Assembly (NCBI RefSeq): GCF_000425945.1
Contig: NZ_AUEK01000007.1
Location: 372,001-436,000 of the forward strand
Direction of reading: 5' to 3'
Length of the DNA stretch: 64,000 nucleotides
DNA from: Candidatus Solirubrobacter pratensis
GTDB lineage: Bacteria > Actinomycetota > Thermoleophilia > Solirubrobacterales > Solirubrobacteraceae
In this document: positions 1 to 64,000 of the stretch, piece by piece
Layout of the letters: each line of letters opens with the position of its first letter
How positions within the stretch are numbered: the stretch's first letter is position 1
Program-made: the position numbers and the translations under genes
The notes under the pieces: generated by a model
Seen by the model: only the letters and a program-made list of their open reading frames with translations
The model's database searches: none
Told to the model about the DNA's origin: nothing

Positions 1-119
1 GCCGAGCGCGATGTGCCCCAGGTGGGAAGCTCCACGTCGTCGCGCAGGCGCTTGATGCGGACTAGGCCCGCGTGCCACTCGGCGTCCTGCGCCGAGTACC
101 AATCTGGCGTCGAGTGCAT
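1..119 (-). CDS. Partial gene of the mobile element, unknown
   Basis: Thirty-nine codons are visible from an ATG at 119 to the window edge, with no stop. The protein begins MHSTPDWYSAQDAEWHAG and is rich in Trp, Asp and Arg, a believable composition in a region where the strand is otherwise used this way. It lies downstream of the PcfJ-like gene on the same strand, separated by an 85-base gap with two stem-loops. No Shine-Dalgarno sequence precedes the ATG; the stem of the upstream hairpin abuts it. Function is unknown. The rest of the gene is outside the window. Confidence 0.55.
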   Translation of the reverse strand, partial: MHSTPDWYSAQDAEWHAGLVRIKRLRDDVELPTWGTSRS

Positions 120-164
120 AGTTTCAGGCTGGCAAACTCAAATCGAGTTTGCAAGACTGAAACT
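120..164. promoter_or_regulatory. Nested stem-loop in the gap between two element genes
   Basis: Two perfect nested inverted repeats are seen: AGTTTCAG (120-127) with CTGAAACT (157-164), and inside them GCAAACTC (132-139) with GAGTTTGC (145-152) around a 5-base loop. No T-run follows on either strand, so a classical terminator is not clear. The hairpin touches the start codon of the next leftward gene and could control its translation or processing of the transcript. That role is inference. Confidence 0.55.
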
Positions 165-178
165 CTAAGTAGGGTCGG

Positions 179-200
179 ATGACCACCCGAGAGTGGTCAT
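179..200. repeat. Inverted repeat ATGACCAC/GTGGTCAT
   Basis: ATGACCAC (179-186), a 6-base spacer, then GTGGTCAT (193-200) form a perfect inverted repeat immediately after the stop codon of the PcfJ-like gene. The same motif recurs as two direct copies of ATGACCACTC in the divergent control region (3876-3885 and 3896-3905). It may therefore be a protein-binding site of the element rather than only an RNA hairpin. Confidence 0.6.
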
Positions 201-204
201 GCGA

Positions 205-2418
205 CTACCCCCCGTGCCCGAACTCCTTGGCCAGCGCCTGCACGACCTTACGGCTGATAAACGGGTCCCCGACCGGCTCCAGGTCGTGGTTGAACAGCCG
301 GTAGCCGCCGCCGATCGGGTACGCGTAGCCGTGGTGCAGATCGGGTTCTCCGATCCGGCGGCCGAGGTCTTCGTGCGTCGTCACGTGCGCGGGGTGCCCG
401 TCCCACTCGTGCGCGAGGTGCACCTGCGCCGTCTGCGGCGAGAACGCCCACAGATAGCGGTCGGGATCAAACGTGCGCGCGATCTTGGCGAACGTGCCCT
501 GCCCCGGCTCCGGCGGCGGCTCGGGGAGCTTGACGAAGTGCGGGATGACGCTCGGGGGGTGCCCGCTGGTCGTGGTCCACGGTTCGGTGCTGACGATCCG
601 GCCCTTGGTCAACTCCGGCTCACGGTGCGGGTGGATATGGCGCAACGCGTACTCGGTGCCCGCCGGGTAGCGGTCAAGGCCCGGCGGCCCCATGTGACCC
701 CACGCGGGCTGAAAGCCCTCTAGCTCACCGTGTAGCTCGTTGGTGTAGCCCTCGGGTCCGGCGTGGTGCGGAGAGATCGTCTGGTAGAGCGCGCTCGCGA
801 GCCGCGAAGGGTTGTGCTCGTGGTACATCTCGCCCTCGGCCCACTCATACTCGTCGCTCAAGTTCTTCCAGTAGTCCCGCAGCGCCTCCTCCTGCTCCTC
901 GGGCGTCTCGTGGTCGTACTCGACCGGCCGCCCGTGCGCCGACTCGTAGAGGTCACGCAGGCGCTCGGGATCCTCGTCCCAGGACTCACCCGGCCACGAC
1001 GGAAGATTCTCGCGCCATCCCTGCTTGTCTAGCTCGTGGTCGGCGTACTCCCCGTAACCCTCGACGGCTTCGGCCAACTGGGGAAGCTCGCCTCGGCGCA
1101 GCGCCTCGCGATAGAGCGCCGTGACCTCATCGTCGTCGTGGGGCGAGGTGGTGTAGTTGTTGCGGTCGTGGTAACTGCGCGGGCGCAGCAGCGACTCGAT
1201 CGTGGAGCGGTAGTCGATCGGGCGCGGCGGCTCCACGAGACCGTAGTCGCCGTGGACACCGTAACCACCGTGGTCCGGGTCCTCGTAGTCGCCGTCGTCC
1301 TCGTCGTCGCCCTCTTCGGCGGTGGGCATGATGTCGCGGATGTGGTCCATCGGGCGCGTCTCGCGCTCCCAGTTCGGGCGCGTCGCCTCGGGGAACGTCT
1401 GGAACCAGTCCTTCATCCGCGCCTGGTACTCGGGCTTGGGCACCGAGTTGCCCTTACCCTGAATCTGCTCGATCCTCGCCTGCTCGGGCGAGGAACGGAC
1501 CCCCCAGCGCTCGATGGCGGGGTCCTCCTCGCGGAGCATGTCGCGGTACTCGGTCGGCGTGTGGAAGCCGCCCGTGTTGTTGACGTACTGCGTCGGCCGC
1601 ATCTCCATCGTGACATGCGGCTTGCTCTGGGGATCCCGCAGCGAGTAGATCATCGTCTCGTCACGCCCCACGGCGTCCTGGTACTGCGGCCAGTTCACGC
1701 AGATCGGTGTACCCTCGGGATTCCCCGGCGTGGGGTCACCGCGCATGTGCCACGCCTCGAAGTCAAGCGGCGTACCCGTCGGGAGCTTACGCAGCGTCCA
1801 GCCGTCCGGCCAGGAGTGGACGACCTCGCCGCCATGGCGACCTTCCTCGATCGCCTCTTCCTTCTGGCGCCTGGCCTTCTCCCGCTCGTAGGTGGCCACC
1901 TCCTCCGGCAGGTCATGGACCTTCAACTGCTCAAGCGGCACTCTCCGACGATCGGGCTGGTGATACCAGTCGGCCCAGTGGTTCAGCGTGTTCGGACTCA
2001 GGTGGTGCCACGAGTGATGCTGCGGGCTTTGTTGCTGTTGGTACTGAAGCTGGTCGGGGTGTTCGCGCGTGAGCCCGTTGTAGAGGCTTGCAAGGTCTGC
2101 GCCGTGGAAGATCGGAGGCTCGGGCAGCGCTCCCACGTGGTAGCGCTCGTGCTGGCGCAGCGCGTCCTTGAGTTCGTCGGGCATGGCTCGCCCAATCGGG
2201 TGCGACTCGAACTGCACCTCCAGCGGCGTCCGAGTGCGCACCCGTCCCTTGCGGAACTCGCGCGCGAGCCACGGCATGAGCGGGTCGGTCCGCTCGTTGT
2301 GATGCCTGCGGAGTCGCTCGATGAACTCCTGACCGGCCGGACTCTGCAACCGCCGATTGCCCTGGAGGTCATCCAGGGCATCGGCTTCAATCTGTCGCGC
2401 TACGCGCCGCCACGCCAT
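205..2418 (-). CDS. PcfJ-like domain protein of the mobile element
   Basis: A hydrophilic protein of about 737 residues, rich in His, Glu and Asp. Residues about 200-345 resemble the PcfJ-like region known from plasmid and actinophage proteins: an ICVNW segment, then YSLRDPQSKPHVTMEM, then EQIQGKGNSVPKPEY before a final WF. Residues 355-400 are a low-complexity acidic stretch. The C-terminus (about 650-700) carries YLWAFSPQT and HEWDG, as in phage proteins that handle metadata-like domains; its role is unknown. An ATG lies at 2427, but GAGAGG falls 9 bases before the ATG at 2418, so 2418 is the better start. It is the last gene of the leftward operon before a gap. The biochemical function of the PcfJ family is not established. 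Confidence 0.75.
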   Translation of the reverse strand: MAWRRVARQIEADALDDLQGNRRLQSPAGQEFIERLRRHHNERTDPLMPWLAREFRKGRVRTRTPLEVQFESHPIGRAMPDELKDALRQHERYHVGALPEPPIFHGADLASLYNGLTREHPDQLQYQQQQSPQHHSWHHLSPNTLNHWADWYHQPDRRRVPLEQLKVHDLPEEVATYEREKARRQKEEAIEEGRHGGEVVHSWPDGWTLRKLPTGTPLDFEAWHMRGDPTPGNPEGTPICVNWPQYQDAVGRDETMIYSLRDPQSKPHVTMEMRPTQYVNNTGGFHTPTEYRDMLREEDPAIERWGVRSSPEQARIEQIQGKGNSVPKPEYQARMKDWFQTFPEATRPNWERETRPMDHIRDIMPTAEEGDDEDDGDYEDPDHGGYGVHGDYGLVEPPRPIDYRSTIESLLRPRSYHDRNNYTTSPHDDDEVTALYREALRRGELPQLAEAVEGYGEYADHELDKQGWRENLPSWPGESWDEDPERLRDLYESAHGRPVEYDHETPEEQEEALRDYWKNLSDEYEWAEGEMYHEHNPSRLASALYQTISPHHAGPEGYTNELHGELEGFQPAWGHMGPPGLDRYPAGTEYALRHIHPHREPELTKGRIVSTEPWTTTSGHPPSVIPHFVKLPEPPPEPGQGTFAKIARTFDPDRYLWAFSPQTAQVHLAHEWDGHPAHVTTHEDLGRRIGEPDLHHGYAYPIGGGYRLFNHDLEPVGDPFISRKVVQALAKEFGHGG

Positions 2419-2459
2419 CTCGTTCATCCTCTCTTACGAGAGGGGAATGGGTGCGCTTC

Positions 2460-2786
2460 CTAGCTGACCGGCAGCGGCGGTAGGTCGTCGGGCACGATCC
2501 CCTTCTGCCGGTTGATCTTTGCGTCAGTGAGGAACTGCTGAATGCGGGTGCGATGGAAGCTCCAGTCGTCACCCGCGCCGCTCACGCCGGGCTCGAAGGC
2601 GACCGCCTCCGCGATCTCCACCTGGGTGGCCCCGGCGTCCTCGGCGGCCTGGAGCATTCGCTCCAGCCACCGGATCTTCCGAGCCGCGAGCTTGTCACGA
2701 AGCTCGAAGTACGCGTACGCTTCTACCCGAACGGCATCGAGTGCCGCCGCCTTGGCGATAACACCCTCATCCCTGGTCGTGGCCAT
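2460..2786 (-). CDS. Small helical protein, possible DNA-binding, unknown family
   Basis: A 108-residue protein starting MATTRDEGVIAKAAALDAV. The middle (about 30-75) is helix-rich with alternating charge, and the segment ATQVEIAEAVAF looks like the first part of a helix-turn-helix (TQVEIAEAV as in XRE repressors). A longer reading from 2954 exists but its first 56 residues lack natural composition and overlap the upstream gene in another frame. The start overlaps the end of that gene by 20 bases, suggesting translational coupling. Family not recognised with certainty. Confidence 0.65.
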   Translation of the reverse strand: MATTRDEGVIAKAAALDAVRVEAYAYFELRDKLAARKIRWLERMLQAAEDAGATQVEIAEAVAFEPGVSGAGDDWSFHRTRIQQFLTDAKINRQKGIVPDDLPPLPVS

Positions 2787-2979
2787 GTGCCTTTCGTCTC
2801 TTGTCTCGGGGGAACCGCTTGCGCACTTGGGATGCCCGCACGGTTCTATTGGTGACGCGAGGGTTCTCGGGCGTGATGCGAAGCTCTCCGGGGAACTTTT
2901 CCTCCACGACGGCGGTGAAAATCCACCCACGCACCTCGCACTCGACACGATCACCCGGCCGAACTGATGCTAGTTGCAT
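2767..2979 (-). CDS. Small beta-rich protein of the mobile element, unknown
   Basis: A 70-residue basic protein, MQLASVRPGDRVECEVRG at the N-terminus. The pattern of alternating hydrophobic residues and the RPGDRVECEV segment suggest a small SH3/KOW-like barrel, with a basic tail (KRFPRDKRRKAHGH). This is inference from pattern only. It sits in the leftward set and its end overlaps the next gene start by 20 bases. No known function. Confidence 0.55.
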   Translation of the reverse strand: MQLASVRPGDRVECEVRGWIFTAVVEEKFPGELRITPENPRVTNRTVRASQVRKRFPRDKRRKAHGHDQG

Positions 2980-3018
2980 TCGGCTTGCTATGACCCTATC
3001 AGGATCGCCGCGCGCCAG

Positions 3019-3198
3019 CTAGCAATCTAGCGGGGTCGCGTGCAGGGCGTCGAGCGCGATTGCGCCGTGTGTGCCGCCGAGGAGGACGATCCGCTCCAGC
3101 GCGCTCCGGTAGGTCGCGATGACGTCGCCCGCCGTGTGTAGCTCGTCGTAGAGACCATCGATCTGCGCTTCCAGTTCGGCCACCGCGTGGGCGCCCAT
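3019..3198 (-). CDS. 59-residue protein, coupled small gene
   Basis: An ATG at 3198 opens a 59-codon frame ending TAG at 3019-3021 (MGAHAVAELEAQIDGLYDEL at the start). The ATG overlaps the TGA of the upstream gene as ATGA, the same arrangement as its neighbours, which is the main reason to believe it. The first half is predicted helical and amphipathic (AELEAQIDGLYDELH), suggesting a short coiled coil or dimer. Function unknown. Confidence 0.6.
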   Translation of the reverse strand: MGAHAVAELEAQIDGLYDELHTAGDVIATYRSALERIVLLGGTHGAIALDALHATPLDC

Positions 3199-3530
3199 CA
3201 GGCGGCCTTCAGCGCGGCCAGGCGAGCGGCGGCGGCCTCCGCTCCGGGGACGCTGGTGGCGAGCGCCAGGCGCGAGGGCTTGGGCATCTTCTGGCCGCTA
3301 TCGAGCAGCATCTGTCCGATCTGGACGGCCACGTCCGCGTTCATGCGGAAGTTGAACGCTTGGGAGGGGATAACCAGTGGTTGGCCCGGGTCGTCGGGAT
3401 TGGCGAACGGCAGGGCCAGACCGCTCACGAGATTCAGGACCAGTGTCGGAACCGTCCCCGGCTCGATCTCGTCGGCTTCGGGCGCGGTCACGCCGCCGCC
3501 CATGAGGTGAAGAATGGTGGTGTCGAGCAT
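3198..3530 (-). CDS. 110-residue element protein, unknown
   Basis: Starts MLDTTILHLMGGGVTAPEAD and ends in an Ala-rich helix (EAAAARLAALKAA). The centre holds SQAFNFRMNADVAVQIGQMLLDSG, which looks like an amphipathic helix following a beta strand. No domain is recognised. Its ATG overlaps the stop of the upstream 30-residue gene (TAATG), and its TGA overlaps the next ATG (ATGA). It belongs to a tightly coupled leftward operon. Confidence 0.65.
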   Translation of the reverse strand: MLDTTILHLMGGGVTAPEADEIEPGTVPTLVLNLVSGLALPFANPDDPGQPLVIPSQAFNFRMNADVAVQIGQMLLDSGQKMPKPSRLALATSVPGAEAAAARLAALKAA

Positions 3531-3622
3531 TACTTGTCCTTAGTCGGCTGGTTGCTGTCGGGCCTCAGGAGCAGCGAGAGCGTCACGAGGTCGCGCTGTG
3601 ACGTGGGAACGGTGAGCGACAT
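3530..3622 (-). CDS. 30-residue coupled peptide
   Basis: A 30-codon frame (MSLTVPTSQRDLVTLSLLLR at the start) runs from ATG at 3622 to TAA at 3530-3532. Its ATG overlaps the upstream stop (ATGA) and its stop overlaps the next start (TAATG). Overlap at both ends is unlikely by chance and suggests that it is translated, either as a functional micro-peptide or simply to carry ribosomes to the next gene. Nothing else supports a function. Confidence 0.5.
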   Translation of the reverse strand: MSLTVPTSQRDLVTLSLLLRPDSNQPTKDK

Positions 3623-3807
3623 CAGTTGCACCCCTGGGCAACCCACACGAAGGCGTTAGGGAAACGCGCGAGGAACTCCTCATCCGTGAGCGACAGACAC
3701 TCGACCAGCACCGACTCGAAGGCCATGACGTCGTGGTCGCGGCCGTCGATCAGGGCGGCGACCGTCTCCCGCCACAGGTGGTGCATAGCTAGCTCGCGAT
3801 CGGACAT
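3622..3807 (-). CDS. First gene of the leftward element operon, 61 residues, unknown
   Basis: MSDRELAMHHLWRETVAALI opens a small acidic protein whose residues 35-60 (ECLSLTDEEFLARFPNAFVW) look helical. A strong Shine-Dalgarno sequence, GAGGAGGAG, precedes the ATG at 3807. It is the first gene after the divergent control region, and its stop overlaps the next start (ATGA). No family recognised. Confidence 0.65.
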   Translation of the reverse strand: MSDRELAMHHLWRETVAALIDGRDHDVMAFESVLVECLSLTDEEFLARFPNAFVWVAQGCN

Positions 3808-4020
3808 GTCTCCTCCTCGGTGGTGGGGTGCTGTGCGGCGTCAGCCAATAGTGCTGAAGCGGTACCCGTAACGCAATGACCACTCGACCACGATCATGAC
3901 CACTCTTGTATGGATACCTGACTACCCCGATGACTATCGAGGCGACCATGGCGCGGTAGTCGACTGACTACGGGCGCGGTACGGGAGCCCGTACGTTCGG
4001 CGCTGCTAAGGTCTTATCTG
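3808..4020. promoter_or_regulatory. Divergent control region of the mobile element
   Basis: This non-coding stretch lies between the leftward operon and the response regulator. It holds two direct copies of ATGACCACTC (3876-3885, 3896-3905; 20-base phase), GACTAC (3920-3925), the inverted repeat GTAGTC/GACTAC (3956-3961, 3966-3971) and the palindrome GTACGGGAGCCCGTAC (3979-3994). A weak leftward promoter may be TTGCGT (3876-3871) with CACTAT (3853-3848), so the ATGACCACTC copies would sit at and above its -35. For the rightward gene TAAGGT (4007-4012) could be a -10, placing the palindrome over the -35. The pattern fits a lysogeny-type switch or an auto-regulated promoter; the binding proteins are unknown. 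Confidence 0.65.
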
Positions 4021-4074
4021 ATGTCGAGCGCGCGCCGGGAGGGCGCGCCCGCCGAAAAGGAGGAATTCCGCGCA

Positions 4075-4692
4075 GTGAGCGTCCGTGTGCTGGTAGCCGA
4101 CGACCATCCGATGCTGCGGCTCGGGATCGCGCGGGAGATCGAGGAGACGACCGGCCTTACGCTCGTAGGCGCCGTACAGGACGGTCACTCCGCGCTGGCG
4201 ATGATCCGTCTGCACGAGCCCGACGTGGCCCTGCTTGACCTCAATATGCCCGGCCTCGGGGGTCTGGATGTGCTCAAGGCGATCAAGGAGGAGGCGCTGC
4301 CCACGCACGTTCTGATCCTGACCGGCTCGGCCGAGGACGAGTGGGTTGTCGCCGCGCTGACCGCCGGGGCGAGTGGGTACCTGCTAAAGACCGCGCCGTG
4401 GGAGGACTTGGCGCAGGCCGTGATCCGCGTGGCACGCGGGGAGATCGTCGTGGATCCGGCGATGATGGCGAAGTTCCTCGGGACCGTGCGCGGTGACGAT
4501 GGGGCGACCTTGACGCGCGATGAGATCGCCATGCTGCGGATGTTCAGAAACGGCACGGCGGCCCAGGTGGCAGCCGCGCTTCACGTCTCACAGGGCACGG
4601 TCAGAAAGCGGGCGTCACAGATTTACGCGAAGCTTGGCGTGAGCAGCAAGACCGAGGCGGTAGCCGAGGCGATGCGCCGGGGGATCCTGTGA
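4075..4692 (+). CDS. NarL/FixJ-type response regulator on the mobile element
   Basis: A cytoplasmic transcription regulator, about 205 residues. The receiver domain (1-120) has the acidic pair D9-D10, phospho-acceptor D55 in LLDLNMPG, T83 and K105. A LuxR-type HTH follows (about 145-205: LTRDEIAMLRMF, HVSQGTVRKRASQIYAKLGV). An ATG at 4021 is in frame, but AAGGAGG at 4057-4063 lies 11 bases before GTG 4075, which also puts the first receiver strand at the N-terminus; GTG is preferred. A leaderless start at 4021 remains possible. The stop overlaps the kinase start, so the two are one two-component system. Confidence 0.9.
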   Translation: MSVRVLVADDHPMLRLGIAREIEETTGLTLVGAVQDGHSALAMIRLHEPDVALLDLNMPGLGGLDVLKAIKEEALPTHVLILTGSAEDEWVVAALTAGASGYLLKTAPWEDLAQAVIRVARGEIVVDPAMMAKFLGTVRGDDGATLTRDEIAMLRMFRNGTAAQVAAALHVSQGTVRKRASQIYAKLGVSSKTEAVAEAMRRGIL

Positions 4693-5780
4693 TGGACAGC
4701 CCCGTGCTGCGTGCCCTGGCCGACGCGATCCCGTCGCTGATCTACGTCAAGGACTTAGACGGCAACTATCTCTACGTCAACGCCGCCACGGCCGCGTTTC
4801 TCGGCTGTACCCCGGCGGACGCGATCGGCCACAGCGACGCCGACTTCATGGATCCCATCGACGCGGAGATGTTCCGCTTCGGGGACGAGAAGGCATACGC
4901 CACGGGCAGATTCGAGTTCGAGTTCGGCAAGGACGGCCGTCTCTACGTTGACCAGAAGAGCGCCATGCGCGCTGACGACGGCCGTGTGTGGGCCATCGCG
5001 GGCGTGGCGACCGACATCACCGCCCGGCGCCATCTGGAGCACGAGCTACAGGAGGTGCGGCGCATGGAGGCGCTTGGCAACCTCGCGCGCGGCGTGATCC
5101 ACGACTTCGCCCACGTCACGGCGATCATCAAGGGTCATTTGACGTTCATCGAGCGCGACCTCGCGCCGCCGGAGGGACACGAGCGCCGGGGCTACGGGCG
5201 CCTGGACGAGAGCCTGGCGGCGATCCGTGAGGCGGTCGGGGAGGGTGAGTCGCTGACGACCGGGCTGATGGAGTTCGCGCGCGCTCGCAAGGAGGCGACA
5301 ACGTTCATGTCGCTCAACGAGGTCGTGCGCGAACTGTCGGGCCTGCTGCGCTTTCCCAGCATCGAGATCGCGCTCGACCTCGGAGACGACGGCACGATCC
5401 GCGTCAGTCGCGCGCAGCTTCGTCAGGTGTTGCTGAACCTCGCGCTCAACGCGCGCGACGCGATGCCGCACGGCGGCACGCTGCTGATCCGCACCTACGT
5501 GACCGACGAGTACGCCTGCATGTGCGTGCGCGACACCGGGCACGGCATGCCCGCGTCGGTGATGGAGAAGGTCTTCGAGCCGTACTTCACGACCAAGTCG
5601 GTCGGTCAGGGCAACAACGGCCTGGGCCTGGCGACCGTGTACGGCATCGCCCAGGGCGCCGGGGGGTTTGTCACGCTCGATACCCAGGAGCGCGAGTTCA
5701 CGGAGATCACGGTCGGCTTCCCGCTCGTGACCCCGCCGGTTCAGACGCCGATCCCCGATGGCGTGCACCGCATGCTCTGA
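4692..5780 (+). CDS. Soluble PAS-domain sensor histidine kinase on the mobile element
   Basis: About 362 residues without membrane segments, so a cytoplasmic sensor. A PAS domain (about 5-112) precedes the dimerisation box with H137 (GVIHDFAH). The ATPase domain has LNLALNARDAMPHGG (N box), DTGHGMP (G1), FEPYFTTK (F) and GLGLATVYGI (G2). It resembles NtrB-like kinases, whose H-box usually reads HDFNN; here it is HDFAH. The start is ATG 4692 (TGATG overlap with the regulator); GTG 4689 would also fit. It should phosphorylate the preceding regulator. The PAS ligand is unknown. A kinase/regulator pair inside an integrase-bearing element is unusual. Confidence 0.9.
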   Translation: MDSPVLRALADAIPSLIYVKDLDGNYLYVNAATAAFLGCTPADAIGHSDADFMDPIDAEMFRFGDEKAYATGRFEFEFGKDGRLYVDQKSAMRADDGRVWAIAGVATDITARRHLEHELQEVRRMEALGNLARGVIHDFAHVTAIIKGHLTFIERDLAPPEGHERRGYGRLDESLAAIREAVGEGESLTTGLMEFARARKEATTFMSLNEVVRELSGLLRFPSIEIALDLGDDGTIRVSRAQLRQVLLNLALNARDAMPHGGTLLIRTYVTDEYACMCVRDTGHGMPASVMEKVFEPYFTTKSVGQGNNGLGLATVYGIAQGAGGFVTLDTQEREFTEITVGFPLVTPPVQTPIPDGVHRML

Positions 5781-5796
5781 AACTCTACGGAAAACT

Positions 5797-6177
5797 CTAA
5801 TAGAGAACCGGGATGATCGGCTCCGGGATCGCGAGCCTGGGGTTACCCGCAGCGGTGAGGCCGTTGTCCTTGCGAGGCCGACGCGTTCGCCGCTTCGGCT
5901 TCGGCTGCGTGGAGGTGACGCGCTGTTCAGCGCGCTCGGCCATGAAGCGCTCACAGGCCACGAGCGGATACCGCAGACGCGGCTTGCGCCCCTGACCGAG
6001 GGGGACGGCACCAAGCTCGGCCTTGTGGTCATAGACCCAGTCGGTGCTGACGCCGTAACGCGCGGAGACTTCCTTGGCCGTGAGGTAGTGCTTGTCTGAC
6101 GATGCGCCCAAAAGCGCGGCCACGCGGGCGGCGATCGTCTCGATGTCGTCAGGGTGAAGGCGGGGCAGCGGTTCCAC
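5797..6177 (-). CDS. Excisionase-like HTH protein
   Basis: The segment HYLTAKEVSARYGVSTDWVYDHK followed by a basic wing (GQGRKPRLRYPL) is a winged helix of the MerR/excisionase type (HTH_17), and the C-terminal 40 residues are very basic. Such proteins bind the arms of attachment sites and direct integrases to excise. The frame is open back to 6273, but that part overlaps the integrase gene and has random composition; GTG 6177 is the first plausible start. It lies directly downstream of the integrase on the same strand, and converges with the kinase gene, 16 bases away. Confidence 0.7.
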   Translation of the reverse strand: MEPLPRLHPDDIETIAARVAALLGASSDKHYLTAKEVSARYGVSTDWVYDHKAELGAVPLGQGRKPRLRYPLVACERFMAERAEQRVTSTQPKPKRRTRRPRKDNGLTAAGNPRLAIPEPIIPVLY

Positions 6178-6209
6178 GAGATACGTTCTCGGCCGCCGCC
6201 CCGCGATCC

Positions 6210-7610
6210 TCAGGCGGCCTGCCTCACCGGCGCGCGCCCGCCGACCCCCATCGCCTCGGGGGTACCCACCCACTGCGGGATACGGGCGTCGTTGCGCTGC
6301 ACCATCAACTGGTTATAGACCTCGACGGTGACGCTTGAGTCGACATGCCCCACCTGGTTCATGATGTAGCGGATGGAAAAGCCCATCTCGGCCGCGTAGG
6401 TGATGTAGGTACGGCGGAAGGTGTGCGGCGTGACGCTCTCGGGCATCGGGCTCTGCTGTGCCTCAAGCAGCAGATCGTCAGCGAGGCTGACGGCGGGCGC
6501 GAGGATGTACTCACGCACGCGGCTCTCGTCACGGCGTCCGAGACGCCCGCAGCGGTTATCGGCGGCCTTGCCGCTGGGCGAGCACGGGCACATGTTGGAC
6601 TTGCGACGGCGCGGACCGTCCGGCGCGCTCGCGGAGAACAGGTGATCGTCGGGCCGCGTCCACTTCGTCTCCTGCTCGAACATCCACGCGCGCAGGAGGT
6701 CGGCCAGCCACGGGGTGAACCACACCTCGCGCACTCCGGCATCGGTCTTGGAGTCCGCGATCGTCAGCTTGCACACCTCAAGGTTCACGTCACGGCGCAG
6801 CAGGTTGCACAACTCGTGGATGCGGATCCCGGTCGTCAGCAGCACGGCGAGCATGACCATCCGGCCCATCACGCGGACCGGGTAGTTGCGGTGGTCACTG
6901 CGTGCCCCATTGTCCAACAGCAACGCGGCATCGAGCACGGCGTTGGTCTGCGAGGGCTCCATGTAGGAGCGGTTGCGGCGCTTGGGCACGTGCAGCTTCA
7001 GCGACTGCCGCTGGGCCGGGTTGCTCGGCATCGCCGTGGCCGCCGCCTCGGAGGAGTCGCGGTAGCGCTCGATGATGTTGGCCAGCGTGATGATCGTACG
7101 GTTGATGAGGTAGGGGCCGATACCGGTGCGCTTGTAGCGCGCCAGTTCGACCTCGGCCTCGGTCAGCGTGTCGTCGCCGTCCTGGTAGCGCTCATAGACG
7201 GTGGCGAGGTACTCGGCCTCGCGCTGCTTGTGCTCCTGGTAGCGCTCGATCAGCGCCACGTCGATGTCGTGCAGCGGGCGGTCACCGAAGAAGCTCAGCA
7301 GGTGCGCGATGCGCGCTTCGATGTCCTTCAACGTGCCGCGCTTCAGGCCGCGCGTCTTCTGGCGCGCGAGGTAGTCGGCGGCGGCGTCGGAGAAGGCAGG
7401 CCCGCGCCCGGCGCTCGCGGTCACGGCCTCCGCGCGCGGGGGACCGGTCCACACGCCCGCCCTGTACTGGTTGACGATCTGCTCCAGCGCCGCGTCGATG
7501 CGGCTCGGCGGCCACTCAAGCTCGGAGCCGACGCACCACTCGTCGCCTCGAAAGCGGAGGTAGACCTGGCCGTTGCGGACGCGATGGGATCCCTTCAGGG
7601 GTCTGGGCAT
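6210..7610 (-). CDS. int: Tyrosine recombinase (integrase)
   Basis: A 466-residue phage-type integrase. Residues 1-55 form an N-terminal arm-binding-like region, 70-200 the SAM-like core-binding domain, and 215-440 the catalytic domain with R263 (TTGIRIHEL), K288 (DSKTDAG), H396 and R399 (PHTFRR), H422 (GHVD) and nucleophile Y432. Between K288 and H396 there is an insertion with CPCSPSGKAADNRC (residues 341-354) that could bind a metal; this is not usual for the family. The gene is at the element's right end and should cut at an attachment site close to 7611-7717. The att core itself could not be identified because the other end lies outside the window. Confidence 0.95.
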   Translation of the reverse strand: MPRPLKGSHRVRNGQVYLRFRGDEWCVGSELEWPPSRIDAALEQIVNQYRAGVWTGPPRAEAVTASAGRGPAFSDAAADYLARQKTRGLKRGTLKDIEARIAHLLSFFGDRPLHDIDVALIERYQEHKQREAEYLATVYERYQDGDDTLTEAEVELARYKRTGIGPYLINRTIITLANIIERYRDSSEAAATAMPSNPAQRQSLKLHVPKRRNRSYMEPSQTNAVLDAALLLDNGARSDHRNYPVRVMGRMVMLAVLLTTGIRIHELCNLLRRDVNLEVCKLTIADSKTDAGVREVWFTPWLADLLRAWMFEQETKWTRPDDHLFSASAPDGPRRRKSNMCPCSPSGKAADNRCGRLGRRDESRVREYILAPAVSLADDLLLEAQQSPMPESVTPHTFRRTYITYAAEMGFSIRYIMNQVGHVDSSVTVEVYNQLMVQRNDARIPQWVGTPEAMGVGGRAPVRQAA

Positions 7611-7629
7611 GGGGTCAAGCCTACCCGAC

Positions 7630-7653
7630 GAAAGTGGGAAAGGAAAGTGGGAA
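7630..7653. repeat. Tandem GAAAGTGGGAA repeat before the integrase
   Basis: GAAAGTGGGAA occurs at 7630-7640 and again at 7643-7653 (13-base period). Short direct repeats next to an integrase gene are often arm-type binding sites for integrase or excisionase. That is the most likely meaning here, but an operator for the int promoter is equally possible. Confidence 0.45.
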
Positions 7654-7690
7654 GGTGTTCATGGCACTAACAACGTGGCTCTACAGCGCC

Positions 7691-7713
7691 GTTTGCGGGG
7701 ATATGGGGCAAAC
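7691..7713 (-). terminator. Possible terminator hairpin of the MBL gene
   Basis: GTTTGC (7691-7696) and GCAAAC (7708-7713) form an inverted repeat 5 bases after the stop of the leftward gene that ends at 7718. No T-tract follows. It may also mark the element boundary. Weak evidence. Confidence 0.3.
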
Positions 7714-7717
7714 TACC

Positions 7718-8329
7718 TCAGCGGCGGGCAAGGATGCCGCGCAGCATGTCGGGCGCACGTCGGGCGATCTTCGGCAGATCGCGCCGCGAGCGGGCGAGCG
7801 CGTCGAGCAGTCCTGCGGTCGCGTCGCCGCCGTGCAGCGGCGCGCCGTGACCCACCAGCAGGTGCTGCGGCTGGTACGTGCGCAGCGCACCCGGGGGCGC
7901 CAGGCGCCGCATCGGGTGCACGCCGGCGGGGCCCGGTCCGAGCCGGTAGAGGTGCCCGGTGCCGATCGACTCGGCGACCACGAGGCCGCGCTCCGACGGG
8001 ACCCAGATCGCGACCTCCTTCCACACCGGTCCGAAGTTCAGGGCAATCAGAGAGAACGGAGCACCGGGGATGGTCTCCGGGAGCTTGTGGAACGGCACGC
8101 CGAGCCGCGTCGCGATCGCCTCGCCGTCGCGCGCGTGGTCCCAGTAGAGCTGCAGGACGCCCGCCGGCTCGCCGAGCGCGACCCCGCGCTGGATCGCGTC
8201 GCCCGAGTCGACCGGATCGACGAACCACACCTTCCCGTCGACGAGGAGCGCATGCGCCGCGCGCGAGAGGTAGTCCTCGCAGACCCAGCTGAGGCCGAGC
8301 CGATGTTCGTCGTAAGTCCTGACGGGCAT
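7718..8329 (-). CDS. Metallo-beta-lactamase-like protein, unknown substrate
   Basis: About 203 residues from ATG 8329 (MPVRTYDEHRLGLSWVCED). It follows the MBL pattern: an early beta strand with AHALLVDGKVWFVDPVDSGD, and a C-terminal LLVGHGAPLHGGDATAGLL in which VGHG matches a late metal-ligand region. The usual HxHxDH motif is absent, so it may be a degenerate, non-catalytic MBL fold. The frame stays open far upstream but that part is arginine-rich noise. A similar protein is encoded at 61913-62542 (LVGHGAPVLHDGKAAL). First chromosomal gene after the element. Confidence 0.7.
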   Translation of the reverse strand: MPVRTYDEHRLGLSWVCEDYLSRAAHALLVDGKVWFVDPVDSGDAIQRGVALGEPAGVLQLYWDHARDGEAIATRLGVPFHKLPETIPGAPFSLIALNFGPVWKEVAIWVPSERGLVVAESIGTGHLYRLGPGPAGVHPMRRLAPPGALRTYQPQHLLVGHGAPLHGGDATAGLLDALARSRRDLPKIARRAPDMLRGILARR

Positions 8330-8496
8330 CCGCGGATGATGACCCACGGCCTTCGATGAGGCCCCGACCATGGCTGATGTCGCCTCAATGACCCCCGGTC
8401 TGCTCGAGCGGGAGGGCGTGATGTCCCGCGCCGGGGTCGCACGCGCACCGCGCCCGGAGCCGCGCTCGCCGAGCCCGCCCGGGCGGCGGCGTAGAC

Positions 8497-9498
8497 CTAC
8501 GCGGCGGCGCGCGCGTCCGCGAACGCGTCGGCGATCAGCTCGTAGGAGCGCCGCCGCGCCGCGTGGTCGTACGTGATCGTGACGACGACGACCTCGTCCG
8601 CGCCGTAGTCGGCCGCGACCTGCTCGATCCCGGCGCGCACCGTCTCGCGGCTGCCCACGACCGTGCGCCGGCGGCCGAGCAGCTCGTCCCCCTGGGACTC
8701 GAGGAAGCGCAGCGCGATCTCCGGCGGCGGGACCGCGATCAGCCGCCCCCGGCGCAGCATCGCGAACGCCATCTTCGAGCTCGCGGCGAGCCGGTGCGCC
8801 TCCTCGTCGGTCTCGGCCGCCAGCGCCCATGCGGCGACGATCGTGCGCGGGGTGTCCAGCCGCGCCGGCTCGAAGCGCGAGCGATAGAGCTCGGCGATCT
8901 CGGCGCCGCCGGAGTTGATGAAGTCCGCGAACGCGTACGGGAGGCCGAGCTCGGCCGCCCAGATCGCGCTCTGCGGCGATGACCCGAGCAGCCACGGCTC
9001 CGGCGTCTCCGGACGCCCCGGCAGCACGCGCGCCATCCGGGCGAGCGGGTTCTCGGGCGGGAAGCGGTCCTCGTAGTAGGCGAGCAGCTCGGCGAGCTGC
9101 TGCGGGAAGTCGTCGGGCATCGCCTGCGACCGGTCGCGCTGGAGCGCATGCGTGGTCATCGGGTCGGTGCCGGCCGCGCGGCCGATGCCGAGGTCGATCC
9201 GCCCGGGGAAGAGGCCGGCGAGCACGGAGAAGCTCTCGGCGACCTTCAGCGGGCTGTAATGCGGCAGCATCACGCCGCCGCTGCCCACGCGGATGCGGTC
9301 GGTCGCCGCCGCGATCGGGCCGACCAGGACCTCGGGGCTCGGGCCCGCGAGCATCGGGCCGCCATGGTGCTCGGCGACCCAGTAGCGGTGGTAGCCGAGC
9401 GAGTCGGCGAGCCGCGCGAGGTCGAGCGTGTTCGCCAGCGCCTGCGCCCCGGTCATGCCCTCGGAGATCGGCGACTGGTCGAGCACGCTCAGCTTCAT
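8497..9498 (-). CDS. LLM-class flavin-dependent oxidoreductase
   Basis: A 333-residue cytoplasmic TIM-barrel protein of the bacterial luciferase-like family. The start MKLSVLDQSPISEGMTGAQ, the YHRYWVAEHHGGP segment (residues 36-48) and GVMLPHYSPLKVAE (76-89) are signatures of the MsnO8/YhbW-type group, which uses FMNH2 or F420H2 to oxidise small substrates. Which cofactor and substrate are used cannot be told. It is a single gene; the 167 bases to the next gene show no feature. Confidence 0.9.
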   Translation of the reverse strand: MKLSVLDQSPISEGMTGAQALANTLDLARLADSLGYHRYWVAEHHGGPMLAGPSPEVLVGPIAAATDRIRVGSGGVMLPHYSPLKVAESFSVLAGLFPGRIDLGIGRAAGTDPMTTHALQRDRSQAMPDDFPQQLAELLAYYEDRFPPENPLARMARVLPGRPETPEPWLLGSSPQSAIWAAELGLPYAFADFINSGGAEIAELYRSRFEPARLDTPRTIVAAWALAAETDEEAHRLAASSKMAFAMLRRGRLIAVPPPEIALRFLESQGDELLGRRRTVVGSRETVRAGIEQVAADYGADEVVVVTITYDHAARRRSYELIADAFADARAAA

Positions 9499-9516
9499 GG
9501 CAGTGACACTAGTTAC

Positions 9517-10611
9517 TCAGTGCGGCCGCCCCGTCGCGAGCGCCAGCACGAGCACGACGACCGCGGCCATGCACAGCAGCGCGGCGGGGCCGGCGACGAG
9601 CGCGACCGGGCTCAGCAGGGCGAGCACCGCGACGCCGGCGAGGCGCGACGTCGGCGGGATTCCCGTGAGCGACCAGTTGAACAGCGCGCTGCCGAGCAGG
9701 TAGAGCCCTGGGCCGCCGAGGATCGTCGCCGCCGTCGAGGTCGCGGTCTGGCCGCCGGGATGCTCGATCGCGAGGTCGATGCCGACGGCCGCGACGATGA
9801 TCCCGCCGACCATCAGCCCATGCGCGTAGGCGTAGGCGCTGCGCGCGACGCGGGTCGGGTCGGTCGCCTGCGAGATCACCCGGGCGCCCTCCTGCGCCGA
9901 GCGGATGAAGTACGCGCTCCACAGCGAGACGCTCATGAAGAAGCCGGAGACGAACGCGAACACGACGGCGGGCTCGGTCTCGAGGTCGGAGAAGGTCTTG
10001 CCGGCGGCCAGCAGCGACTCCCCGAGCGCGATCAGCACCACGAGCTGGCCGCGCTCGGCCAGGTGGCCGCCGGCCAGCGTCCAGTCCGCGGTCGGGGTGC
10101 GGCCCGCGCCGGGCAGCTGGAACCCGTGCAGCGGCGCGGCGTAGTCGAGCGCGAGCGCGAGCAGCCAGGTCGCGAGGCGGGCGTCGCCGTCGAGCAGCGC
10201 TCCCACGATCCACACGGCGCCCGCGATCGCCGTCCACGCCGTCAGCTGCGCGTAGTTGCGGCCCATCCGGCTCCCGCGCAGCGCGTAGACCATGAAGGCG
10301 CCGCGCACCAGGCCCATCGCGACGAACGCGCCCGCGAACTGCAGCCCGCGCCCGTCGAACGCCTCGGGGATCGCCGCCGACATGATCAGGCTCAGCAGCA
10401 TGAGCCCGATCAGCAGCGCGCGTACGGGCGGCCTGTCCGGATCGATCCAGTTCGTCGCCCACGCGGTGTAGTTCCACGCCCACCAGACCGCCGCCAGCAG
10501 CACCGCCGTCTCGAGCGCGCCGCGCGGGGTGAGATGGCCGAGCAGCAGATGCGAGAGCTGCGTCACCGCGAACACGTACACGAGGTCGAAGAACAGCTCC
10601 GTCGCCGTCAC
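9517..10611 (-). CDS. LtrA-family membrane protein
   Basis: A polytopic membrane protein of the low-temperature-requirement A family, recognised by TELFFDLVYVFAVTQL near the N-terminus, an NWIDPDRP loop and about ten hydrophobic segments. The family's biochemical role is not established. ATG 10680 is the longest start but would overlap the divergent SMP-30 gene; GTG 10611, with GGAG about 11 bases upstream, gives the N-terminus typical of the family and leaves space for promoters. About 364 residues from that start. Confidence 0.85.
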   Translation of the reverse strand: MTATELFFDLVYVFAVTQLSHLLLGHLTPRGALETAVLLAAVWWAWNYTAWATNWIDPDRPPVRALLIGLMLLSLIMSAAIPEAFDGRGLQFAGAFVAMGLVRGAFMVYALRGSRMGRNYAQLTAWTAIAGAVWIVGALLDGDARLATWLLALALDYAAPLHGFQLPGAGRTPTADWTLAGGHLAERGQLVVLIALGESLLAAGKTFSDLETEPAVVFAFVSGFFMSVSLWSAYFIRSAQEGARVISQATDPTRVARSAYAYAHGLMVGGIIVAAVGIDLAIEHPGGQTATSTAATILGGPGLYLLGSALFNWSLTGIPPTSRLAGVAVLALLSPVALVAGPAALLCMAAVVVLVLALATGRPH

Positions 10612-10657
10612 GCGCGGCGTGGCTCCGTCCGCGCGATCGCGGAGTAGGCTGCGGCCG

Positions 10658-11548
10658 ATGGGAGCGAGGGAGCTGGTCACGCTGCTGTCAGGTGGGCACT
10701 ACTTCGAGGGTCCCCGCTGGCGCGACGGGCGCTGGTGGGTCTCTGACTTCTACCGGCATACGGTCCTCACCGTCCAACCGGACGGACGCGCTGAAGCCGT
10801 GCTGACGCTCGAAGGCGGCGCCCAGCCCTCCGGCCTCGGCTGGCTGCCGGACGGCTCCCTGCTGGTCGTGTCGATGCGCGATCATCGCCTCTTGCGCCTG
10901 CGCGACGGCGAGCTGAGCGTGCACGCGGAGCTCGGCGAGCACTGCAGCGGGCTGCTCAACGACATGGTCGTCGCCGAGGACGGCACCGCGTACGTCGGCA
11001 ACTTCGGCTTCGACCTGATGGGCGGCGCGGACGCGCGCCACGCGAAGCTCCTGCGGGTGGCGCCGGATGGCGCGGTCTCCGTCGCCGCCGAGGACCTGAT
11101 CTTCCCGAACGGCGCGGTGATCGACGGCTCGACGCTGCTGGTGAACGAGACGCTCGGCGGCCGGATCACGGCGTTCGGGATCGAGCCCGGCGGATCGCTG
11201 GGCAATCGCCGGGTCTGGGCGCAGCTGCAGCCGACGCCCGCGGTCGGCCCGCTCGACCAGATGCTCGCCGGAGCCACCTTCGCGCCCGACGGCCTGACGC
11301 TCGACGCCGAAGGCCACGTGTGGGCCGCGAACGCGCTCGGCGGCCCGGTCGCCCGCATCTCGCCGGCCGGCGAGGTGGTCGACACGATCGCGCCCCCTGA
11401 GGGACTCGCCGTCTTCGCCTACATGCTCGGCGGGCCCGAGGGGAACACGCTGCTCATGTGCGCCGCGCCGGACTTCGCCGAGGAAAGCCGTAAGGCGGCC
11501 CGCGAAGCGCTGCTGCTGACGACCACCGTGGAGGTCCCGGCCGCATGA
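10658..11548 (+). CDS. SMP-30/gluconolactonase/LRE family protein
   Basis: A 296-residue six-bladed beta-propeller hydrolase. HYFEGPRWRDGRWWVSDF holds the metal-binding Glu, GLLNDMVVAEDGTAYVGNFG the metal-binding Asn-Asp pair, and FAPDGLTLDAEGHVWAAN the catalytic Asp region. Such proteins hydrolyse sugar or other lactones. TAGGCT (10645-10650) lies 7 bases before the ATG, suggesting a leaderless mRNA. The next gene overlaps its stop (ATGA), so they are co-translated. Confidence 0.9.
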   Translation: MGARELVTLLSGGHYFEGPRWRDGRWWVSDFYRHTVLTVQPDGRAEAVLTLEGGAQPSGLGWLPDGSLLVVSMRDHRLLRLRDGELSVHAELGEHCSGLLNDMVVAEDGTAYVGNFGFDLMGGADARHAKLLRVAPDGAVSVAAEDLIFPNGAVIDGSTLLVNETLGGRITAFGIEPGGSLGNRRVWAQLQPTPAVGPLDQMLAGATFAPDGLTLDAEGHVWAANALGGPVARISPAGEVVDTIAPPEGLAVFAYMLGGPEGNTLLMCAAPDFAEESRKAAREALLLTTTVEVPAA

Positions 11549-11940
11549 TCACGCTCGAGCGGGCGCTGGGCTACATCCGCGCCGGGGAGGAGGAGGCGGC
11601 GCGGCAGGGCTTGACGCTGTCGTTCGCGGTCGTCGACGCCGGCGGCCATCTCGTGGCGCTGCACCGTATGGACGGCGCGCCGTGGATCACGCCCGAGGTC
11701 GCGCTCGGCAAGGCGTGGACGGCGGCCGCGTGGCAGACGCCCAGCGCCGCGCAGGGCGACAAGATGAAGGACTTGCACGCGTTCAGCGCCGCGATCTCGT
11801 CCGCCACCCACGGGCGCTTCACGCCGCAGATCGGCGGCCTGCCGATCGTCGACGGCGCGGAGCTGATCGGCGCGATGGGCGCGTCGGGCGCCTCCGGCGC
11901 CGAGGACGAGGCGGTCGTGCGGGCCGCGCTCAGGCGGTAG
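11545..11940 (+). CDS. GlcG/HbpS heme-binding family protein
   Basis: A 131-residue cytosolic protein of the GlcG/HbpS fold: TLSFAVVDAGGHLVALHRMDGAP at 24-46, ALGKAWTAAAW, and a Gly-rich end with GGLPIVDGAELIGAMGASG. Members occur beside glycolate, diol and lactone genes; some bind heme, others are thought to sense or stabilise small molecules. Joined by ATGA to the SMP-30-like gene, so a role in the same pathway is likely. It overlaps the convergent XRE-cupin gene by 11 bases. Confidence 0.85.
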   Translation: MITLERALGYIRAGEEEAARQGLTLSFAVVDAGGHLVALHRMDGAPWITPEVALGKAWTAAAWQTPSAAQGDKMKDLHAFSAAISSATHGRFTPQIGGLPIVDGAELIGAMGASGASGAEDEAVVRAALRR

Positions 11941-12532
11941 GCGGGAACAGGTCGATCAGGAAGACGCGGGCGTGCGAGCGGCCCGCGTTGACGATCGCGT
12001 GCGGGACGTCGGCGGCGTACATGATCGAGTCGCCGGCGCCGAGCCGCGAGGACTCGTCTCCCGACTCGACGGTGACGCGCCCGCGGTCGACGTAGACGAG
12101 CTCGCGCGTGCCCTCGAAGTGCGGCGGGCTGCGCAGCGCGCCGCCGGGCTCGAAGTCGACGCGGTAGAACTCGAACGCGCGGTCCGGCCTGAGCGGGGAG
12201 AGCGTGCGCAGCGTGCACTCGGCGTCCGAGCGGTAGTCGTAGGACGGGTCGTTGGAGCGGATCACCTGCAGCCGGCTGTCGGCGGGGTGGCCGTCGACCA
12301 GGTCGCCAAGCCGCATGCCGAACGCGCGCGCGATCCCGAGCGCGGTCGCGAGCGTCGGATTGGCCTGGTTGCGCTCGATCTCCGAGAGCATCGAGCGGCT
12401 CACGCCCGAGGCCTTCGAGAGCGACTCGAGCGACCAGCGCCGCCTGCGCCGCAGCTCGCGCACGTGCGAGCCGAAATCGCGGCCCAGCGCAGGCTCCGGC
12501 GCGCCTTCTCCGTCCGGCTTACCGGAGGTCAT
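11930..12532 (-). CDS. XRE-family regulator with C-terminal cupin
   Basis: A 200-residue repressor or activator. HTH at about 22-77 (WSLESLSKASGVSRSMLSEIER, ANPTLATALGIARAFG) and a cupin sensor domain at about 115-198 (PGGALRSPPHFEGTRELVYV, GDSIMYAADVPHAI). The family regulates small-molecule catabolism or amino acid genes (SutR/PuuR-like). It converges on the SMP-30/GlcG pair. The ligand is not known. Confidence 0.9.
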   Translation of the reverse strand: MTSGKPDGEGAPEPALGRDFGSHVRELRRRRRWSLESLSKASGVSRSMLSEIERNQANPTLATALGIARAFGMRLGDLVDGHPADSRLQVIRSNDPSYDYRSDAECTLRTLSPLRPDRAFEFYRVDFEPGGALRSPPHFEGTRELVYVDRGRVTVESGDESSRLGAGDSIMYAADVPHAIVNAGRSHARVFLIDLFPPTA

Positions 12533-12655
12533 CTCTTGTCAAGTGGAGACGCATGGAATACCTTGCGGCGGCGGAGGGGTGTCCCGCGACGGGGGCTCCG
12601 GTTGCGTGGTCCAACCGGAGCTCCCGAGCCTATCGCCGCGCCGTATCCTGGGTCG

Positions 12656-13030
12656 ATGCTGCAACACACCTCGCTGGAGGTTCCACCGGACCGCGTTCGC
12701 GAGTGCGTCGCTTTCTGGGAGCTGCTCGGCTTCGAGGAGATGCAGGCGCCGCCCCTGCTGGGAGGCCGTTTCACCTGGGTGCAGCGCGAGGGGACGCAGA
12801 TCCACCTGATCCCGTCCGACGACGCGGTCAACATGCGCGAAGGTCACGTGGCGGTCGTCGCGCCCGACTACGAGTCCGACGTGCGCCGGTTGCGCGAGGC
12901 CGGCTTCGAGTTGCGCGACGGCCTGAACGCATGGGACGCGCCGCGCGTGTTCGTCCGCGATCCCGGCGGCAACCTCGTCGAGGTGATGTCCAAGCCGCCG
13001 CAGCCGCCCTGGCCGCCGGATCGTCCCTAA
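12656..13030 (+). CDS. VOC (glyoxalase/dioxygenase) family protein
   Basis: A 124-residue single VOC module: MLQHTSLEVPPDRVRECVAF at the start, FYW-like FWELLGFEEM, and the closing metal-site motif VFVRDPGGNLVEVM. Enzyme activity (glyoxalase, dioxygenase, isomerase) cannot be assigned. TATCCT (12644-12649) ends 6 bases before the ATG, fitting a leaderless mRNA. The gene diverges from the XRE-cupin regulator. Confidence 0.85.
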   Translation: MLQHTSLEVPPDRVRECVAFWELLGFEEMQAPPLLGGRFTWVQREGTQIHLIPSDDAVNMREGHVAVVAPDYESDVRRLREAGFELRDGLNAWDAPRVFVRDPGGNLVEVMSKPPQPPWPPDRP

Positions 13031-13209
13031 GGGTCTCCTAGGCCCGGCATAAGGGGTCTGCGCGGCGACCCGGCTCCATCCGCCCGATGCGAGCCGGCCG
13101 CCGCGCCGCCAGCATGCCCGGCGTGTCCGCTGTCAACGTCACCGCCGCCCGCCGCTCCCCGCGTGGCGGCGGTGGTGGCGCCGTCGGCCATCGGCGCGAT
13201 ACTGCTCAC

Positions 13210-16155
13210 ATGGCAACGCGTGTGTCGAGCGCCACCTTCGTCGGACGCGCCGCTGAGCTGGCGGAGCTCCAGGCCGCGCTCGACGAGGCGCGCCGGGGAC
13301 GCCCGTCGATCGCGTTCGTGGCCGGCGAGTCCGGCGTCGGCAAGACGCGCCTGCTGACCGAGCTCGAGCGCAGCGCCCGCGCCTCCGGCGCGCGCGTGCT
13401 GAGCGGCGAGTGCGTCGAGCTCGGCGAGGGTGAGCTGCCCTACGCGCCCATCGTTGCCGCCCTGCGCCCGCTGGCGCGGTCCGGCGACCCGGCGCTGGAC
13501 GCGCTGTCGCCCGCCGCCCGCTCAGGCCTCGCGCACATGCTCCCCGGCCTCGGCGACGGCAGCGGCGGCACGCGGCCTGAGGAGTCCTCGACCGCGCAGG
13601 CGCGGCTGTTCGAGGGCCTGCTCGAGCTGTTCGACGCACTCGGGAGCGAGGACGGGCTTGTCCTGACGATCGAGGACCTGCACTGGGCCGACCGCTCGAC
13701 GCGCGCCTTCCTCGTCTACCTCGCGTCCTCGCTCTGCCGCGAGCGCGTCCTCGTCGTCGCCAGCTACCGCCCGGACGAGCTGCACCGCCGCCATCCGCTG
13801 CGGCCGCTGCTCGCTGAGCTCGAGCGCGGGACCAACGCGCGGCGCGTGGAGCTGCACCCGCTCACGCAGGTCGAGCTCGCCGAGCAGCTGACTGACATCC
13901 TGGGCTCCAAGCCCGCGCCCGACCTGCTCGCCCGGCTGTTCGACCGCTCGGAGGGCAACCCGCTGTTCGCGGAGGAGCTGCTGGCCGCGGGCCTGGACGG
14001 CCGCGGGGCGCTGCCGCCGACGCTGCGCGACGCGCTGATGCTGCGGATCGACCGGCTGCCGGCGCAGGCGCAGGAGCTCCTGCGGCTGCTCTCCACGGGC
14101 CGCCGGCTCGATCACACAATCCTCGCCCAGGCGTCGGGCATGGACCCGCGCGAGCTGCGCGACGCGCTGCGCGAGGCGGCCGCCGCGCACCTGATCGTCG
14201 CCGATTCCGAGGGCCGCTACGCGTTCCGTCACGCGCTGCTGCGCGAGGTCGTCGCCGACGACCTGCTCCCCGGCGAGCGGGCCGAGCTGCACCTCGCGCT
14301 CGCCCGCGCGCTGGAGGCGCGCGCCGAAGGGCTGCCGGACCACGGCGGCGCGCATCTCGCCGCGGGCATCGCCCATCACTACTTCGCGTCGGGCGATCAG
14401 CCGAAGGCGCTCGCCGCCTCGGTCCGCGCCGGCGAGGCCGCCGAGAACGTGCACGCGTACGGCGAGGCGGCGGCGCTGTACTCGCGCGCGCTGGAGCTGT
14501 GGCATCGCGTCGGCGACCCCGAGGCGCTGACCGGCCGCGATCACGTCGGGCTGCTCACCGCCGCGGCGGACGCGACCTCCAAAGAGCATGAGCCCGGGCG
14601 CTCGGAGACGCTGCTGCGCGCCGCGCTGGCGGAGATCGATCAGGGCGCCGAGCCCTACCGCGCGGCGATCCTGCTCGACCGGATCGCGCGCGAGCAGTTC
14701 CACATGGCCCGCCCGCGCGAGGCGGCGGAGACGCGCCGGCGCGCGCTCGAGCTGCTGCCGGCGGAGCCGAGCGAGGCGCGCGCCACGGTGCTCTCGGGCA
14801 TGGCGAAGGCCTTGATGCTCGAGTCGCGCTTCCGCGAGTCGGTCGAAGCGGCCGAGACCGCGATCCAGGTCGCCGAGGCGGTCGGCGACAGCGTCTCGCG
14901 GATCCGCGCGCTCGACGGCCTGGGCTTCTCGCTGTTCGGCCTCGGCCGGGCCGCAGACGGGGAGGCGGCGCTGCGCTCCGCGCTCTCGCTCGCCCGCGAA
15001 GGCGGCTTCCTGCAGACCGCGCTCACGACCTACGTCAACCTCGGCGACGCGCTTGCCGGCGCCGGGCGGCTGGCCGAGGCGCGCGTGATCGCCGACGACG
15101 GCGTGGCGCTCGCCCGCGAGCACGGGATCCGCCCGCGCTGGCCGATCCTGCTGCGCGCCGAGCTCGCCTTCGAGGCGGGCGACTGGGCGCTGGCGGAGGC
15201 CGAGCTGCCGCCGCCCGGGCGCCCGGCGATGGGCACCACGTACGTCAACGAGTGCCTGCGCTGGACCGAGCTGGCGCTCGGCCGCGGCGACCACGACCGC
15301 GCGCGGACGCTGCTCGACCAGGCCGAGGACATCGCGTCCGACTCGCGCGAGCCGCAGTGGATCGGGCCGCTCGGGTCGCTGCGCGCGGAGCTGGAACGCC
15401 GCGCCGGCGACCTCGAGGCCGCCCGCCAGGCGATCGACAACGCGCTGGACCGGCTGGAGTTCTGCTCGGAGGACGTGCAGCGGATGGCGCGCGTGTCCGC
15501 GACCGGCGTGCGCGTCGAGGCCGACGCGGCCGTCCGTGCGCGCGACCTGGGCGAGGACCCGAGCGGCGCGATCGCCAACGCCCAGATGCTGCTGCTGCGC
15601 GTCGAGGCGTGCGCCGACGGGGAGCGCCCCGTCGAGGCTGCCTTCCTGGCTTCGGCGCGGGCGGAGCTGGCCCGCGCCGAGGATCGTGACGACCCCGATC
15701 TCTGGGCCGCCGCGACCGACGCCTGGGAGGGCCTCGGCCGTCCCTACCGCGCCGCGCAGGCGCGCCGGCGCCGGGCCGAGGCTCAGCTCGCCGCCGGCGA
15801 CCGCGATGCTGCGGCGGCGACGGCGCTCGAGGCCCTCGACGAGGCCAACCGGATCGGCGCCGCCTGGCTCGCCGCCGAGATCGAGGGCTTCGCGCTGCGC
15901 GCGCGCCTGCGGCTGGAGCGCGACGCCGGCGAGTCAGCCGCGGAGGCGGCGGACGAGGATCCGTTCGGCCTCACGCCGCGCGAGCGCCAGGTCCTGGCGC
16001 TGCTCGCCGACGGCCGGACCAACCGCGAGATCGGGCAGGCGCTCTATATGGCCGAGAAGACCGCCAGCGTCCACGTGTCGCGCATCCTCTCCAAGCTCGA
16101 CGTCCGCTCGCGTACCGAGGCCGCCGCGCTCGCCCACAGGGTCGGACTCGTCTAA
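13210..16155 (+). CDS. Large LuxR-family ATPase regulator (LAL type)
   Basis: A 981-residue MalT-like regulator. An AAA/NACHT-like ATPase is at the N-terminus (Walker A AGESGVGKT at 38-46; Walker B LVLTIEDLHWAD at 150-161), a long alpha-helical TPR-like region spans about 400-900 (repeated A-L-E patterns), and a LuxR HTH closes the protein (GLTPRERQVLALLADGRTN, then VHVSRILSKLDVRSR). Such proteins are ATP-dependent activators gated by an inducer. ATG 13210 is chosen because FVGRAAEL follows at once, as is usual; an in-frame upstream extension to 13087 has no family similarity. Confidence 0.92.
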   Translation: MATRVSSATFVGRAAELAELQAALDEARRGRPSIAFVAGESGVGKTRLLTELERSARASGARVLSGECVELGEGELPYAPIVAALRPLARSGDPALDALSPAARSGLAHMLPGLGDGSGGTRPEESSTAQARLFEGLLELFDALGSEDGLVLTIEDLHWADRSTRAFLVYLASSLCRERVLVVASYRPDELHRRHPLRPLLAELERGTNARRVELHPLTQVELAEQLTDILGSKPAPDLLARLFDRSEGNPLFAEELLAAGLDGRGALPPTLRDALMLRIDRLPAQAQELLRLLSTGRRLDHTILAQASGMDPRELRDALREAAAAHLIVADSEGRYAFRHALLREVVADDLLPGERAELHLALARALEARAEGLPDHGGAHLAAGIAHHYFASGDQPKALAASVRAGEAAENVHAYGEAAALYSRALELWHRVGDPEALTGRDHVGLLTAAADATSKEHEPGRSETLLRAALAEIDQGAEPYRAAILLDRIAREQFHMARPREAAETRRRALELLPAEPSEARATVLSGMAKALMLESRFRESVEAAETAIQVAEAVGDSVSRIRALDGLGFSLFGLGRAADGEAALRSALSLAREGGFLQTALTTYVNLGDALAGAGRLAEARVIADDGVALAREHGIRPRWPILLRAELAFEAGDWALAEAELPPPGRPAMGTTYVNECLRWTELALGRGDHDRARTLLDQAEDIASDSREPQWIGPLGSLRAELERRAGDLEAARQAIDNALDRLEFCSEDVQRMARVSATGVRVEADAAVRARDLGEDPSGAIANAQMLLLRVEACADGERPVEAAFLASARAELARAEDRDDPDLWAAATDAWEGLGRPYRAAQARRRRAEAQLAAGDRDAAAATALEALDEANRIGAAWLAAEIEGFALRARLRLERDAGESAAEAADEDPFGLTPRERQVLALLADGRTNREIGQALYMAEKTASVHVSRILSKLDVRSRTEAAALAHRVGLV

Positions 16156-16197
16156 GAGGGCGCCGGCCGTCGTCTGGCATCCACGATCCGGCCCTCT
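16155..16197 (+). terminator. Possible terminator of the LAL regulator gene
   Basis: AGAGGGC (16155-16161) pairs with GCCCTCT (16191-16197), with shorter pairings inside the 29-base loop. It begins at the stop codon. There is no U-tract, common in high-GC actinobacteria. Confidence 0.4.
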
Positions 16198-16325
16198 CAG
16201 ACCGCCTGGCCGTTTCGAGTCAAGCTCTGAGCGGCGGCGATGGCGAGGGCGGTCCCGCGCGCGCCGACGTAGATGGAGAGCAGGGCGGTGCTGATCACGG
16301 CTTCGCCGAGGCGCATGCTTCGCAT
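16197..16325 (-). CDS. Possible 42-residue membrane peptide
   Basis: In the 385-base gap between the LAL regulator and the penicillin-binding protein a short frame reads MRSMRLGEAVISTALLSIYV and continues with a hydrophobic stretch long enough for one membrane helix, ending TGA at 16197-16199. No ribosome-binding site is seen. It may be real, a remnant, or chance. Confidence 0.25.
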   Translation of the reverse strand: MRSMRLGEAVISTALLSIYVGARGTALAIAAAQSLTRNGQAV

Positions 16326-16393
16326 GTCGCGCAGTCTTCGTGAACCGAGGGCCGGAGGCAACCGACACCTTGTCCAGGCATCGGGTGCCGCGC

Positions 16394-16507
16394 ATGGCCA
16401 CCACGCACTACTTCCCGCCCGATGGTGTGCATTGCCTCCGGGACGCTTCGAATCAGCCGCACCTGGCGGTAGGGGCCGGCGACACCGTCGCCGGCGTGTT
16501 CTGGTGA
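16394..16507 (+). pseudogene. N-terminal remnant of a formamidase/acetamidase gene
   Basis: Thirty-seven codons from ATG 16394 to TGA 16505-16507 translate to a peptide with HYFPPDGVHCLRDASNQP and LAVGAGDTVAGVFW. This resembles the first 40 residues of acetamidase/formamidase (FmdA/AmdA), which begin with a similar histidine-rich strand and the GDTV segment. The enzyme normally has 300 or more residues, so the rest is gone. It is the only recognisable content of this 385-base gap besides the hairpin and a doubtful peptide. Confidence 0.55.
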
Positions 16508-16539
16508 GCGCGTTCCTGCCGGTGGCGATCTTCAGCGGC

Positions 16540-18201
16540 TCATAACGCGGCCTGCAGCACCTTCTTGGCGACCGGCGCGGCGGCGGTGCCGCCGAAGCCG
16601 GCGCCGACGAGCATCACCGCGACGGCGACCTTCGGCTTGCGCGCGGGGGCGAAGGCGACGAACCAGGCGTCGGCGTCCTTGGGGTTCTTGGAGTTGGCGA
16701 CGAGCTCGGCGGTGCCCGTCTTGCCGGCGACCTGGACCCCGGGGACGGCGCCCGCCGTGCCGGTGCCGCTGCTGATCACGGCGATCATCATGTCGCGCAC
16801 GTTTCCTGCGACCGTGGAGCTGACGGCGCGGTTGCGGTGGACCTTGGCGCTCTTGACGATCCGCGGCTTGACGTGCACGCCGCGGTTGCCGATCGTCGCG
16901 CCGACCTCGGCCATGCCGAGCGGCGTCGCGAGGTCCTTGTTCTGGCCGATCGCGCTCGAGCCGACGGCGATCGCGTCCTTGAGCTGGGACGCCTTCGGAA
17001 TCGTGCTCGGCTTGGCGGCGGGGACGGCGGGCGTGTCGTTGAAGCCGAACGCCTCGGCCGTCGCGACGAGCTTCTTCGCCCCGAGCTTGGCGCCGAGCGG
17101 CGCGAAGACCGAGTTGCACGAGTCGGCGAAGGACGCGGTCAGGCTGCCGCCGCAGGTCTCGCCGCTGGCGTTGCCGAGCTTGACGCCCGACAAGGTCGCC
17201 GACGTGCGCCTCGGGTAGGAGCTCGTCGGCTTGGCGACGCCGTGCTGGAGCGCGGCGGCGAGCGTGATGATCTTGAACGTGGAGCCGGGCGGCTGCGGGG
17301 CGGAGACGGCGAGGCCGGCGAGCGCGAGCACCGAGCCGTCGCTGGGCTTGACCACCGCGACGCCGCCGAGCTTGCCGCCGAGCGCGCTCAGCGCCGTCTT
17401 CTGGAGGCCGAGCCGGATCGTCGTGTGGACCGACCTGCCGGGCACGCGCGGGACCTTGGCGACCGTGCGGTCGCCGAACCTCAGCGTGGAGCTCGGGCGG
17501 CCCGCGAGGCGGTCGTTGTAGATGCGCTCGAGCCCGGTCGGCTTGTCGCCGGCGACGCCGGCGATCGACGCGCCGGTCGGGTCGTCGGCGAGCAGACGGC
17601 CGGTCGTGTCGTAGATGTCGCCGCGGCGCGGCGTATCGCCGCTGCGCCGGCGCACCTCCTCGTCGCCCCTGAGGCCCGGGAGCCGCATGTCCGGCGTCCA
17701 GGCGATGAGCGCGGTCTGGCCCTCCTCGTGGACGGGGAAGCGAACCGTCCCGCGCAGCGTGCCGAAGTAGCGCGTCGTGACGGTCACCGGCGCGGTGGCG
17801 ACGCCGTCCTTGACGGGGGAGAGGCGCCCGACCGCGACGGTCTTCACGGTCGCGGCGCGGTACGCCTGCGCGTAGTCCTTGGTGAAGCCGAGCTCGGGGT
17901 GCGCCTTGCGGCTGCGCGCGTCGATCAGCCGCCACATCGCCTTCTGGTCGCCCTTCTCCCACGCGGTGACGAACGCCCGCACGGTCGCGGGCCGGTGGTC
18001 GGTCTCGAGCTGCTTGGAGACGAGGTAATAGCCGCCGGCGCCGAGTGCGGCGATGACGACGATGACCGTCAGGACGGCGCTCAGGGACGGCAGGCTGCGG
18101 TTGCGGCGCCGCCGCCGCGCGGGCGGCCCCGACAGGAAGGGCGAGCCGGCTCGGGGCGTGTACCCGAGCGTCCCGGAACGGCGTCGACGACGGCGGGCCA
18201 C
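16540..18201 (-). CDS. Class B penicillin-binding protein (transpeptidase)
   Basis: A 553-residue peptidoglycan transpeptidase. Basic N-terminus, one membrane anchor (about 40-62), an NTF2-like/MecA-N domain (about 68-170), a PBP dimerisation remnant, and the penicilloyl-serine domain with S307-x-x-K310 (PPGSTFKII), SCN at 361-363 and KTGT at 494-497. It would cross-link peptidoglycan outside the membrane. The MecA-N-like domain recalls PBPs with low beta-lactam affinity, but affinity cannot be read from sequence. A single leftward gene. Confidence 0.92.
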   Translation of the reverse strand: MARRRRRRSGTLGYTPRAGSPFLSGPPARRRRRNRSLPSLSAVLTVIVVIAALGAGGYYLVSKQLETDHRPATVRAFVTAWEKGDQKAMWRLIDARSRKAHPELGFTKDYAQAYRAATVKTVAVGRLSPVKDGVATAPVTVTTRYFGTLRGTVRFPVHEEGQTALIAWTPDMRLPGLRGDEEVRRRSGDTPRRGDIYDTTGRLLADDPTGASIAGVAGDKPTGLERIYNDRLAGRPSSTLRFGDRTVAKVPRVPGRSVHTTIRLGLQKTALSALGGKLGGVAVVKPSDGSVLALAGLAVSAPQPPGSTFKIITLAAALQHGVAKPTSSYPRRTSATLSGVKLGNASGETCGGSLTASFADSCNSVFAPLGAKLGAKKLVATAEAFGFNDTPAVPAAKPSTIPKASQLKDAIAVGSSAIGQNKDLATPLGMAEVGATIGNRGVHVKPRIVKSAKVHRNRAVSSTVAGNVRDMMIAVISSGTGTAGAVPGVQVAGKTGTAELVANSKNPKDADAWFVAFAPARKPKVAVAVMLVGAGFGGTAAAPVAKKVLQAAL

Positions 18202-18350
18202 CGCATCAGGTCTACCGCGTCAGGCGGACGTGAGGTCCGTTCGGTGACTCACTTGCACCGAACACGGCCCCGCGCCGCCCTGGCGGCCGCAACCCTCACC
18301 GCCCGGCGCCTCCGGTCGCGGGACTTGCACTCGGACGTAGGATTGTCGGG

Positions 18351-18392
18351 ATGTCGCGCATCCGGCGAGTAGCCCGCACCACCGCCCCTTAG
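18351..18392 (+). CDS. Possible 13-residue leader peptide
   Basis: ATG 18351 opens MSRIRRVARTTAP and stops at TAG 18390-18392, inside the upstream arm of a strong hairpin. TAGGAT (18338-18343) lies 7 bases before the ATG, so the mRNA could start at or near it. Four of 13 codons are Arg and two adjacent are Thr. It may be the sensor for ribosome-mediated attenuation of the aminotransferase gene. No direct proof. Confidence 0.45.
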   Translation: MSRIRRVARTTAP

Positions 18393-18421
18393 GCCCCGGC
18401 CGGCGCCGGGGAGGGCGGTGG
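18379..18421 (+). promoter_or_regulatory. Attenuator-like double hairpin before the aminotransferase
   Basis: CCACCGCCC (18379-18387) pairs perfectly with GGGCGGTGG (18413-18421). Within it CCCCGGC (18394-18400) pairs with GCCGGGG (18405-18411) around CGGC. A translating ribosome stopped on the leader peptide would block the left outer arm. The aminotransferase ATG is 39 bases downstream. It could be a transcription attenuator or a translation control element. Confidence 0.6.
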
Positions 18422-18459
18422 CTGTCCCTGTCCCAGCTCCGCTTCCCGAAAGGCCACCG

Positions 18460-19665
18460 ATGGCTATCTCGCCCCCGCCGCACGCCGGCGCCACGTTGTC
18501 CCGCCGGCTCACCGGCACCGAGTCCTCGCCGGTCCGCGACCTGCTCGAGCTCGCCAACCGCCCGGAGGTGATCTCGCTCGCCGGCGGTCTTCCGGCGCCG
18601 GACACGTTCGACGTCGAGGGGTTGGCCGAGGCGTTCGCCACCGTGCTCGGCGGTGCGGACGGGCGGCGGGCGCTCCAGTATTCGCTCACCGAGGGCGACC
18701 CGCGCTTACGCGAGTTACTCGCGGCGCGGCTGCGGGCGGGCGGCCTCGAGGACTGCGCCGGCGCCGAGGTGATCGTCACCACCGGCTCGCAGCAGGCGCT
18801 CGGCCTGATCGCGTCGGCGCTGCTGGACCCGGGCGACGCGGTGCTCGTCGAGGACCCGACGTACCTCGCCGCGCTGCAGTCCTTCGGGCTCGCCGACGCG
18901 CGGCCCGTCGCCGTGCCGTCGGACGCTGAGGGGCCGGAGCCAGACGCGCTGGTCGAGCTCGCCCGCGAGCACCGCGCGAAGGCCGTCTACCTGATCCCGA
19001 CGTTCCAGAACCCGACGGGGCGCACGATCCCCGCCGCACGGCGAGCGGCGCTCGCCGAGGCGACCGCCGCCGCGGGGCTGTGGGTCGTGGAGGACGATCC
19101 GTACAGCGCGCTGCGGCTCGAGGGCGACCCGGTCGACCTGCTCGCGGCCCAGCCGGCGGCGCGCGACCGCACGATCGTCGTGCAGACGCTGTCCAAGGTG
19201 CTCTCGCCCGGCCTGCGGCTCGGCTACCTGCGCGCGCCGGAGCCGCTGCGCGGGCCGCTCGCGGTCGCCAAGCAGGCCGCCGACCTGCACTCGCCGACGA
19301 TCAATCAGATGGCCGCCGCGGTCTGGCTCGAGCGCCACGACATGGGCGCGCACATCGCCGGCCTCGCCGCCCACTACCGCCCGCGCCGCGACGCGCTGCT
19401 GGAGGGGTTGGCCGAGCAGCTGCCCGAGGGCAGCGCGTGGACGTCCCCGGAGGGCGGCCTGTTCGTGTGGGTGACGCTGCCGGACGGGTTCGACGCCGAG
19501 GCGCTGCTGCCGGTGGCGCTCGAGCGGGGCGTCGCGTTCGTCCCGGGCCGGTTCTTCTACGCAGGGGCGGGGCGCCCGGAGACCCTCCGGCTCTCGTTCG
19601 CCACAGCGTCGCCTGGCGAGCTGCGCGAGGGTGCCGCCCGTCTGGGGGCCGCGATCCGGGGGTAG
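18460..19665 (+). CDS. PLP-dependent aminotransferase, class I (2-aminoadipate/LysN-like)
   Basis: A 401-residue fold-type I enzyme. ISLAGGLPAPDTFDVEGL at 38-55, the LQYSLTEGDPRLRELLA substrate-loop (72-88), TFQNPTGRTI (181-190), D213 (EDDPYSALR) binding the pyridine nitrogen, and K246 (QTLSKVLSPGLRLGY) forming the Schiff base. The pattern matches LysN/MocR-type aminotransferases acting on 2-aminoadipate, aromatic or branched-chain amino acids. ATG 18460 has AAAGG 6 bases upstream; a GTG at 18418 lies inside the attenuator hairpin and is less likely. Confidence 0.9.
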   Translation: MAISPPPHAGATLSRRLTGTESSPVRDLLELANRPEVISLAGGLPAPDTFDVEGLAEAFATVLGGADGRRALQYSLTEGDPRLRELLAARLRAGGLEDCAGAEVIVTTGSQQALGLIASALLDPGDAVLVEDPTYLAALQSFGLADARPVAVPSDAEGPEPDALVELAREHRAKAVYLIPTFQNPTGRTIPAARRAALAEATAAAGLWVVEDDPYSALRLEGDPVDLLAAQPAARDRTIVVQTLSKVLSPGLRLGYLRAPEPLRGPLAVAKQAADLHSPTINQMAAAVWLERHDMGAHIAGLAAHYRPRRDALLEGLAEQLPEGSAWTSPEGGLFVWVTLPDGFDAEALLPVALERGVAFVPGRFFYAGAGRPETLRLSFATASPGELREGAARLGAAIRG

Positions 19666-19675
19666 GGCTCGTCTC

Positions 19676-19834
19676 GTGGAGGAACGACGACCCAGACCAG
19701 AGATGGACGAGGTGCGCGACGCGCTGCGCGAGCACGACGAGCGCCAGGAATCGGAGCCGGACGTCGACGCGCGCGACCCGGACGCGGCCGACTCGGCCGA
19801 CTCGGCCGACGACGGCGGGTCCGACGACGCCTGA
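19676..19834 (+). CDS. Small acidic protein, unknown
   Basis: A 52-residue frame from GTG 19676, just after the aminotransferase stop. It contains EMDEVRDALREHDERQESEP followed by a run of Asp/Ala/Ser (two copies of DSAD), so it is helical then disordered and strongly acidic. Short proteins of this kind are frequent, unnamed, in related actinobacteria. Function unknown. Confidence 0.5.
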   Translation: MEERRPRPEMDEVRDALREHDERQESEPDVDARDPDAADSADSADDGGSDDA

Positions 19835-19861
19835 CGGCGGGGCCGGCGAACGTCCGCATAT

Positions 19862-19875
19862 GGTTCGAGCGAACC
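19862..19875. promoter_or_regulatory. Operator-like palindrome upstream of the MFS exporter
   Basis: GGTTCG-AG-CGAACC is a perfect inverted repeat directly after CATAT, in a position to overlap a -10 region. Exporters of this family are usually repressed by TetR or MarR proteins that bind such sites; no repressor gene adjoins. Confidence 0.5.
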
Positions 19876-19876
19876 C

Positions 19877-19951
19877 ATGCGCCTGAACCACCTCGCCCTC
19901 ACGGCCCTCCGGCCGCTGCACGAGCCGCCCGACCTCAGGCTCGTGTCGTGA
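19877..19951 (+). CDS. Possible 24-residue upstream peptide of the MFS gene
   Basis: ATG 19877 opens MRLNHLALTALRPLHEPPDL and ends TGA 19949-19951, overlapping the exporter's GTG start as GTGA. This would couple translation of the exporter to the short frame. Alternatively the overlap is chance. Confidence 0.35.
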   Translation: MRLNHLALTALRPLHEPPDLRLVS

Positions 19952-21555
19952 GCCGGCGCGACAACCCCTTCGCTGCGCTCAGCGTCCTCAGCCTCGGCCT
20001 CTTCATGACGCTGCTGGACGTGACGATCGTCAACGTCGCGATCCCGCAGCTCGTGGACTCGCTGAACGCGTCGATCGACGAGGCGCTGTGGGTGCTCAAC
20101 GCGTACGTGCTCGTGCTCGGCGTGTGCCTGATCACGGCCGGCCGGCTCGGCGACATCTTCGGCCCGCGCAACGTCTTCCTCGCCGGCACCGCGCTGTTCA
20201 CGCTCGCCTCCGCCGCCTGTGGGATCTCGAACAGCCCGGCCGCGCTGATCGCGGCGCGGGCCGTGCAGGGCGTCGGCGCCGCGCTGCTCACGCCGCAGCC
20301 GCTCGCGATCGTGCTGCCGCTGTTCCCGCCAGAGAAGCGGGGGTCGGCGTTCGCCGTCAACGGCGTGGTCGCCGGCGTGGCGGCGGTCGCGGGACCGACG
20401 CTCGGCGGCTTCATCGTCACCCACTGGGACTGGCGCGGGATCTTCTTCGTGAACCTGCCCTTCGGCGTGCTCTCGATCGCGCTGACGCTGTGGATCGTGC
20501 CCGACCTGCGCCCGGGCCGCAGGCACCGGCTCGACATGGCGGGCGTGCTCGTCTCGACGCTCGCCCTGACCGCGATCACCTACGCGCTGATCGAGGGCCA
20601 GCGCTACGACTGGGACGCAAGGATCATCGGGCTGCTCGCCGGCGGCGCCGTCCTGCTGGCGACCTTCGTCTGGATGCAACGGCGCCGGCAGACCGGCGGG
20701 CGCGAGCCGCTCGTCCCGTTCGCCCTCTTCAAGGACCGCAACTACGGCCTGATCCTCGCCGTCGCCGCGGCCGTGCACCTCGGCATGGCGGGACTGTTCC
20801 TGCCGTTCACCATCTACCTGCAGTCGGTGCTCGGGCTGAGCGCCCTGCAGGCGGGACTGGTGTACGTGCCGTTCTCGCTCACCTCGATGGTCTTCTCGCC
20901 GGTCAGCGGCCGCCTCACGGACCGCATCGGCGGCAAGTACATCCTCATGACCGGGCTGACGCTGTTCGCGGCCGGCATGCTGGCGCTGGTGGCGATCGCG
21001 GGCGTGAGCACGTCGCGCTGGGTGTTCGTGCCGGGGATGATCCTCGGCGGGCTCGGCGTCAGCGGGATCTTCGTCCCGATGATCACGATGGCGATGGGCC
21101 AGGTCCCGCCGCCGCTCGCGGGCGCCGCGTCCGGGCTCCTGAACACCACGCGCCAGCTCGGCGGCGCGATCGGCGGCGCGCTGGTCGGCGCGGTGCTGCA
21201 GAACCGGCTCGCGGCCTCGCTGCACGACGAGGCGATCGCGCGCGCCGGCGAGCTGCCCGCACAGGCGCGCTCCGGCTTCGTCCACGGCTTCGACAAGGCG
21301 GCGAGCGGCGGCCTGGAGGTCGGCGCCGGGCAGACCGGCGCCACGCCTCCGGCAGGGCTGCCCGAGGAGATCGCCCAGCGCGTGGCCGCCGTCGCGCGCG
21401 AGGTGTTCGACTTCGCGTTCGTCTCCGCGATGCGCTGGTCGCTGATCGTCCCGGCCGCGATCATGCTCGCCGCCGCAGGGGCGTGCTTCGCCCTGCGCCA
21501 GCCGCCCCGGACGCGCCCCGAGCCGGCGGCGGAGCCCGAGGCGGTGACGGCGTGA
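19948..21555 (+). CDS. MFS drug:H+ antiporter, DHA2/EmrB-QacA type
   Basis: A 535-residue inner-membrane exporter with 14 predicted helices. LDVTIVNVAIPQL in helix 1, GRLGDIFGPRNVFLAG (motif A), ARAVQGVGAALLTPQPLAIV (motif B) and GPTLGGFIVTHWDWRGIFFVNLPFG (motif C region) place it in the 14-TMS DHA2 family that expels toxic or hydrophobic compounds. GTG start overlaps a short upstream frame. The next gene overlaps its stop (TGATG). Confidence 0.92.
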   Translation: MSRRDNPFAALSVLSLGLFMTLLDVTIVNVAIPQLVDSLNASIDEALWVLNAYVLVLGVCLITAGRLGDIFGPRNVFLAGTALFTLASAACGISNSPAALIAARAVQGVGAALLTPQPLAIVLPLFPPEKRGSAFAVNGVVAGVAAVAGPTLGGFIVTHWDWRGIFFVNLPFGVLSIALTLWIVPDLRPGRRHRLDMAGVLVSTLALTAITYALIEGQRYDWDARIIGLLAGGAVLLATFVWMQRRRQTGGREPLVPFALFKDRNYGLILAVAAAVHLGMAGLFLPFTIYLQSVLGLSALQAGLVYVPFSLTSMVFSPVSGRLTDRIGGKYILMTGLTLFAAGMLALVAIAGVSTSRWVFVPGMILGGLGVSGIFVPMITMAMGQVPPPLAGAASGLLNTTRQLGGAIGGALVGAVLQNRLAASLHDEAIARAGELPAQARSGFVHGFDKAASGGLEVGAGQTGATPPAGLPEEIAQRVAAVAREVFDFAFVSAMRWSLIVPAAIMLAAAGACFALRQPPRTRPEPAAEPEAVTA

Positions 21556-22349
21556 TGGAGATGCGCAGGCTCGCCGGCGAGGACGTGCCGGTCGTCGGGA
21601 TGGGGACGTGGAAGACGTTCGACGTGCGCGGCCCGCGAGAGACCGGCGCGCACGCCGTCGTGCGCGCCGGCCTCGACGCCGGCATCCGCGTCTTCGACAG
21701 CTCGCCCATGTACGGCGCGGCCGAGCGCGTGCTCGCCGCCGCGCTCGACGGCCGCCGCGAGGAGGCGTACGTCGCGACCAAGATCTGGACGCCCGATGCC
21801 GCCGACGGCGAGCGCCAGGCCGCCGCGGCGCTGGACTGGTACGGGCGGGTGGACCTCTACCAGGTCCACAACCTGGTCAACACGCGCGCGCACCTGGCGC
21901 TGCTCGAGCGCCTGCGCGACGAGGGCCGCGTCCGCGCGCTCGGCGCGACGCACTGCAGCGCCGGCGCGTTCTCGGAGCTCGCCGAGGTGATGCGCAGCGG
22001 GCGCATCGACGCGATCCAGGTGCCCTACAACCCGCGCCAGCGCGAGGTCGAGCGCGAGATCCTCCCGCTCGCGGAGGAGCTCGGGCTCGGCGTGCTGATC
22101 ATGCGCCCGTTCGGCGAGGGCGCGCTGACGCGCCGGCCGCCGTCGCCCGAGCAGCTCGCGCCGCTGCGCGAGTTCGGCGTCGAGACCTGGGGCCAGGCGC
22201 TGCTCAAGTGGGTCCTCTCCGACCCGCGCTGCACGGTCGCGATACCCGCGACCTCACGGCCCGAGCGAGCCGCGGAGAACGCCGCCGCCGGCTCAGCACC
22301 GTGGTTCGGGCCCGAGGAGCGCAAGCTGGTGCAGGCGCTAGGCCCCTAA
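21555..22349 (+). CDS. Aldo/keto reductase
   Basis: A 264-residue NADPH-dependent TIM-barrel oxidoreductase. GMGTWKTFDV near the start, catalytic D (VFDSSPMYG, with Tyr55-like Y), K (VATKIW), the DLYQVHN strand, and a C-terminal cofactor region with CTVAIPATSRPERAAEN. The ATG at 21555 overlaps the exporter stop, so the pair could detoxify and export the same type of compound (inference). It overlaps the convergent DsbA-like gene by 4 bases. Confidence 0.88.
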   Translation: MEMRRLAGEDVPVVGMGTWKTFDVRGPRETGAHAVVRAGLDAGIRVFDSSPMYGAAERVLAAALDGRREEAYVATKIWTPDAADGERQAAAALDWYGRVDLYQVHNLVNTRAHLALLERLRDEGRVRALGATHCSAGAFSELAEVMRSGRIDAIQVPYNPRQREVEREILPLAEELGLGVLIMRPFGEGALTRRPPSPEQLAPLREFGVETWGQALLKWVLSDPRCTVAIPATSRPERAAENAAAGSAPWFGPEERKLVQALGP

Positions 22350-23146
22350 TCGCCTGAGGACTTGCCCGCGATCAGGCTCGAGATCGCCTGATCGGGGTTC
22401 TGGCTGAGGTCGACCGGCTTCATCGTGCCGCCGGTCGTCCCGCCGGCGAACGACGGGGTCGCGTCGAAGCCGAAGCTCTGGAACTCGCCCTGGGCCTTGG
22501 CCACCGCGTCCTTGGCGGCGGCCGTCCTGCTGTCGGCGATCAGCTTGTCGGCGTCCAGGCCGGGCACGCCCGCGGCGATCTTGCGCGCGAACGCGTCGTT
22601 GACGTAGTTGTCGCTCTCGTCGCCCTGGTTGATGTACCAGATGCGGTCGAAGTTCCAGCTCTTGTCCTGCAGCCCGGAGGCGTAGGAGTACTGGGCGGCC
22701 GGCTGCGACCACGGGCGGACGAAGCCGAACGCGTCGAACTCGATCCGCAGCTTGTGGGAGCGGACGTACTTCTCGATGATCGGCGGGAGGATGTCGTCGG
22801 AGTAGGCCTTGCAGGCAGGGCACACGAGGTCGCCGTACTCGACGAGCGTGTGCGGCGCCTTCGGATCGCCCAGCGCGTTGCCCGACTGCGGGATCCCGCC
22901 GAACTCCTGGGCCGCGAGCGTCTGGCCGGCGATCGCCTCGCCGCTCTGCTTCTTCGGGGTGCTCGTGCCGCCGGAGGAGATGACGATCGCCACGACGACG
23001 ACGATTGCGGCGATCCCGACGAGCGCGCCGAGCTGGAGCAGTCTGCGCCGGCGTGCGGACTGGGCCGCTTCGCGCTGCTCGGCCTCCTGACGCGCCGCCC
23101 GGGCCTCCTCGCGGCGCTTCCTGCGGGATCCCTGCGCGTTTGCCAT
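22346..23146 (-). CDS. Membrane-anchored DsbA-like thioredoxin-fold protein
   Basis: A 266-residue extracytoplasmic thiol oxidoreductase. A basic N-terminus, one membrane helix (about 37-57), then a thioredoxin fold of the DSBA type with the active site C109-P-A-C112 and the cis-Pro segment DATPSFA near the C-terminus. It resembles actinobacterial DsbA/MdbA proteins that fold secreted proteins by disulphide formation. A single gene transcribed away from metE. Confidence 0.9.
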   Translation of the reverse strand: MANAQGSRRKRREEARAARQEAEQREAAQSARRRRLLQLGALVGIAAIVVVVAIVISSGGTSTPKKQSGEAIAGQTLAAQEFGGIPQSGNALGDPKAPHTLVEYGDLVCPACKAYSDDILPPIIEKYVRSHKLRIEFDAFGFVRPWSQPAAQYSYASGLQDKSWNFDRIWYINQGDESDNYVNDAFARKIAAGVPGLDADKLIADSRTAAAKDAVAKAQGEFQSFGFDATPSFAGGTTGGTMKPVDLSQNPDQAISSLIAGKSSGD

Positions 23147-23181
23147 GCATGCATGATGGCGCGGCCGGGTGAGTCCTCGAT

Positions 23182-23356
23182 AAGGTTCCCGGCGGAAACG
23201 ATCGCGCCCACCTGAACGGGCCAGGGAATCCGGTTCGAAATCCGGAGCTGACGCGCAGCGGTAGGGACGTGCACGCGACTCGATGCCACTGGGCCCAAGG
23301 GCCTGGGAAGGCGGTCGCCTCGATCACGTCCGAGCCCGAAGACCTGTCGCTTCCGC
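23182..23356 (+). ncRNA. Cobalamin (B12) riboswitch
   Basis: The leader of metE carries the conserved cobalamin-riboswitch blocks in order: GGTTCCC near 23184, GGGAATCCGGT (23224-23234), CCGGAGCTGACGCGCAGCGG (23242-23261), GCCACTGGG (23285-23293), GGGAAGGCGG (23305-23314) and the B12 box AGCCCGAAGACCTGTC (23333-23348). Adenosyl- or methylcobalamin binding would shut down metE, as is known where a B12-dependent MetH is also present. A GCCGGC hairpin (23355-23372) after the box may be the expression platform. Ends are approximate. Confidence 0.93.
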
Positions 23357-23425
23357 CGGCACGCACGCCGGCCCCGACATCAGCGGCCTCGCGTACGGGC
23401 CGCACGGAGCACAAGGAGCACCCAT

Positions 23426-25552
23426 ATGGCACGCACCGCCGTGCTGGGCCTTCCCCGCGTGGGCCCGAACCGTGAGCTCAAGACGGCGCTCGAGGCGCGC
23501 TGGTCCGGCCGCGCGACCGACGAGGAGCTGCTGGCCGTCGCGCGCGAGCAGCGCGCGGCGCTGTGGCGGCGAGCCGCGGACGCCGGGATCGACGTGATCT
23601 GCGTGGGCGACGCGAGCCTCTACGACCACGTGCTCGACACCGCGGTCGCCGTCGGCGCCGTGGAGCCGGGGCTCGACGCCTACTTCGAGGCCGCGCGTGG
23701 CGCGCGGCCGCTCGAGATGACGAAGTGGTTCGACACCAACTACCACTACCTCGTGCCGCGGCTCACCGGCGAGCTCGCCGCCCGCCCGGACCACTGGCTG
23801 GAGCAGCTCGCCGAGGCCCGCGCGCTGGGCATCGAGGGCCGGCCGGTGATCCTCGGCCCGTGGTCGTTCGTGCAGCTCGCGAAGGCGCCTCTGTCATGCC
23901 TCGACGCCCTGCTGCCGGTGTACGCGGAGCTCGTGGACGCCCTCGACGCGCGCGAGTTCCAGATCGACGAGCCGTGCCTGGTGACGGGGCGCTACGAGGG
24001 GTTCGAGCGCGCCTGGCGCGCGCTCGAGGACGCCGCGGGCGAGCGCGAGCTGTGCCTGACGACCTACTTCGGGCGCGTGCCCGGGGAGGTCTTCGCGCTC
24101 GGCGCCGCGGAGATCCACCTCGACCTCGTGCGCGCGCCCGAGCAGCTCGAGCCGGCGCTCGCGGCGGTCGCCGGCGGGTCCACGCGGCTGTCGCTCGGCG
24201 TCATCGACGGCCGCAACGTCTGGGCCGCCGACCTCGAGCGGGCGCGCGCCCTGATCGACCGAGCGATCACGGCCCTCGGGGAGGACCGGGTGACGATCGC
24301 GCCGTCGTGCTCGCTGCTGCACGTCCCCTACGACGCGTCACGGGAACGCGCGCTGCCCGGGCGGCTCGCGTTCGCCTACGAGAAGCTCGAGGAGCTCGCG
24401 CTGCTCAAGGCGGGGGAGTGGCCGCAGCGCGCCGTCGCGCCGGTGCCGCGCGACGAGTCCGTGCGGGCGCGGGTCGCCGCGCTGCGGCCGGCCGACTACG
24501 CCCGCTCGGCGCCGTACGCGCAGCGCGCGGCGGCGCAGCGGGAGCGCGTGGCGCTGCCGCCGCTGCCGACGACGACGATCGGCTCGTTCCCGCAGACCGC
24601 GGAGATCCGCCGCGCGCGGCGCGAGCTGCGCTCCGGCGCGCTCGGCGCCGGGGAGTACGAGCGCTTCATGCGCGAGCGGATCGCGGAGGCGATCGAGCTC
24701 CAGGAGGAGCTCGGCCTCGACATGCTGGTGCACGGCGAGGCGGAGCGCGCCGACATGGTCGAGTACTTCGGCGAGCAGCTCGAGGGCTTCGCGTTCACCG
24801 AGCACGGCTGGGTTCAGTCCTACGGCAGCCGCTGCGTCAAGCCGCCGATCCTGCACGGCGACGTCTCGCGCCCGGAGCCGATGACGCTCGCGTGGTGGCG
24901 GCACGCGCAGTCGCTGACGTCCAGGCCCGTCAAGGGCATGCTGACGGGGCCGGTGACGATCCTGCAGTGGTCGTTCGTGCGCGACGACCAGCCGAGGCGC
25001 GAGACCTGCACGCAGATCGCGCTCGCGATCCAGGACGAGGTGCGCGACCTGGAGGCGGCCGGCTGCTTCGCGATCCAGATCGACGAGGCGGCGCTGCGCG
25101 AGGGCCTGCCGCTGCACCCCTCCGAGCAGGACGAGTACGTCCGCTGGGCCGTCGACTGCTTCCGGCTGACCGCCGCCCCGGCCCGCCCGGAGACCCAGAT
25201 CCATACGCACATGTGCTACTCGGAGTTCGGCGAGATGATCGAGCACATCGCCCGCTTGGACGCCGACGTGCTCTCGATCGAGGCGTCGCGCTCGGACATG
25301 GAGCTGCTCGACGTCTTCGATCGCTTCGAGTATCCCAACGAGATCGGGCCGGGCGTGTACGACATCCACTCGCCGCGCGTGCCCGAGGTCGAGGAGATCG
25401 AGCGTCTGCTGGCGCTCGCCGAGGCGCGGCTCGGCCGCGAGCGGCTGTGGGTCAATCCCGATTGCGGGCTCAAGACGCGCGGCTGGGAGGAGACGCTCCC
25501 CGCGCTCGAGAACCTCGTGGCCGCGGCGCGCCGGCGGCGGATGGCGGCGTGA
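23426..25552 (+). CDS. metE: Cobalamin-independent methionine synthase
   Basis: A 708-residue enzyme that moves the methyl group of 5-methyltetrahydropteroyltriglutamate to homocysteine, the last step of methionine synthesis. Two barrels: N-terminal (1-370; [23 protein letters not shown]) and catalytic (about 385-700; [10 protein letters not shown]). The zinc ligands are H595 and C597 (HTHMC) and C680 (NPDCGLKTR). It is somewhat shorter than the about 750 residues of E. coli MetE, in the N-terminal half. AAGGAG (23413-23418) precedes the ATG. Repressed by B12 through the riboswitch; first gene of a two-gene operon. Confidence 0.96.
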
Positions 25553-26421
25553 TGCTCGAGCGCTTGGCCGCGTGCGCGACGACCGGCGTCGGCAGCCTGC
25601 CGTTCGCGTCGCCCGCCGAGGCCGCGGCGCACGCCGCGACGGCGTACGACGTGCCGTTCTGCCCGCAGCTGCCGCGGCTCGACGGCGACATGGTCGCGGA
25701 GTGGCTCGGCCCGTCGTGCGGATGGTCGCCGGAGCGCGACCGCGAGCGCCCGCACGCCTGGGACGCGTTCCTGGCCGAGGTCACCGCCCGCCCGCCGGCG
25801 CACGGAGTGGTGAAGCTCCAGGTGACAGGCCCGCTGACGCTCGCGACCGCGCTGGAGGCGCACGACCCGGCGCCCGCGTTTGCGCCCGCCGTCGTCTCCC
25901 TCGCCCGCGAGATCGCCGTCTGGCTCGCGGCGGCGGCGAGCGCGCAGGTCGCCGCGCTCGCGGGCCGCGGTCTCGGCGCGCTGCTGATCGTCGACGAGCC
26001 GGCGGGCGCGTCGGCGGCCGCCGCGCACGTGTGGGACCCGCTGCGCGCGGCGGCGCCCGCGTGGGGCCTGCACTTCTGCTGCCCCGTCCCGTGGGACGCG
26101 GTCCAGGCGGCGGCGCCGGACGTGTTGAGCCTCGACGTCGCGCGCTACGGCGCCGACCCGCGTGCCGCGGCGCAGATCGAGCGGGGCGGGCGGATCGCGT
26201 GGGGCCTGCTGCCGGTGCAGGGCCGCGAGGGCACCGGGTTCGCGGCGGCGCGACTGGCCGACGCCGTCGCCGCGCTCGGCATCGAGCCGGCGCGGCTGTT
26301 CGCCCACAGCCTGCTCACGCCGGCCTGCGGCACCGGGCTCGCGCGGCCCGCCCGCGAGCGCGCGCTGGCGCGTTCGCTACACGCCGCGGCGGCCGCGGCC
26401 CGGGCCCTGCCGGTGGGCTAA
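25552..26421 (+). CDS. Short MetE C-terminal-like (core-MetE/UROD superfamily) protein
   Basis: A 289-residue single-barrel protein that begins where a MetE catalytic domain would ([14 protein letters not shown]). It has [10 protein letters not shown], the DEPAG strand, H174-F-C176 matching the HxC zinc pair of MetE, and C259 in TPACGTG matching the third zinc Cys. Thus metal and thiol-binding features are kept but the folate-binding N-terminal barrel is missing. Archaeal core-MetE proteins take methyl groups from corrinoid proteins; here the donor is unknown. ATG overlaps the metE stop (TGATG), so it is under the same riboswitch. It overlaps the convergent DeoR gene by 4 bases. Confidence 0.8.
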
Positions 26422-27209
26422 GCCCCGTTCTCCTCGACGCTGCGCGCGATGACGAGCTTGCCGACGTGCTCGCCGAGCGTCGCCTGGGCCTCCGGGCTGA
26501 GGCGGTCGTCGGTCACGAGCACGTCGGCCTCGTCGAGCGCGGCGATCGTGGAGAGGCCGACGATGCCCCACTTGGTGTGGTCGGCGACGACCACGAGCTG
26601 GCGGGCGGAGCGCACGAGGGCGCGGTTGGTCTCGGCCTCGAGCAGGTTCGGCGTCGTGAACCCGCCGCGCTCCTCCATCCCGTGGACGCCCATGAACAGC
26701 AGGTCGACGTGCATCGAGCGCACGGCGAGGTCGGCGACGGGGCCGACGAGCGCGTCCGAGGGCGTGCGCAGCCCGCCGGTGAGGACGATCGAGAGGTCGG
26801 TGCGGCCCGAGTGGCGCATCACCTCCGCGACCGGCACCGAGTTGGTGACCACGGTGAGGTTCGGGATGTCGCGCAGGTAGCGCGCCAGCGTCCACGTCGT
26901 CGTGCCCGCCGTGACGCCGATCGCCGTCCCGGGCCGCACGAGCCGGACGGCCTCCGCCGCGATCGCCTCCTTCTCCGGGCGCTCGCGGAAGGACTTGGCC
27001 TCGAAGCCCGGCTCGTCGGCGGTGCGCTGGGTCGCGACGGTCGCGCCGCCGTGCACCTTCTCGACCAGGCCGCGCTCGGCCAGCGCGTCGAGGTCGCGGC
27101 GGATCGTCATGTACGACACCTGCAGCTCTTCCGTCAGGTCGGACACGCGCACGCCGCCGGAGGCCCGCAGCGCCTCGAGGATCCGCTCCTGCCGCTGGCG
27201 TGCGAGCAC
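26418..27209 (-). CDS. DeoR-family regulator of the galactoside cluster
   Basis: A 263-residue repressor. DeoR HTH at about 5-55 (RQERILEALRASGGVRVSDL, SYMTIRRDLDALAERGLVEK, then VHGGA) and a sugar-phosphate-sensing domain (TAGTTTWTLARYL, VVTNSVPVAEVM, VLTGG, MGVHGM, VVVADHTKWG). GTG 27209 is chosen because GAGAGG lies 9 bases before it; the GAGAGG overlaps the end of the GH42 gene, so the two are one operon. It probably represses the GH42 and ABC genes until a galactose-derived signal appears. Confidence 0.9.
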   Translation of the reverse strand: MLARQRQERILEALRASGGVRVSDLTEELQVSYMTIRRDLDALAERGLVEKVHGGATVATQRTADEPGFEAKSFRERPEKEAIAAEAVRLVRPGTAIGVTAGTTTWTLARYLRDIPNLTVVTNSVPVAEVMRHSGRTDLSIVLTGGLRTPSDALVGPVADLAVRSMHVDLLFMGVHGMEERGGFTTPNLLEAETNRALVRSARQLVVVADHTKWGIVGLSTIAALDEADVLVTDDRLSPEAQATLGEHVGKLVIARSVEENGA

Positions 27210-27214
27210 GCGCG

Positions 27215-29164
27215 TCAGCCTCTCATCACGGCGACGCCGCCGGCAGGCACCGTCCCGTCGCCGCCCAGCAGGTCCTCGCCGGGCACGGCGACCGCGCCGG
27301 CCGTGTGGTTGAGCACAAACACGAAGTCGCCGTCCGCGCCGCGCCGGCGCACCGCTTCGACGCCCGCGGGCAGCCCCGGCAGCACCGGCTCGACGCCGGC
27401 CTCGGCGCACACGCGCTCCAGCAGCGGCGCCGGGTCCAGGCGCGTGGCGGCGTACCACGCGACGCCGTCGCCGTACTCGTGCCGGGTCACGGCCGGGCGC
27501 CCGTCGAGATGCGACATCACCGCCCGTGCCCCGTCGAGCCGGAGGTCCTCGGTCCACACCGACGCCACCGAGCCGTCGTCCAGCTCGACCGTCTCGCCCG
27601 CCGCGAGCGGCCGGAACTCCTCCACCCGCACGCCGAGCAGCTCGCGGAACGCGCCCGGGTAGCCGCCGAGGCGGATCGCGTCGTCGGGGTCCACGATCCC
27701 GCTGAAGTACGACACCACGGCATGGCCGCCCATGCGCACGTAGCGCTCGAGCGCCTCGGCGGTCGCATCGCTCACCAGATACAGGCTCGGCACGAGCACC
27801 AACTGATACCCGGACCACTCGTGCTCTGGATGAACGACGTCCACGGTGACGCCGGCGCGCCACAACGCCGCATGGAACGCGCGCACGCGATCGAGATAGG
27901 TCACATCGGCGGAGGGATGGGAGTCGAGCTCGACGGCCCACCAGCTCTCGTAGTCCCACAGCATCGCCACCTCGGCCACCACGCGGCTCCCGCGCACCGG
28001 CGCCAGCCGCTCGAGGTCGCGACCGAGCGCGACGACCTCGCGCCACATGCGCGAGTCCTCGCCGGCGTGGGGCACCATGCCGGAGTGGAACTTCTCGGCG
28101 CCGCGGCGGGACGCGCGCCACTGGAAGAACAGCGCCCCGTCCGAGCCGCGGGCGACGTGCGCGAGGCTGTTGCGCCGCATCTGCCCGGGCCGCTTGGCGA
28201 GGTTGCGCTCCTGCCAGTTGACCGCGCTCGTCGAGTGCTCCATCAGCAGCCATGGCGCGCCGCCGGCGAGCCCGCGCGTGAGGTCTCCCGACAGCGCGAG
28301 GTCGAGGTTCGGGTCGCCCTCGGCCGGCCGCAGGTAGTGATCCGTCGAGATCACGTCCTGCTCCGGCGCCCACCTGAAGTAGTCCAGCGGCTTGAACGCC
28401 GGGGTCATGAAGTTCGTCGTCACCGGGACGTCCGGCGTGAGCCGGCGCAGGATCTCGCGCTCGGCGCGAAAGCAGGCGAGCAGCTCGTCTGAGGAGAAGC
28501 GCGCGAAGTCGAGCTGCTGCGTGGGGTTGATGAAGTTCGGCGCCTGCCGCGGTGGGTTGATCTCGTCCCAGCGGGAGTAGTGCTGGCTCCAGAACGCGGT
28601 GCCCCAGGCTTCGTTGAGCGCGTCGAGATCCCGGTGACGGCGCCGCAGCCAGTCGCGGAACGCGGCCGCGCTGACGTCGCAGTAGCAGCGCGCGACGTGG
28701 CACCCGTACTCGTTGTTGGCATGCCACATCGCCAGCGCCGGGTGGCCGGCGTAGCGCGTCGCCAGTTGCTCGACCAGCCGCGCCGCGGCCGCCCGGTAGG
28801 CGGGACTGCTCGGGCAGTACGCCTGGCGCCCGCCCGGCCACAGCGTGCGGCCGTCGAAGGTCACCGGAAGGCTGTCGGGGTGCGCGCGGCTGAACCACGG
28901 CGGAGGAGAGGCCGTCGCGGTCGCGAGGTCCACGCGCACTCCGCCCTCGTGCAGGAGGTCCAGGACCCGGTCGAGCCAGCCGAAGTCGAAGCGTCCGGGC
29001 TCCGGCTCCAGCAGTGCCCAGGAGAAGACGCCGACGCTGACCAGGTTCACGCCCGCCTCGCGCATCAGGCGCACATCCTCGCGCCACGTCGTCTCCGGCC
29101 ACTGCTCGGGGTTGTAGTCGCCCCCGTACGCCAGGCGGTCCAGCGCGATCGGCCACGCGGTCAT
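27215..29164 (-). CDS. Beta-galactosidase, GH42
   Basis: A 649-residue intracellular glycosidase with no signal peptide. LAYGGDYNPEQWP at the N-terminus, acid/base E152 (HANNEYG) and nucleophile E309 (LLMEHS) on the barrel, a zinc-type Cys cluster (C117, C155, C160, C162), the trimerisation domain (about 385-580; VLVPSLYLVS) and a small C-terminal beta domain. It cleaves beta-galactosides taken up by the neighbouring transporter. Two CAACACAA repeats lie upstream of its start. Confidence 0.95.
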   Translation of the reverse strand: MTAWPIALDRLAYGGDYNPEQWPETTWREDVRLMREAGVNLVSVGVFSWALLEPEPGRFDFGWLDRVLDLLHEGGVRVDLATATASPPPWFSRAHPDSLPVTFDGRTLWPGGRQAYCPSSPAYRAAAARLVEQLATRYAGHPALAMWHANNEYGCHVARCYCDVSAAAFRDWLRRRHRDLDALNEAWGTAFWSQHYSRWDEINPPRQAPNFINPTQQLDFARFSSDELLACFRAEREILRRLTPDVPVTTNFMTPAFKPLDYFRWAPEQDVISTDHYLRPAEGDPNLDLALSGDLTRGLAGGAPWLLMEHSTSAVNWQERNLAKRPGQMRRNSLAHVARGSDGALFFQWRASRRGAEKFHSGMVPHAGEDSRMWREVVALGRDLERLAPVRGSRVVAEVAMLWDYESWWAVELDSHPSADVTYLDRVRAFHAALWRAGVTVDVVHPEHEWSGYQLVLVPSLYLVSDATAEALERYVRMGGHAVVSYFSGIVDPDDAIRLGGYPGAFRELLGVRVEEFRPLAAGETVELDDGSVASVWTEDLRLDGARAVMSHLDGRPAVTRHEYGDGVAWYAATRLDPAPLLERVCAEAGVEPVLPGLPAGVEAVRRRGADGDFVFVLNHTAGAVAVPGEDLLGGDGTVPAGGVAVMRG

Positions 29165-29198
29165 GCGGCGGAGTTTTCCTCTACTGCCGCCCAGAAGT

Positions 29199-29221
29199 CA
29201 ACACAAAGCATCGCAACACAA
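29199..29221. promoter_or_regulatory. Direct repeats CAACACAA, possible DeoR operators
   Basis: CAACACAA occurs at 29199-29206 and 29214-29221, 15 bases apart, in the divergent region between the GH42 gene and the transporter operon. The spacing and position fit operator sites for the cluster's DeoR protein. Inference only. Confidence 0.45.
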
Positions 29222-29276
29222 CGTCCGCTGCTTGCGAGATCGCGCAGGCGCGACGAGAGATTCGTGTGATTCGCCC

Positions 29277-29305
29277 TTGACAGGCGGGAGCTATCGGGGT
29301 GTTAT
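29277..29305 (+). promoter_or_regulatory. Sigma70-type promoter of the transporter operon
   Basis: TTGACA (29277-29282), a 17-base spacer and TGTTAT (29300-29305). The -35 is perfect and the -10 matches in 4 of 6 positions. The first ATG is 73 bases downstream behind a purine-rich ribosome site. Confidence 0.6.
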
Positions 29306-29377
29306 GTGCTGGCCTTTGATAGGTCGCGTTGTTTCGTGCGAAGTCGCGATGGTGCGCAGAGGAGGAGGAGAGGCGCG

Positions 29378-30718
29378 ATGAGGATCCCGTTCGACACGGA
29401 TGCCCCGGTCAGCCGCCGCACGCTGCTGAAAGGTGCCGCGAGCACCGCGGCCCTGGCGGCGCTGCCGGCCTCGCTGGTGGGCTGCGGCGGCGACGACGGC
29501 GGCTCGACCCAGAGCGCCGGAGGCGGTGGCGGCGGCGGGAAGAAGGCGGTCGGCACGGTCACGCTCGGCTCCAACGCGTCCGACGCGGTGCCCAAGGCCT
29601 CCTACGAGAAGGTGTTCGCCGCCTTCAAGACGGCCACCGGCGGCACGGTCGACGTCAACACCGTCGACCACAACACGTTCCAGGAGCAGATCAACAGCTA
29701 CCTCCAGGGCAAGCCCGACGACGCCTTCATGTGGTTCGCCGGCTACCGCATGCAGTTCTTCGCCCAGCGCGGCCTCGCGACCGAGATCTCAGACGTCTGG
29801 CAGAAGATCGGCCCCAACTACTCCGACGCCCTCAAGAAGGCGTCCACGGGCCTCGACGGCAAGCAGTACTTCGTGCCGTACTACTACTACCCGTGGGCGC
29901 TCTTCTACCGCAAGAGCGTGTGGGAGAAGGAGGGCTGGGAGGTCCCGCAGTCCTTCGACGAGCTCAAGGCGCTCCTGCCGAAGATGCAGAAGGCCGGCTA
30001 CTCGCCGCTCGGCTTCGCCGACAAGGACGGCTGGCCCGCGATGGGCACGTTCGACATCCTCAACCTGCGCCACAACGGCTATCAGTTCCACGTCGACCTG
30101 ATGGCCGGCAAGGAGTCCTGGCAGGACCCGAAGGTCGCCACCGTCTTCAACACGTGGAAAGAGCTGCTGCCCTACCACCAGGAGGGGGCGCTCGGGCGCA
30201 CGTGGCAGGAGGCGGCGCAGGGGCTGGCGAGCAAGAAGTCCGCGATGTACCTGCTCGGCATGTTCGTCGGTCAGCAGTTCACCGACGAGAAGACGCACGC
30301 CGACCTCGACTTCTTCAACTTCCCGGAGATCGACTCCAACGTCGGCGCCGACACGCTCGACGCGCCGATCGACGGCTTCATGATCTCCAAGAGCCCGAAG
30401 AACGAGGACGGCGCCAAGGCGTTGCTCGAGTACCTCGCCTCCGCCAAGGCGCAGAGCATCTACCTGCAGAACGACCCGAACAACATCGCGACCGCCAAGG
30501 ACGCGGACACGAGCAACTACAGCGCGCTGCAGAAGAAGGCGGTCGAGCTCGTCTCGAACGCGTCCAACATCACGCAGTTCATGGATCGCGACACGCGCCC
30601 TGACTTCGCGTCCACGGTGATGATCCCGGCGCTGCAGGACTTCATCAAGAACCCCAACGACGTGTCAGGGCTGCAGAAGAAGATCGAGGACCAGAAGAAG
30701 ACGATCTTCACGTCCTAG
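29378..30718 (+). CDS. ABC sugar-binding lipoprotein (Tat-type signal)
   Basis: A 446-residue extracellular solute-binding protein, family 1. Twin Arg R13-R14 (SRRTLLKG) and the lipobox LVGC with C36 suggest export by Tat and lipid anchoring. EQINSYLQGKPDDAFMWFAG and YYYYPWALFYRKSVWEKEG (about 160-180) are typical of sugar-binding proteins. GGAGGAGGAG precedes ATG 29378. It delivers the sugar, probably a galacto-oligosaccharide, to the two permeases that follow with no gap. Confidence 0.93.
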   Translation: MRIPFDTDAPVSRRTLLKGAASTAALAALPASLVGCGGDDGGSTQSAGGGGGGGKKAVGTVTLGSNASDAVPKASYEKVFAAFKTATGGTVDVNTVDHNTFQEQINSYLQGKPDDAFMWFAGYRMQFFAQRGLATEISDVWQKIGPNYSDALKKASTGLDGKQYFVPYYYYPWALFYRKSVWEKEGWEVPQSFDELKALLPKMQKAGYSPLGFADKDGWPAMGTFDILNLRHNGYQFHVDLMAGKESWQDPKVATVFNTWKELLPYHQEGALGRTWQEAAQGLASKKSAMYLLGMFVGQQFTDEKTHADLDFFNFPEIDSNVGADTLDAPIDGFMISKSPKNEDGAKALLEYLASAKAQSIYLQNDPNNIATAKDADTSNYSALQKKAVELVSNASNITQFMDRDTRPDFASTVMIPALQDFIKNPNDVSGLQKKIEDQKKTIFTS

Positions 30719-31666
30719 ATGGCCGTGGTCCCGGAACCCGTCGCCGAAGGCAGCCCCGCGCCGCGCGGGCGGCGCCGCCTGAGCCGCCTCACCCGGACGG
30801 ACAAGCTCGTCCTGGTGGTGATGTGCGGCATCCCGACGCTGCTGCTGATCGCGTTCGTCTGGTTCCCCGCGCTCGCGTCGATCGGGCTCTCGTTCACGTC
30901 CTGGGACGGGATCGGCGGCCTGGGCACGATCAAGTGGGTCGGGTTCCAGAACTACCACCAGATCTTCACGATCTATCCGCCGTTCGGGCCCGCGCTGCGG
31001 CACAACGTGATCTGGCTGGTGTTCTTCACGCTCGTCCCGACGACGTTCGGCATCTTCCTCGCCGTCCTGTTGGACAAGCAGATCCGGTTCACGCGGATCT
31101 ACCAGAGCACGCTGTACCTGCCGGTGATGCTGTCACTCGCGCTGGTGGGGTTCATCGCGCAGCTCTTCTACTCGCAGGACCAGGGCCTGATCAACGGGGT
31201 CCTCGGGCGCGCCGGCGAGCCGCCCGACATCCTCGGCGACCCCAAGCTCAACCTGTGGGCGGTGCTGATCGCGGCCAGCTGGCGCCACGTGGGCTACATC
31301 ATGGTGCTCTACCTGGCGGGGCTGAAGAGCGTCGACCCGTCGTTGCGCGACGCCGCGGCGATCGACGGCGCCAGCGAGTGGCAGACGTTCCGGCGCGTGA
31401 TCTTCCCGGTCATGAAGCCGATCAACGTGATCGTGGTCGTCGTGACGGTGATCGAGTCGCTGCGCGGCTCGTTCGACATCGTCTACGTGATCAACGGCGG
31501 CAAGAACGGCCTCGAGCTGCTCAACGTGCTCGTCTACGACAACATCGTCGGGGAGGCGAGCCGGATCGGCTACGGCTCGGCGCTCGGGACGATCCTGCTG
31601 GTGATCTCGCTCGGCTTCATCATCAGCTTCCTGGTCATCAACTTCCGGCGGGAGCAGCGGCCATGA
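30719..31666 (+). CDS. ABC sugar permease, MalF/UgpA type
   Basis: A 315-residue inner-membrane subunit with six predicted helices and the EAA loop (LRDAAAIDGASEWQTFRRVI, about 215-235) that contacts the ATPase. ATG follows the binding-protein stop directly (TAGATG) and the stop overlaps the next permease (ATGA). It pairs with that permease to import the sugar. Confidence 0.93.
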   Translation: MAVVPEPVAEGSPAPRGRRRLSRLTRTDKLVLVVMCGIPTLLLIAFVWFPALASIGLSFTSWDGIGGLGTIKWVGFQNYHQIFTIYPPFGPALRHNVIWLVFFTLVPTTFGIFLAVLLDKQIRFTRIYQSTLYLPVMLSLALVGFIAQLFYSQDQGLINGVLGRAGEPPDILGDPKLNLWAVLIAASWRHVGYIMVLYLAGLKSVDPSLRDAAAIDGASEWQTFRRVIFPVMKPINVIVVVVTVIESLRGSFDIVYVINGGKNGLELLNVLVYDNIVGEASRIGYGSALGTILLVISLGFIISFLVINFRREQRP

Positions 31667-32577
31667 GCGCCGTGGCGACCGGCGAAGAGACCGCGGCGCG
31701 CGCGCACGCGCGCGCCGTGCGGCGGGGACGGCGCGGGAACGGGCGCATCCATGCGTTCCTGATCGTCGTCTCGGTCGTGTGGCTGTTCCCGGTCCTGTAC
31801 TCGCTCTACACGTCGCTGCGGCCGTACTCCGACACGGCCGAGCACGGCTACGTCTCGATCGCGCGCTCGTTCAGCCTCGAGAACTACAAGAACGCCTGGA
31901 CGCAGGCCGACCTGCCGCACTACTACGTCAACTCGGCGATCGTGACGATCCCGGCGATCGTGATCACGCTGATCCTGGCGTCGTTCGTGGCGTTCGGGAT
32001 CTCCCGCTACAGCTGGAAGCTCAACCTGCCGCTGCTGATGCTGTTCACGGCCGGCAACCTGCTGCCGCAGCAGGTGATCATCACGCCGCTGTACCGGCTC
32101 TTCCTCGAGATCCCGCTGCCGGCGTTCATGAGCAGCTCGGAGACGCTGTACGACTCGTTCTGGGGGATCATCGCCATCCACGTGGCGTTCCAGCTCGGCT
32201 TCTGCGTGTTCGTGATGTCGAACTACATGAAGACGATCCCGATCGAGCTGACCGAGGCGGCGATGGTCGACGGCGCGTCGGTCTGGCGCCAGTACTGGCA
32301 GATCATCATGCCGCTGTGCCGGCCGCCGCTGGCCGCGCTGGCGACGCTCGAGTTCACCTGGATCTACAACGACTTCTTCTGGGCGCTGGTGCTGATGCAG
32401 AGCGGCGACAAGCGCCCGATCACCTCGGCGCTGGCCGGATTGCAGGGGCAGTTCTTCACCAACAACAACCTGATCGCCGCCGCGTCGCTGGTCGCGGCGC
32501 TGCCGACGCTGATCGTGTACTTCGCCCTGCAGCGGCAGTTCATCGGCGGCCTGACGCTCGGCTCGACCAAGGGATGA
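31663..32577 (+). CDS. ABC sugar permease, MalG/UgpE type
   Basis: A 304-residue membrane subunit with six helices. The EAA loop reads ELTEAAMVDGASVWRQYWQI (about 198-217). ATGA overlaps join it to both neighbours. A long basic N-terminal tail (AHARAVRRGRRGNGR) precedes the first helix. No ATP-binding subunit is encoded nearby, so a shared MsmK/MsiK-type ATPase from elsewhere is expected, as is common in actinobacteria. Confidence 0.93.
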   Translation: MSAVATGEETAARAHARAVRRGRRGNGRIHAFLIVVSVVWLFPVLYSLYTSLRPYSDTAEHGYVSIARSFSLENYKNAWTQADLPHYYVNSAIVTIPAIVITLILASFVAFGISRYSWKLNLPLLMLFTAGNLLPQQVIITPLYRLFLEIPLPAFMSSSETLYDSFWGIIAIHVAFQLGFCVFVMSNYMKTIPIELTEAAMVDGASVWRQYWQIIMPLCRPPLAALATLEFTWIYNDFFWALVLMQSGDKRPITSALAGLQGQFFTNNNLIAAASLVAALPTLIVYFALQRQFIGGLTLGSTKG

Positions 32578-34499
32578 TCGCGCTCGGCCCGGGCGGGGAG
32601 GTGCTCCACTGGGGCGCCGAGGTCGAACCGCCCGGGGCCGCGCTCGAGCCGCCGGTCGCACGCGCCGCGCTCGACGTCGCGGTGCGGCCGATGCTGATCA
32701 ACGAGCGCGCGCGCGGCTGGCGCGGCCGCGAGGGTCTCGTCGGGTCGCGCCGGCTGCCGGCGTTCGAGTGGGAGGGGCTGACGGGGCGCGCCGGCGACGT
32801 CGTCGTGCGCACCGAGATCGAGGACTCGCCGTCCGGCGTCACGCGGCTGCGCCACACGATCTCCGCCGGCGAGCCGCTGGAGCTCCATCGCCTCGCGATC
32901 GCGCTGCCGATCCCGCCGGTCGCGACCGAGGTGCTCGACCTCTCCGGGCGCTGGTGCCGCGAGCGTCACCCGCAGCGCCGCGCCCTGGAGCTCGGCACGT
33001 GGCTGCGCGAGACGCGCCACGGGCGGACGGGATTCGACACGCCGCTCATGCTCGTCGCCGGCACGCCCGGCTTCGGCTTCCGGACCGGCGAGGTGTGGGG
33101 GATCCACCTCGGCTGGAGCGGGGACGCCGCCTACTGGGCCGAGCGGCTGCCGGACGGCAACGCGACGCTCGCCGCCGCCGAGCTGCTGCAGCCCGGCGAG
33201 GTCGTGCTGGGCGAGTACACGACGCCGTGGCTCTACGCCGCCTACTCCGACCGCGGGCTCGACGGCCTCTCCGCGCAGTTCCACGGGTACATCCGCGCGC
33301 GCCCGTCGCACCCGCGGACGCCGCGCCCGGTCGTGCTCAACACGTGGGAGGCGGTCTACTTCGACCACGACCTCGACCGCCTCACACGCCTGGCCGAGAC
33401 CGCCGCGGACGCCGGCGTCGAGCGCTTCGTGCTCGACGACGGCTGGTTCCGCCACCGCCGCGACGACACCGCCGGCCTCGGCGACTGGTTCGTCGACGAG
33501 ACCGTCTGGCCCGAGGGCCTGCACCCGCTGATCGCCCGCGTGCGTGCGCTGGGCATGCAGTTCGGGCTCTGGGTGGAGCCGGAGATGGTCAATCCGGACT
33601 CCGACCTCGCCCGCGCACATGCGGACTGGATCCTCAACCCGGGCGGCCCGACGTGGCGCGGCCAGCAGGTGCTCGACGTCGCGAACCCGGACTGCCGCGC
33701 GTACCTGCTCGAGCGGCTCGACGCGCTGCTCGGCGAGTACGAGATCGGCTACCTCAAGTGGGACCACAACCGCGACCTCGTCGACTCGCCCGTGCACGCG
33801 CAGACGCTGGCCGTCTACGGGCTGCTCGACGAGCTGCGCGAGCGCCACCCGGGCGTCGAGATCGAGAGCTGCTCGAGCGGCGGCGCGCGCGTGGACCTCG
33901 GCATCCTCGAGCGCACCGACCGCGTGTGGGCCAGCGACACCAACGATGCGCTCGAGCGCCAGGCGATCCAGCGCTGGACGCAGCTGCTGCTTCCGCCGGA
34001 GCTGATCGGCTCGCACGTCGGTCCGCCGCGCGCGCACACGACCCATCGCACGCAGGACCTGTCCTTCCGGGTCGCGACCGCGCTGTTCGGCCACTTCGGC
34101 TTCGAGTGGGACATCACCACCGCCGCCCCCGACGAGCTGCGCGAGGCGGTCGCGCTCTACAAGCGCCGGCGCGGGCTGATCCACTCCGGCACGGTCGTCC
34201 GCGCCGACCATCCCGACCCGAGCGCCTACGTCCACGGCGTCGTCGGCGACGGCGAGGCGCTGTTCGCGTTCGTCCAGCTCACGACCAGCGCGCTGGAGAT
34301 CCCGGGGCCGGTCCGGCTCCCCGGCCTGTCCGGCCGCGTCCGCGTCAGCGCGCTCAACGCGCCGTCGTTCGCGCACAAGGAGCCGCCGCCATGGCTGCGC
34401 GAGGGCATCGTCACCACCGGCGAGGCGCTCGCCGCGATCGGCCTGCAGATGCCGGTCCTGCATCCCGAGCAGGCGCTCCTGCTCGACGTCCGCAGCTGA
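32574..34499 (+). CDS. Alpha-galactosidase, GH36
   Basis: A 641-residue intracellular enzyme that releases alpha-linked galactose, for example from melibiose or raffinose. An N-terminal beta-sandwich (1-250) is followed by the barrel with VLNTWEAVYFDHD, FVLDDGWF, nucleophile D397 (YLKWDHNRD), CSSGGAR and acid/base D455 (SDTNDALERQ). The ATG overlaps the permease stop (ATGA), so transport and cleavage are co-expressed. Confidence 0.95.
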   Translation: MIALGPGGEVLHWGAEVEPPGAALEPPVARAALDVAVRPMLINERARGWRGREGLVGSRRLPAFEWEGLTGRAGDVVVRTEIEDSPSGVTRLRHTISAGEPLELHRLAIALPIPPVATEVLDLSGRWCRERHPQRRALELGTWLRETRHGRTGFDTPLMLVAGTPGFGFRTGEVWGIHLGWSGDAAYWAERLPDGNATLAAAELLQPGEVVLGEYTTPWLYAAYSDRGLDGLSAQFHGYIRARPSHPRTPRPVVLNTWEAVYFDHDLDRLTRLAETAADAGVERFVLDDGWFRHRRDDTAGLGDWFVDETVWPEGLHPLIARVRALGMQFGLWVEPEMVNPDSDLARAHADWILNPGGPTWRGQQVLDVANPDCRAYLLERLDALLGEYEIGYLKWDHNRDLVDSPVHAQTLAVYGLLDELRERHPGVEIESCSSGGARVDLGILERTDRVWASDTNDALERQAIQRWTQLLLPPELIGSHVGPPRAHTTHRTQDLSFRVATALFGHFGFEWDITTAAPDELREAVALYKRRRGLIHSGTVVRADHPDPSAYVHGVVGDGEALFAFVQLTTSALEIPGPVRLPGLSGRVRVSALNAPSFAHKEPPPWLREGIVTTGEALAAIGLQMPVLHPEQALLLDVRS

Positions 34500-34534
34500 G
34501 GCCCTCCGTGGCCCTGTGCCACGATCACACGCCT

Positions 34535-35590
<1,056 letters not shown>

Positions 35591-35597
35591 GCCCGTT

Positions 35598-35632
35598 GCG
35601 GCGGGGCGGCAGTGCGAGTGCCGCCCCGCCGC
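35598..35632. terminator. Bidirectional terminator hairpin
   Basis: A perfect 14-base stem, GCGGCGGGGCGGCA (35598-35611) with TGCCGCCCCGCCGC (35619-35632), around a 7-base loop, lies between two convergent genes. There is no long T-run but the stem strength and position make it a likely terminator for both. Confidence 0.75.
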
Positions 35633-35636
35633 GCCC

Positions 35637-37049
35637 TCAGCCCTGGGCCGTCCAGTCGACGGGAGCGAGCGGGAACGAGAGCGCCGCGCCCCAGGTCTGC
35701 GCGTCGGTCGTTCCCGTCACGGGGATGCCGCGCTCGGTCTGCAGCCGGCGGACGGCGGCGTCGGTCGCGGCGTCGAAGGAGCTCGTCACCTTCACGGTCG
35801 GGTCGTAGGAGGCGAGGTGCTGCTGCAGCCACACGACCTCGTCGCCCTTGTTGCCCTTGCTCAGCGCCGGCCAGCCCGGATCCGAGAGCGCGACCGGGGC
35901 GACGCCGGCGGGGCCGAGCGAAGGCCACGCGGGCTCGGGCGTCGCCTGCCAGGACCACCACGACATGCCGCCCGCGCCGTAGCCCGTCCAGATGGAGCGG
36001 AAGCGCTGGATGTCGGCCGGCGGCGCGCCGTCGTAGGTCTGCCCGAGCGGCGCCATCGCGGTGCCGTAGATGCGGTTGTGGGCGAGCGTGTGGGCGCTCG
36101 CGGCGTCGACGGTGTCGCCGATCGTCTTCCAGTAGATCTGCGGCAGGTTCGCCTGCGCGCCGCTGGGGCCGAGGAAGACCGAGTACGGCAGCCGCGGGTG
36201 GTAGTCGACGTAGGGGAACGACGTCAGGCCGACCGGGTAGGCGGGGCCGATCGCCGCGCGGACCGCGTTGACGTACTGCTGCGCGGCCGCGTAGCGGCCC
36301 TCGTACTCGGACTCGGCGTCGATCACGAAGCAGTCGGCGCCGGCCTGGATCGACGCGATCGCCGCGCTCGCCTCGCCGAGCGGATCGGACCCGTAGACGT
36401 ACTGCCACGCGCACGCGCGCAGGCCGTTGGCGTGCAGCGCTGCGACGAGCTCGGGCGTGAACTGGTTGTTGAACGACGCCGCCCCGTCCGCGCTCTTGAT
36501 GAACACGGTCGAGATCCCGTACGCCTGCGCGCGCTGGACGATCGCGGTGAGGTTGCCGCCCTCGGTCTTGGGCAGCTGCCAGATCCACATGCCGTTGCCG
36601 GCGAACGCCTGCGGCAGGCTGCCACGCGCCGGCGTACTGCCGCCGACCTTGGAGACCGGGGTGATGCGCACCCGCTTGACGTTCGAGCGCCGCCCCGCGC
36701 GGTCGCGGACGGTCACCGACACCGTCCCGACGGCGACGCCGGGGGGGACCCGGGCGATGTAGCCGACCCGCGTGTGGTCGAGCTTGGTCGCGATCGCGCC
36801 CTTCGACCAGCGGAACGCGACGCGCATGCCCTTGTAGATCCGCTTTCCGCTCAGCTGCAGCTGCTTGCCGATCTGCACCTTGATGGCGCTCTTGCAGGCG
36901 GCCGAGTTCGCGGGCACGCAGCGGATCCGGGTCAGCTGCGGCTTGGGGTGCGGCTTGGCCTGCGCCGCGGCCGGGGCGACCAGGCCCCCGAGCGCGAGTG
37001 CGGCCAGCGCGGTCGATCTCCTTCGTGCTCCCGTCACGTGAAGCGCCAA
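35637..37049 (-). CDS. Secreted protein with TIM-barrel-like and peptidoglycan-binding domains
   Basis: A 470-residue exported protein. Signal peptide 1-31 (cut near AQA), an Ig/IPT-like beta domain (about 35-132), a barrel-like region (about 150-385; GMWIWQLPKTEGGN, VFIKSADG, ACAWQYVYG, CFVIDAESEYEG, YPVGLTSFPYVDYHP) recalling GH25-like or DUF4015-like domains, and a C-terminal peptidoglycan-binding domain 1 (about 393-460; SKGNKGDEVVWLQQHL). Probably acts on or binds the cell wall. Acidic residues in FVIDAESE could be catalytic, but activity is not proven. Confidence 0.75.
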   Translation of the reverse strand: MALHVTGARRRSTALAALALGGLVAPAAAQAKPHPKPQLTRIRCVPANSAACKSAIKVQIGKQLQLSGKRIYKGMRVAFRWSKGAIATKLDHTRVGYIARVPPGVAVGTVSVTVRDRAGRRSNVKRVRITPVSKVGGSTPARGSLPQAFAGNGMWIWQLPKTEGGNLTAIVQRAQAYGISTVFIKSADGAASFNNQFTPELVAALHANGLRACAWQYVYGSDPLGEASAAIASIQAGADCFVIDAESEYEGRYAAAQQYVNAVRAAIGPAYPVGLTSFPYVDYHPRLPYSVFLGPSGAQANLPQIYWKTIGDTVDAASAHTLAHNRIYGTAMAPLGQTYDGAPPADIQRFRSIWTGYGAGGMSWWSWQATPEPAWPSLGPAGVAPVALSDPGWPALSKGNKGDEVVWLQQHLASYDPTVKVTSSFDAATDAAVRRLQTERGIPVTGTTDAQTWGAALSFPLAPVDWTAQG

Positions 37050-37101
37050 CAGGCCAGAGGCCCGGAAGTTCCGGCGGCGGCCCGACTACCCTTCACAGCT
37101 C

Positions 37102-38634
37102 ATGCGTCCGGAGTGGGAGCGTCGCCAGCGGCCGCCGCGCGTTGGCCTCAGCGTGCTGGCGCGCGCCGCAGTCGCCTCGCTCGTGATCGTGATCTGCTCG
37201 GGCGGCGCCGTCGCCGCGGCCGTGCTGCTCCAGGTCCACAAGATCGTGCACCCGAAGCCGCTGGCGAACCTGCCCAAGCCCGAGCCGGCGCTCAAGATCA
37301 AGGTCGAGCCGGTCAAGCCCGGCGGGCCGCGCACGCTGCTCGTGCTCGGCTCCGACCGCCGGTCCAAGCGCTCGGCCGACGCCAAGGTCGGCTTCGAGGC
37401 GCGCTCGGACACGATCCTGCTGATCCGCCTGGACCCGAAGCGCCACCGCGTCGGGGTGCTCTCGATCCCGCGCGACCTCGCGGTGACGATTCCCGGCCAC
37501 GGGGACGGGATCAAGATCAACGAGGCCTACACGGACGGCGGGGCGAAGCTCACGACCGAGACGGTCAAGAACCTGTTCGAGTCCGCCACGGGCCGCAACT
37601 TCCCGATCAACGGCGTCCTGGACGTCAACTTCAAGGGCTTTCAGGAGGCGGTCAACTACGTCCACGGCGTCTACGTGGACGTGGACCGGCGCTACTACAT
37701 CCCGCCGAATACCGGAACGTCGGCGATCGACCTGCAGCCCGGCTACCAGCGCCTCGTCGGATCCGACGCGCTCGCCTACGTCCGCTATCGCCACACCGAC
37801 TCCGACCTCTTCCGCGCCGCACGCCAGCAGGACTTCCTGCGCCAGGCCGTCACACAGCCGTCGGTGCAGAAGCTCAAGAGCATCGATCAGGCGAGCCGGC
37901 TGCTGCAGGTGCTGCAGTCCTACTTCCGCTTCGACAAGGACTTCCTCAGCACCAAGAACATCTTCGGGATGCTCAAGACGGCGGTCGCGCTGTCCAACGG
38001 GCACGCGCCCGTGAACCAGATCCCGTTCAGCGGCGTGACGGACTCGCCGGACCCGGAGACCGACACCCGCCTGTTCATCTCGCAGTCCAGCCTGCAGAAG
38101 CTCTACACGCAGTTCATGACCGGCGAGGGGACGCGCAACCCGAAGCCGGTCAAGAAGACGACGCGGCGCAAGACGGTCAAGGCGTCGGGCGTCTCGGGCA
38201 TGGAGAACGCGCGCAACCTCGGCGAGAACCTGGCGGTGCTGGCCGACGCCAAGCTGCACTTCCCGTTCTACTTCCCGGCCTACCGGACCGTCGGCTCACG
38301 CTATGACGACAACGGGCCGCGCATCTACAAGCTCAAGGACGGCAAGGGCAAGCGGCACGAGGCGTACCGGCTCGTGATCGCAGCCGGCGGCGCGGGCGAG
38401 TACTACGGCATCCAGGGCACGACGTGGATGTCGCCGCCGTTCCTGGACAACCCGGACCGGATCGTCACGCAGAACGGCCGGCGGCTGCTGCTGTACTACG
38501 ACGGCTCGCACCTGCGTGCGGTCGGCTGGAAGACGCCGAAGGCCTCCTACTGGGTCTCGAACACGATCACGCACGAGATCGCGAACACGCGCATGATCGC
38601 GATCGCGGCCTCGCTCACCCACCTCAAGCAGTAG
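37102..38634 (+). CDS. LytR-CpsA-Psr (LCP) family protein
   Basis: A 510-residue protein with one membrane anchor (about 18-43) and an extracellular LCP domain (about 75-300): LLVLGSDRRSK, ARSDTILLIRLDP, VGVLSIPRDLAV, KINEAYTDGG, LDVNFKGFQEAVNYV and YRHTDSDLFRAARQQDFLR. LCP enzymes transfer glycopolymers from lipid carriers to peptidoglycan. A C-terminal domain (about 370-500) is LytR_C-unlike and unassigned. TACCCT (37087-37092) lies 9 bases before the ATG. Confidence 0.92.
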   Translation: MRPEWERRQRPPRVGLSVLARAAVASLVIVICSGGAVAAAVLLQVHKIVHPKPLANLPKPEPALKIKVEPVKPGGPRTLLVLGSDRRSKRSADAKVGFEARSDTILLIRLDPKRHRVGVLSIPRDLAVTIPGHGDGIKINEAYTDGGAKLTTETVKNLFESATGRNFPINGVLDVNFKGFQEAVNYVHGVYVDVDRRYYIPPNTGTSAIDLQPGYQRLVGSDALAYVRYRHTDSDLFRAARQQDFLRQAVTQPSVQKLKSIDQASRLLQVLQSYFRFDKDFLSTKNIFGMLKTAVALSNGHAPVNQIPFSGVTDSPDPETDTRLFISQSSLQKLYTQFMTGEGTRNPKPVKKTTRRKTVKASGVSGMENARNLGENLAVLADAKLHFPFYFPAYRTVGSRYDDNGPRIYKLKDGKGKRHEAYRLVIAAGGAGEYYGIQGTTWMSPPFLDNPDRIVTQNGRRLLLYYDGSHLRAVGWKTPKASYWVSNTITHEIANTRMIAIAASLTHLKQ

Positions 38635-38674
38635 CCGCGCGACTTTGGGCCACCACCCGGGTTACGTGGCCCCG

Positions 38675-40879
38675 ATGCCGCGCCTACTCCTCGGTCTCGC
38701 CTTCCTGCTGCTGCTCGCCGCGCCGGCCCAGGCCGCGTGCCCCGGCGCGGACCCGTGCCCCTACTCCGCCAACGGGATGGTCGGCCAGCGCGCCGGCGGC
38801 GTGCTGCGCTTCCCGCAGGCCGTCGCCGTCGGCCCCGACGGCTCGGTCTACGTCGCCGACCAGTACTCGCACGCGATCCAGGTCTTCGCGCCCGACGGGA
38901 CGTTCCGGCGCGAGCTGGGCTCGAGCGGCAAGGGCCCGGGCGGCCTGAGCTCGGTCGGCGCGGTCGCGGTCGCCGCCGACGGCTCGGTCTACGTCGCCGA
39001 CGGGGCCGACCGGATCGACCGCTTCGCGGCCGACGGGACCCTGCTCGACAGCTGGGGCGAGTCCGGCTCGGGCGTCGGGGAGTTCAGGTTCGGCGCGGGC
39101 GGCGGCAACGACTCCGGCGCCGGTGGCGGGATCGCGGTCGCCGGCGGGATGGTCTACGTCGCCGACACGCGCAACGACCGCGTGCAGCGCTTCGCCGCCG
39201 ACGGGTCGCAGGCGCGCATGATCATCCCCAAGGGGCGGCTGTTCCGGCCACAGGGGATCGCCGTCGTCGGCTCGCGGCTGATCGTCGCCGACGACGACCA
39301 CCACCGGCTCGCGGTGTTCGACACCGGCGGGAGGTTCATCCGCACGATCGGCTCGGGGCCCGGGCCGCAGCCGAACCAGCTGCGCAACCCGTACGACGTC
39401 GCGGCCGACCCGAAGGGCCGGCTCTACGTGGCCGACAACTCCAACCACCGCGTCGTCCGCTACGGGCCGTCGCCGACCTACGTCTACCGCGCGCGCTGGG
39501 GCTCGTTCGGGTCCGCCGCGGGCCAGCTGCAGTACCCGCGCGGCATCGCGGCCGACGCGCAGGGGAACTCCTACGTCGCCGATCCCGGCAACAACCGCGT
39601 CGACGTCTTCGACATCGGCGGCGCGCCGCTGCGAACGCTCGGCAGCTCCGGCCGGGTGGCGGGGCAGTTCATCGCGCCGCTCGGGATCGGCGCCGACGCG
39701 AGCGGGGTGCGCGCGGTGGCGGACTCCGTCGCCGGGCGGGTGCAGCTGCTCAACCCGGACGGGTCGATCGCGGCCGTGTACGGGTCGCCCGCGCCGGGGC
39801 CCACGCTGCTGCCGGATCCGGTGGCGGTCGCGTTCGACGGCGCCGGGCTGGCGTACGTCGTCGACCAGCGGCGCTCGCGCGTGATCGTCTTCGACCGCGC
39901 GGGCACCATCGTCCGGACGATCGGCAGCCGCGGCAGCGGCCCGGGCAAGCTGCTCTCGCCCTCCGCGATCGCGCTCGACGCGGCGGGGACGGTCTACGTC
40001 GCCGACACCGGCAACGGGCGCGTCGCGCGCTTCACGTCCAGCGGCGGCTATCTCGGCTCAGGTGGCTCGCTGTCGTCGATCCGCGGCATCGCCGTGCCGC
40101 CTGATGGGAGCCGCATCTACGTCTCGGACGCCGGCACCAACCACATCTACGTCCTGACGCCGACCGGCGGCGACCTCGCGCAGATCGGCGGCGGCGGATC
40201 CAAGCCGGGCAAGCTGCGCTCGCCGGGGGAGATCGCGCTCGACGCGGCCGGCAACCTGTGGGTCGCCGACCGCGGCAACCATCGCGTGCAGGCGTTCGCG
40301 CCCGACGGCTCGCTGCTGACCGCGTTCGGGGAGCGCGGCACGGCCCCCGGCCAGTTCCTCGAGCCGACCGGCATCGCGGTCGATTGCCGCGGCGTCGTCA
40401 CCGTCGCCGACACCGACAACAACCGCGTGCAGGCCTTCCAGGCCGCGCCCGGCGGGACCTGCGGCGCGCTGGCGCCGGTCACCAGCCCGCCCGAGCCGGT
40501 GCTGCCGACGCAGCCCGAGCCCGTCCCGCCGGAGCTGACCGCGACGCCGGCGGGGACGAAGGGCATATTCGCCTCGCGGGCGCTGCGGCTGCGCGTGCGC
40601 TGCGACGTGCCGTGCACGGTCTCGATCTCCGGCCGGCTGCTGGACCGCAAGACGCGCAAGAAGGGCAAGACGCCCAGCGCGCCGGTGCGCTTCAAGGCCC
40701 AGTCGCTGCCCGCGGGCAAGCTGACCGTCGTCAAGGCGTCGGTGTCGGCTGCCGACATGGCCAAGCTGCGCCGCGCGCTGCACGGCCGCCGCGGCCTCGT
40801 CGCCGACCTGCGCGTGACCGCAGGCACGGACGACAGCGCGCCGACGGTCGTGAGCCGGAAGTACGACCTCACCGGCTGA
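38675..40879 (+). CDS. Secreted NHL-repeat beta-propeller protein
   Basis: A 734-residue exported protein: signal peptide 1-21, then at least ten NHL-type repeats (pattern P-x-G-[IV]-A-V-x-G...VYVADxxNxRVxxF) to about residue 590, a Pro-rich linker, and a basic C-terminal beta domain. NHL propellers bind proteins, glycans or RNA. No catalytic motif is seen. The start at 38675 is preferred over 38645 because it begins the signal peptide. It follows the LCP gene by 40 bases, so it may act in the cell envelope. Confidence 0.88.
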   Translation: MPRLLLGLAFLLLLAAPAQAACPGADPCPYSANGMVGQRAGGVLRFPQAVAVGPDGSVYVADQYSHAIQVFAPDGTFRRELGSSGKGPGGLSSVGAVAVAADGSVYVADGADRIDRFAADGTLLDSWGESGSGVGEFRFGAGGGNDSGAGGGIAVAGGMVYVADTRNDRVQRFAADGSQARMIIPKGRLFRPQGIAVVGSRLIVADDDHHRLAVFDTGGRFIRTIGSGPGPQPNQLRNPYDVAADPKGRLYVADNSNHRVVRYGPSPTYVYRARWGSFGSAAGQLQYPRGIAADAQGNSYVADPGNNRVDVFDIGGAPLRTLGSSGRVAGQFIAPLGIGADASGVRAVADSVAGRVQLLNPDGSIAAVYGSPAPGPTLLPDPVAVAFDGAGLAYVVDQRRSRVIVFDRAGTIVRTIGSRGSGPGKLLSPSAIALDAAGTVYVADTGNGRVARFTSSGGYLGSGGSLSSIRGIAVPPDGSRIYVSDAGTNHIYVLTPTGGDLAQIGGGGSKPGKLRSPGEIALDAAGNLWVADRGNHRVQAFAPDGSLLTAFGERGTAPGQFLEPTGIAVDCRGVVTVADTDNNRVQAFQAAPGGTCGALAPVTSPPEPVLPTQPEPVPPELTATPAGTKGIFASRALRLRVRCDVPCTVSISGRLLDRKTRKKGKTPSAPVRFKAQSLPAGKLTVVKASVSAADMAKLRRALHGRRGLVADLRVTAGTDDSAPTVVSRKYDLTG

Positions 40880-40899
40880 GGCTCATCGCCGCGGGAGTT

Positions 40900-40945
40900 T
40901 CGCCCTCTGGGCGAACACTCCCAACGACGCGAGCCCTCTGGGCGA
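40900..40945. repeat. Hairpin TCGCCC/GGGCGA and 28-base repeat, copy 1
   Basis: TCGCCC-TCT-GGGCGA (40900-40914) is a short perfect hairpin between convergent genes, a possible terminator. Next to it, 40918-40945 is a 28-base sequence (from CTCCCAACGACGCGAGCCCT onward) that recurs with two mismatches at 45293-45320 in the same orientation, just outside the first gene beyond the block 40951-45261. Confidence 0.6.
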
Positions 40946-40950
40946 CGTCG

Positions 40951-41817
40951 TCAGCCGCCCGCCACGTCGCGACGCAGGAACACCGTCAGCGCGACGGCCA
41001 GCGCGGGGAGCGAGTACGCGGCCGACACCCACGCGCCGCGGATCACCGGCGCCCAGTCGATCGGCTCCCGCAGCAGGCCCTGCCAGGCGTTGAACTGCTC
41101 CGAGAGCAGGTACGGCCTGAGGAAGTCGAGCGCCGTGATCACGCCCAGCAGCTGCATGATCAGCGAGATCATCAGCGTCGCGACGACGGCCGCCGCGCTG
41201 TTGCGGGTGGCGGTCGAGAGCAGCAGGGCGATCGAGGCGACGGCGACCGTCGGCAGGAAGTAGGCGAGCGCCGAGGCGCCGATCAGCGTCAGCCCGCGCG
41301 AGACCGAGATCGGGGTCCCGGACAGCGAGATCAGCGGGTCGAAGCCCCAGATCAGGCCGCCGACGAACAAGCCGACGCCGACGTAGACCACGAGCCCGGC
41401 GAACGCATAGCTCAGCGCGGCGAGCACCTTGGCCGCGAACACCTGCCACCGCTCCACCGAGCGGGTCAGGATCGTCTTGAGCGTGCCGTTGCCGTCCTCG
41501 GCGGCGACGATGTCGCCCGCCACCAGCGCGGTGATCAGCGGGAAGAACCAGATCGCCCCGAAGAACAGGCCGACGAGCGGGATCGCGAGGCCCGACTCGC
41601 GCACGTAGTTGCCGAACGGGATCCCGTCGGGACCGCCGTCGCCGGTCAACAGCGCGACGATGAAGATCATCGGCACCAGCAGCGCGGCGCCCAGCCCGAT
41701 GTAGGTGCGCTTCTGCGCCCGCAGCTTGACGAGCTCCCAGCGGTAGACCGTGCCGAGGTCGGGGCGGCGGCGGGAACCCGACCCCGCCCGCCCCAGCGGT
41801 GCCGTGATCGCCGTCAT
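40951..41817 (-). CDS. ABC-2 type membrane transport protein
   Basis: A 288-residue permease with six predicted helices: VYRWELVKLRAQKRTYIGLG at the N-terminus, ALVAGDIVAAEDGNGTLKTIL (the typical ABC-2 loop), and an end helix before LRRDVAGG. It likely exports a hydrophobic compound, lipid or antibiotic with the ATPase that overlaps it (ATGA). Last gene of the leftward operon. Confidence 0.9.
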   Translation of the reverse strand: MTAITAPLGRAGSGSRRRPDLGTVYRWELVKLRAQKRTYIGLGAALLVPMIFIVALLTGDGGPDGIPFGNYVRESGLAIPLVGLFFGAIWFFPLITALVAGDIVAAEDGNGTLKTILTRSVERWQVFAAKVLAALSYAFAGLVVYVGVGLFVGGLIWGFDPLISLSGTPISVSRGLTLIGASALAYFLPTVAVASIALLLSTATRNSAAAVVATLMISLIMQLLGVITALDFLRPYLLSEQFNAWQGLLREPIDWAPVIRGAWVSAAYSLPALAVALTVFLRRDVAGG

Positions 41818-42779
41818 GCCGCCACCTTCCCCTTCGCATCGATCACCCGCAGCGCAGGCCGCGGCTCCTGGTCGCCTTCGGTGAGACGGAAGAACAGCTC
41901 CTCGAGCGTCGCGGTGCGCGGCACCAGCGCGGTCAGGCCGATGCCGGCCTGCGCGAGGCTGAGCGTGAGCGCGGCGACGGCACGCTCCTCGGCGGTGAAC
42001 GTGAGCCCGTGCGAGGTCGTCTCGAGCTCGCCGATGCCCTCCGCGCGCGCGGCGATGGCGGTCGCGCGATCGTCGTCGGTCGTGCGCAGCTCGTAGCGGC
42101 CGGACGTGCTCGCGATCAGCTCCTCGAGCGAGCCCTCATGGATCACGCGCCCGCGCGCGACGATCGCGACGCGGTCGCACAGCTCCTCGACCTCGCTCAT
42201 GAGGTGCGAGGAGAGCAGCACGGTCATGCCCTCGGAGGCGAGCCGGTGCACGAGCGCGCGCATGTCGCGCATGCCGGCGGGATCGAGCCCGGTGGTCGGC
42301 TCGTCGAGCAGGAGCAGGCGCGGGTCGCGCAGCAGCGCGCCCGCGATCCCGAGCCGCTGGCGCATGCCGTGCGAGTAGCCCTTGACCTTGTCGTGCTGGC
42401 GCTTGTGCAGATCGACGGTCTCCAGCGCGGCGTCGATCCGCTCCGCCGCGTCGCCGCCGTCGAGTGCGGCGACGAGCTCGAGGTTGCGGCGGCCGGTCAT
42501 GTACGGGTAGAAGCGCGGCGCCTCCACGAACCCGGCCACGCCGTCGAGGGCGCCCACGCCCTCGACCAGCGGGTCGCGGCCGAACAGCTTGGCGCTGCCC
42601 TCGTCCGGCCGGATCAGCCCGAGCAGCATGCGCAGCGAGGTCGTCTTGCCGGCGCCGTTGGGCCCGAGGTAGCCGTAGACGTCGCCGGCGCGGACGGTCA
42701 GGTCGACGTGGTCGACCGCCGTCACGTGCCCGTAGCGCTTGACCAGCCCGCGCGCCTCGATGGCGGAGTGCGAGGTCAC
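41814..42779 (-). CDS. ABC transporter ATP-binding protein (ABC-2/CcmA type)
   Basis: A 321-residue ATPase: Walker A GPNGAGKTT (39-47), signature SHGMRQRLGIAGAL, Walker B LLLLDEPTTGLDP, and the switch H in LLSSHLMSEVE. A C-terminal domain (about 225-321) is as in drug/lipid exporters (DrrA/NatA). GTG 42779 overlaps the stop of the upstream gene (GTGA). Drives the ABC-2 permease. Confidence 0.94.
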   Translation of the reverse strand: MTSHSAIEARGLVKRYGHVTAVDHVDLTVRAGDVYGYLGPNGAGKTTSLRMLLGLIRPDEGSAKLFGRDPLVEGVGALDGVAGFVEAPRFYPYMTGRRNLELVAALDGGDAAERIDAALETVDLHKRQHDKVKGYSHGMRQRLGIAGALLRDPRLLLLDEPTTGLDPAGMRDMRALVHRLASEGMTVLLSSHLMSEVEELCDRVAIVARGRVIHEGSLEELIASTSGRYELRTTDDDRATAIAARAEGIGELETTSHGLTFTAEERAVAALTLSLAQAGIGLTALVPRTATLEELFFRLTEGDQEPRPALRVIDAKGKVAA

Positions 42780-43933
42780 TTCAGGCCCCGCGCCGCGTTC
42801 TCGGCCGCCAGCGGCGGGACGGAGCCCGCGACGGTGTAGGCGACGCCGTCGCGCGTGAAGGTCACGATGGTGCCGAGCGCGGTGGGCAGCTCCGAGCCGG
42901 TCGCGCCGTCGATGTTCACGGTCGGCAGCCGCAGATCGCCCTTGGCTTCGCCGGCCGTCGCCTTCTGCTGGAAGACGGCGATCGCGCCGAGGCCGCGGCC
43001 GTAGGTCACCAGGGCGCCGTTCTCTCCGCCGGCGCGCACGAGCGTGACGTCGTGACGCGGCAGCCCGGCGAGCGTGTCGGGCGCGCTGACCGTGAAGCCG
43101 ACCTGCTTCTGGACGGCGTCGAGCCCGTGGACGCTCGTCGGCTTGCCATGCGAGTCGACGCCGAGCTGCGGGTTGAGCTGGACCTTCTTGGCGTTCGCCG
43201 GCGGCTGGGCATCCACGTCGGCGGCGGCGATCTTCCCGTAGGAGATCTCGGTCGCCGTCAGCTCCAGCACGGGGGCGGACTGGCCCTGGGCGTAGATCGC
43301 GGCGCGCAGCGGCACGCCGCGGGCGGCGTCCCACGCGAGCTGCGCGGCGCCGAGCAGGCCGCCGTCGTCCTTCGGCGCGATCCGCACGGTGTAGCTCGGC
43401 CGGCCTGCCGTGGTGCCCGGCTCGGCGCCGGAGACGTCCCACATCCGCCCGAGCCGCCCGAGGGCGGTGTTGATCGCGTCCAGCGTGGGCGCCTCGTGCT
43501 TGGCGGAAGCGTCCTGCCGGTCCTGCGGCAGCGTGCCGGTGTACACCGTGTTGGAGCCGCCGTCGTAGACGCTGAAGGTCTTGCCGTCGGAGACGACCTG
43601 GGCGTCGCCCGCGTCGGACTGCAGCTCCAGCCGCAGGCGCCCGTCGTTGGTGAGCCACATGCGGCCGTCGGCGCCGGTGAGGACGGGGGAGCCCCCGCTC
43701 TCGGGCAGCGAGCCCGACGGCAGCAGGTTGTTGGTGAAGTGGATGCGGGCGGTTATCCCGTCGACCGCCGGCGCGTGCGTGGCGTCGTAGACGGCCTGCG
43801 CGAGCGGCTTGGGAGCAGGCGCGGTGGCTCCGCCGACGGCCTGGGCGATGCCGACGGCGCCGAGCGCGAGCGCGAAGATGGTCGCGCCGAGGATGGCGAG
43901 GTGGCGGGAGGAAGCGGTGCGGAGTCGTCTCAT
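42776..43933 (-). CDS. LolA-like/DUF2092-type extracytoplasmic protein
   Basis: A 385-residue protein with an N-terminal export signal or anchor (about 10-32) and a beta-rich body with repeating strands (RMWLTNDGRLRLELQSDAGD, VVSDGKTFSVYDGGSNTVYT) typical of LolA-fold lipid-binding proteins. In actinobacteria similar proteins (LppX/LprG-like or sigma-linked RsgI-like) accompany envelope transporters. Its stop and start overlap both neighbours by 4 bases. Lipid or ligand unknown. Confidence 0.75.
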   Translation of the reverse strand: MRRLRTASSRHLAILGATIFALALGAVGIAQAVGGATAPAPKPLAQAVYDATHAPAVDGITARIHFTNNLLPSGSLPESGGSPVLTGADGRMWLTNDGRLRLELQSDAGDAQVVSDGKTFSVYDGGSNTVYTGTLPQDRQDASAKHEAPTLDAINTALGRLGRMWDVSGAEPGTTAGRPSYTVRIAPKDDGGLLGAAQLAWDAARGVPLRAAIYAQGQSAPVLELTATEISYGKIAAADVDAQPPANAKKVQLNPQLGVDSHGKPTSVHGLDAVQKQVGFTVSAPDTLAGLPRHDVTLVRAGGENGALVTYGRGLGAIAVFQQKATAGEAKGDLRLPTVNIDGATGSELPTALGTIVTFTRDGVAYTVAGSVPPLAAENAARGLK

Positions 43934-45261
43934 GGGGAGGGTCCTTCTGAAGTGGACGACGCAGTTGTACGGGGGCTCTCTGACAACTCCTTGATAGCGA
44001 GCGTGAATCTCGAGCCGCTGACTGTCACCGTGCCGCCGTGGCGCTCGGCGATCGCCTTCACGATCGCCAGGCCGAGCCCGGACCCCTCGCCGCCCTCGCG
44101 CCAGAAGCGCTCGAACGCGCGGACGGGGTCGCGCGGGCCCGCGCCTTCGTCGGAGACGCTGAGCACGCCGCCGTCGACGGTGACGGTGACGCGGCCGCGG
44201 CCGTGGCTGCGCGCGTTGCGGACGAGGTTGCCGACGGCGCGCTCGAGCGCCGGCTTCTCGCCGTGGACCGTGCCGGGCCGGATCACGACGACCTCGTCGG
44301 CCTCGGCCTCGCGCGCGAGCTGGACGAGGTCGACGGGCTCGCCGCGGGCGGGCGCCGCGGCGTCCTCGCGCGCGAGCGCCAGGAGGTCGTCGAGCAGCAC
44401 CCCGAGCCGCGCGGCGTCGGCCTCGATGTCGGCCAGCACCGCCGGATCGGCGCCGTGCCTGACGACGTAAGCGGCGTTGCCGCGCAGCGCCGTCAGCGGG
44501 GTCCTCAGCTCGTGCGAGGCGTCGCCGACGAAGCGGTGCTCGGCCTCCCGCGCGCGCTCGAGCGACGCCAGCATCGCGTTCAGCGTGTCCGCGAGCTGGC
44601 CGACCTCGTCGTGCGCGACCGGGAGTGGCAGGCGCTCGGAGACGTCGCCGGAGCGCTCGATCGCGCGCGCGCCGGAGGAGAGCCGGGCGAGCGGCCGCAG
44701 CGCACGGCGCGTGAGCAGGGTCGCGAGCAGCGCGGCGAGCGCGGCGGCGGCCAGCGCGCACAGCGCGAGGAGCGTGCGGGCGCGGTCGACGGTGCGGTCG
44801 ATGTCGGTGGTCGTGCCGGCGACGATCACCGCGCCGCCGGAGCCGGGACCCTGGCTGAGCGAGCCGAGCGGCGCCGCATAGAGGCGCACCGGCTCGGGTC
44901 CGAGCGCGGCGTCGGCCAACTCCGGCCGGCGGTCCTCGAGGGCGCGCCGGACCGCCGCGTTCTCCGGCAGCAGCCGCGCGCCGAGCGCGCTCGAGCGCAC
45001 GACGAGCCGCCCGGTCTTGTCGATCACCTGTACGTAGAGGGAGCCGCCGGTCAGCCGTCCCTCCAGCGCGCCGGGCTGCGTCAGCTCGGCGGGGGCGGAG
45101 GCATTGAGCTGCGCGACATCGGCCGCGCGCCGGCGCAGCGTGTCGTCGAGCGAGCTGCGCAGCTCACGCCCGAACAGCTTCGGCACCGCGATCACGAGCA
45201 GGACCAGGGCCAGAGCGATCGCCGCAGCGGCCGCCGCCGCGACGCGCGTCCGCAGGCTCAT
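43930..45261 (-). CDS. Membrane sensor histidine kinase (HAMP, HisKA)
   Basis: A 443-residue kinase with two membrane helices (about 7-29, 162-184) around a sensor region of 130 residues, a HAMP linker (186-238), H250 in VGDASHELRTPL, and ATPase motifs NLVRNARSHG (N), SDEGAG (G1), FERFWREGGEGSGLGLAIV (F/G2). The G1 motif is SDEGAG rather than DNGxG. It pairs with the OmpR-type regulator 70 bases upstream. ATGA-like overlap with the LolA-like gene. Confidence 0.93.
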   Translation of the reverse strand: MSLRTRVAAAAAAAIALALVLLVIAVPKLFGRELRSSLDDTLRRRAADVAQLNASAPAELTQPGALEGRLTGGSLYVQVIDKTGRLVVRSSALGARLLPENAAVRRALEDRRPELADAALGPEPVRLYAAPLGSLSQGPGSGGAVIVAGTTTDIDRTVDRARTLLALCALAAAALAALLATLLTRRALRPLARLSSGARAIERSGDVSERLPLPVAHDEVGQLADTLNAMLASLERAREAEHRFVGDASHELRTPLTALRGNAAYVVRHGADPAVLADIEADAARLGVLLDDLLALAREDAAAPARGEPVDLVQLAREAEADEVVVIRPGTVHGEKPALERAVGNLVRNARSHGRGRVTVTVDGGVLSVSDEGAGPRDPVRAFERFWREGGEGSGLGLAIVKAIAERHGGTVTVSGSRFTLAIKELSESPRTTASSTSEGPSP

Positions 45262-45292
45262 GGCGCAGCCGCGCCCGGGAGAAGGGCGATTG

Positions 45293-45320
45293 CTCCCAGC
45301 GACGCGAGCCCTCCGGGCGA
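45293..45320. repeat. 28-base repeat, copy 2
   Basis: A near-copy (26 of 28 positions) of 40918-40945 lies in the 70-base gap between response regulator and kinase genes. Both copies include GCCC-TC(C/T)-GGGC, able to form a small hairpin. It may be a dispersed chromosomal repeat. See the finding on the block it borders. Confidence 0.6.
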
Positions 45321-45331
45321 GTCGTCGCCGG

Positions 45332-45997
45332 TCACGGCCGGTCGAGCCGGAACCCGACGCCGCGCACGGTGTGGATCAGCGGCGGCTCGCCGAGCTTGCG
45401 GCGCAGGTAGGCGACATAGCGGTCGACGGCGTTGAACGTCGCCTCGCCCTCACCGCCCCACACCTCCTCGAGCGCGCGCTCGCGCGTCACGACCGCGCGG
45501 GCGTTGCGGATCAGCAGCTCCAGCAGCTCCGACTCACGGCGCGTGAGCTCCAGCTCGCGGCCGCCACGGCGGGCGGCGCCCGACTCCGGCTCGAGCACGA
45601 GGTCGGCGAACGCGAGGTGCTCGGCCGCCGGCGCGTTGCGGCGCAGCATCGCCCGCACGCGCGCCATCAGCTCTTCGACCTCGAACGGCTTGACGAGGTA
45701 GTCGTCGGCGCCGGCGTCGAGGCCGTCGACGCGGTCGCGCAGTGCGTCGCGCGCGGTCAGCAGCAGGATCGGGACGCGCAGGCCCTTGGCCCGCAGGCGG
45801 CGCGTGACCGCGAGGCCGTCGATGCCGGGCATCGTGACGTCGAGGACGATCGCGTCGGGGACGCTGCGCTCGACCGATGCGAGCGCGGCGCCGCCGTCGG
45901 CCACCGCCTCCACCTCGTAGCCCTCGGCGGAGAGCGTGCGGGCGAGCATGCGGCGGATCGGCGCGTCGTCGTCCACGAGCAGAAGCGCCTCGCTCAT
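45332..45997 (-). CDS. OmpR-family response regulator
   Basis: A 221-residue regulator: receiver domain with D9-D11, D53 (IVLDVTMPG), T81 and K103, and a winged-helix DNA-binding domain (about 130-220; LTRRESELLELLIRNA, VDRYVAYLRRKL, HTVRGVGFRL). Phosphorylated by the kinase encoded next. Its ATG overlaps the stop of the LysR gene (ATGA), an uncommon coupling. Confidence 0.95.
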   Translation of the reverse strand: MSEALLLVDDDAPIRRMLARTLSAEGYEVEAVADGGAALASVERSVPDAIVLDVTMPGIDGLAVTRRLRAKGLRVPILLLTARDALRDRVDGLDAGADDYLVKPFEVEELMARVRAMLRRNAPAAEHLAFADLVLEPESGAARRGGRELELTRRESELLELLIRNARAVVTRERALEEVWGGEGEATFNAVDRYVAYLRRKLGEPPLIHTVRGVGFRLDRP

Positions 45998-46911
45998 GAG
46001 CCCGAGTGTATGCCCGCCTCCTCGCGCAACGCCGCGCGCAGCGCGATCAGCGCGGGCCGGCGCGTGCTGCCGCGGCGGATCGCGCTGAACACCGTGCGGG
46101 CGAGCTCGCCCTCGGCGATGTCGCGGATCGCGACCTCCGGGTTGCCGTCGGCCCGCACGAGGTCCGGCAGCAGCGTCACGGCCTGGCCGTTGGCGACCAG
46201 CGCCAGCAGCATCATCAGGTCGTTGGAGCGGTGGCGGACGTCCGGCTCGAAGCCGCCGAGCGCGCGGCAGGCGCGGACGGTCAACTCGGCGTAGTGCGTG
46301 TCCGCCTTGCCCGCCGCCCACGGGCTGTCGCGCAGATCGTGCAGCCGCACCGCCCCGCCGTCGAGCGCGAGCGGATGGCCGGCCGGGAGGATCAGCCGGA
46401 ACTGCTCGCGCAGCAGCGGCTCGACGTCGAGTCGCGGGTCGACGGGGCGGGGGAGGAAGGGGTACTCGTCGCCGAGCACGAGGTCCAGCGCGCCGAGCGC
46501 GAGCGAGGGCAGCGTCGTCTCCGGCTCGGCATCGGAGACCTCCACGCGCAGCGCGGAGTGCTGGGCCGCCAGCCGCTTGAGCGCGGGCGCGAGCAGATAC
46601 AGGCCCGCCGACTGGAACGTCGCCACGCGCACGGTGCCGGTGAGCTGCTCGGCCGTCGCCTCGAGGTCGGACTCGGCCTCCTCGAGGCGGGCGAGCAGCG
46701 CGTCGGCATGGATGACGAGCGTCTGGGCGGCGGCCGTCAGGCGCACGTTGCGCCCGGCGCGCTCGAGCAGCTTCACGCCCGCCTCCTTCTCGAGCTGGGC
46801 GAGCTGCTGCGAGACGGCCGACGGGCTGTAGGAGAGCGCCTCGGCGACGGCGCCGATCGTCTCGCGGGCGGCGAGCTCGCGCAGCAGGCGAAGCCGGCGG
46901 AGGTCGAGCAT
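45994..46911 (-). CDS. LysR-family transcription regulator
   Basis: About 305 residues from ATG 46911 (MLDLRRLRLLRELAA); ATG 46923 is 4 codons longer. HTH at 3-62 (GAVAEALSYSPSAVSQQLAQ, then VKLLERAGRNVRLT) and an effector-binding domain (about 90-295). Divergent from the DMT transporter, whose promoter it probably controls, yet also translationally coupled to the response regulator behind it. The effector is unknown. Confidence 0.92.
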   Translation of the reverse strand: MLDLRRLRLLRELAARETIGAVAEALSYSPSAVSQQLAQLEKEAGVKLLERAGRNVRLTAAAQTLVIHADALLARLEEAESDLEATAEQLTGTVRVATFQSAGLYLLAPALKRLAAQHSALRVEVSDAEPETTLPSLALGALDLVLGDEYPFLPRPVDPRLDVEPLLREQFRLILPAGHPLALDGGAVRLHDLRDSPWAAGKADTHYAELTVRACRALGGFEPDVRHRSNDLMMLLALVANGQAVTLLPDLVRADGNPEVAIRDIAEGELARTVFSAIRRGSTRRPALIALRAALREEAGIHSGS

Positions 46912-46985
46912 CGTGAAGGACACCTATCGGATATCGCTCAGAACTTCCAGTGGATGCGGACGGTCGGCGGTGGTCTACTGCGGCC

Positions 46986-47867
46986 ATGTCGCGTCTCGGC
47001 GCCGCTCTCGTGCTCGCCTCGGCGGTCGCCTTCGGCGTCATGCCGGTGTTCGGCAAGCTCGCGTATGACGCGGGCGTGACGGTCAGCACGCTGCTGCTGG
47101 TGCGCTTCGCGATCGCCGCGCCGCTCCTCTGGGCGGGCGTGGGACTGCGCCGGGCCGTGCCGCGTGTCTCGCGCGGCGTGCTGTGGCGGGCGCTCGCGCT
47201 CGGCGGCATCGGCTACGCGACGCAGGCGGGGCTGTACTTCGCGGCGCTCTCGCGCATGGATGCGTCGGTGCTCTCGCTGATCCTGTACGGCTATCCCGCG
47301 ATGGTGACGGGGGCGGCGATCCTCCTCAGGCGCGAGCCGGCCAGCCGGCGCCGTCTCGCCGCCCTCGTCACCGCTTCGCTGGGGCTCGTGCTCGTCCTCG
47401 CCGGCTCGGGCGGCGGCGACTTCGACACCGTCGGGGCGCTGATGGGCTTCGGCGCCTCGCTGGCCTACACGGCCTACATCCTCGTCTCGGACGTCGTCAC
47501 CGAGCACCTCGAGCCGCTGCCGCTCGCCGCGCTCGTGGCCACCGGCGCGGTCGTCACGCTCGGCCTGGTCGGGCTGCTCACCGGCTCGATCGACCTCGGC
47601 TTCGCGCCCGAGGGCTGGCTCTGGCTCGCGCTCGCCTCGCTCGTCTCGACGGTGTCGGCGATCCTGCTGTTCTTCAGCGGCATGAGCCGCGTGGGCGCCT
47701 CGACCGCCGCGATCCTCTCCACGCTCGAGCCGCCCGTCACCGTGTCGCTCTCCTTCCTCGCCTTCGGCGAGGCGCTCGGCGCGATCCAGATCCTGGGCGC
47801 GCTGGCGGTCCTGGGAGCCGCCGTGATCGTGAACCTGCCGAGCCGCGCGCCGGCGGTCAGCGGCTAG
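46986..47867 (+). CDS. DMT-superfamily transporter (EamA/RhaT)
   Basis: A 293-residue membrane protein with ten predicted helices in two EamA repeats (1-140 and 145-285): AFGVMPVFGKLAYDAGV and STLLLVRFAIAAPLLW early, GASTAAILSTLEPPVTVSLSF late. Members export amino acids or other metabolites. It diverges from a LysR regulator, a frequent arrangement for inducible exporters. ATG 46986 is preferred over 46950 because the first helix starts there. Confidence 0.9.
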   Translation: MSRLGAALVLASAVAFGVMPVFGKLAYDAGVTVSTLLLVRFAIAAPLLWAGVGLRRAVPRVSRGVLWRALALGGIGYATQAGLYFAALSRMDASVLSLILYGYPAMVTGAAILLRREPASRRRLAALVTASLGLVLVLAGSGGGDFDTVGALMGFGASLAYTAYILVSDVVTEHLEPLPLAALVATGAVVTLGLVGLLTGSIDLGFAPEGWLWLALASLVSTVSAILLFFSGMSRVGASTAAILSTLEPPVTVSLSFLAFGEALGAIQILGALAVLGAAVIVNLPSRAPAVSG

Positions 47868-47876
47868 CCTCAGAGC

Positions 47877-48506
47877 GTGCCTCGCGTCCTCTCCGTCAAC
47901 GTCGGCCGCCCGGTCCAGATCGCGGCGCGCCGCGGGCGGCCGCTGATGAGCGCGATCCGCAAGGCGCCGGTCGAGGGGCGCGTGCGCGTCGAGGGCGTCA
48001 ACGTCGCCGGCGACCGGCAGGCCGACCTGCGCGTGCACGGCGGGCCGGACAAGGCGGTCTACGCGTACGCGAGCGAGGACATCGCCTGGTGGGCGGCCGA
48101 GCTCGGGCGCGAGCTCGCGCCCGGGGCGTTCGGCGAGAACCTGACGACCGAGGGCGTCGACGTGACGGGCGCCGTGATCGGCGAGCGCTGGCGCATCGGG
48201 ACCGTCGAGCTGGAGGTGTCCCAGCCGCGGCTGCCGTGTTCGAAGCTCGGCATCCGCTTCGAGGACCTCAAGATGGTCAGGCGCTTCGGCGAGGCCAGCC
48301 GCCCGGGTGCGTACCTGCGGATCGTGACCGAGGGCGAGCTCGGCGCCGGCGACGAGATCGAGATCCTCTCGCGCCCGGCGCACGGCGTCACGGTGGCGCT
48401 GGTCTCCGACGCGATCCTGCTCGACGATTCGCTGCGCGGGCTCGCGGCGTCGGCACCGGAGCTGGCCGAGAGCTTGGCGGCGCCGTTGCGCGAGCAGGCG
48501 GCCTAG
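47877..48506 (+). CDS. MOSC-domain protein (YiiM-like)
   Basis: A 209-residue cytoplasmic protein with a MOSC domain: GDRQADLRVHGGPDKAVYAY, PGAFGENLTTEGVD, and the Cys that holds molybdenum cofactor or sulfur in SQPRLPCSKLGIRF (C near 120). Related YiiM acts on N-hydroxylated compounds with the Moco. TAGCCT (47865-47870) ends 6 bases before GTG 47877, suggesting leaderless expression. Confidence 0.9.
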   Translation: MPRVLSVNVGRPVQIAARRGRPLMSAIRKAPVEGRVRVEGVNVAGDRQADLRVHGGPDKAVYAYASEDIAWWAAELGRELAPGAFGENLTTEGVDVTGAVIGERWRIGTVELEVSQPRLPCSKLGIRFEDLKMVRRFGEASRPGAYLRIVTEGELGAGDEIEILSRPAHGVTVALVSDAILLDDSLRGLAASAPELAESLAAPLREQAA

Positions 48507-48568
48507 CCTGGATCCACCGATCCCCGCGGCGCCTCGCCGCCGTGGCCAGCGCCCCCGGCGCGCGAGCC

Positions 48569-49066
48569 CTAGCGCGCGGCCGCGGCGGCGGCCACCGCGA
48601 GCTTGTCCGCGCGGTCGTTGAGGACCGCGTGCTCGACGCCCTTCTGGTGCCCGCGCACCCAGTGCCAGCGGACCGCGGCGTGGCGGCCGACCTCGGCATC
48701 CAGCGCCTTGAGCAGGTCCTGGTTCTTGACCGGCTGCCCGCCGGCCGTCTTCCAGCCCTTGCGCTTCCAGCCCGCGAGCCAGGTCGTCATCGAGTTCAGC
48801 ATCAGCTGCGAGTCGGTCACCACGCAGGCGAGGCCGCCGGCGGGCAGGGACCGCAGGCCCTCGAGCGCGGCGGTCAGCTCCATCCGGTTGTTGGTCGTCT
48901 TCGGCTCGCCGCCGGAGAGCTCGACCGCCTCACCGCCGTCCGGCGGCACGACGATCGCGGCCCACCCGCCCGGACCGGGGTTGCCCGAGCAGGCGCCGTC
49001 GGTCCACACGAGCGCCTCGCCCGCGCGCCGCTCGACCGGGGTGTCTTTGTGTCGTACGCTCGGCAT
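48569..49066 (-). CDS. rnhA: Ribonuclease HI
   Basis: A 165-residue nuclease that cuts the RNA strand of RNA:DNA hybrids. Catalytic residues D23 (WTDGACSGNPGPGGW), E63 (NNRMEL), D85 (VTDSQ), H140 (VRGHQKGVEH) and D154 (NDRADKLA). The basic handle (AGWKRKGWKTAGG) is present. The length is that of the E. coli enzyme. Convergent with the MOSC gene. Confidence 0.95.
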   Translation of the reverse strand: MPSVRHKDTPVERRAGEALVWTDGACSGNPGPGGWAAIVVPPDGGEAVELSGGEPKTTNNRMELTAALEGLRSLPAGGLACVVTDSQLMLNSMTTWLAGWKRKGWKTAGGQPVKNQDLLKALDAEVGRHAAVRWHWVRGHQKGVEHAVLNDRADKLAVAAAAAAR

Positions 49067-49175
49067 TCGGCGTCCGATGCTTCCAGACTCGGCGGTCGGA
49101 CCCGGGGGCTAGCCCCAGCCCGGAACGCCATCGCGCCCCAGGGAGCCACGCGCAGGCGACGGCGAAGCTTGGGAC

Positions 49176-50219
49176 ATGGAATCGACTCGGCGACACTTCT
49201 CCATCACTGAACCGGAGCGCAACCGGATGGACTGGAGCGCGTGGCTGTCGCTGCAGCTCGCCGTCTTCGGCGTGATCAGCAGCCTCTGCATCGTCATCTG
49301 GGGGCTCACCGGCGGGGCTTTCTGGCCGATCTGGGTGGCGCTGGGGCTCGCGCTCCCGCTCGCGTTGCAGCTCAGCATCCGCGAGGCGGTCAAGGCGCCG
49401 CGGCGCTGGCGCCGCCTCGCCGTCCAGGGCGCTGTATCGGCGGTCCTGGTCGGGCTCTTCGTCTTCATCTGGGTGCTCACCGGCGGCTACTTCTGGCCGA
49501 TCTGGCCGGCGCTCGGCCTCGGCGCGGCGCTCGCCCTGCACGCCGTCGTGCTCAACCAGCTCGCCACGCTGCGCCCGCGCGAGCGCGAGTTGGCCGATCG
49601 CGTGGACGTCCTCACGCGGACCCGGCGCGGCGCCCTGGACGTGCAGGCGGCGGAGCTGCGCCGGATCGAGCGCGACCTGCACGACGGCGCGCAGGCCCGG
49701 CTCGTGGCGCTGACGATGAAGCTCGGCCGCGCCGAGGGGCGGCTCGAGGAGCACCCCGAGGTCGCCGATCTCGTGCGCAGCGCGCGCGAGGACGCGAGCG
49801 CGGCGATCGGCGAACTGCGCGACCTCGCGCGCGGGATCGCGCCGCCGGTGCTCGCCGACCGCGGTCTGGCAGCCGCCGTTGACGCGCTCGGCAAGCGCTC
49901 GGCGATCGAGGTGGCGATGACCGCGAGGATCACTCGCCGGCCGCCACCGGTCGTGGAGACCGCGGCGTACTTCGTCGTCGCCGAGGCGCTCACCAACGTC
50001 GCCAAGCACGCGCCGCACGCGACCGCCCACGTGGCGCTGCTCGAGGACCCCGGGCACCTGATCGTCGAGGTCTCCGACAACGGCCCCGGCGGCGCGCGCC
50101 CCGACGGCGGCGGGCTGAGCGGCCTGCGCCAGCGGGTGCAGGCGCTCGACGGTACGCTCGCCGTCGTGAGCAACCCGGGGGAGGGGACCGTGATCCGCGC
50201 GGAGCTGCCGTGCGAGTAG
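49176..50219 (+). CDS. NarL-type sensor kinase with duplicated 2TM module
   Basis: A 347-residue kinase. Residues 25-70 and 85-130 are two similar membrane hairpins, each with LTGG(A/Y)FWPIW followed by an ALGL(A/G) helix, so the sensor arose by duplication of a 2TM module. HisKA_3 follows (RIERDLHDGAQARLVALTMK; H169), and the ATPase domain has VVAEALTNVAKHAP and DNGPGG. It overlaps the next gene by 10 bases; together they form a two-component system. Confidence 0.9.
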   Translation: MESTRRHFSITEPERNRMDWSAWLSLQLAVFGVISSLCIVIWGLTGGAFWPIWVALGLALPLALQLSIREAVKAPRRWRRLAVQGAVSAVLVGLFVFIWVLTGGYFWPIWPALGLGAALALHAVVLNQLATLRPRERELADRVDVLTRTRRGALDVQAAELRRIERDLHDGAQARLVALTMKLGRAEGRLEEHPEVADLVRSAREDASAAIGELRDLARGIAPPVLADRGLAAAVDALGKRSAIEVAMTARITRRPPPVVETAAYFVVAEALTNVAKHAPHATAHVALLEDPGHLIVEVSDNGPGGARPDGGGLSGLRQRVQALDGTLAVVSNPGEGTVIRAELPCE

Positions 50220-50872
50220 TGATCGCGGAGGACCAGGCGCTCCTGCGCGAGGGGATCGTCGCGCTGCTGCGCGAGCAGGGGATCGACGTCGTCGCGCAGG
50301 CCGAGGACGGCGAGGGGCTGCTGCGGATCGTCGGGGGACATAAGCCCGACCTCGCGATCGTCGACGTGCGGCTCCCGCCGACGTTCACCGACGAGGGGAT
50401 CCGCGCGGCGCTCGAGGCCCGCGCACGTTTCCCGGGCCTCGGTGTGCTGATCTTGTCGCAGTACGTGGAGCCGGTCTACACGGCCGAGCTGCTGGACTCC
50501 GACGGCGACGGCGGGCTCGGCTACCTGCTCAAGGAGCGGGTGGGGGACGTGAAGGGGTTCGTCGGCGCCGTGGAGCGCGTCGCCGACGGCGGCACCGCGC
50601 TGGACCGCGAGGTCGTCAAGGAGCTGGTGCGCGCCCGCGCGCCGCAGGACGGAGACGGCGCGCTGGGCTCGCTGACGCCGCGCGAGCGCGAGGTCCTGTC
50701 GCTGATGGCGGAGGGCCGCACCAACGCCGCGATCGCCCGGGCGCTCGTCGTCACGCCCGGCGCGGTGGAGAAGCACATCTCGAACATCTTCGGCAAGCTC
50801 GAGCTGCCGGCGACCGACGACGACCACCGCCGGGTACTGGCGGTGCTGGCCTTCCTCCGGGCTTCGGGATAG
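50210..50872 (+). CDS. NarL/FixJ-type response regulator
   Basis: A 220-residue regulator: receiver with D8, D52 (AIVDVRLPP), and K near 109 (GYLLKERVGDV); LuxR HTH at about 150-205 (LTPREREVLSLMAEGRTNAA, TPGAVEKHISNIFGKLEL). GTG 50210 starts inside the kinase gene. It controls target genes together with the kinase; the following sensor-like gene is a candidate part of the system. Confidence 0.93.
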   Translation: MRVVIAEDQALLREGIVALLREQGIDVVAQAEDGEGLLRIVGGHKPDLAIVDVRLPPTFTDEGIRAALEARARFPGLGVLILSQYVEPVYTAELLDSDGDGGLGYLLKERVGDVKGFVGAVERVADGGTALDREVVKELVRARAPQDGDGALGSLTPREREVLSLMAEGRTNAAIARALVVTPGAVEKHISNIFGKLELPATDDDHRRVLAVLAFLRASG

Positions 50873-50935
50873 CCACAGGACGACTCTCGCGCGCGCTGCA
50901 TGGCGACGCGCCAGCCCGCGCTCGATGCTCACGGC

Positions 50936-51541
50936 ATGAACGCGATCCTCATCCGCTCGGGCCGCGAGGCGGCCTATCTGACCGCCGGCCTGCTGACCAG
51001 CATCGTCGCCTTCACGGTGTGGGTGACGGCGGTCTCCCTCTCACTCTCGCTGGCGCTCTTCATCGTCGGCCTGCCGATCATGATCGCCGGCGCCGTCGCG
51101 TTCCGCTGGGTCGCGGAGCTCGACCGCCGCAACGTGTCCTTCCTCCTCGGGCGCCGGGTGCGCGGCCGCTACCAGGACCATCGCGCGGACACGCTGTTCG
51201 GCCGCCTGGCGGCGACGTTCCGCGACCCGCAGACGTGGCGCGACTTCAGCTGGCTGACGGTGCACTCGATCGTCGGGTTCGCGTTCGGCACGATCGCGGT
51301 GACGCTGATCGGCACCGTGCTCGGGCTCGCGACGCTGCCCGCCTGGTACTGGGCGCTCCCTGACGGGGCCGAGATGGGGCTGTGGAGCGCCGACACGCTG
51401 CCGCTGGCGTTCGCGACCGCCCTGCTCGCGATCCCACTCGCCGCGGTCACCGTGATCCTGCTGCGCTGGATGGCCTGGACCGAGGCGCTGCTCGCCGCGG
51501 GCCTGCTCGGGCCGCGCCGCGTCAAGAGCGTCGCGCGCTGA
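50936..51541 (+). CDS. Stand-alone sensor-like membrane protein (PF13796-type)
   Basis: About 201 residues (MNAILIRSGREAAYLTAGLL start; ATG 50900 is 12 codons longer). Four hydrophobic segments with AGLLTSIVAFTVWVTAVSLS, LFIVGLPIM and RDFSWLTVHSIVGFAFGTIA fit the 'putative sensor' domain usually fused to the N-terminus of NarL-type kinases. Here it is a separate gene behind a kinase/regulator pair. It may feed signals to that kinase; this is inferred from family context. Confidence 0.75.
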   Translation: MNAILIRSGREAAYLTAGLLTSIVAFTVWVTAVSLSLSLALFIVGLPIMIAGAVAFRWVAELDRRNVSFLLGRRVRGRYQDHRADTLFGRLAATFRDPQTWRDFSWLTVHSIVGFAFGTIAVTLIGTVLGLATLPAWYWALPDGAEMGLWSADTLPLAFATALLAIPLAAVTVILLRWMAWTEALLAAGLLGPRRVKSVAR

Positions 51542-51574
51542 CGTGCAGGAAGATCCGCAGGTCCACCGCGGGCA

Positions 51575-51865
51575 GGTTATGGCAACCACGAGTTCGACGC
51601 CGCGCCGCTGCCGCCGCACTCGCATGCGGGGCTCGCCGAGCCGCGGGCGAACCGCGGCGCACGCCTGCTGCGGCGTGGCTACGGCTACGAACGCGGCCTG
51701 CTGCTGCTCGCGTTCACCGCGGACCCGCGGCGCCGCTACGTGCCGGTGCACCGCCGCCTGGCCGAGCGCGATCCGCTGAACGCGTTCACGCGGCACGTCG
51801 GCAGCGCGGTGTTCGCGATCCCGCCGGGCGCGCGACCGGGTGGATACGTCGGCGAAGGCATGTAG
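51575..51865 (+). pseudogene. C-terminal remnant of a DyP-type peroxidase (EfeB-like)
   Basis: In the 359-base gap before the permease gene, one frame reads GARLLRRGYGYERG, LLLLAFTADPRRRYVPVHRR, DPLNAFTRHVGSAVFAIPPG and ARPGGYVGEGM before TAG. This matches the last 95 residues of deferrochelatase/DyP peroxidases (RRGY..., DPRRQFVPIQRRL, LNEYxxHTGSAxFAxPPG). No start codon or upstream two thirds are present. The haem-binding part and catalytic Asp are missing, and part of the loop between RRGYGYERG and LLLLAF seems deleted. It is a decayed gene. Confidence 0.8.
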
Positions 51866-51900
51866 CGTCAGCCGTCCTCGAGCCTGAAGGAGGAAGCGCC

Positions 51901-53328
51901 ATGCAGATGCAGGAGCAAGAGCCCCCGACGCTTCGCCGCGAGTTGCGGTTCTGGGAGGCGATCGCGCTCTCCATCGCGGTGATGGCGCCGACGGCGGCGA
52001 TGGCGCTCAACGGCACGCTGCCGGCGACGCTGATCGGCCGCGCCGTGCCGCTCGCGTTCATCTTCGCGACCGTCGGCGTGATCTTCGTCGCATACGCGTT
52101 CGTGCGGCTGACGTCGTATTTCAGCCACGCGGGCTCGGTGTACGCGTTCTCGGGCGTGACGCTCGGGCCGCGGGCGGGGTTCTTCGCGGGCTGGGCGCTC
52201 CTGGGCACCTACATCGCGTTCGTCGCCGCCTCGACCGCGGAGGTCGGGCTGTTCGGCGTCGCGTTCTTCCAGAGCACGGGCATCTGGGACGGCGCCGAGT
52301 GGTTGCTGATCGCGCTCGTCGCCGGGGTCGGGATGACCGTGTTCGCGTACGGCGACATCCGCGCCGTCACGCGGTCGCTACTGGGACTCGAAGGGCTGTC
52401 GGTGACGCTGATCGTGATCCTCGTGATCGTGATCTTCGTCAAGCTCGCGACCGGCGATGCCCCGCGCGGGCAGGGCTTCACGGCCGACATCTTCAAGGTG
52501 CCGTCCGGCACGTCGCTGGACACCGTCGCGACCGCCGCCGTGTTCGGCTTCCTGTCATTCGGCGGCTTCGACGGCGCCGCCGCGCTGGGCGAGGAGACCG
52601 ACGACCCGACGCGCAACATCCCGCGCGCGATCGCCGCCGCCGTGCTGGTCTCGGGCGGGTTCTACATCCTCGTGATCATCGCCCAGACGCTCGGCTTCGG
52701 GACCGACGCGGCGGGCGTGAAGGCGTTCGGGGGCTCGTCGGCGCCGCTCGGGGACCTCTCGCGCTCCTACGTGGGGCGCGGGCTGGCGGACGCGATCGAC
52801 CTGGGCGCGACGATCAGCGCCTTCGCCGCGGCGCTGGCCGCGGCCACGGCCGCCTCGCGGATCCTGTTCGCGCTGGGCCGGGACGGGTTCGGGTTTGCGC
52901 GGCTCGGGCAGGCATCCTCGCGCACGGGCGCGCCCGCGGGCGCGCTGGCGGTCGTCATGATGGCCGCGCTGGCGGTCACGATCGTCCAGCGCATCGTGGG
53001 CACCTCGGCCGTCAACGCGTTCCTGTATCCGGGGACGATCGGGGTGCTGGCGATGCTCGTCGCCTACATCGTCACCAACGTGGGCGCGATCCGGTTCCTG
53101 TTCGTGGCGGCCCGGCGCGCGCCGCTGTGGCAGATCGTCGTGCCGATCATCGGGATCGCGTTCCTCGGCTACACGATCTGGAAGAACATCGACGGCACGA
53201 GCTTCCCGTACAACCGCTTCCCGATCGTCGTCGGCGTCTGGCTGATCGTCGGGCTGTCGATCACGGTCGCGTTCCCGGCGCTCACCCGCCGCATCGGCGA
53301 GAGCCTCGCGCGCGAGGTCAAGGACTGA
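51901..53328 (+). CDS. APC-superfamily amino acid permease
   Basis: A 475-residue membrane protein with 12 predicted helices: SIAVMAPTAAMALNG in helix 1, SYFSHAGSVYAFSGVTLGPRAG in helices 2-3, and FLSFGGFDGAAALGEETDDPTRNIPRAI, the conserved loop of the family. It takes up an amino acid, polyamine or related amine. AAGGAGG lies 7 bases before the ATG. No neighbour identifies its substrate. Confidence 0.9.
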   Translation: MQMQEQEPPTLRRELRFWEAIALSIAVMAPTAAMALNGTLPATLIGRAVPLAFIFATVGVIFVAYAFVRLTSYFSHAGSVYAFSGVTLGPRAGFFAGWALLGTYIAFVAASTAEVGLFGVAFFQSTGIWDGAEWLLIALVAGVGMTVFAYGDIRAVTRSLLGLEGLSVTLIVILVIVIFVKLATGDAPRGQGFTADIFKVPSGTSLDTVATAAVFGFLSFGGFDGAAALGEETDDPTRNIPRAIAAAVLVSGGFYILVIIAQTLGFGTDAAGVKAFGGSSAPLGDLSRSYVGRGLADAIDLGATISAFAAALAAATAASRILFALGRDGFGFARLGQASSRTGAPAGALAVVMMAALAVTIVQRIVGTSAVNAFLYPGTIGVLAMLVAYIVTNVGAIRFLFVAARRAPLWQIVVPIIGIAFLGYTIWKNIDGTSFPYNRFPIVVGVWLIVGLSITVAFPALTRRIGESLAREVKD

Positions 53329-53433
53329 GCGCGCCGGTTTCAATGCTCGCTAATCAACGTTATGTGAACTGGTAAACGGAAAGCGGCGGCGCGCCAACTG
53401 CTAGCCTCGCGCGCCGCAAGCGCATGGCTGTGC

Positions 53434-53449
53434 GCCGGCTCGGGCCGGC
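53434..53449. terminator. GCCGGC hairpin with TCGG loop
   Basis: GCCGGC-TCGG-GCCGGC, a stable tetraloop hairpin, lies 8 bases after the stop of the leftward FAD oxidase gene and in the gap (53329-53456) to the convergent permease gene. Likely terminator; no T-run. Confidence 0.5.
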
Positions 53450-53456
53450 CGCGCCG

Positions 53457-54803
53457 TCAGACGACCACGCCGGGGTTCAGTAGCCCCGACGGATCGAGCG
53501 CGCGCTTGATCGCGCGCATCGCCTCGATCTCGTCCGCGGCGCGGACCAGGCCGAGGTACGGCGCCTTCGCGATCCCGATGCCGTGCTCGGCGCTGATCGT
53601 CCCGCCGAGCTCGGCGACGAGCCGCAGCACGGCCTCGTCGACCGCGTCGCCGTCGTCGTCGAGCCCGAGCACGTTGACGTGCACGTTGCCGTCGGCGAGG
53701 TGCCCGAAGAGGATCGTGCGCGCCTCGGGCGCGAGTGCCGCCACGACGTCGGGCACGTGCGCGAGGAACTCGCCCAGCGCGGTCAGCGGGACGCCGACGT
53801 CCATCTTGTGCGCGACGCCGGCCGCGGCGATCGCCTCCGTGTGCGACTCGCGCAGACGCCACATGCGCCGGCGCGAGGCCGTGTCGTCGGCGACGAGGGC
53901 ATCCTCGGGCAGCACCTCGGCGAGCTCCTCGGTCGGGTCGAACGGCGCCGCCGCCTCGACGATGAGGTACACGGCGGCGCCGTCGACCGGCGGGTCGACG
54001 CCCAAGTACGACGAGACCAGCTCGAGCCCCTCCGGCAGGAAGAACTCGACGGCCTCGAGCGAGGGAACGCGCGTGCGCAGGATTCCGAGCAGCTCGGCGG
54101 CCGCCTCGATCGAGTCCAGCGGGACCAGCGCCGCGACTCGTTCAGGGTTCGGTACCACGAGCTTCCAGCGCACGCGCGTTATGACCCCTAGGGTCCCCTC
54201 GCTGCCCACGAGCAACGCCGGCAGGGCGTAGCCGGCGTTGTCCTTGAGCAAGCCTGACATCCTGCGCACGACGCTTCCGTCCCCGAGCACCGCGTCCAGC
54301 CCGGCGATCCGCGCGCGGGCCGTCCCGTGCCGGAACGCGACCAGCCCGCCCGCGTCGGTCGACGCGATGCCGCCGAGCGTCGCGCTGTCGCGCGCCGCGA
54401 AGTCCATGCCGGCGTCCAGGCCGGCCGCGCCGGCGTGCTTCTGCAGCACGGCGAGCGTCACGCCCGCGCCGGCCTCGACCTGCGCCGTCGTCATGTCGAC
54501 CTCGCCCAGCGACGTCAGGCGCGTCAGGGAGAGCACGACCTCGCCGCCGCGCGGCACCGAGCCGCCGACGAGCCCGGTGTTGCCGCCCTGCGGCACCACC
54601 GCGACGCCGGAGTCGCGGCACATCCGCAGCACCGCCGCCACCTCCGAGGCATCGGCGGCCCGGACGACGAGCCGGGACTCGGCGCCGAAGCGGCCTGACC
54701 AATCACGCTCGTACGGCGCCCGCAGCTCGGGATCCTCGAGCACATGGGCCGAACCGACGACCGTCGCGAGCGCGTCGGCCAGATTCCCTGTCACCTGTGG
54801 CAT
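53457..54803 (-). CDS. FAD-binding oxidase/dehydrogenase, GlcD/D-2-hydroxyacid type
   Basis: A 448-residue flavoprotein: FAD-binding PCMH domain (about 30-210) with PQGGNTGLVGGSVPRGGEVV and ATLGGIASTDAGGL, and the FAD-oxidase C-terminal domain (HLADGNVHVNVL, SAEHGIGIAKAPYL). The family includes glycolate, D-lactate and D-2-hydroxyglutarate dehydrogenases. The divergent neighbour is a transhydrogenase that makes D-2-hydroxyglutarate, so that substrate is proposed here. ATG 54803 (MPQVTGNLADAL) is the start; an upstream frame to 54986 overlaps the divergent gene. Confidence 0.85.
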   Translation of the reverse strand: MPQVTGNLADALATVVGSAHVLEDPELRAPYERDWSGRFGAESRLVVRAADASEVAAVLRMCRDSGVAVVPQGGNTGLVGGSVPRGGEVVLSLTRLTSLGEVDMTTAQVEAGAGVTLAVLQKHAGAAGLDAGMDFAARDSATLGGIASTDAGGLVAFRHGTARARIAGLDAVLGDGSVVRRMSGLLKDNAGYALPALLVGSEGTLGVITRVRWKLVVPNPERVAALVPLDSIEAAAELLGILRTRVPSLEAVEFFLPEGLELVSSYLGVDPPVDGAAVYLIVEAAAPFDPTEELAEVLPEDALVADDTASRRRMWRLRESHTEAIAAAGVAHKMDVGVPLTALGEFLAHVPDVVAALAPEARTILFGHLADGNVHVNVLGLDDDGDAVDEAVLRLVAELGGTISAEHGIGIAKAPYLGLVRAADEIEAMRAIKRALDPSGLLNPGVVV

Positions 54804-54814
54804 GCTACATGCCA
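54798..54814. promoter_or_regulatory. Inverted repeat TGGCAT/ATGCCA between divergent genes
   Basis: TGGCAT-GCTAC-ATGCCA spans the start codon of the FAD oxidase gene, 17 bases before the divergent transhydrogenase ATG. Its form suits a GntR/FadR-type dimer. The cluster's GntR gene (56935-57645) is the obvious candidate binder. Confidence 0.5.
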
Positions 54815-54831
54815 GTCGTCCGAGGAGAGCC

Positions 54832-56115
54832 ATGTCTGCGAGATCTTCCGACCATGAGACCGTCTTCACGCTCGAGGCGACGCCCATCAAGTTCGGCCCT
54901 GGGGCGGCCAACGACGCGGGATGGGAGCTGAAGCGGCTCGGCGTCGAACGCGCACTTCTGGTTACGGACCCCGGAGTGCTCGCCACGGGCCATCCAGACC
55001 GGATCCGCGAGCTGATCGAGCACGACGGGATCGAGGTCGTGGTCTACGACCGCGCGCGCGTGGAGCCCACGATCGAGTCCTTCGAAGAGGCCGTCGAGTT
55101 CGCCAAGGACGCCGGCGTGGACGGCTTCGTCTCGGTCGGCGGCGGCTCCTCGATCGACACCGCGAAGGTCGCCGACCTCGTCACCACGCACCCCGCGGAC
55201 GTGATGTCCTACGTCAACCCGCCCGTCGGGGAAGGCCGCAAGCCGCAGGCGCCGCTCAAGCCCCATCTCGCGATCCCGACGACGTCGGGCACCGGCGCGG
55301 AGGCGACGACCGTCGCGGTGCTCGACATCCCCGAGCAGAAGGTCAAGACCGGCATCTCGCACCGCTACCTGCGGCCCGCGCAGGCGATCGTGGACCCCGA
55401 GCTCGCGCGCACGATGCCACCGGAGGTCGTCGCCTCGACCGGCCTGGACGTCGTCTGCCACGCCGCCGAGTCCTTCCTCGCGCGCCCGTACGACCAGCGC
55501 CCGCGGCCCGAGACGCCCGACGACCGCCCGCCCTACCAGGGCTCCAACCCGGTGGCCGACGTGTGGTCGGCGAAGGCGCTCGAGTACGGCGGCCGCTACC
55601 TGCGGCGCGCGGTCGCCGACCCGGACGACCTCGAGGCACGCGGGATGATGATGCTCGCCGCCTCGATGGCGGGCGTCGGCTTCGGCTCAGCCGGCGTGCA
55701 CATCCCGCACGCGTGCGCGTACCCGATCGCCGGCCTCAAGCACGTCTACCGGCCTGCCGGCTACCCGGACGACCATCCGTTCGTCCCGCACGGCCACTCG
55801 GTGATCGTCACCGCGCCGGCCGCCTTCCGCTTCACCTACGAGTCGATGCCGGACCGCCACCAGCACGTCGCCGAGCTGCTCCACGGCGGGCCGGTCGACC
55901 ACGACGGCCCCGATGCGCTGCCGGACGAGCTGCGCTCGCTGATGCGTGACATCGGCGCCGCGCGCGGCATCGAGGAGCTCGGCTATGGCGAGGAGGACAT
56001 CCCCGATCTCGTGCAGGGAGCGCTCAAGCAGCAGCGCCTGCTCGTCGGGGCCCCGCGCGAGGTCGGGCCCGACGACCTCGCGCAGATCCTGCGCGATTCC
56101 CTGGCGAACTGGTAG
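54832..56115 (+). CDS. Hydroxyacid-oxoacid transhydrogenase (iron-containing ADH)
   Basis: A 427-residue enzyme that transfers hydride from 4-hydroxybutyrate to 2-oxoglutarate, giving succinic semialdehyde and D-2-hydroxyglutarate (known for ADHFE1/HOT). The marks are strong: SVGGGSSIDTAK, PLKPHLAIPTTSGTGAEAT, YQGSNPVADVW, GFGSAGVHIPHACAYPI and HPFVPHGHSVI with metal-binding histidines. GGAGAG precedes ATG 54832. First gene of a rightward operon with the lactonase and GntR regulator. Confidence 0.92.
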   Translation: MSARSSDHETVFTLEATPIKFGPGAANDAGWELKRLGVERALLVTDPGVLATGHPDRIRELIEHDGIEVVVYDRARVEPTIESFEEAVEFAKDAGVDGFVSVGGGSSIDTAKVADLVTTHPADVMSYVNPPVGEGRKPQAPLKPHLAIPTTSGTGAEATTVAVLDIPEQKVKTGISHRYLRPAQAIVDPELARTMPPEVVASTGLDVVCHAAESFLARPYDQRPRPETPDDRPPYQGSNPVADVWSAKALEYGGRYLRRAVADPDDLEARGMMMLAASMAGVGFGSAGVHIPHACAYPIAGLKHVYRPAGYPDDHPFVPHGHSVIVTAPAAFRFTYESMPDRHQHVAELLHGGPVDHDGPDALPDELRSLMRDIGAARGIEELGYGEEDIPDLVQGALKQQRLLVGAPREVGPDDLAQILRDSLANW

Positions 56116-56137
56116 CGCGCACGAGAAAGGCGACGCG

Positions 56138-56938
56138 ATGAGCGACGACATCCGGCTGTACATGTTCCAGTGCGGCACGCTCAAGTGCCACGTCGAGAAC
56201 ATCAAGATGAACCAGGGGCTGGGCGAGGAGTACGAGATCCCCGTGCCGTGGTTCCTGCTCACCCACCCCGGCGGCAACGTCGTCATCGACGGTGGCAACG
56301 CGGCCGAGTGCGCCGTCGACGCGAAGAAGCACTGGGACGGGATCTGGGAGGTGTACTGGCCGACGATGACCGCCGAGGAGGCGTGCGTGCCGCAGCTCGA
56401 GAAGCTCGGCGTCGACTTGTCGTCTGTCAAGTACATCGTCCAGTCGCACCTGCACCTGGACCACACCGGCGCCGTCGCCGCGCTCGACTCCTTCGCCAAC
56501 GCCGAGGTCATCGCCACGCGCGCGGAGTACGAGTACAGCCGGGCGCCCGACTGGTTCGCCGCCGCCGGCTACATCGACGCCGACTTCATCAAGCCCGGCG
56601 TCCCGTGGCAGCTGCTCGAGACCACCGACGACGGCTACGACCTGTTCGGGGACGGCGTGCTGAAGCTGTGGCAGACGCCTGGACACGCGCCGGGCCACCA
56701 GTCGATCGAAGTCACGCTGCCCAACTCCGGCTCGGTGCTGCTGACCGTCGACGCCGCCTACACGACCGACCACTGGAACGAGAAGGCGCTGCCGGGATTC
56801 CTGGCCTCGGCCGTCGACGCCGTCCGCTCGGTCCGCAAGCTGCGCCGCATCGCCGAGCGGTCGGGCTCGACCGTGGTCACCGGCCACGACCCCGATGCCT
56901 GGCCCCAGTTCAAGCAGGCCCCGGAGTTCTACGATTGA
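56138..56938 (+). CDS. Gamma-butyrolactone/AHL lactonase, AttM/BlcC type
   Basis: A 266-residue MBL-fold lactonase. H104-L-H106-L-D108-H109 bind two metals, and TPGHAPGHQS and VVTGHDPDAW give further ligands. From RLYMFQCGTLKCHVENIKMN at the start to the end, the protein follows Agrobacterium AttM/BlcC, which opens gamma-butyrolactone to 4-hydroxybutyrate and also hydrolyses acyl-homoserine lactones. GAAAGG precedes the ATG. The transhydrogenase upstream would use its product. Confidence 0.92.
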   Translation: MSDDIRLYMFQCGTLKCHVENIKMNQGLGEEYEIPVPWFLLTHPGGNVVIDGGNAAECAVDAKKHWDGIWEVYWPTMTAEEACVPQLEKLGVDLSSVKYIVQSHLHLDHTGAVAALDSFANAEVIATRAEYEYSRAPDWFAAAGYIDADFIKPGVPWQLLETTDDGYDLFGDGVLKLWQTPGHAPGHQSIEVTLPNSGSVLLTVDAAYTTDHWNEKALPGFLASAVDAVRSVRKLRRIAERSGSTVVTGHDPDAWPQFKQAPEFYD

Positions 56939-57645
56939 CCGACCCTCCCCCGGAAGGCTTCGCCCGCCTGGGCGACGGCCGCGAGACGCTGGCCATGCGG
57001 GCGCTGCAGGAGCTGCGGACGGCGATCATCGACGGCCGCCTGGCGCCGGGTGAGCGCTTCTCGGTCGCCCAGCTCGCCGAGCTGTTCGGCGTCTCGCGTA
57101 CGCCGGTGCGCGAGGCGCTGCTGCAGCTCGAGCGCCAGGGCGTCGTGCGCTTCGAGCGCAACCGCGGCGTGCGCGTGCTGGAGACGTCCGCGCACGACGT
57201 GCAAGAGGTGTTCACCCTGCGGCTGCTGCTCGAGGTCCCCGCGACCCGGCGCGCCTGCGGGCGGCTGCGCGACGACGAGCTCGACGCGCTCGAGCGCGAG
57301 CTCGGAGAGATGGCGCGCTGCGCGGACGCCGGCGAGGAGGCGGTGTTCATGGCGCATGACGTCCGCTTCCACGAGACGCTGCTGAACGCGGCGGGCAACC
57401 AGCGGCTGGTGGCGACGATCCGCTCGCTGCGCGACCACGTGCGCTTCCGCGTCGGCTCGACGGTCGGCCACACGCGCGACCTCGCGACGATCCTCGCCGA
57501 GCACCAGGAGATCATGCGCTGCCTGCGCGAGCGCGACGCCGCCGCGGCGGCCGCCGCGATGCGCGAGCACCTGTGCAACACCGGCTCCCTGCTGCTGCAG
57601 CAGGCCGGAGCCGGCGCCGCGCAGCTCGAGCTCGACTGGAGCTAG
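56935..57645 (+). CDS. GntR-family regulator, FadR subgroup
   Basis: A 236-residue regulator. Winged HTH at about 20-85 (LRTAIIDGRLAPGERFSVAQ, FGVSRTPVREALLQLERQG) and an FCD effector domain (about 95-225) whose metal-type residues include D and H in VFMAHDVRFHETLL and H in LAEHQEIM. TTG 56935 overlaps the lactonase stop (TTGA), with GGAG shortly upstream. It probably represses the lactonase/transhydrogenase genes and the divergent oxidase. Confidence 0.9.
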   Translation: MTDPPPEGFARLGDGRETLAMRALQELRTAIIDGRLAPGERFSVAQLAELFGVSRTPVREALLQLERQGVVRFERNRGVRVLETSAHDVQEVFTLRLLLEVPATRRACGRLRDDELDALERELGEMARCADAGEEAVFMAHDVRFHETLLNAAGNQRLVATIRSLRDHVRFRVGSTVGHTRDLATILAEHQEIMRCLRERDAAAAAAAMREHLCNTGSLLLQQAGAGAAQLELDWS

Positions 57646-57710
57646 GAGTATCGACGGATCAAAGTTCAACAGCTCCTAGCGGTCCGGCCGGGGACTACGA
57701 TCCGGCTCCG

Positions 57711-58838
57711 ATGCGCGTGCTGGCCGGTCTGATCGTCGCCTCGCTGCTCGCGGCGGCCCCGGCGCAGGCGCAGACCGTCTTCGCGCCGGACGACCCCGGC
57801 TCGAGCGGGCAGCCGGGCGGCTGGGTCAATGACCAGTGGAACTTCCTGCCCGGCACCGGCGTCGACGCGCCGCGCGCCTGGGGCAACCTGATCGCCAAGG
57901 GCCGCCCAGGAGGGATCGGCGTGCGGGTCGCCGTGCTCGACACCGGGCTCGCCTACGCGGACCGCGGCCGGTTCCGCCGTTCGCCGGACATCAGCCGCTT
58001 TCGTCTGGCGCGCGGCCGCGACTTCTGCCCGCACGCCGGCCCTGGCGAGGACCCGTGCGACGGCGAGGACGCCTACCCCGACGACCCGAACGGGCACGGA
58101 ACGCACGTCGCGAGCACGATCGGCGAGGCGACGGCGAACGCGATCGGCGTCACGGGGCTCGCCTACGGCGCCACGCTGCTGCCGATCAAGGTGCTCGACC
58201 GCGACGGCTACGGCGACCAGCAGTCGATCACGGCGGGGATCCGCTACGCGGTCGCCCACGGCGCGCAGATCATCAACCTCTCGTTCGAGTTCGGCACGCT
58301 GGTGAGTTCGGCGCGGCAGATCCCGCTGGTGCTCTCCGCGGTCAAGCACGCCCGTCGCCGGGGCGTCCTGGTGGTCGCCGCCGCCGGCAACGCCGCCCAG
58401 GCGCGGGTCGCGTACCCGGCGGCGCTGCCGGGCGTGGTGTCGGTCGGCGCCGTGACCGAGGACGGCTGCCTCGCGGACTACTCCGACAGCGGACCGGGCC
58501 TCGACATCGTCGCGCCGGGCGGCGGCGACGACGCCCTGCGGCCGGGCGAGCCCCAATGCCGTCCCGGCGTCGCGCTTCGCCCGATCGTGCAGATGACCTA
58601 CGCGGGCTCCAAGCACCGGTTCGGCCTGCCGAGAGACTACGTCGGGACCTCGATGGCGGCGCCGCACGTGTCGGCCGCAGCGGCCTTGGTGATCGCGTCG
58701 GGGATACTCGGCCCCAAGCCCACCCCCCAGGCGCTCGAGCAGCGGCTGAAGGCGACCGCGCGTGACGCGGGGCCGCCCGGGCCGGACCAGGCCTACGGCG
58801 CCGGGATCCTCGACGCCGGCGCGGCTACCGCGCCGTAG
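57711..58838 (+). CDS. Secreted subtilisin-like serine protease (S8)
   Basis: A 375-residue exported protease. Signal peptide 1-20 (cut after AQA), catalytic D77 (VAVLDTG), H129 (GHGTHVAS), oxyanion N227 (AAGNAAQ) and S314 (GTSMAAPHV). No long propeptide is seen, so it may be activated differently. TACGAT (57696-57701) sits 9 bases before the ATG. A single gene between two regulators. Confidence 0.92.
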   Translation: MRVLAGLIVASLLAAAPAQAQTVFAPDDPGSSGQPGGWVNDQWNFLPGTGVDAPRAWGNLIAKGRPGGIGVRVAVLDTGLAYADRGRFRRSPDISRFRLARGRDFCPHAGPGEDPCDGEDAYPDDPNGHGTHVASTIGEATANAIGVTGLAYGATLLPIKVLDRDGYGDQQSITAGIRYAVAHGAQIINLSFEFGTLVSSARQIPLVLSAVKHARRRGVLVVAAAGNAAQARVAYPAALPGVVSVGAVTEDGCLADYSDSGPGLDIVAPGGGDDALRPGEPQCRPGVALRPIVQMTYAGSKHRFGLPRDYVGTSMAAPHVSAAAALVIASGILGPKPTPQALEQRLKATARDAGPPGPDQAYGAGILDAGAATAP

Positions 58839-58839
58839 C

Positions 58840-59133
58840 TCATCCGCGGCGCATGAGCCGTCCGACGGCCGACATCAGCTCGTCCGCCTGCGCGTCCGGC
58901 TCCTTCGGGCCCTCGCCGTGGCCGAGCAGGCAGTGGCGCGCGTGCTCGTCCAGCAGTCCGAGCGCCACCTTGTCGAGCGCCGCCTGGATCGCCCCGATCT
59001 GGGTCAGGACGTCGATGCAGTAGCGATCCTCGTCGACCATCTTCGACACGCCGCGGACCTGCCCCTCGATCCGCGCGAGGCGCTTCTGCAGCTGATCCTT
59101 GGTGGCGGTGTAGCCGCGGGTTGGCGTCGTCAT
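58840..59133 (-). CDS. csoR: Copper-sensing repressor CsoR
   Basis: A 97-residue four-helix repressor. The ligands C39, H64 and C68 have the 25- and 4-residue spacing of the Cu(I) triad in Mycobacterium tuberculosis CsoR, which separates it from persulfide sensors (CstR) lacking the His. Arg/Lys-rich helix KDQLQKRLARIEGQVRGV contacts DNA. A matching palindrome lies just upstream, so it is autoregulated. No copper ATPase or chaperone gene is found in the window. Confidence 0.9.
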   Translation of the reverse strand: MTTPTRGYTATKDQLQKRLARIEGQVRGVSKMVDEDRYCIDVLTQIGAIQAALDKVALGLLDEHARHCLLGHGEGPKEPDAQADELMSAVGRLMRRG

Positions 59134-59152
59134 GCCCACTCAGGCTATCAGG

Positions 59153-59167
59153 TACCCCACAGGGGTA
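59153..59167 (-). promoter_or_regulatory. CsoR operator
   Basis: TACCCC-ACA-GGGGTA is a perfect inverted repeat, 20 bases upstream of the csoR start, with one more near-matched base pair on each flank. It matches the GC-tract palindromes bound by CsoR/RcnR proteins. Copper binding should release the repressor. Confidence 0.8.
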
Positions 59168-59178
59168 TCGAGCGCCCG

Positions 59179-59523
59179 CTACGCGACGACTCGCTCCTCT
59201 TCGTGCAGCAGGAAGCCGGCGGCGTCGAGCACCTGGCGGTCGCGCAGCCGCGCGAGCCGCTCCTGCGCATCGTGATCGGCCTCCCAGGCGGCCACGGCGG
59301 CGGTGTCGTCGAGCCCCTTGAGCCCGTGGCCGGCCGGCTCGTCGTAGGCCTGACGCAGCCATGCGAGATCGTCGGAGATGCGGCGCGGCCGCTCCGCGCG
59401 GCCGGTGCCCTTCCACGGATCGTCCCCGGCGCGCCGCTCCGGCACCCCAGGTGGCCGCGTCAAGGCGACGGTGAGGGCGCCGAGCCAGTCCGGCTGCGAG
59501 TTGACGAGTTCGAGAACGGCCAT
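59179..59523 (-). CDS. Unknown 114-residue protein
   Basis: Starts MAVLELVNSQPDWLGALTVA after GGAGGT 12 bases upstream. The centre is polar (GDDPWKGTGRAERPRRISDD) and the C-terminal half helical (AVAAWEADHDAQERLARLRD). No Cys or His cluster, signal or membrane helix is seen. It follows the zinc-ribbon MBL gene by 29 bases, so the two are probably co-transcribed. No family recognised. Confidence 0.65.
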   Translation of the reverse strand: MAVLELVNSQPDWLGALTVALTRPPGVPERRAGDDPWKGTGRAERPRRISDDLAWLRQAYDEPAGHGLKGLDDTAAVAAWEADHDAQERLARLRDRQVLDAAGFLLHEEERVVA

Positions 59524-59552
59524 GGCGTGATTCTTACCTCCGATGGTGTGTT

Positions 59553-60356
59553 TCACGGCAGGTTCCCCTGCACGGCTTGGACGTAGCGGTTCGCCGAGCG
59601 CCGCACGATCGTGGCGCCGTCCGCGGGGATGACCGTTCCCCACCAGGCGCCGTAGATCGCCTCGAACGCGTAGGGCTCCAGGCGGGCGGCCATGTCCAGG
59701 ACGGTCTCGACCGGCAGCGGGATGAGGTTCGGATAGCTGTACATGAAGGCGACGTGCGAGCGGTCCGGGATGACCTGCACGATGTCGCCGGAGAGCAGCA
59801 TCCCCTCGCGATGCAGGACCGTGCCGCCGGCGAAGTGGCCGCCGAGCCGCAGCAGCGTCAGCCCCTCGGCGGGCTCGTGCGCCTCGCCCGACCAGAACCG
59901 GACCGAGTCGTCGGGGCGCATGACCCATTGCCGGTCGTCCTCGTGAAGGAGCACGGGGCAGTCGAAGCGGTGCGCCCACTCGACCATGCTCGAGTAGTAG
60001 TGCGGATGCGAGATCGCGATCGCCCGCAGGCCTCCGCGGCGCTCGACCTCCGCGGCGGTCTCGTCGTCGAGCAGCGTGATGCAGTCCCATAGGACGTTGC
60101 CGTCGCCGGTGGGCACGAGCAGCGCGCGCTGGCCGATCGCGAACCTGGGCTCGGTCCCGATGCCGGTCAGCTCGCCCTCCGCGCGGATCGCGTTCGCGTG
60201 GCAGGAGCGCAGCGCGTCCAGCGTCGTCCATGCCTGCCCGGACTGGGGGACGTACTGGCGCGGGTCCTCGCAGACCGGGCAGCGCTCCGGGGCCGCTTCG
60301 GCGTACTGAACGCCGCACGTGACGCAGATTCCAAGCACGACACGTGATCCTTTCAT
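59553..60356 (-). CDS. MBL-fold protein with N-terminal zinc ribbon
   Basis: A 267-residue protein. A rubredoxin-like zinc ribbon is at the N-terminus (CVTCGVQY and CPVCEDPRQYVP, Cys pairs near 11-14 and 27-30), followed by an MBL domain (about 60-255) with SHPHYYSSMVEW in place of HxHxDH, FDCPVLLHEDD, GGHFAGGTV and LLSGDIVQVI. The missing second Asp-His suggests altered metal binding. ATG 60356 is only 3 bases from the divergent ATG; GTG 60338, with AAAGGA 9 bases before it, may be the true start. Confidence 0.8.
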   Translation of the reverse strand: MKGSRVVLGICVTCGVQYAEAAPERCPVCEDPRQYVPQSGQAWTTLDALRSCHANAIRAEGELTGIGTEPRFAIGQRALLVPTGDGNVLWDCITLLDDETAAEVERRGGLRAIAISHPHYYSSMVEWAHRFDCPVLLHEDDRQWVMRPDDSVRFWSGEAHEPAEGLTLLRLGGHFAGGTVLHREGMLLSGDIVQVIPDRSHVAFMYSYPNLIPLPVETVLDMAARLEPYAFEAIYGAWWGTVIPADGATIVRRSANRYVQAVQGNLP

Positions 60357-60359
60357 GCG

Positions 60360-61154
60360 ATGACGCTCCGGTTCATCGCCACCGACGCAGTGCTGATCTC
60401 CGCCCAGGCGAGCCTGGTCGCGCTGCCGGGGGCCGGCGTGCCGCGGTGGATGCACCGCTTCCGGGGCGGCTGGTGGGCGCTCATCCTGCCGCTCTCGATC
60501 GCCGTCGTGGTCGGAGCGATCGAGCTGGTCCCGGAGACGGCGGACGCGCTCACCTGGGTGGCGCTCCTGCTGATCCCGCCCGGCGCCGCGCTCGCGCTCG
60601 GATGGGCGATGCGCGGTGCGCGATGGCCGCTGGCCGCCCTGGCGGCGCCGCTGCTGGTCCTGGCGTGGGCGGACGTCGACGGGCTCGCCGGCGACGCGGC
60701 GGCCGCGGTGCTGACCGCGCTCAGCTGCGTCACGCTCGGCCGCATCCTCGCCGGGATCGTCCCGGCGCTGTGGCTGAAGGCGGGGGTCGTGGCGATGGCG
60801 ACCGTCGACGCGATCCTCGTGTTCGGCAACCAGCTGCAGGCGCCGAACGCGGTCCTCAACGCGGCGATCCCCGCGCCCGGCGCGCCACAGCTGCAGTACC
60901 TCGACCTGCACTACGCGAGCCTCGGCTACGGCGACGTGTTCGTCGCCGGCGTGCTCGGCGGCGTGCTGGCGATGGAGCGCCGGCCGCAGCTGCCCGCGGC
61001 GCTGCTCGTGCTCGCATGCTCGATCCTGTGGGACCTGCTCTTCTTCGCCTATGACACGCTGCCCGCGACGGTGCCGGTGGCGATCTCGCTCGTGATCCTG
61101 GAGGCCGTTCAATGGGCTACCCGCCGGCGCCGTGGCGCCTCCATGGCGAGGTGA
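60360..61154 (+). CDS. Presenilin/SPP-like intramembrane aspartyl protease candidate
   Basis: A 264-residue membrane protein with about eight to nine hydrophobic helices. D150 in ATVDAILVFGN resembles the first catalytic Asp of presenilin/signal-peptide-peptidase (YD-x-x-x-VF), D192 in LGYGDVFVAGV gives the GxGD motif, and LPATVP (234-239) sits where the PAL motif would be. All three marks occur in the expected order. If active, it would cut peptides within the membrane. The Tyr before the first Asp is replaced by Val. It overlaps the next gene by 43 bases. Confidence 0.65.
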   Translation: MTLRFIATDAVLISAQASLVALPGAGVPRWMHRFRGGWWALILPLSIAVVVGAIELVPETADALTWVALLLIPPGAALALGWAMRGARWPLAALAAPLLVLAWADVDGLAGDAAAAVLTALSCVTLGRILAGIVPALWLKAGVVAMATVDAILVFGNQLQAPNAVLNAAIPAPGAPQLQYLDLHYASLGYGDVFVAGVLGGVLAMERRPQLPAALLVLACSILWDLLFFAYDTLPATVPVAISLVILEAVQWATRRRRGASMAR

Positions 61155-61582
61155 TCATCGTCCCCGCGCTGCGCGGAGGCATCGTGCTGGCCGACTACAC
61201 CGGCGGCACGCTCGCCTACCACGAGCTGATCGTGTTCTCCGGCCTGGTCGTCTCGCGCATCTACGTCGACTCGCCCGAGTCGATGCGCGGCGGCCGCGAG
61301 ATCTGGCGCCTGCCGAAGGAGCTCGCCGAGTTCAGCTACACGCGCTCGGCCGTCGAGGTGCGCAAGGACGGCCGCGTCCTGCTGCGTGCGCGGGTGCGCC
61401 GCCGCCGCGGGCGCGTGCCGCTGGTGATCCCGGGCCCGGCGATCGGCGACGGGAAGGTCTCGGTCGGCTGGCTGCGGATGCGCGCGGCGCCCGCGCTGGT
61501 CACGCTCGACGCACCCGAGCTGGGCCTGAACGGCACGCGGCCGGCGCTCGCAGGCGACGGGATGCGGCTGTTCATGCCCTAG
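61112..61582 (+). CDS. Acetoacetate decarboxylase-like protein
   Basis: A 156-residue protein with the acetoacetate-decarboxylase fold signature (HELIVFSGLVVSRIYVDSPE, then EIWRLPKELAEFSY). The family's Schiff-base Lys is in a WxxPK-like segment; K78 in RLPKEL may be it. It is shorter than the canonical enzyme (about 245), so a trimmed or lipid-binding relative is possible. Start overlaps the upstream membrane protein gene by 43 bases. Confidence 0.7.
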   Translation: MGYPPAPWRLHGEVIIVPALRGGIVLADYTGGTLAYHELIVFSGLVVSRIYVDSPESMRGGREIWRLPKELAEFSYTRSAVEVRKDGRVLLRARVRRRRGRVPLVIPGPAIGDGKVSVGWLRMRAAPALVTLDAPELGLNGTRPALAGDGMRLFMP

Positions 61583-61583
61583 C

Positions 61584-61916
61584 GTGTCCGGCGAAATGCG
61601 CCACTTCCTCCGCCCCCTCTTCGACCGCGTCGTCGTCAAAGAGCTCGAGCCCGACCGGATCCGCCAGTCCGGCCTCCTGGTCCCGGCCGGCTCGCACGAG
61701 CCGCCGCCCCAGCACGGCATCGTGCTCGCCGTCGGCCCGGGCCTGGACTGGTGGGAGCACGTCGGCGTGCGGATGCCGGTACAGCCGGGCGACCACGTCG
61801 TCTTCCCCGCGTCCGCCGGCGCGTGGGTGGAGGTCGACGAGGAGCGCCTGCTCGTGTGCCGCGTCGGCGAGCTGCTGGGCGTGCTCGACGAGGTCGAGGA
61901 GGTCCAGGCCGCGTGA
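61584..61916 (+). CDS. Solitary GroES-like co-chaperonin
   Basis: A 110-residue protein (GTG 61584; ATG 61596 also possible) with FLRPLFDRVVVKELEPDRIR, GLLVPAGSHEPPPQHGIVLA and a VGPG segment, as in GroES. The mobile-loop region is present but its sequence is divergent. No groEL follows, so it is an extra copy or a paralogue. The stop overlaps the next start (GTGA). Confidence 0.85.
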   Translation: MSGEMRHFLRPLFDRVVVKELEPDRIRQSGLLVPAGSHEPPPQHGIVLAVGPGLDWWEHVGVRMPVQPGDHVVFPASAGAWVEVDEERLLVCRVGELLGVLDEVEEVQAA

Positions 61917-62542
61917 CGCCGCCGAGCGATCCGCGCGCGAGCGACGGCCTCGAGGATCTCGGCGGCGGCATCTGGCGCTGGGCGCTCCCCCACCCCGAAT
62001 GGCGGCCGCGGAGCGAGGTCGTGGCCTGCTACGCCGTGCGCGCGGGCGCCGACACGGTGCTGATCGACCCGTTGCTGGGCGACGGCATCGCCGAGCAGCT
62101 CGACGCGATCGTGTCCGGCAGCGTGACCGTCGCGGTCACGATCCCCTACCACGTACGCAGCGCCGCGGAGGCCTCCGAGCGCTGGAACGCCCGCATCGTC
62201 GGCCATCCCGACCTCGCGCGCCGGCTGCCGGGCCTGACCGTCCACGAGCGCGCGCCCGGCGTGGAGCTGTTTGCGATCCCGAGCCACAAGGAGCGGCCGG
62301 TCGAGGTCGGCGACGCGCTCGCGTTCGGCGACCGCTTCGTCGGCGTCGGCGGCGGCCTGCGCATCTGGGCCCAGCGCCCGTTCACGCCGCGCCACTACGA
62401 GCGGCTGCGGCGCTACCTCGCGCCGCTGTTCGATCACCCGTTCGAGCGGGTGCTCGTCGGTCACGGGGCGCCGGTCCTGCACGATGGGAAGGCCGCGCTG
62501 GCCGAGGCGCTGGAGAGCGAGCCCTGGACAGGCGGGGACTAA
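61913..62542 (+). CDS. MBL-like protein, degenerate metal site
   Basis: A 209-residue protein with the early MBL strands (RSEVVACYAVRAGADTVLID), an TIPYHVRSAAEA segment where HxHxDH normally lies, and FERVLVGHGAPVLHDGKAAL at the C-terminus. The histidines expected for two metals are mostly absent. It resembles the gene at 7718-8329 in its C-terminal part. GTG start overlaps the GroES-like stop. Confidence 0.7.
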   Translation: MTPPSDPRASDGLEDLGGGIWRWALPHPEWRPRSEVVACYAVRAGADTVLIDPLLGDGIAEQLDAIVSGSVTVAVTIPYHVRSAAEASERWNARIVGHPDLARRLPGLTVHERAPGVELFAIPSHKERPVEVGDALAFGDRFVGVGGGLRIWAQRPFTPRHYERLRRYLAPLFDHPFERVLVGHGAPVLHDGKAALAEALESEPWTGGD

Positions 62543-62547
62543 CGTCC

Positions 62548-63513
62548 ATGGGGGTGACCGATCCGAACGCGTTCACGGGGGCGCTGCTCGACCGCGCCGA
62601 CGACTCGCGCCGGCGCGACCCGGAGTGGCTCGCGGGCCAGCGCGCGCACCCGGCCGCGCGGGCGATCGTCGCCGGGAGCCGTGGGCTGCGCGTGCAGGGC
62701 ACGTCGCTCGCGCGCGTGCCGCTCGACGGCGCGCCGGCCGACCTCCTGCTCGGGATGGACGCCGAAGGCCCGCTGTTCGCCGTCGACGAGGACCCGGCGG
62801 GCGAGGGCGTCCCGCCGCTGATCGGCGCGGGCGGCAACCGTGGCGAGCCGCCGGCCGGCACCGGCGGCGAGCGGATCGGGCTGCGCCAGGCGGCGATGGT
62901 CCTCTCGCAGGAGGACGGGGGGCTCGCGGCCTACACCGCGGCGCTGCTGAACTGGCACCGGCGCCACCGTTTCTGCGCCAACTGCGGGCATCCGACCGAC
63001 GTCGCCGAGGCCGGGCTCGTCCGCTCGTGCCCCACCTGCGGCGCCGAGCATCACCCGCGCACGGACCCCGTGGTGATCATGCTCGTGACCGACGGCGACG
63101 AGCGCCTGCTGCTCGGCCGCCAGGCGGCGTGGCCGACGGGCCGCTACTCGGCGCTGGCCGGCTTCGTCTCACCCGGCGAGAGCCTCGAAGAGGCGGTCGC
63201 CCGCGAGGTCCGCGAGGAGACCGGCGTGGCCGTAGGACGGCCGGTCTACGTCGCTTCGCAGCCCTGGCCGTTCCCGGCCTCGCTGATGCTCGGCTTCTCG
63301 GCGCCGTGGGCCGGCGGAGAGCCGGACGTCGCCGATGACGAGCTGCAGGACGCGCGCTGGTTCGCGCGCGAGGAGATCGCCGCCGCGGCGGCCGAGGACG
63401 ACGACGCCGGATGGGGCACTCCCGGCGACGCGGGCGGGCGGCTGAAGCTCCCGCCCCGGCTCGCGATCGCCCGCCGTCTGGTCGAACACTGGCTCTTGCC
63501 GACGACGGGGTGA
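62548..63513 (+). CDS. nudC: NAD+ diphosphatase / NUDIX (NudC)
   Basis: A 321-residue hydrolase. Zinc ribbon CANCGHP...CPTCGAEH (about 142-168), Nudix box GFVSPGESLEEAVAREVREE (about 208-227), and SQPWPFPASLM (about 240-250), the mark of NudC enzymes that cleave NADH and remove NAD caps from RNA. The N-terminal domain (1-130) is the usual poorly conserved one. Confidence 0.94.
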   Translation: MGVTDPNAFTGALLDRADDSRRRDPEWLAGQRAHPAARAIVAGSRGLRVQGTSLARVPLDGAPADLLLGMDAEGPLFAVDEDPAGEGVPPLIGAGGNRGEPPAGTGGERIGLRQAAMVLSQEDGGLAAYTAALLNWHRRHRFCANCGHPTDVAEAGLVRSCPTCGAEHHPRTDPVVIMLVTDGDERLLLGRQAAWPTGRYSALAGFVSPGESLEEAVAREVREETGVAVGRPVYVASQPWPFPASLMLGFSAPWAGGEPDVADDELQDARWFAREEIAAAAAEDDDAGWGTPGDAGGRLKLPPRLAIARRLVEHWLLPTTG

Positions 63514-63534
63514 CTCGCCTACCCTTTCGGTGCT

Positions 63535-63858
63535 GTGTCGCTGGAGGGGTGGATCTTCATGGTTGGCCTCCGAGTCTTCGACGTCGGGGCCCTCGTCGTG
63601 TGGCTCGTCTGGTTCTTCCGCCTGCGCGACGACGACGATGACGACGGCGACGATTACCGGCGCGGCCCCGGGGACGCCCCGGATCCCGAGGAGCCGTGCG
63701 GCGGCGGCGGGCTGCGCCTGCCGCTGCCGGTGTCGCAGCCGTGGCACGCGCGCCTGCGCGATCACAGCCGCGACCGCAAGGGCGCCCCGGTGCCCTCGCG
63801 CCGCGCGCCGCACCCCGTTCCGGCTCGCGCGCCGGTGAAGCGCTCGCCCCACTCCTGA
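63535..63858 (+). CDS. Small single-span membrane protein, unknown
   Basis: A 107-residue protein from GTG 63535: one membrane helix (about 8-28, FMVGLRVFDVGALVVWLVWF), an Asp run, and a long Pro/Arg/Ser-rich tail, probably disordered. TACCCT (63520-63525) is 9 bases upstream. Function unknown. Confidence 0.6.
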   Translation: MSLEGWIFMVGLRVFDVGALVVWLVWFFRLRDDDDDDGDDYRRGPGDAPDPEEPCGGGGLRLPLPVSQPWHARLRDHSRDRKGAPVPSRRAPHPVPARAPVKRSPHS

Positions 63859-63868
63859 AAAAGCTGCC

Positions 63869-63884
63869 AATCCCTGCAGGGATT
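63869..63884. promoter_or_regulatory. Palindrome AATCCCTG/CAGGGATT before the SBP56 gene
   Basis: A perfect 16-base palindrome, directly followed by TAGCTT (63888-63893), the likely -10 of the SBP56 gene. Its position over the -35/-10 spacer suggests a repressor operator. The cognate regulator is unknown. Confidence 0.6.
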
Positions 63885-63899
63885 CGGTAGCTTGCCTCC

Positions 63900-64000
63900 A
63901 TGGCGCGACTCACCCCGGATCCGACCTTCTACACGTCCCCGGCTGAGGCGGCCGCCGCCGCACCGGAGACGCATGCGTACGTCGTCACGCTCAACACGGG
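63900..64000 (+). CDS. SBP56-family methanethiol oxidase, partial
   Basis: Only 33 codons are visible (MARLTPDPTFYTSPAEAAAA, then HAYVVTLNT), cut by the window end. The opening DPTFYxSPxxA and the early YVV strand fit selenium-binding protein/methanethiol oxidase. The enzyme degrades methanethiol to formaldehyde and H2S. TAGCTT lies 6 bases before ATG, with a palindrome just upstream. Confidence 0.8.
   Translation, partial: MARLTPDPTFYTSPAEAAAAAPETHAYVVTLNT

Follow-up and report, generated by a model that had tools for sequence, protein, structure and literature searches.

The blc system of Agrobacterium relies on an NAD-type alcohol dehydrogenase step and its regulator, BlcR, is an IclR protein, as a preliminary description of the locus studied here had also stated. 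With this locus, blcABC (attKLM) shares an AttM/BlcC lactonase and, as we propose below, the route from gamma-butyrolactone through 4-hydroxybutyrate and succinic semialdehyde to succinate (PMC5924552, PMC3907764); our locus differs in having a hydroxyacid-oxoacid transhydrogenase (HOT) together with an FAD dehydrogenase, a GntR/FCD regulator, and no gene for succinic semialdehyde dehydrogenase (SSADH) within the window, i.e. the 64,000-nucleotide stretch of DNA of the soil bacterium Candidatus Solirubrobacter pratensis that was analysed. HOT and D-2-hydroxyglutarate dehydrogenase (D-2-HGDH) are familiar as a pair chiefly from the mitochondria of animals, and the cycle itself is known from animals. 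The mammalian pair, HOT (ADHFE1) and D2HGDH, comes from the same enzyme families as the HOT and FAD proteins here and has the cycle between 2-oxoglutarate and D-2-hydroxyglutarate that we propose for them (PMC5125639, PMC7801405), whereas the gene set described here is bacterial, diverges from a single 28-bp region and includes a lactonase and a GntR gene. In the propionate shunt of C. elegans, the HOT orthologue HPHD-1 is coupled to DHGD-1, a D-2-HGDH that recycles 2-oxoglutarate; the substrate there is 3-hydroxypropionate, and the available passages of that paper mention no lactonase (PMC10096224). The DhdR-d2hgdh operon of Achromobacter denitrificans resembles our locus in that a GntR-family repressor gene lies beside a D-2-HGDH gene and the operator is an inverted repeat, but the operator sequence (GTTATCAGATAAC) differs from the palindrome in the window (TGGCATGCTACATGCCA); according to that report, no gene adjacent to that operon concerns hydroxycarboxylic acids (PMC8651671). 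A search of the open-access literature found no report of a bacterial operon of the present kind.

All four genes that the preliminary description had named (a lactonase, HOT, a divergent FAD protein and a GntR regulator) were found at positions 53457-57645 of the window, and their coordinates and their Pfam and NCBIfam matches confirm this gene set. An FAD-dependent D-2-hydroxyglutarate dehydrogenase-like protein (Pfam FAD_binding_4 and FAD-oxidase_C) is encoded on the minus strand at 53457-54803. Divergent from it, on the plus strand, the genes for HOT (54832-56115; 427 aa, iron-containing alcohol dehydrogenase family, Pfam Fe-ADH 158.7 bits), an AttM/BlcC-type metallo-beta-lactamase-fold lactonase (56138-56938; 266 aa) and a GntR/FCD transcriptional regulator (56935-57645; 236 aa, Pfam GntR and FCD) form a tight same-strand run, in which the TTG start of the GntR gene at 56935 overlaps the lactonase TGA. 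Among the loci examined, this exact four-gene layout occurred only in the window. Within this genome, the lactonase query returned a single match at E<=1e-10, namely itself, and only two matches to the FAD query reached 50% identity, the window protein and a paralogue, L077. Since these genome-rare kinds of gene adjoin HOT in other genomes too, we conclude that the grouping goes beyond chance. An amino-acid permease gene at ~51898-53328 was ruled out as a member of the unit because it shows no conserved linkage: the query matched only the window's own locus among 29 loci, and none of 80 named loci. Scans for sigma-70 promoters and terminators detected nothing in 54600-58000.

The lactonase scored 408.7 bits against the NCBIfam AttM model NF045700, above the curated cut-off of 390, which bears out its description as AttM/BlcC-like. 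It contains the HxHxDH motif, within SHLHLDHTG, and its nearest solved chains are those of an N-acylhomoserine lactonase (9khq/9kho). Gamma-butyrolactone would be its substrate; quenching of acyl-homoserine lactone (AHL) signals, which had also been suggested, is only a possible side activity.

What sets the HOT subfamily (cd08190) apart from other Fe-ADHs is a pair of insertions, 19 and 13 residues long in human numbering (PMC5125639). Aligned with methanol dehydrogenase 8zrl, the window Fe-ADH shows 18 and 13 unmatched residues, corresponding to both insertions, and these argue for the transhydrogenase assignment made earlier. Residues D206, H210, H293 and H320, which we take to be metal ligands, align with D/H/H/H of 8zrl; they and G103-S106 (the GGGS nucleotide motif) are invariant in an alignment of six HOT proteins. 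We aligned one further Fe-ADH of this genome, that of a cluster designated L061. It lacks the 13-residue insertion; its first loop is just 3 residues shorter than that of HOT, and only the 13-residue insertion discriminates there. No NCBIfam model matched HOT at its cut-off (choline dehydrogenase, 215.7 against 550; 4-hydroxybutyrate dehydrogenase, 194.7 against 500). Among plasmid-borne relatives (33.7-67.5% identity), 16 of 17 records are annotated as hydroxyacid-oxoacid transhydrogenase and the 17th is unannotated. We thus infer that the window Fe-ADH is a member of the HOT subfamily, with 2-oxoglutarate-dependent oxidation of 4-hydroxybutyrate as its predicted reaction.

The FAD protein, 448 aa when counted from the ATG at 54803, matched no NCBIfam model at cut-off (glcD, 230.3 against 567.9), and its nearest solved chains are 3pm9 and human D-2-HGDH, 6lpn. 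In the human enzyme, from which residue roles and numbering are taken, T390, K401 and N443 contact the C5 carboxylate and are replaced in GlcD and D-lactate dehydrogenase (D-LDH) (PMC7801405). Equivalents of R386, T390, K401, H434, H441, N443, E475 and H476 are kept in the window protein, which has F at the Y432 position, as does chain 3pm9. The C5-carboxylate pocket T390/K401/Y432/N443 therefore reads T, K, F, N, identical at three of four positions; the Zn and C1/C2 residues R386, H434, H441, E475 and H476 are present at five of five, but do not discriminate because they are common to D-LDH and GlcD (PMC7801405). We aligned three near-full-length paralogues, leaving out the partial matches L080-L083: L077 keeps K401 and N443, and L078 and L079 have neither of these, nor any other of the four C5 pocket residues. 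Among relatives, the nine FAD proteins linked to HOT that show 56-75% identity all keep both K401 and N443; three of the nine have A or P at the T390 position. In the six distant FAD proteins near HOT (31-35% identity) the K401/N443 pair is incomplete throughout, with S and T at these positions in L040, L042, L044, L046 and L143, and G and N in L127; L040, L044 and L046 are also the loci that bear an SSADH-like gene. The pocket residues point to D-2-hydroxyglutarate as the likely substrate, as had been proposed. The accompanying label of oxidase is better replaced by dehydrogenase, as the electron acceptor could be ETF, quinone or oxygen.

The two divergent starts are 28 bp apart, and this gap plus the FAD ATG contains a perfect 7-3-7 palindrome, TGGCATGCTACATGCCA. 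This operator candidate (TGGCATG-CTA-CATGCCA, 54798-54814) lies between the FAD and HOT genes, overlaps the FAD ATG, and is the single perfect copy in the genome. We compared occurrence of the operator motif with that of the GntR gene in 140 HOT loci (order-level, phylum, plasmid and named sets, with L117 left out as it is the same contig as L041). The motif was present in 12 of 15 loci with a GntR gene and in 3 of 125 without, with 18 sites in 230,449 bases of the former and 3 in 1,513,657 bases of the latter. As the genomes are related and not independent, Fisher values for such counts should not be read as strict probabilities. The motif consensus was first derived from family loci; in the set without these (phylum, named and plasmid), the motif was found in 5 of 6 loci with GntR and 2 of 106 without, against 0 of 6 and 4 of 106 for a reversed-motif control. 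The phylum loci L084-L111 span only ~1.5 kb beyond HOT, such that a more distant GntR gene, FAD gene or operator would be missed. Relatives of the GntR protein (41-66% identity) are encoded in 14 other HOT loci; L044 and L046 have the operator in a weaker form only, and no operator site was found in L192, whose GntR is the most distant (41%). This co-occurrence lends support to the regulator named in the preliminary description, and a single DNA site, also present next to these genes in other bacteria, seems to control all four. We rejected a broader regulon within this genome: a search allowing <=2 mismatches returned one perfect and five 2-mismatch sites, and we claim no further target because these are fewer than in the backwards-read control (6 versus 11 per strand).

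Linkage of these genes recurs in other genomes. Within the order-level set of 32 HOT loci, several of which stop at contig ends, an FAD gene (>=50% identity) lies <=2.5 kb from HOT in 11, a GntR gene <=5 kb from HOT in 9, and an SSADH gene accompanies HOT in 3. A lactonase accompanies HOT in 9 of the 32, a count inflated by L225 to L228, which were retrieved by way of the lactonase; without these four loci the count is 5 of 28. A lactonase relative stands beside HOT in 23 of 28 additional phylum loci; 19 of the 23 lie on the same strand with 53-57% identity. Across all sets, lactonase and HOT are closely linked in 49 loci, 46 of them same-strand, with some overlap between sets (at least L110 and L121, from the phylum and named sets, look like the same contig). 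Among 79 named HOT loci, 63 show no lactonase up to 2.5 kb away; at the thresholds applied, 50 lack a lactonase as well as any FAD or FAD/Fe-S gene. At L117, from Conexibacter arvalis DSM 23288, HOT is accompanied by FAD and GntR genes, with no lactonase detected. HOT of Deinococcus wulumuqiensis is directly followed by a gene that bears the annotation attM.

Plasmid pYYL1.1 of Rhodococcus ruber YYL carries monooxygenase genes together with genes for GntR, HOT and an FAD/Fe-S protein. We presume that the monooxygenase genes are tetrahydrofuran genes, the product of which would be a C4 acid. The plasmid resembles the window in its HOT (~49%), its orthologous GntR (51%) and its operator, one perfect copy of which lies ~30 bp upstream of the run that includes the monooxygenase genes; it differs in that a fused FAD/Fe-S protein replaces the single-domain FAD protein of the window. 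No lactonase match was found in the 25-kb stretch of pYYL1.1. On this plasmid and on those of M. dioxanotrophicus, HOT is followed by the FAD/Fe-S protein, for which the best NCBIfam model is the D-2-hydroxyglutarate dehydrogenase YdiJ; the three FAD/Fe-S proteins scanned scored 435-454 against a YdiJ cut-off of 1350, and, to the extent that alignments at 24-31% identity can show it, all 18 such proteins lack both of the residues K401 and N443. A paper on tetrahydrofuran degradation (PMC10269752) contains none of the five pathway terms looked for, and passages of another that covers tetrahydrofuran and GntR (PMC8784404) draw no link between the two.

SSADH had been expected to be encoded outside the window. 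None of the 18 matches of this genome to the SSADH model TIGR01780 lies inside it (C5:372001-436000). The best candidates (573 and 546.8 bits) fall below the cut-off of 646.35, as does the HOT-linked SSADH-like protein of L046 (514.5 bits), even though no model ranks above TIGR01780 for either the L061 candidate or the L046 protein. In L040, L044 and L046, a lactonase, a GntR and an SSADH-like gene come after HOT. When we compared the L046 protein with the eight of the 18 SSADH-model matches that have loci, two proteins of this genome were 54-55% identical to it. These two proteins, and the SSADH-like genes behind HOT in the three relatives, support the expectation; the candidates for this step miss the curated cut-off. 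The L061 cluster (an FAD paralogue, GntR, Fe-ADH, an alpha/beta hydrolase, PfpI and an SSADH-like protein) was considered as a duplicate system and rejected. Its equivalents in five other members of the genus retain, within 15 kb, genes for GntR, Fe-ADH, the hydrolase, PfpI and SSADH, with no FAD gene; for this reason, and because the L061 Fe-ADH lacks the 13-residue HOT insertion, L061 is not used as evidence.

We consider it probable that the four genes act as one inducible unit for the catabolism of gamma-butyrolactone and 4-hydroxybutyrate. In this scheme, the AttM-type lactonase would open gamma-butyrolactone to 4-hydroxybutyrate, which HOT would oxidise to succinic semialdehyde by passing a hydride to 2-oxoglutarate, yielding D-2-hydroxyglutarate with no net consumption of free NAD. 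The divergent FAD dehydrogenase would then return D-2-hydroxyglutarate to 2-oxoglutarate, delivering electrons to ETF, quinone or oxygen, and an SSADH encoded elsewhere would complete the route to succinate. The GntR/FCD protein is predicted to repress both transcripts from the shared palindrome, and to be released by a carboxylic acid of the pathway, most likely 4-hydroxybutyrate or succinic semialdehyde. The cycle from lactone to succinic semialdehyde with recycling of 2-oxoglutarate, as put forward in the preliminary description, is supported by family signatures and linkage.

Lactonases of the AttM-type fold act on several lactones, which would suit a reading in which the same transhydrogenase cycle serves another hydroxy acid, either 3-hydroxypropionate or 5-hydroxyvalerate derived from delta-valerolactone. 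Indeed, HPHD-1, the C. elegans ADHFE1 orthologue, oxidises 3-hydroxypropionate and yields D-2-hydroxyglutarate (PMC10096224). We nevertheless judge such a substrate unlikely: in three relatives, the aldehyde dehydrogenase encoded after the cluster ranks best against SSADH, albeit short of the cut-off; work on Agrobacterium ties its AttM/BlcC lactonase to gamma-butyrolactone (PMC5924552); and HOT occurs with the same operator on a plasmid whose monooxygenase genes are presumably tetrahydrofuran genes. It is likewise improbable, in our estimate, that HOT is an ordinary NAD-dependent alcohol dehydrogenase and the FAD protein a separate 2-hydroxyacid dehydrogenase (for D-lactate, glycolate or D-malate) that shares only the promoter region. 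Transhydrogenase activity is not readable from sequence, human D-2-HGDH oxidises D-malate well too (PMC7801405), and the K401/N443 pair is missing from several of the FAD proteins encoded close to HOT; however, HOT has both insertions, the pair is kept in the window protein and its nine close HOT-linked counterparts, and several types of FAD protein adjoin HOT in several lineages.

The AHL lactonase names borne by the family model and the nearest solved structures, and the ability of BlcC to cleave AHLs and gamma-butyrolactone alike (PMC5924552), raise the question of whether the lactonase acts mainly in quorum quenching and is merely co-located with a metabolic cluster. We think there is very little chance of this, given the close linkage of lactonase to HOT in the 49 loci and the finding that BlcC supports growth of Agrobacterium on gamma-butyrolactone but not on OC8-HSL (PMC3907764).

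Taken more widely, our reading of the locus as a catabolic unit may extend to a module for C4 omega-hydroxy acids, controlled by GntR/FCD proteins through the operator TRGCATG-NNN-CATGCYA, that would be found across the Actinomycetota as well as in at least one MAG assigned the label Bacillota. In such a module, HOT would be joined by interchangeable lactonases (AttM-like or AhlS-like) and by interchangeable flavoenzymes that recycle D-2-hydroxyglutarate; the module would direct 4-hydroxybutyrate derived from lactones or cyclic ethers (tetrahydrofuran) through a D-2-hydroxyglutarate shuttle into the respiratory chain rather than to free NAD. We give this extended proposal, taken as a whole, an even chance of being correct. 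Research on the HOT/D-2-hydroxyglutarate cycle has dealt with animals, in which D-2-hydroxyglutarate is an oncometabolite whose normal function is under debate. If our proposal is true, a bacterial operon with both halves of the cycle and a lactonase would offer a genetically tractable model in which the cycle has a plain catabolic purpose, the promoter and regulator could be used as a biosensor, and HOT would be a candidate for the 4-hydroxybutyrate oxidation step in plasmid-encoded degradation of cyclic ethers.

The overlap of the palindrome with the ATG of the FAD gene also bears on where translation begins. In L035, the corresponding palindrome has the FAD start at its edge. By this analogy, the FAD gene of the window more likely starts slightly further in, at the GTG at 54794.

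The preliminary description placed four genes between 53457 and 57645, and all four are present in this 6.64 Mb genome of 28 contigs. A FAD gene, encoding a candidate D-2-hydroxyglutarate (D-2-HG) dehydrogenase (53457–54803, minus strand), is divergent from, and 28 bp away from, the gene for a hydroxyacid-oxoacid transhydrogenase (HOT) of the iron-containing alcohol dehydrogenase (Fe-ADH) family (54832–56115, plus strand). HOT is the first of three plus-strand genes; a lactonase gene (56138–56938) follows after a 22-bp gap, and a GntR/FCD regulator gene (56935–57645) has a TTG start that overlaps the lactonase TGA. The encoded enzymes would convert gamma-butyrolactone through 4-hydroxybutyrate to succinic semialdehyde, with 2-oxoglutarate recycled through D-2-HG; a succinic semialdehyde dehydrogenase (SSADH) would complete the route to succinate. 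An APC-type amino-acid permease gene (51898–53328, plus strand) is convergent with the FAD gene, and was not found adjoining HOT in the relatives examined.

The HOT assignment is supported by both insertions of the subfamily. In an alignment to methanol dehydrogenase 8zrl, two segments of the protein, 18 and 13 residues long, have no counterpart; they match the two insertions (19 and 13 residues) that PMC5125639 reports for all HOT proteins. The 13-residue stretch is missing from the one other Fe-ADH of the same genome that was aligned; the first loop is non-discriminating, since it is only 3 residues shorter in that protein. Among 17 plasmid records with a HOT relative, 16 carry the annotation hydroxyacid-oxoacid transhydrogenase and the 17th has no annotation. 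No NCBIfam model scored above its cut-off with the window HOT protein. The lactonase, earlier called AttM/BlcC-like, does pass the AttM equivalog model (408.7 versus a cut-off of 390).

We considered whether the FAD protein might instead act on glycolate or D-lactate. Its closest PDB entries are 3pm9 and human D-2-HGDH. According to PMC7801405, T390, K401, Y432 and N443 of the human enzyme hold the C5-carboxylate of D-2-HG, and GlcD and D-LDH have other residues there. At these positions (human numbering) T, K, F and N occur in the window protein; of the paralogues in its own genome, the three with near full-length alignments have Y, T, V, A (L078), F, F, A, L (L079) and N, K, W, N (L077). K401 and N443 are kept in all nine HOT-linked FAD proteins of relatives with 56–75% identity (L034 to L038, L041, L050, L057 and L058), three of which have A or P at the T390 position. 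Because this pair is kept, the window protein and its nine close relatives appear distinct from enzymes for glycolate and D-lactate, to the extent that sequence allows the distinction. The pair is not kept in six remoter FAD proteins near HOT (31–35% identity), which have G/N (L127) or S/T at these positions. The latter proteins (L040, L042, L044, L046 and L143) are of another FAD dehydrogenase type, with S, W and T at K401, Y432 and N443. Since such a protein lies near HOT in the SSADH-bearing loci L040, L044 and L046 and in L143, another enzyme or substrate may be involved in recycling at these loci, which counts against the pathway reading.

A palindrome, TGGCATG-CTA-CATGCCA (54798–54814), lies in the divergent FAD/HOT region, overlaps the FAD ATG and is a candidate operator. 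In L035 the equivalent palindrome has the FAD start at its edge, suggesting GTG 54794 as the start of the FAD gene in the window. The perfect palindrome has a single copy in the whole genome. Searching for TRGCATG-NNN-CATGCYA with two mismatches allowed, we found the site in 12 of the 15 HOT loci that also have an orthologous GntR and in 3 of the 125 that do not (Fisher p ~3e-12, not a strict probability), or 18 sites in 230,449 bases versus 3 in 1,513,657. With order-level loci left out, the counts were 5/6 versus 2/106, and those of a reversed control pattern 0/6 versus 4/106. The independent site-positive GntR loci come from Pseudonocardia (L148, L151 and L156), from a MAG with a Bacillota label (L143) and from plasmid pYYL1.1 of R. 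ruber YYL (L112); L192 is the GntR locus without a site. Only a weaker form occurs in L044 and L046. On the R. ruber plasmid the site has several copies (L112:8412–9989): a perfect one precedes, by ~30 bp, the annotated start of a run of genes that includes aldehyde dehydrogenase and monooxygenase genes, and others flank the GntR gene. We take these monooxygenase genes to be tetrahydrofuran genes, and tetrahydrofuran to lead to 4-hydroxybutyrate. DhdR (PMC8651671) is likewise a GntR regulator whose gene adjoins one for D-2-HG dehydrogenase, but its operator differs from the window palindrome.

Of 201 genomes of the order, 27 have HOT (E ≤ 1e-80), as do 46 of 396 in a phylum sample (E ≤ 1e-70). 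Among 32 order-level HOT loci, 11 have a FAD protein of at least 50% identity within 2.5 kb, 9 a lactonase within the same distance (5/28 when four loci retrieved through the lactonase are left out), 9 a GntR within 5 kb and 3 an SSADH. The linked genes are exchanged like modules around HOT: the FAD gene is divergent from HOT-GntR, without lactonase, in L035, L037, L038 and L041, and from HOT-lactonase, without GntR, in L227, and the layout HOT-lactonase-GntR-SSADH occurs in L040, L044 and L046. A lactonase relative adjoins HOT in 23 of 28 phylum loci; 19 are downstream on the same strand with 53–57% identity, and the other four, of which three lie on the other strand, have 24–28% identity. 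The same is true of 16 of 79 named loci, ten of these relatives being upstream, at 26–35% identity. The two low-identity relatives scanned, L148 (upstream) and L143 (downstream), gave the AhlS lactonase as best model, below cut-off. A fused FAD/Fe-S protein adjoins HOT in 16/79 named and 2/5 plasmid loci; its best model in the three scanned is the YdiJ D-2-HG dehydrogenase, far below cut-off, and low-identity alignments show neither K401 nor N443 in it. At the thresholds used, no such neighbour occurs in 50 of the 79 named loci, and this counts against the pathway reading.

An SSADH was expected outside the window, and 18 model matches do lie elsewhere in the genome, with none inside; none exceeds the cut-off of 646.35, the best two scoring 573 and 546.8 bits. 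Among eight compared, these two are closest to the SSADH-like protein that L046 encodes behind HOT (55 and 54%). All enzyme functions of the locus are predicted from sequence, and we count against the reading that the HOT, FAD and SSADH candidates miss curated cut-offs. The literature describes HOT, D-2-HG dehydrogenase, AttM and the blc route separately (PMC5125639, PMC7801405, PMC10096224, PMC5924552 and PMC3907764). We found no description of a bacterial operon for lactones or cyclic ethers that includes HOT in titles and abstract beginnings of the open-access literature, among the matches listed; given that coverage, this is weak evidence that such an operon is new to the literature.

A second cluster lies in the same genome, at ~966–974 kb of contig C1 (L061:5088–13388). 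Its FAD protein is 54–55% identical to that of the window and keeps K401 and N443. The cluster further encodes a GntR, an alpha/beta hydrolase, a PfpI protein, an SSADH-like protein and an Fe-ADH that lacks the 13-residue HOT insertion. Apart from the FAD gene, this set is retained in five genus mates, within the 15 kb fetched. In genus mates L052 to L056, HOT is 70–72% identical and has a conserved but unrelated neighbourhood, where FAD, lactonase and GntR queries gave no match. The lactonase gene behind HOT in L058 appears split into two pieces that lie in different frames. A thioesterase-family gene of Deinococcus taeanensis (L114:9260–9721) overlaps the HOT end, at the place of the lactonase in other loci. 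On the M. dioxanotrophicus plasmid (L113:6646–23921), HOT and a FAD/Fe-S protein have an SSADH gene in their vicinity, as well as a set of genes for glyoxylate carboligase, 2-hydroxy-3-oxopropionate reductase and glycerate kinase.
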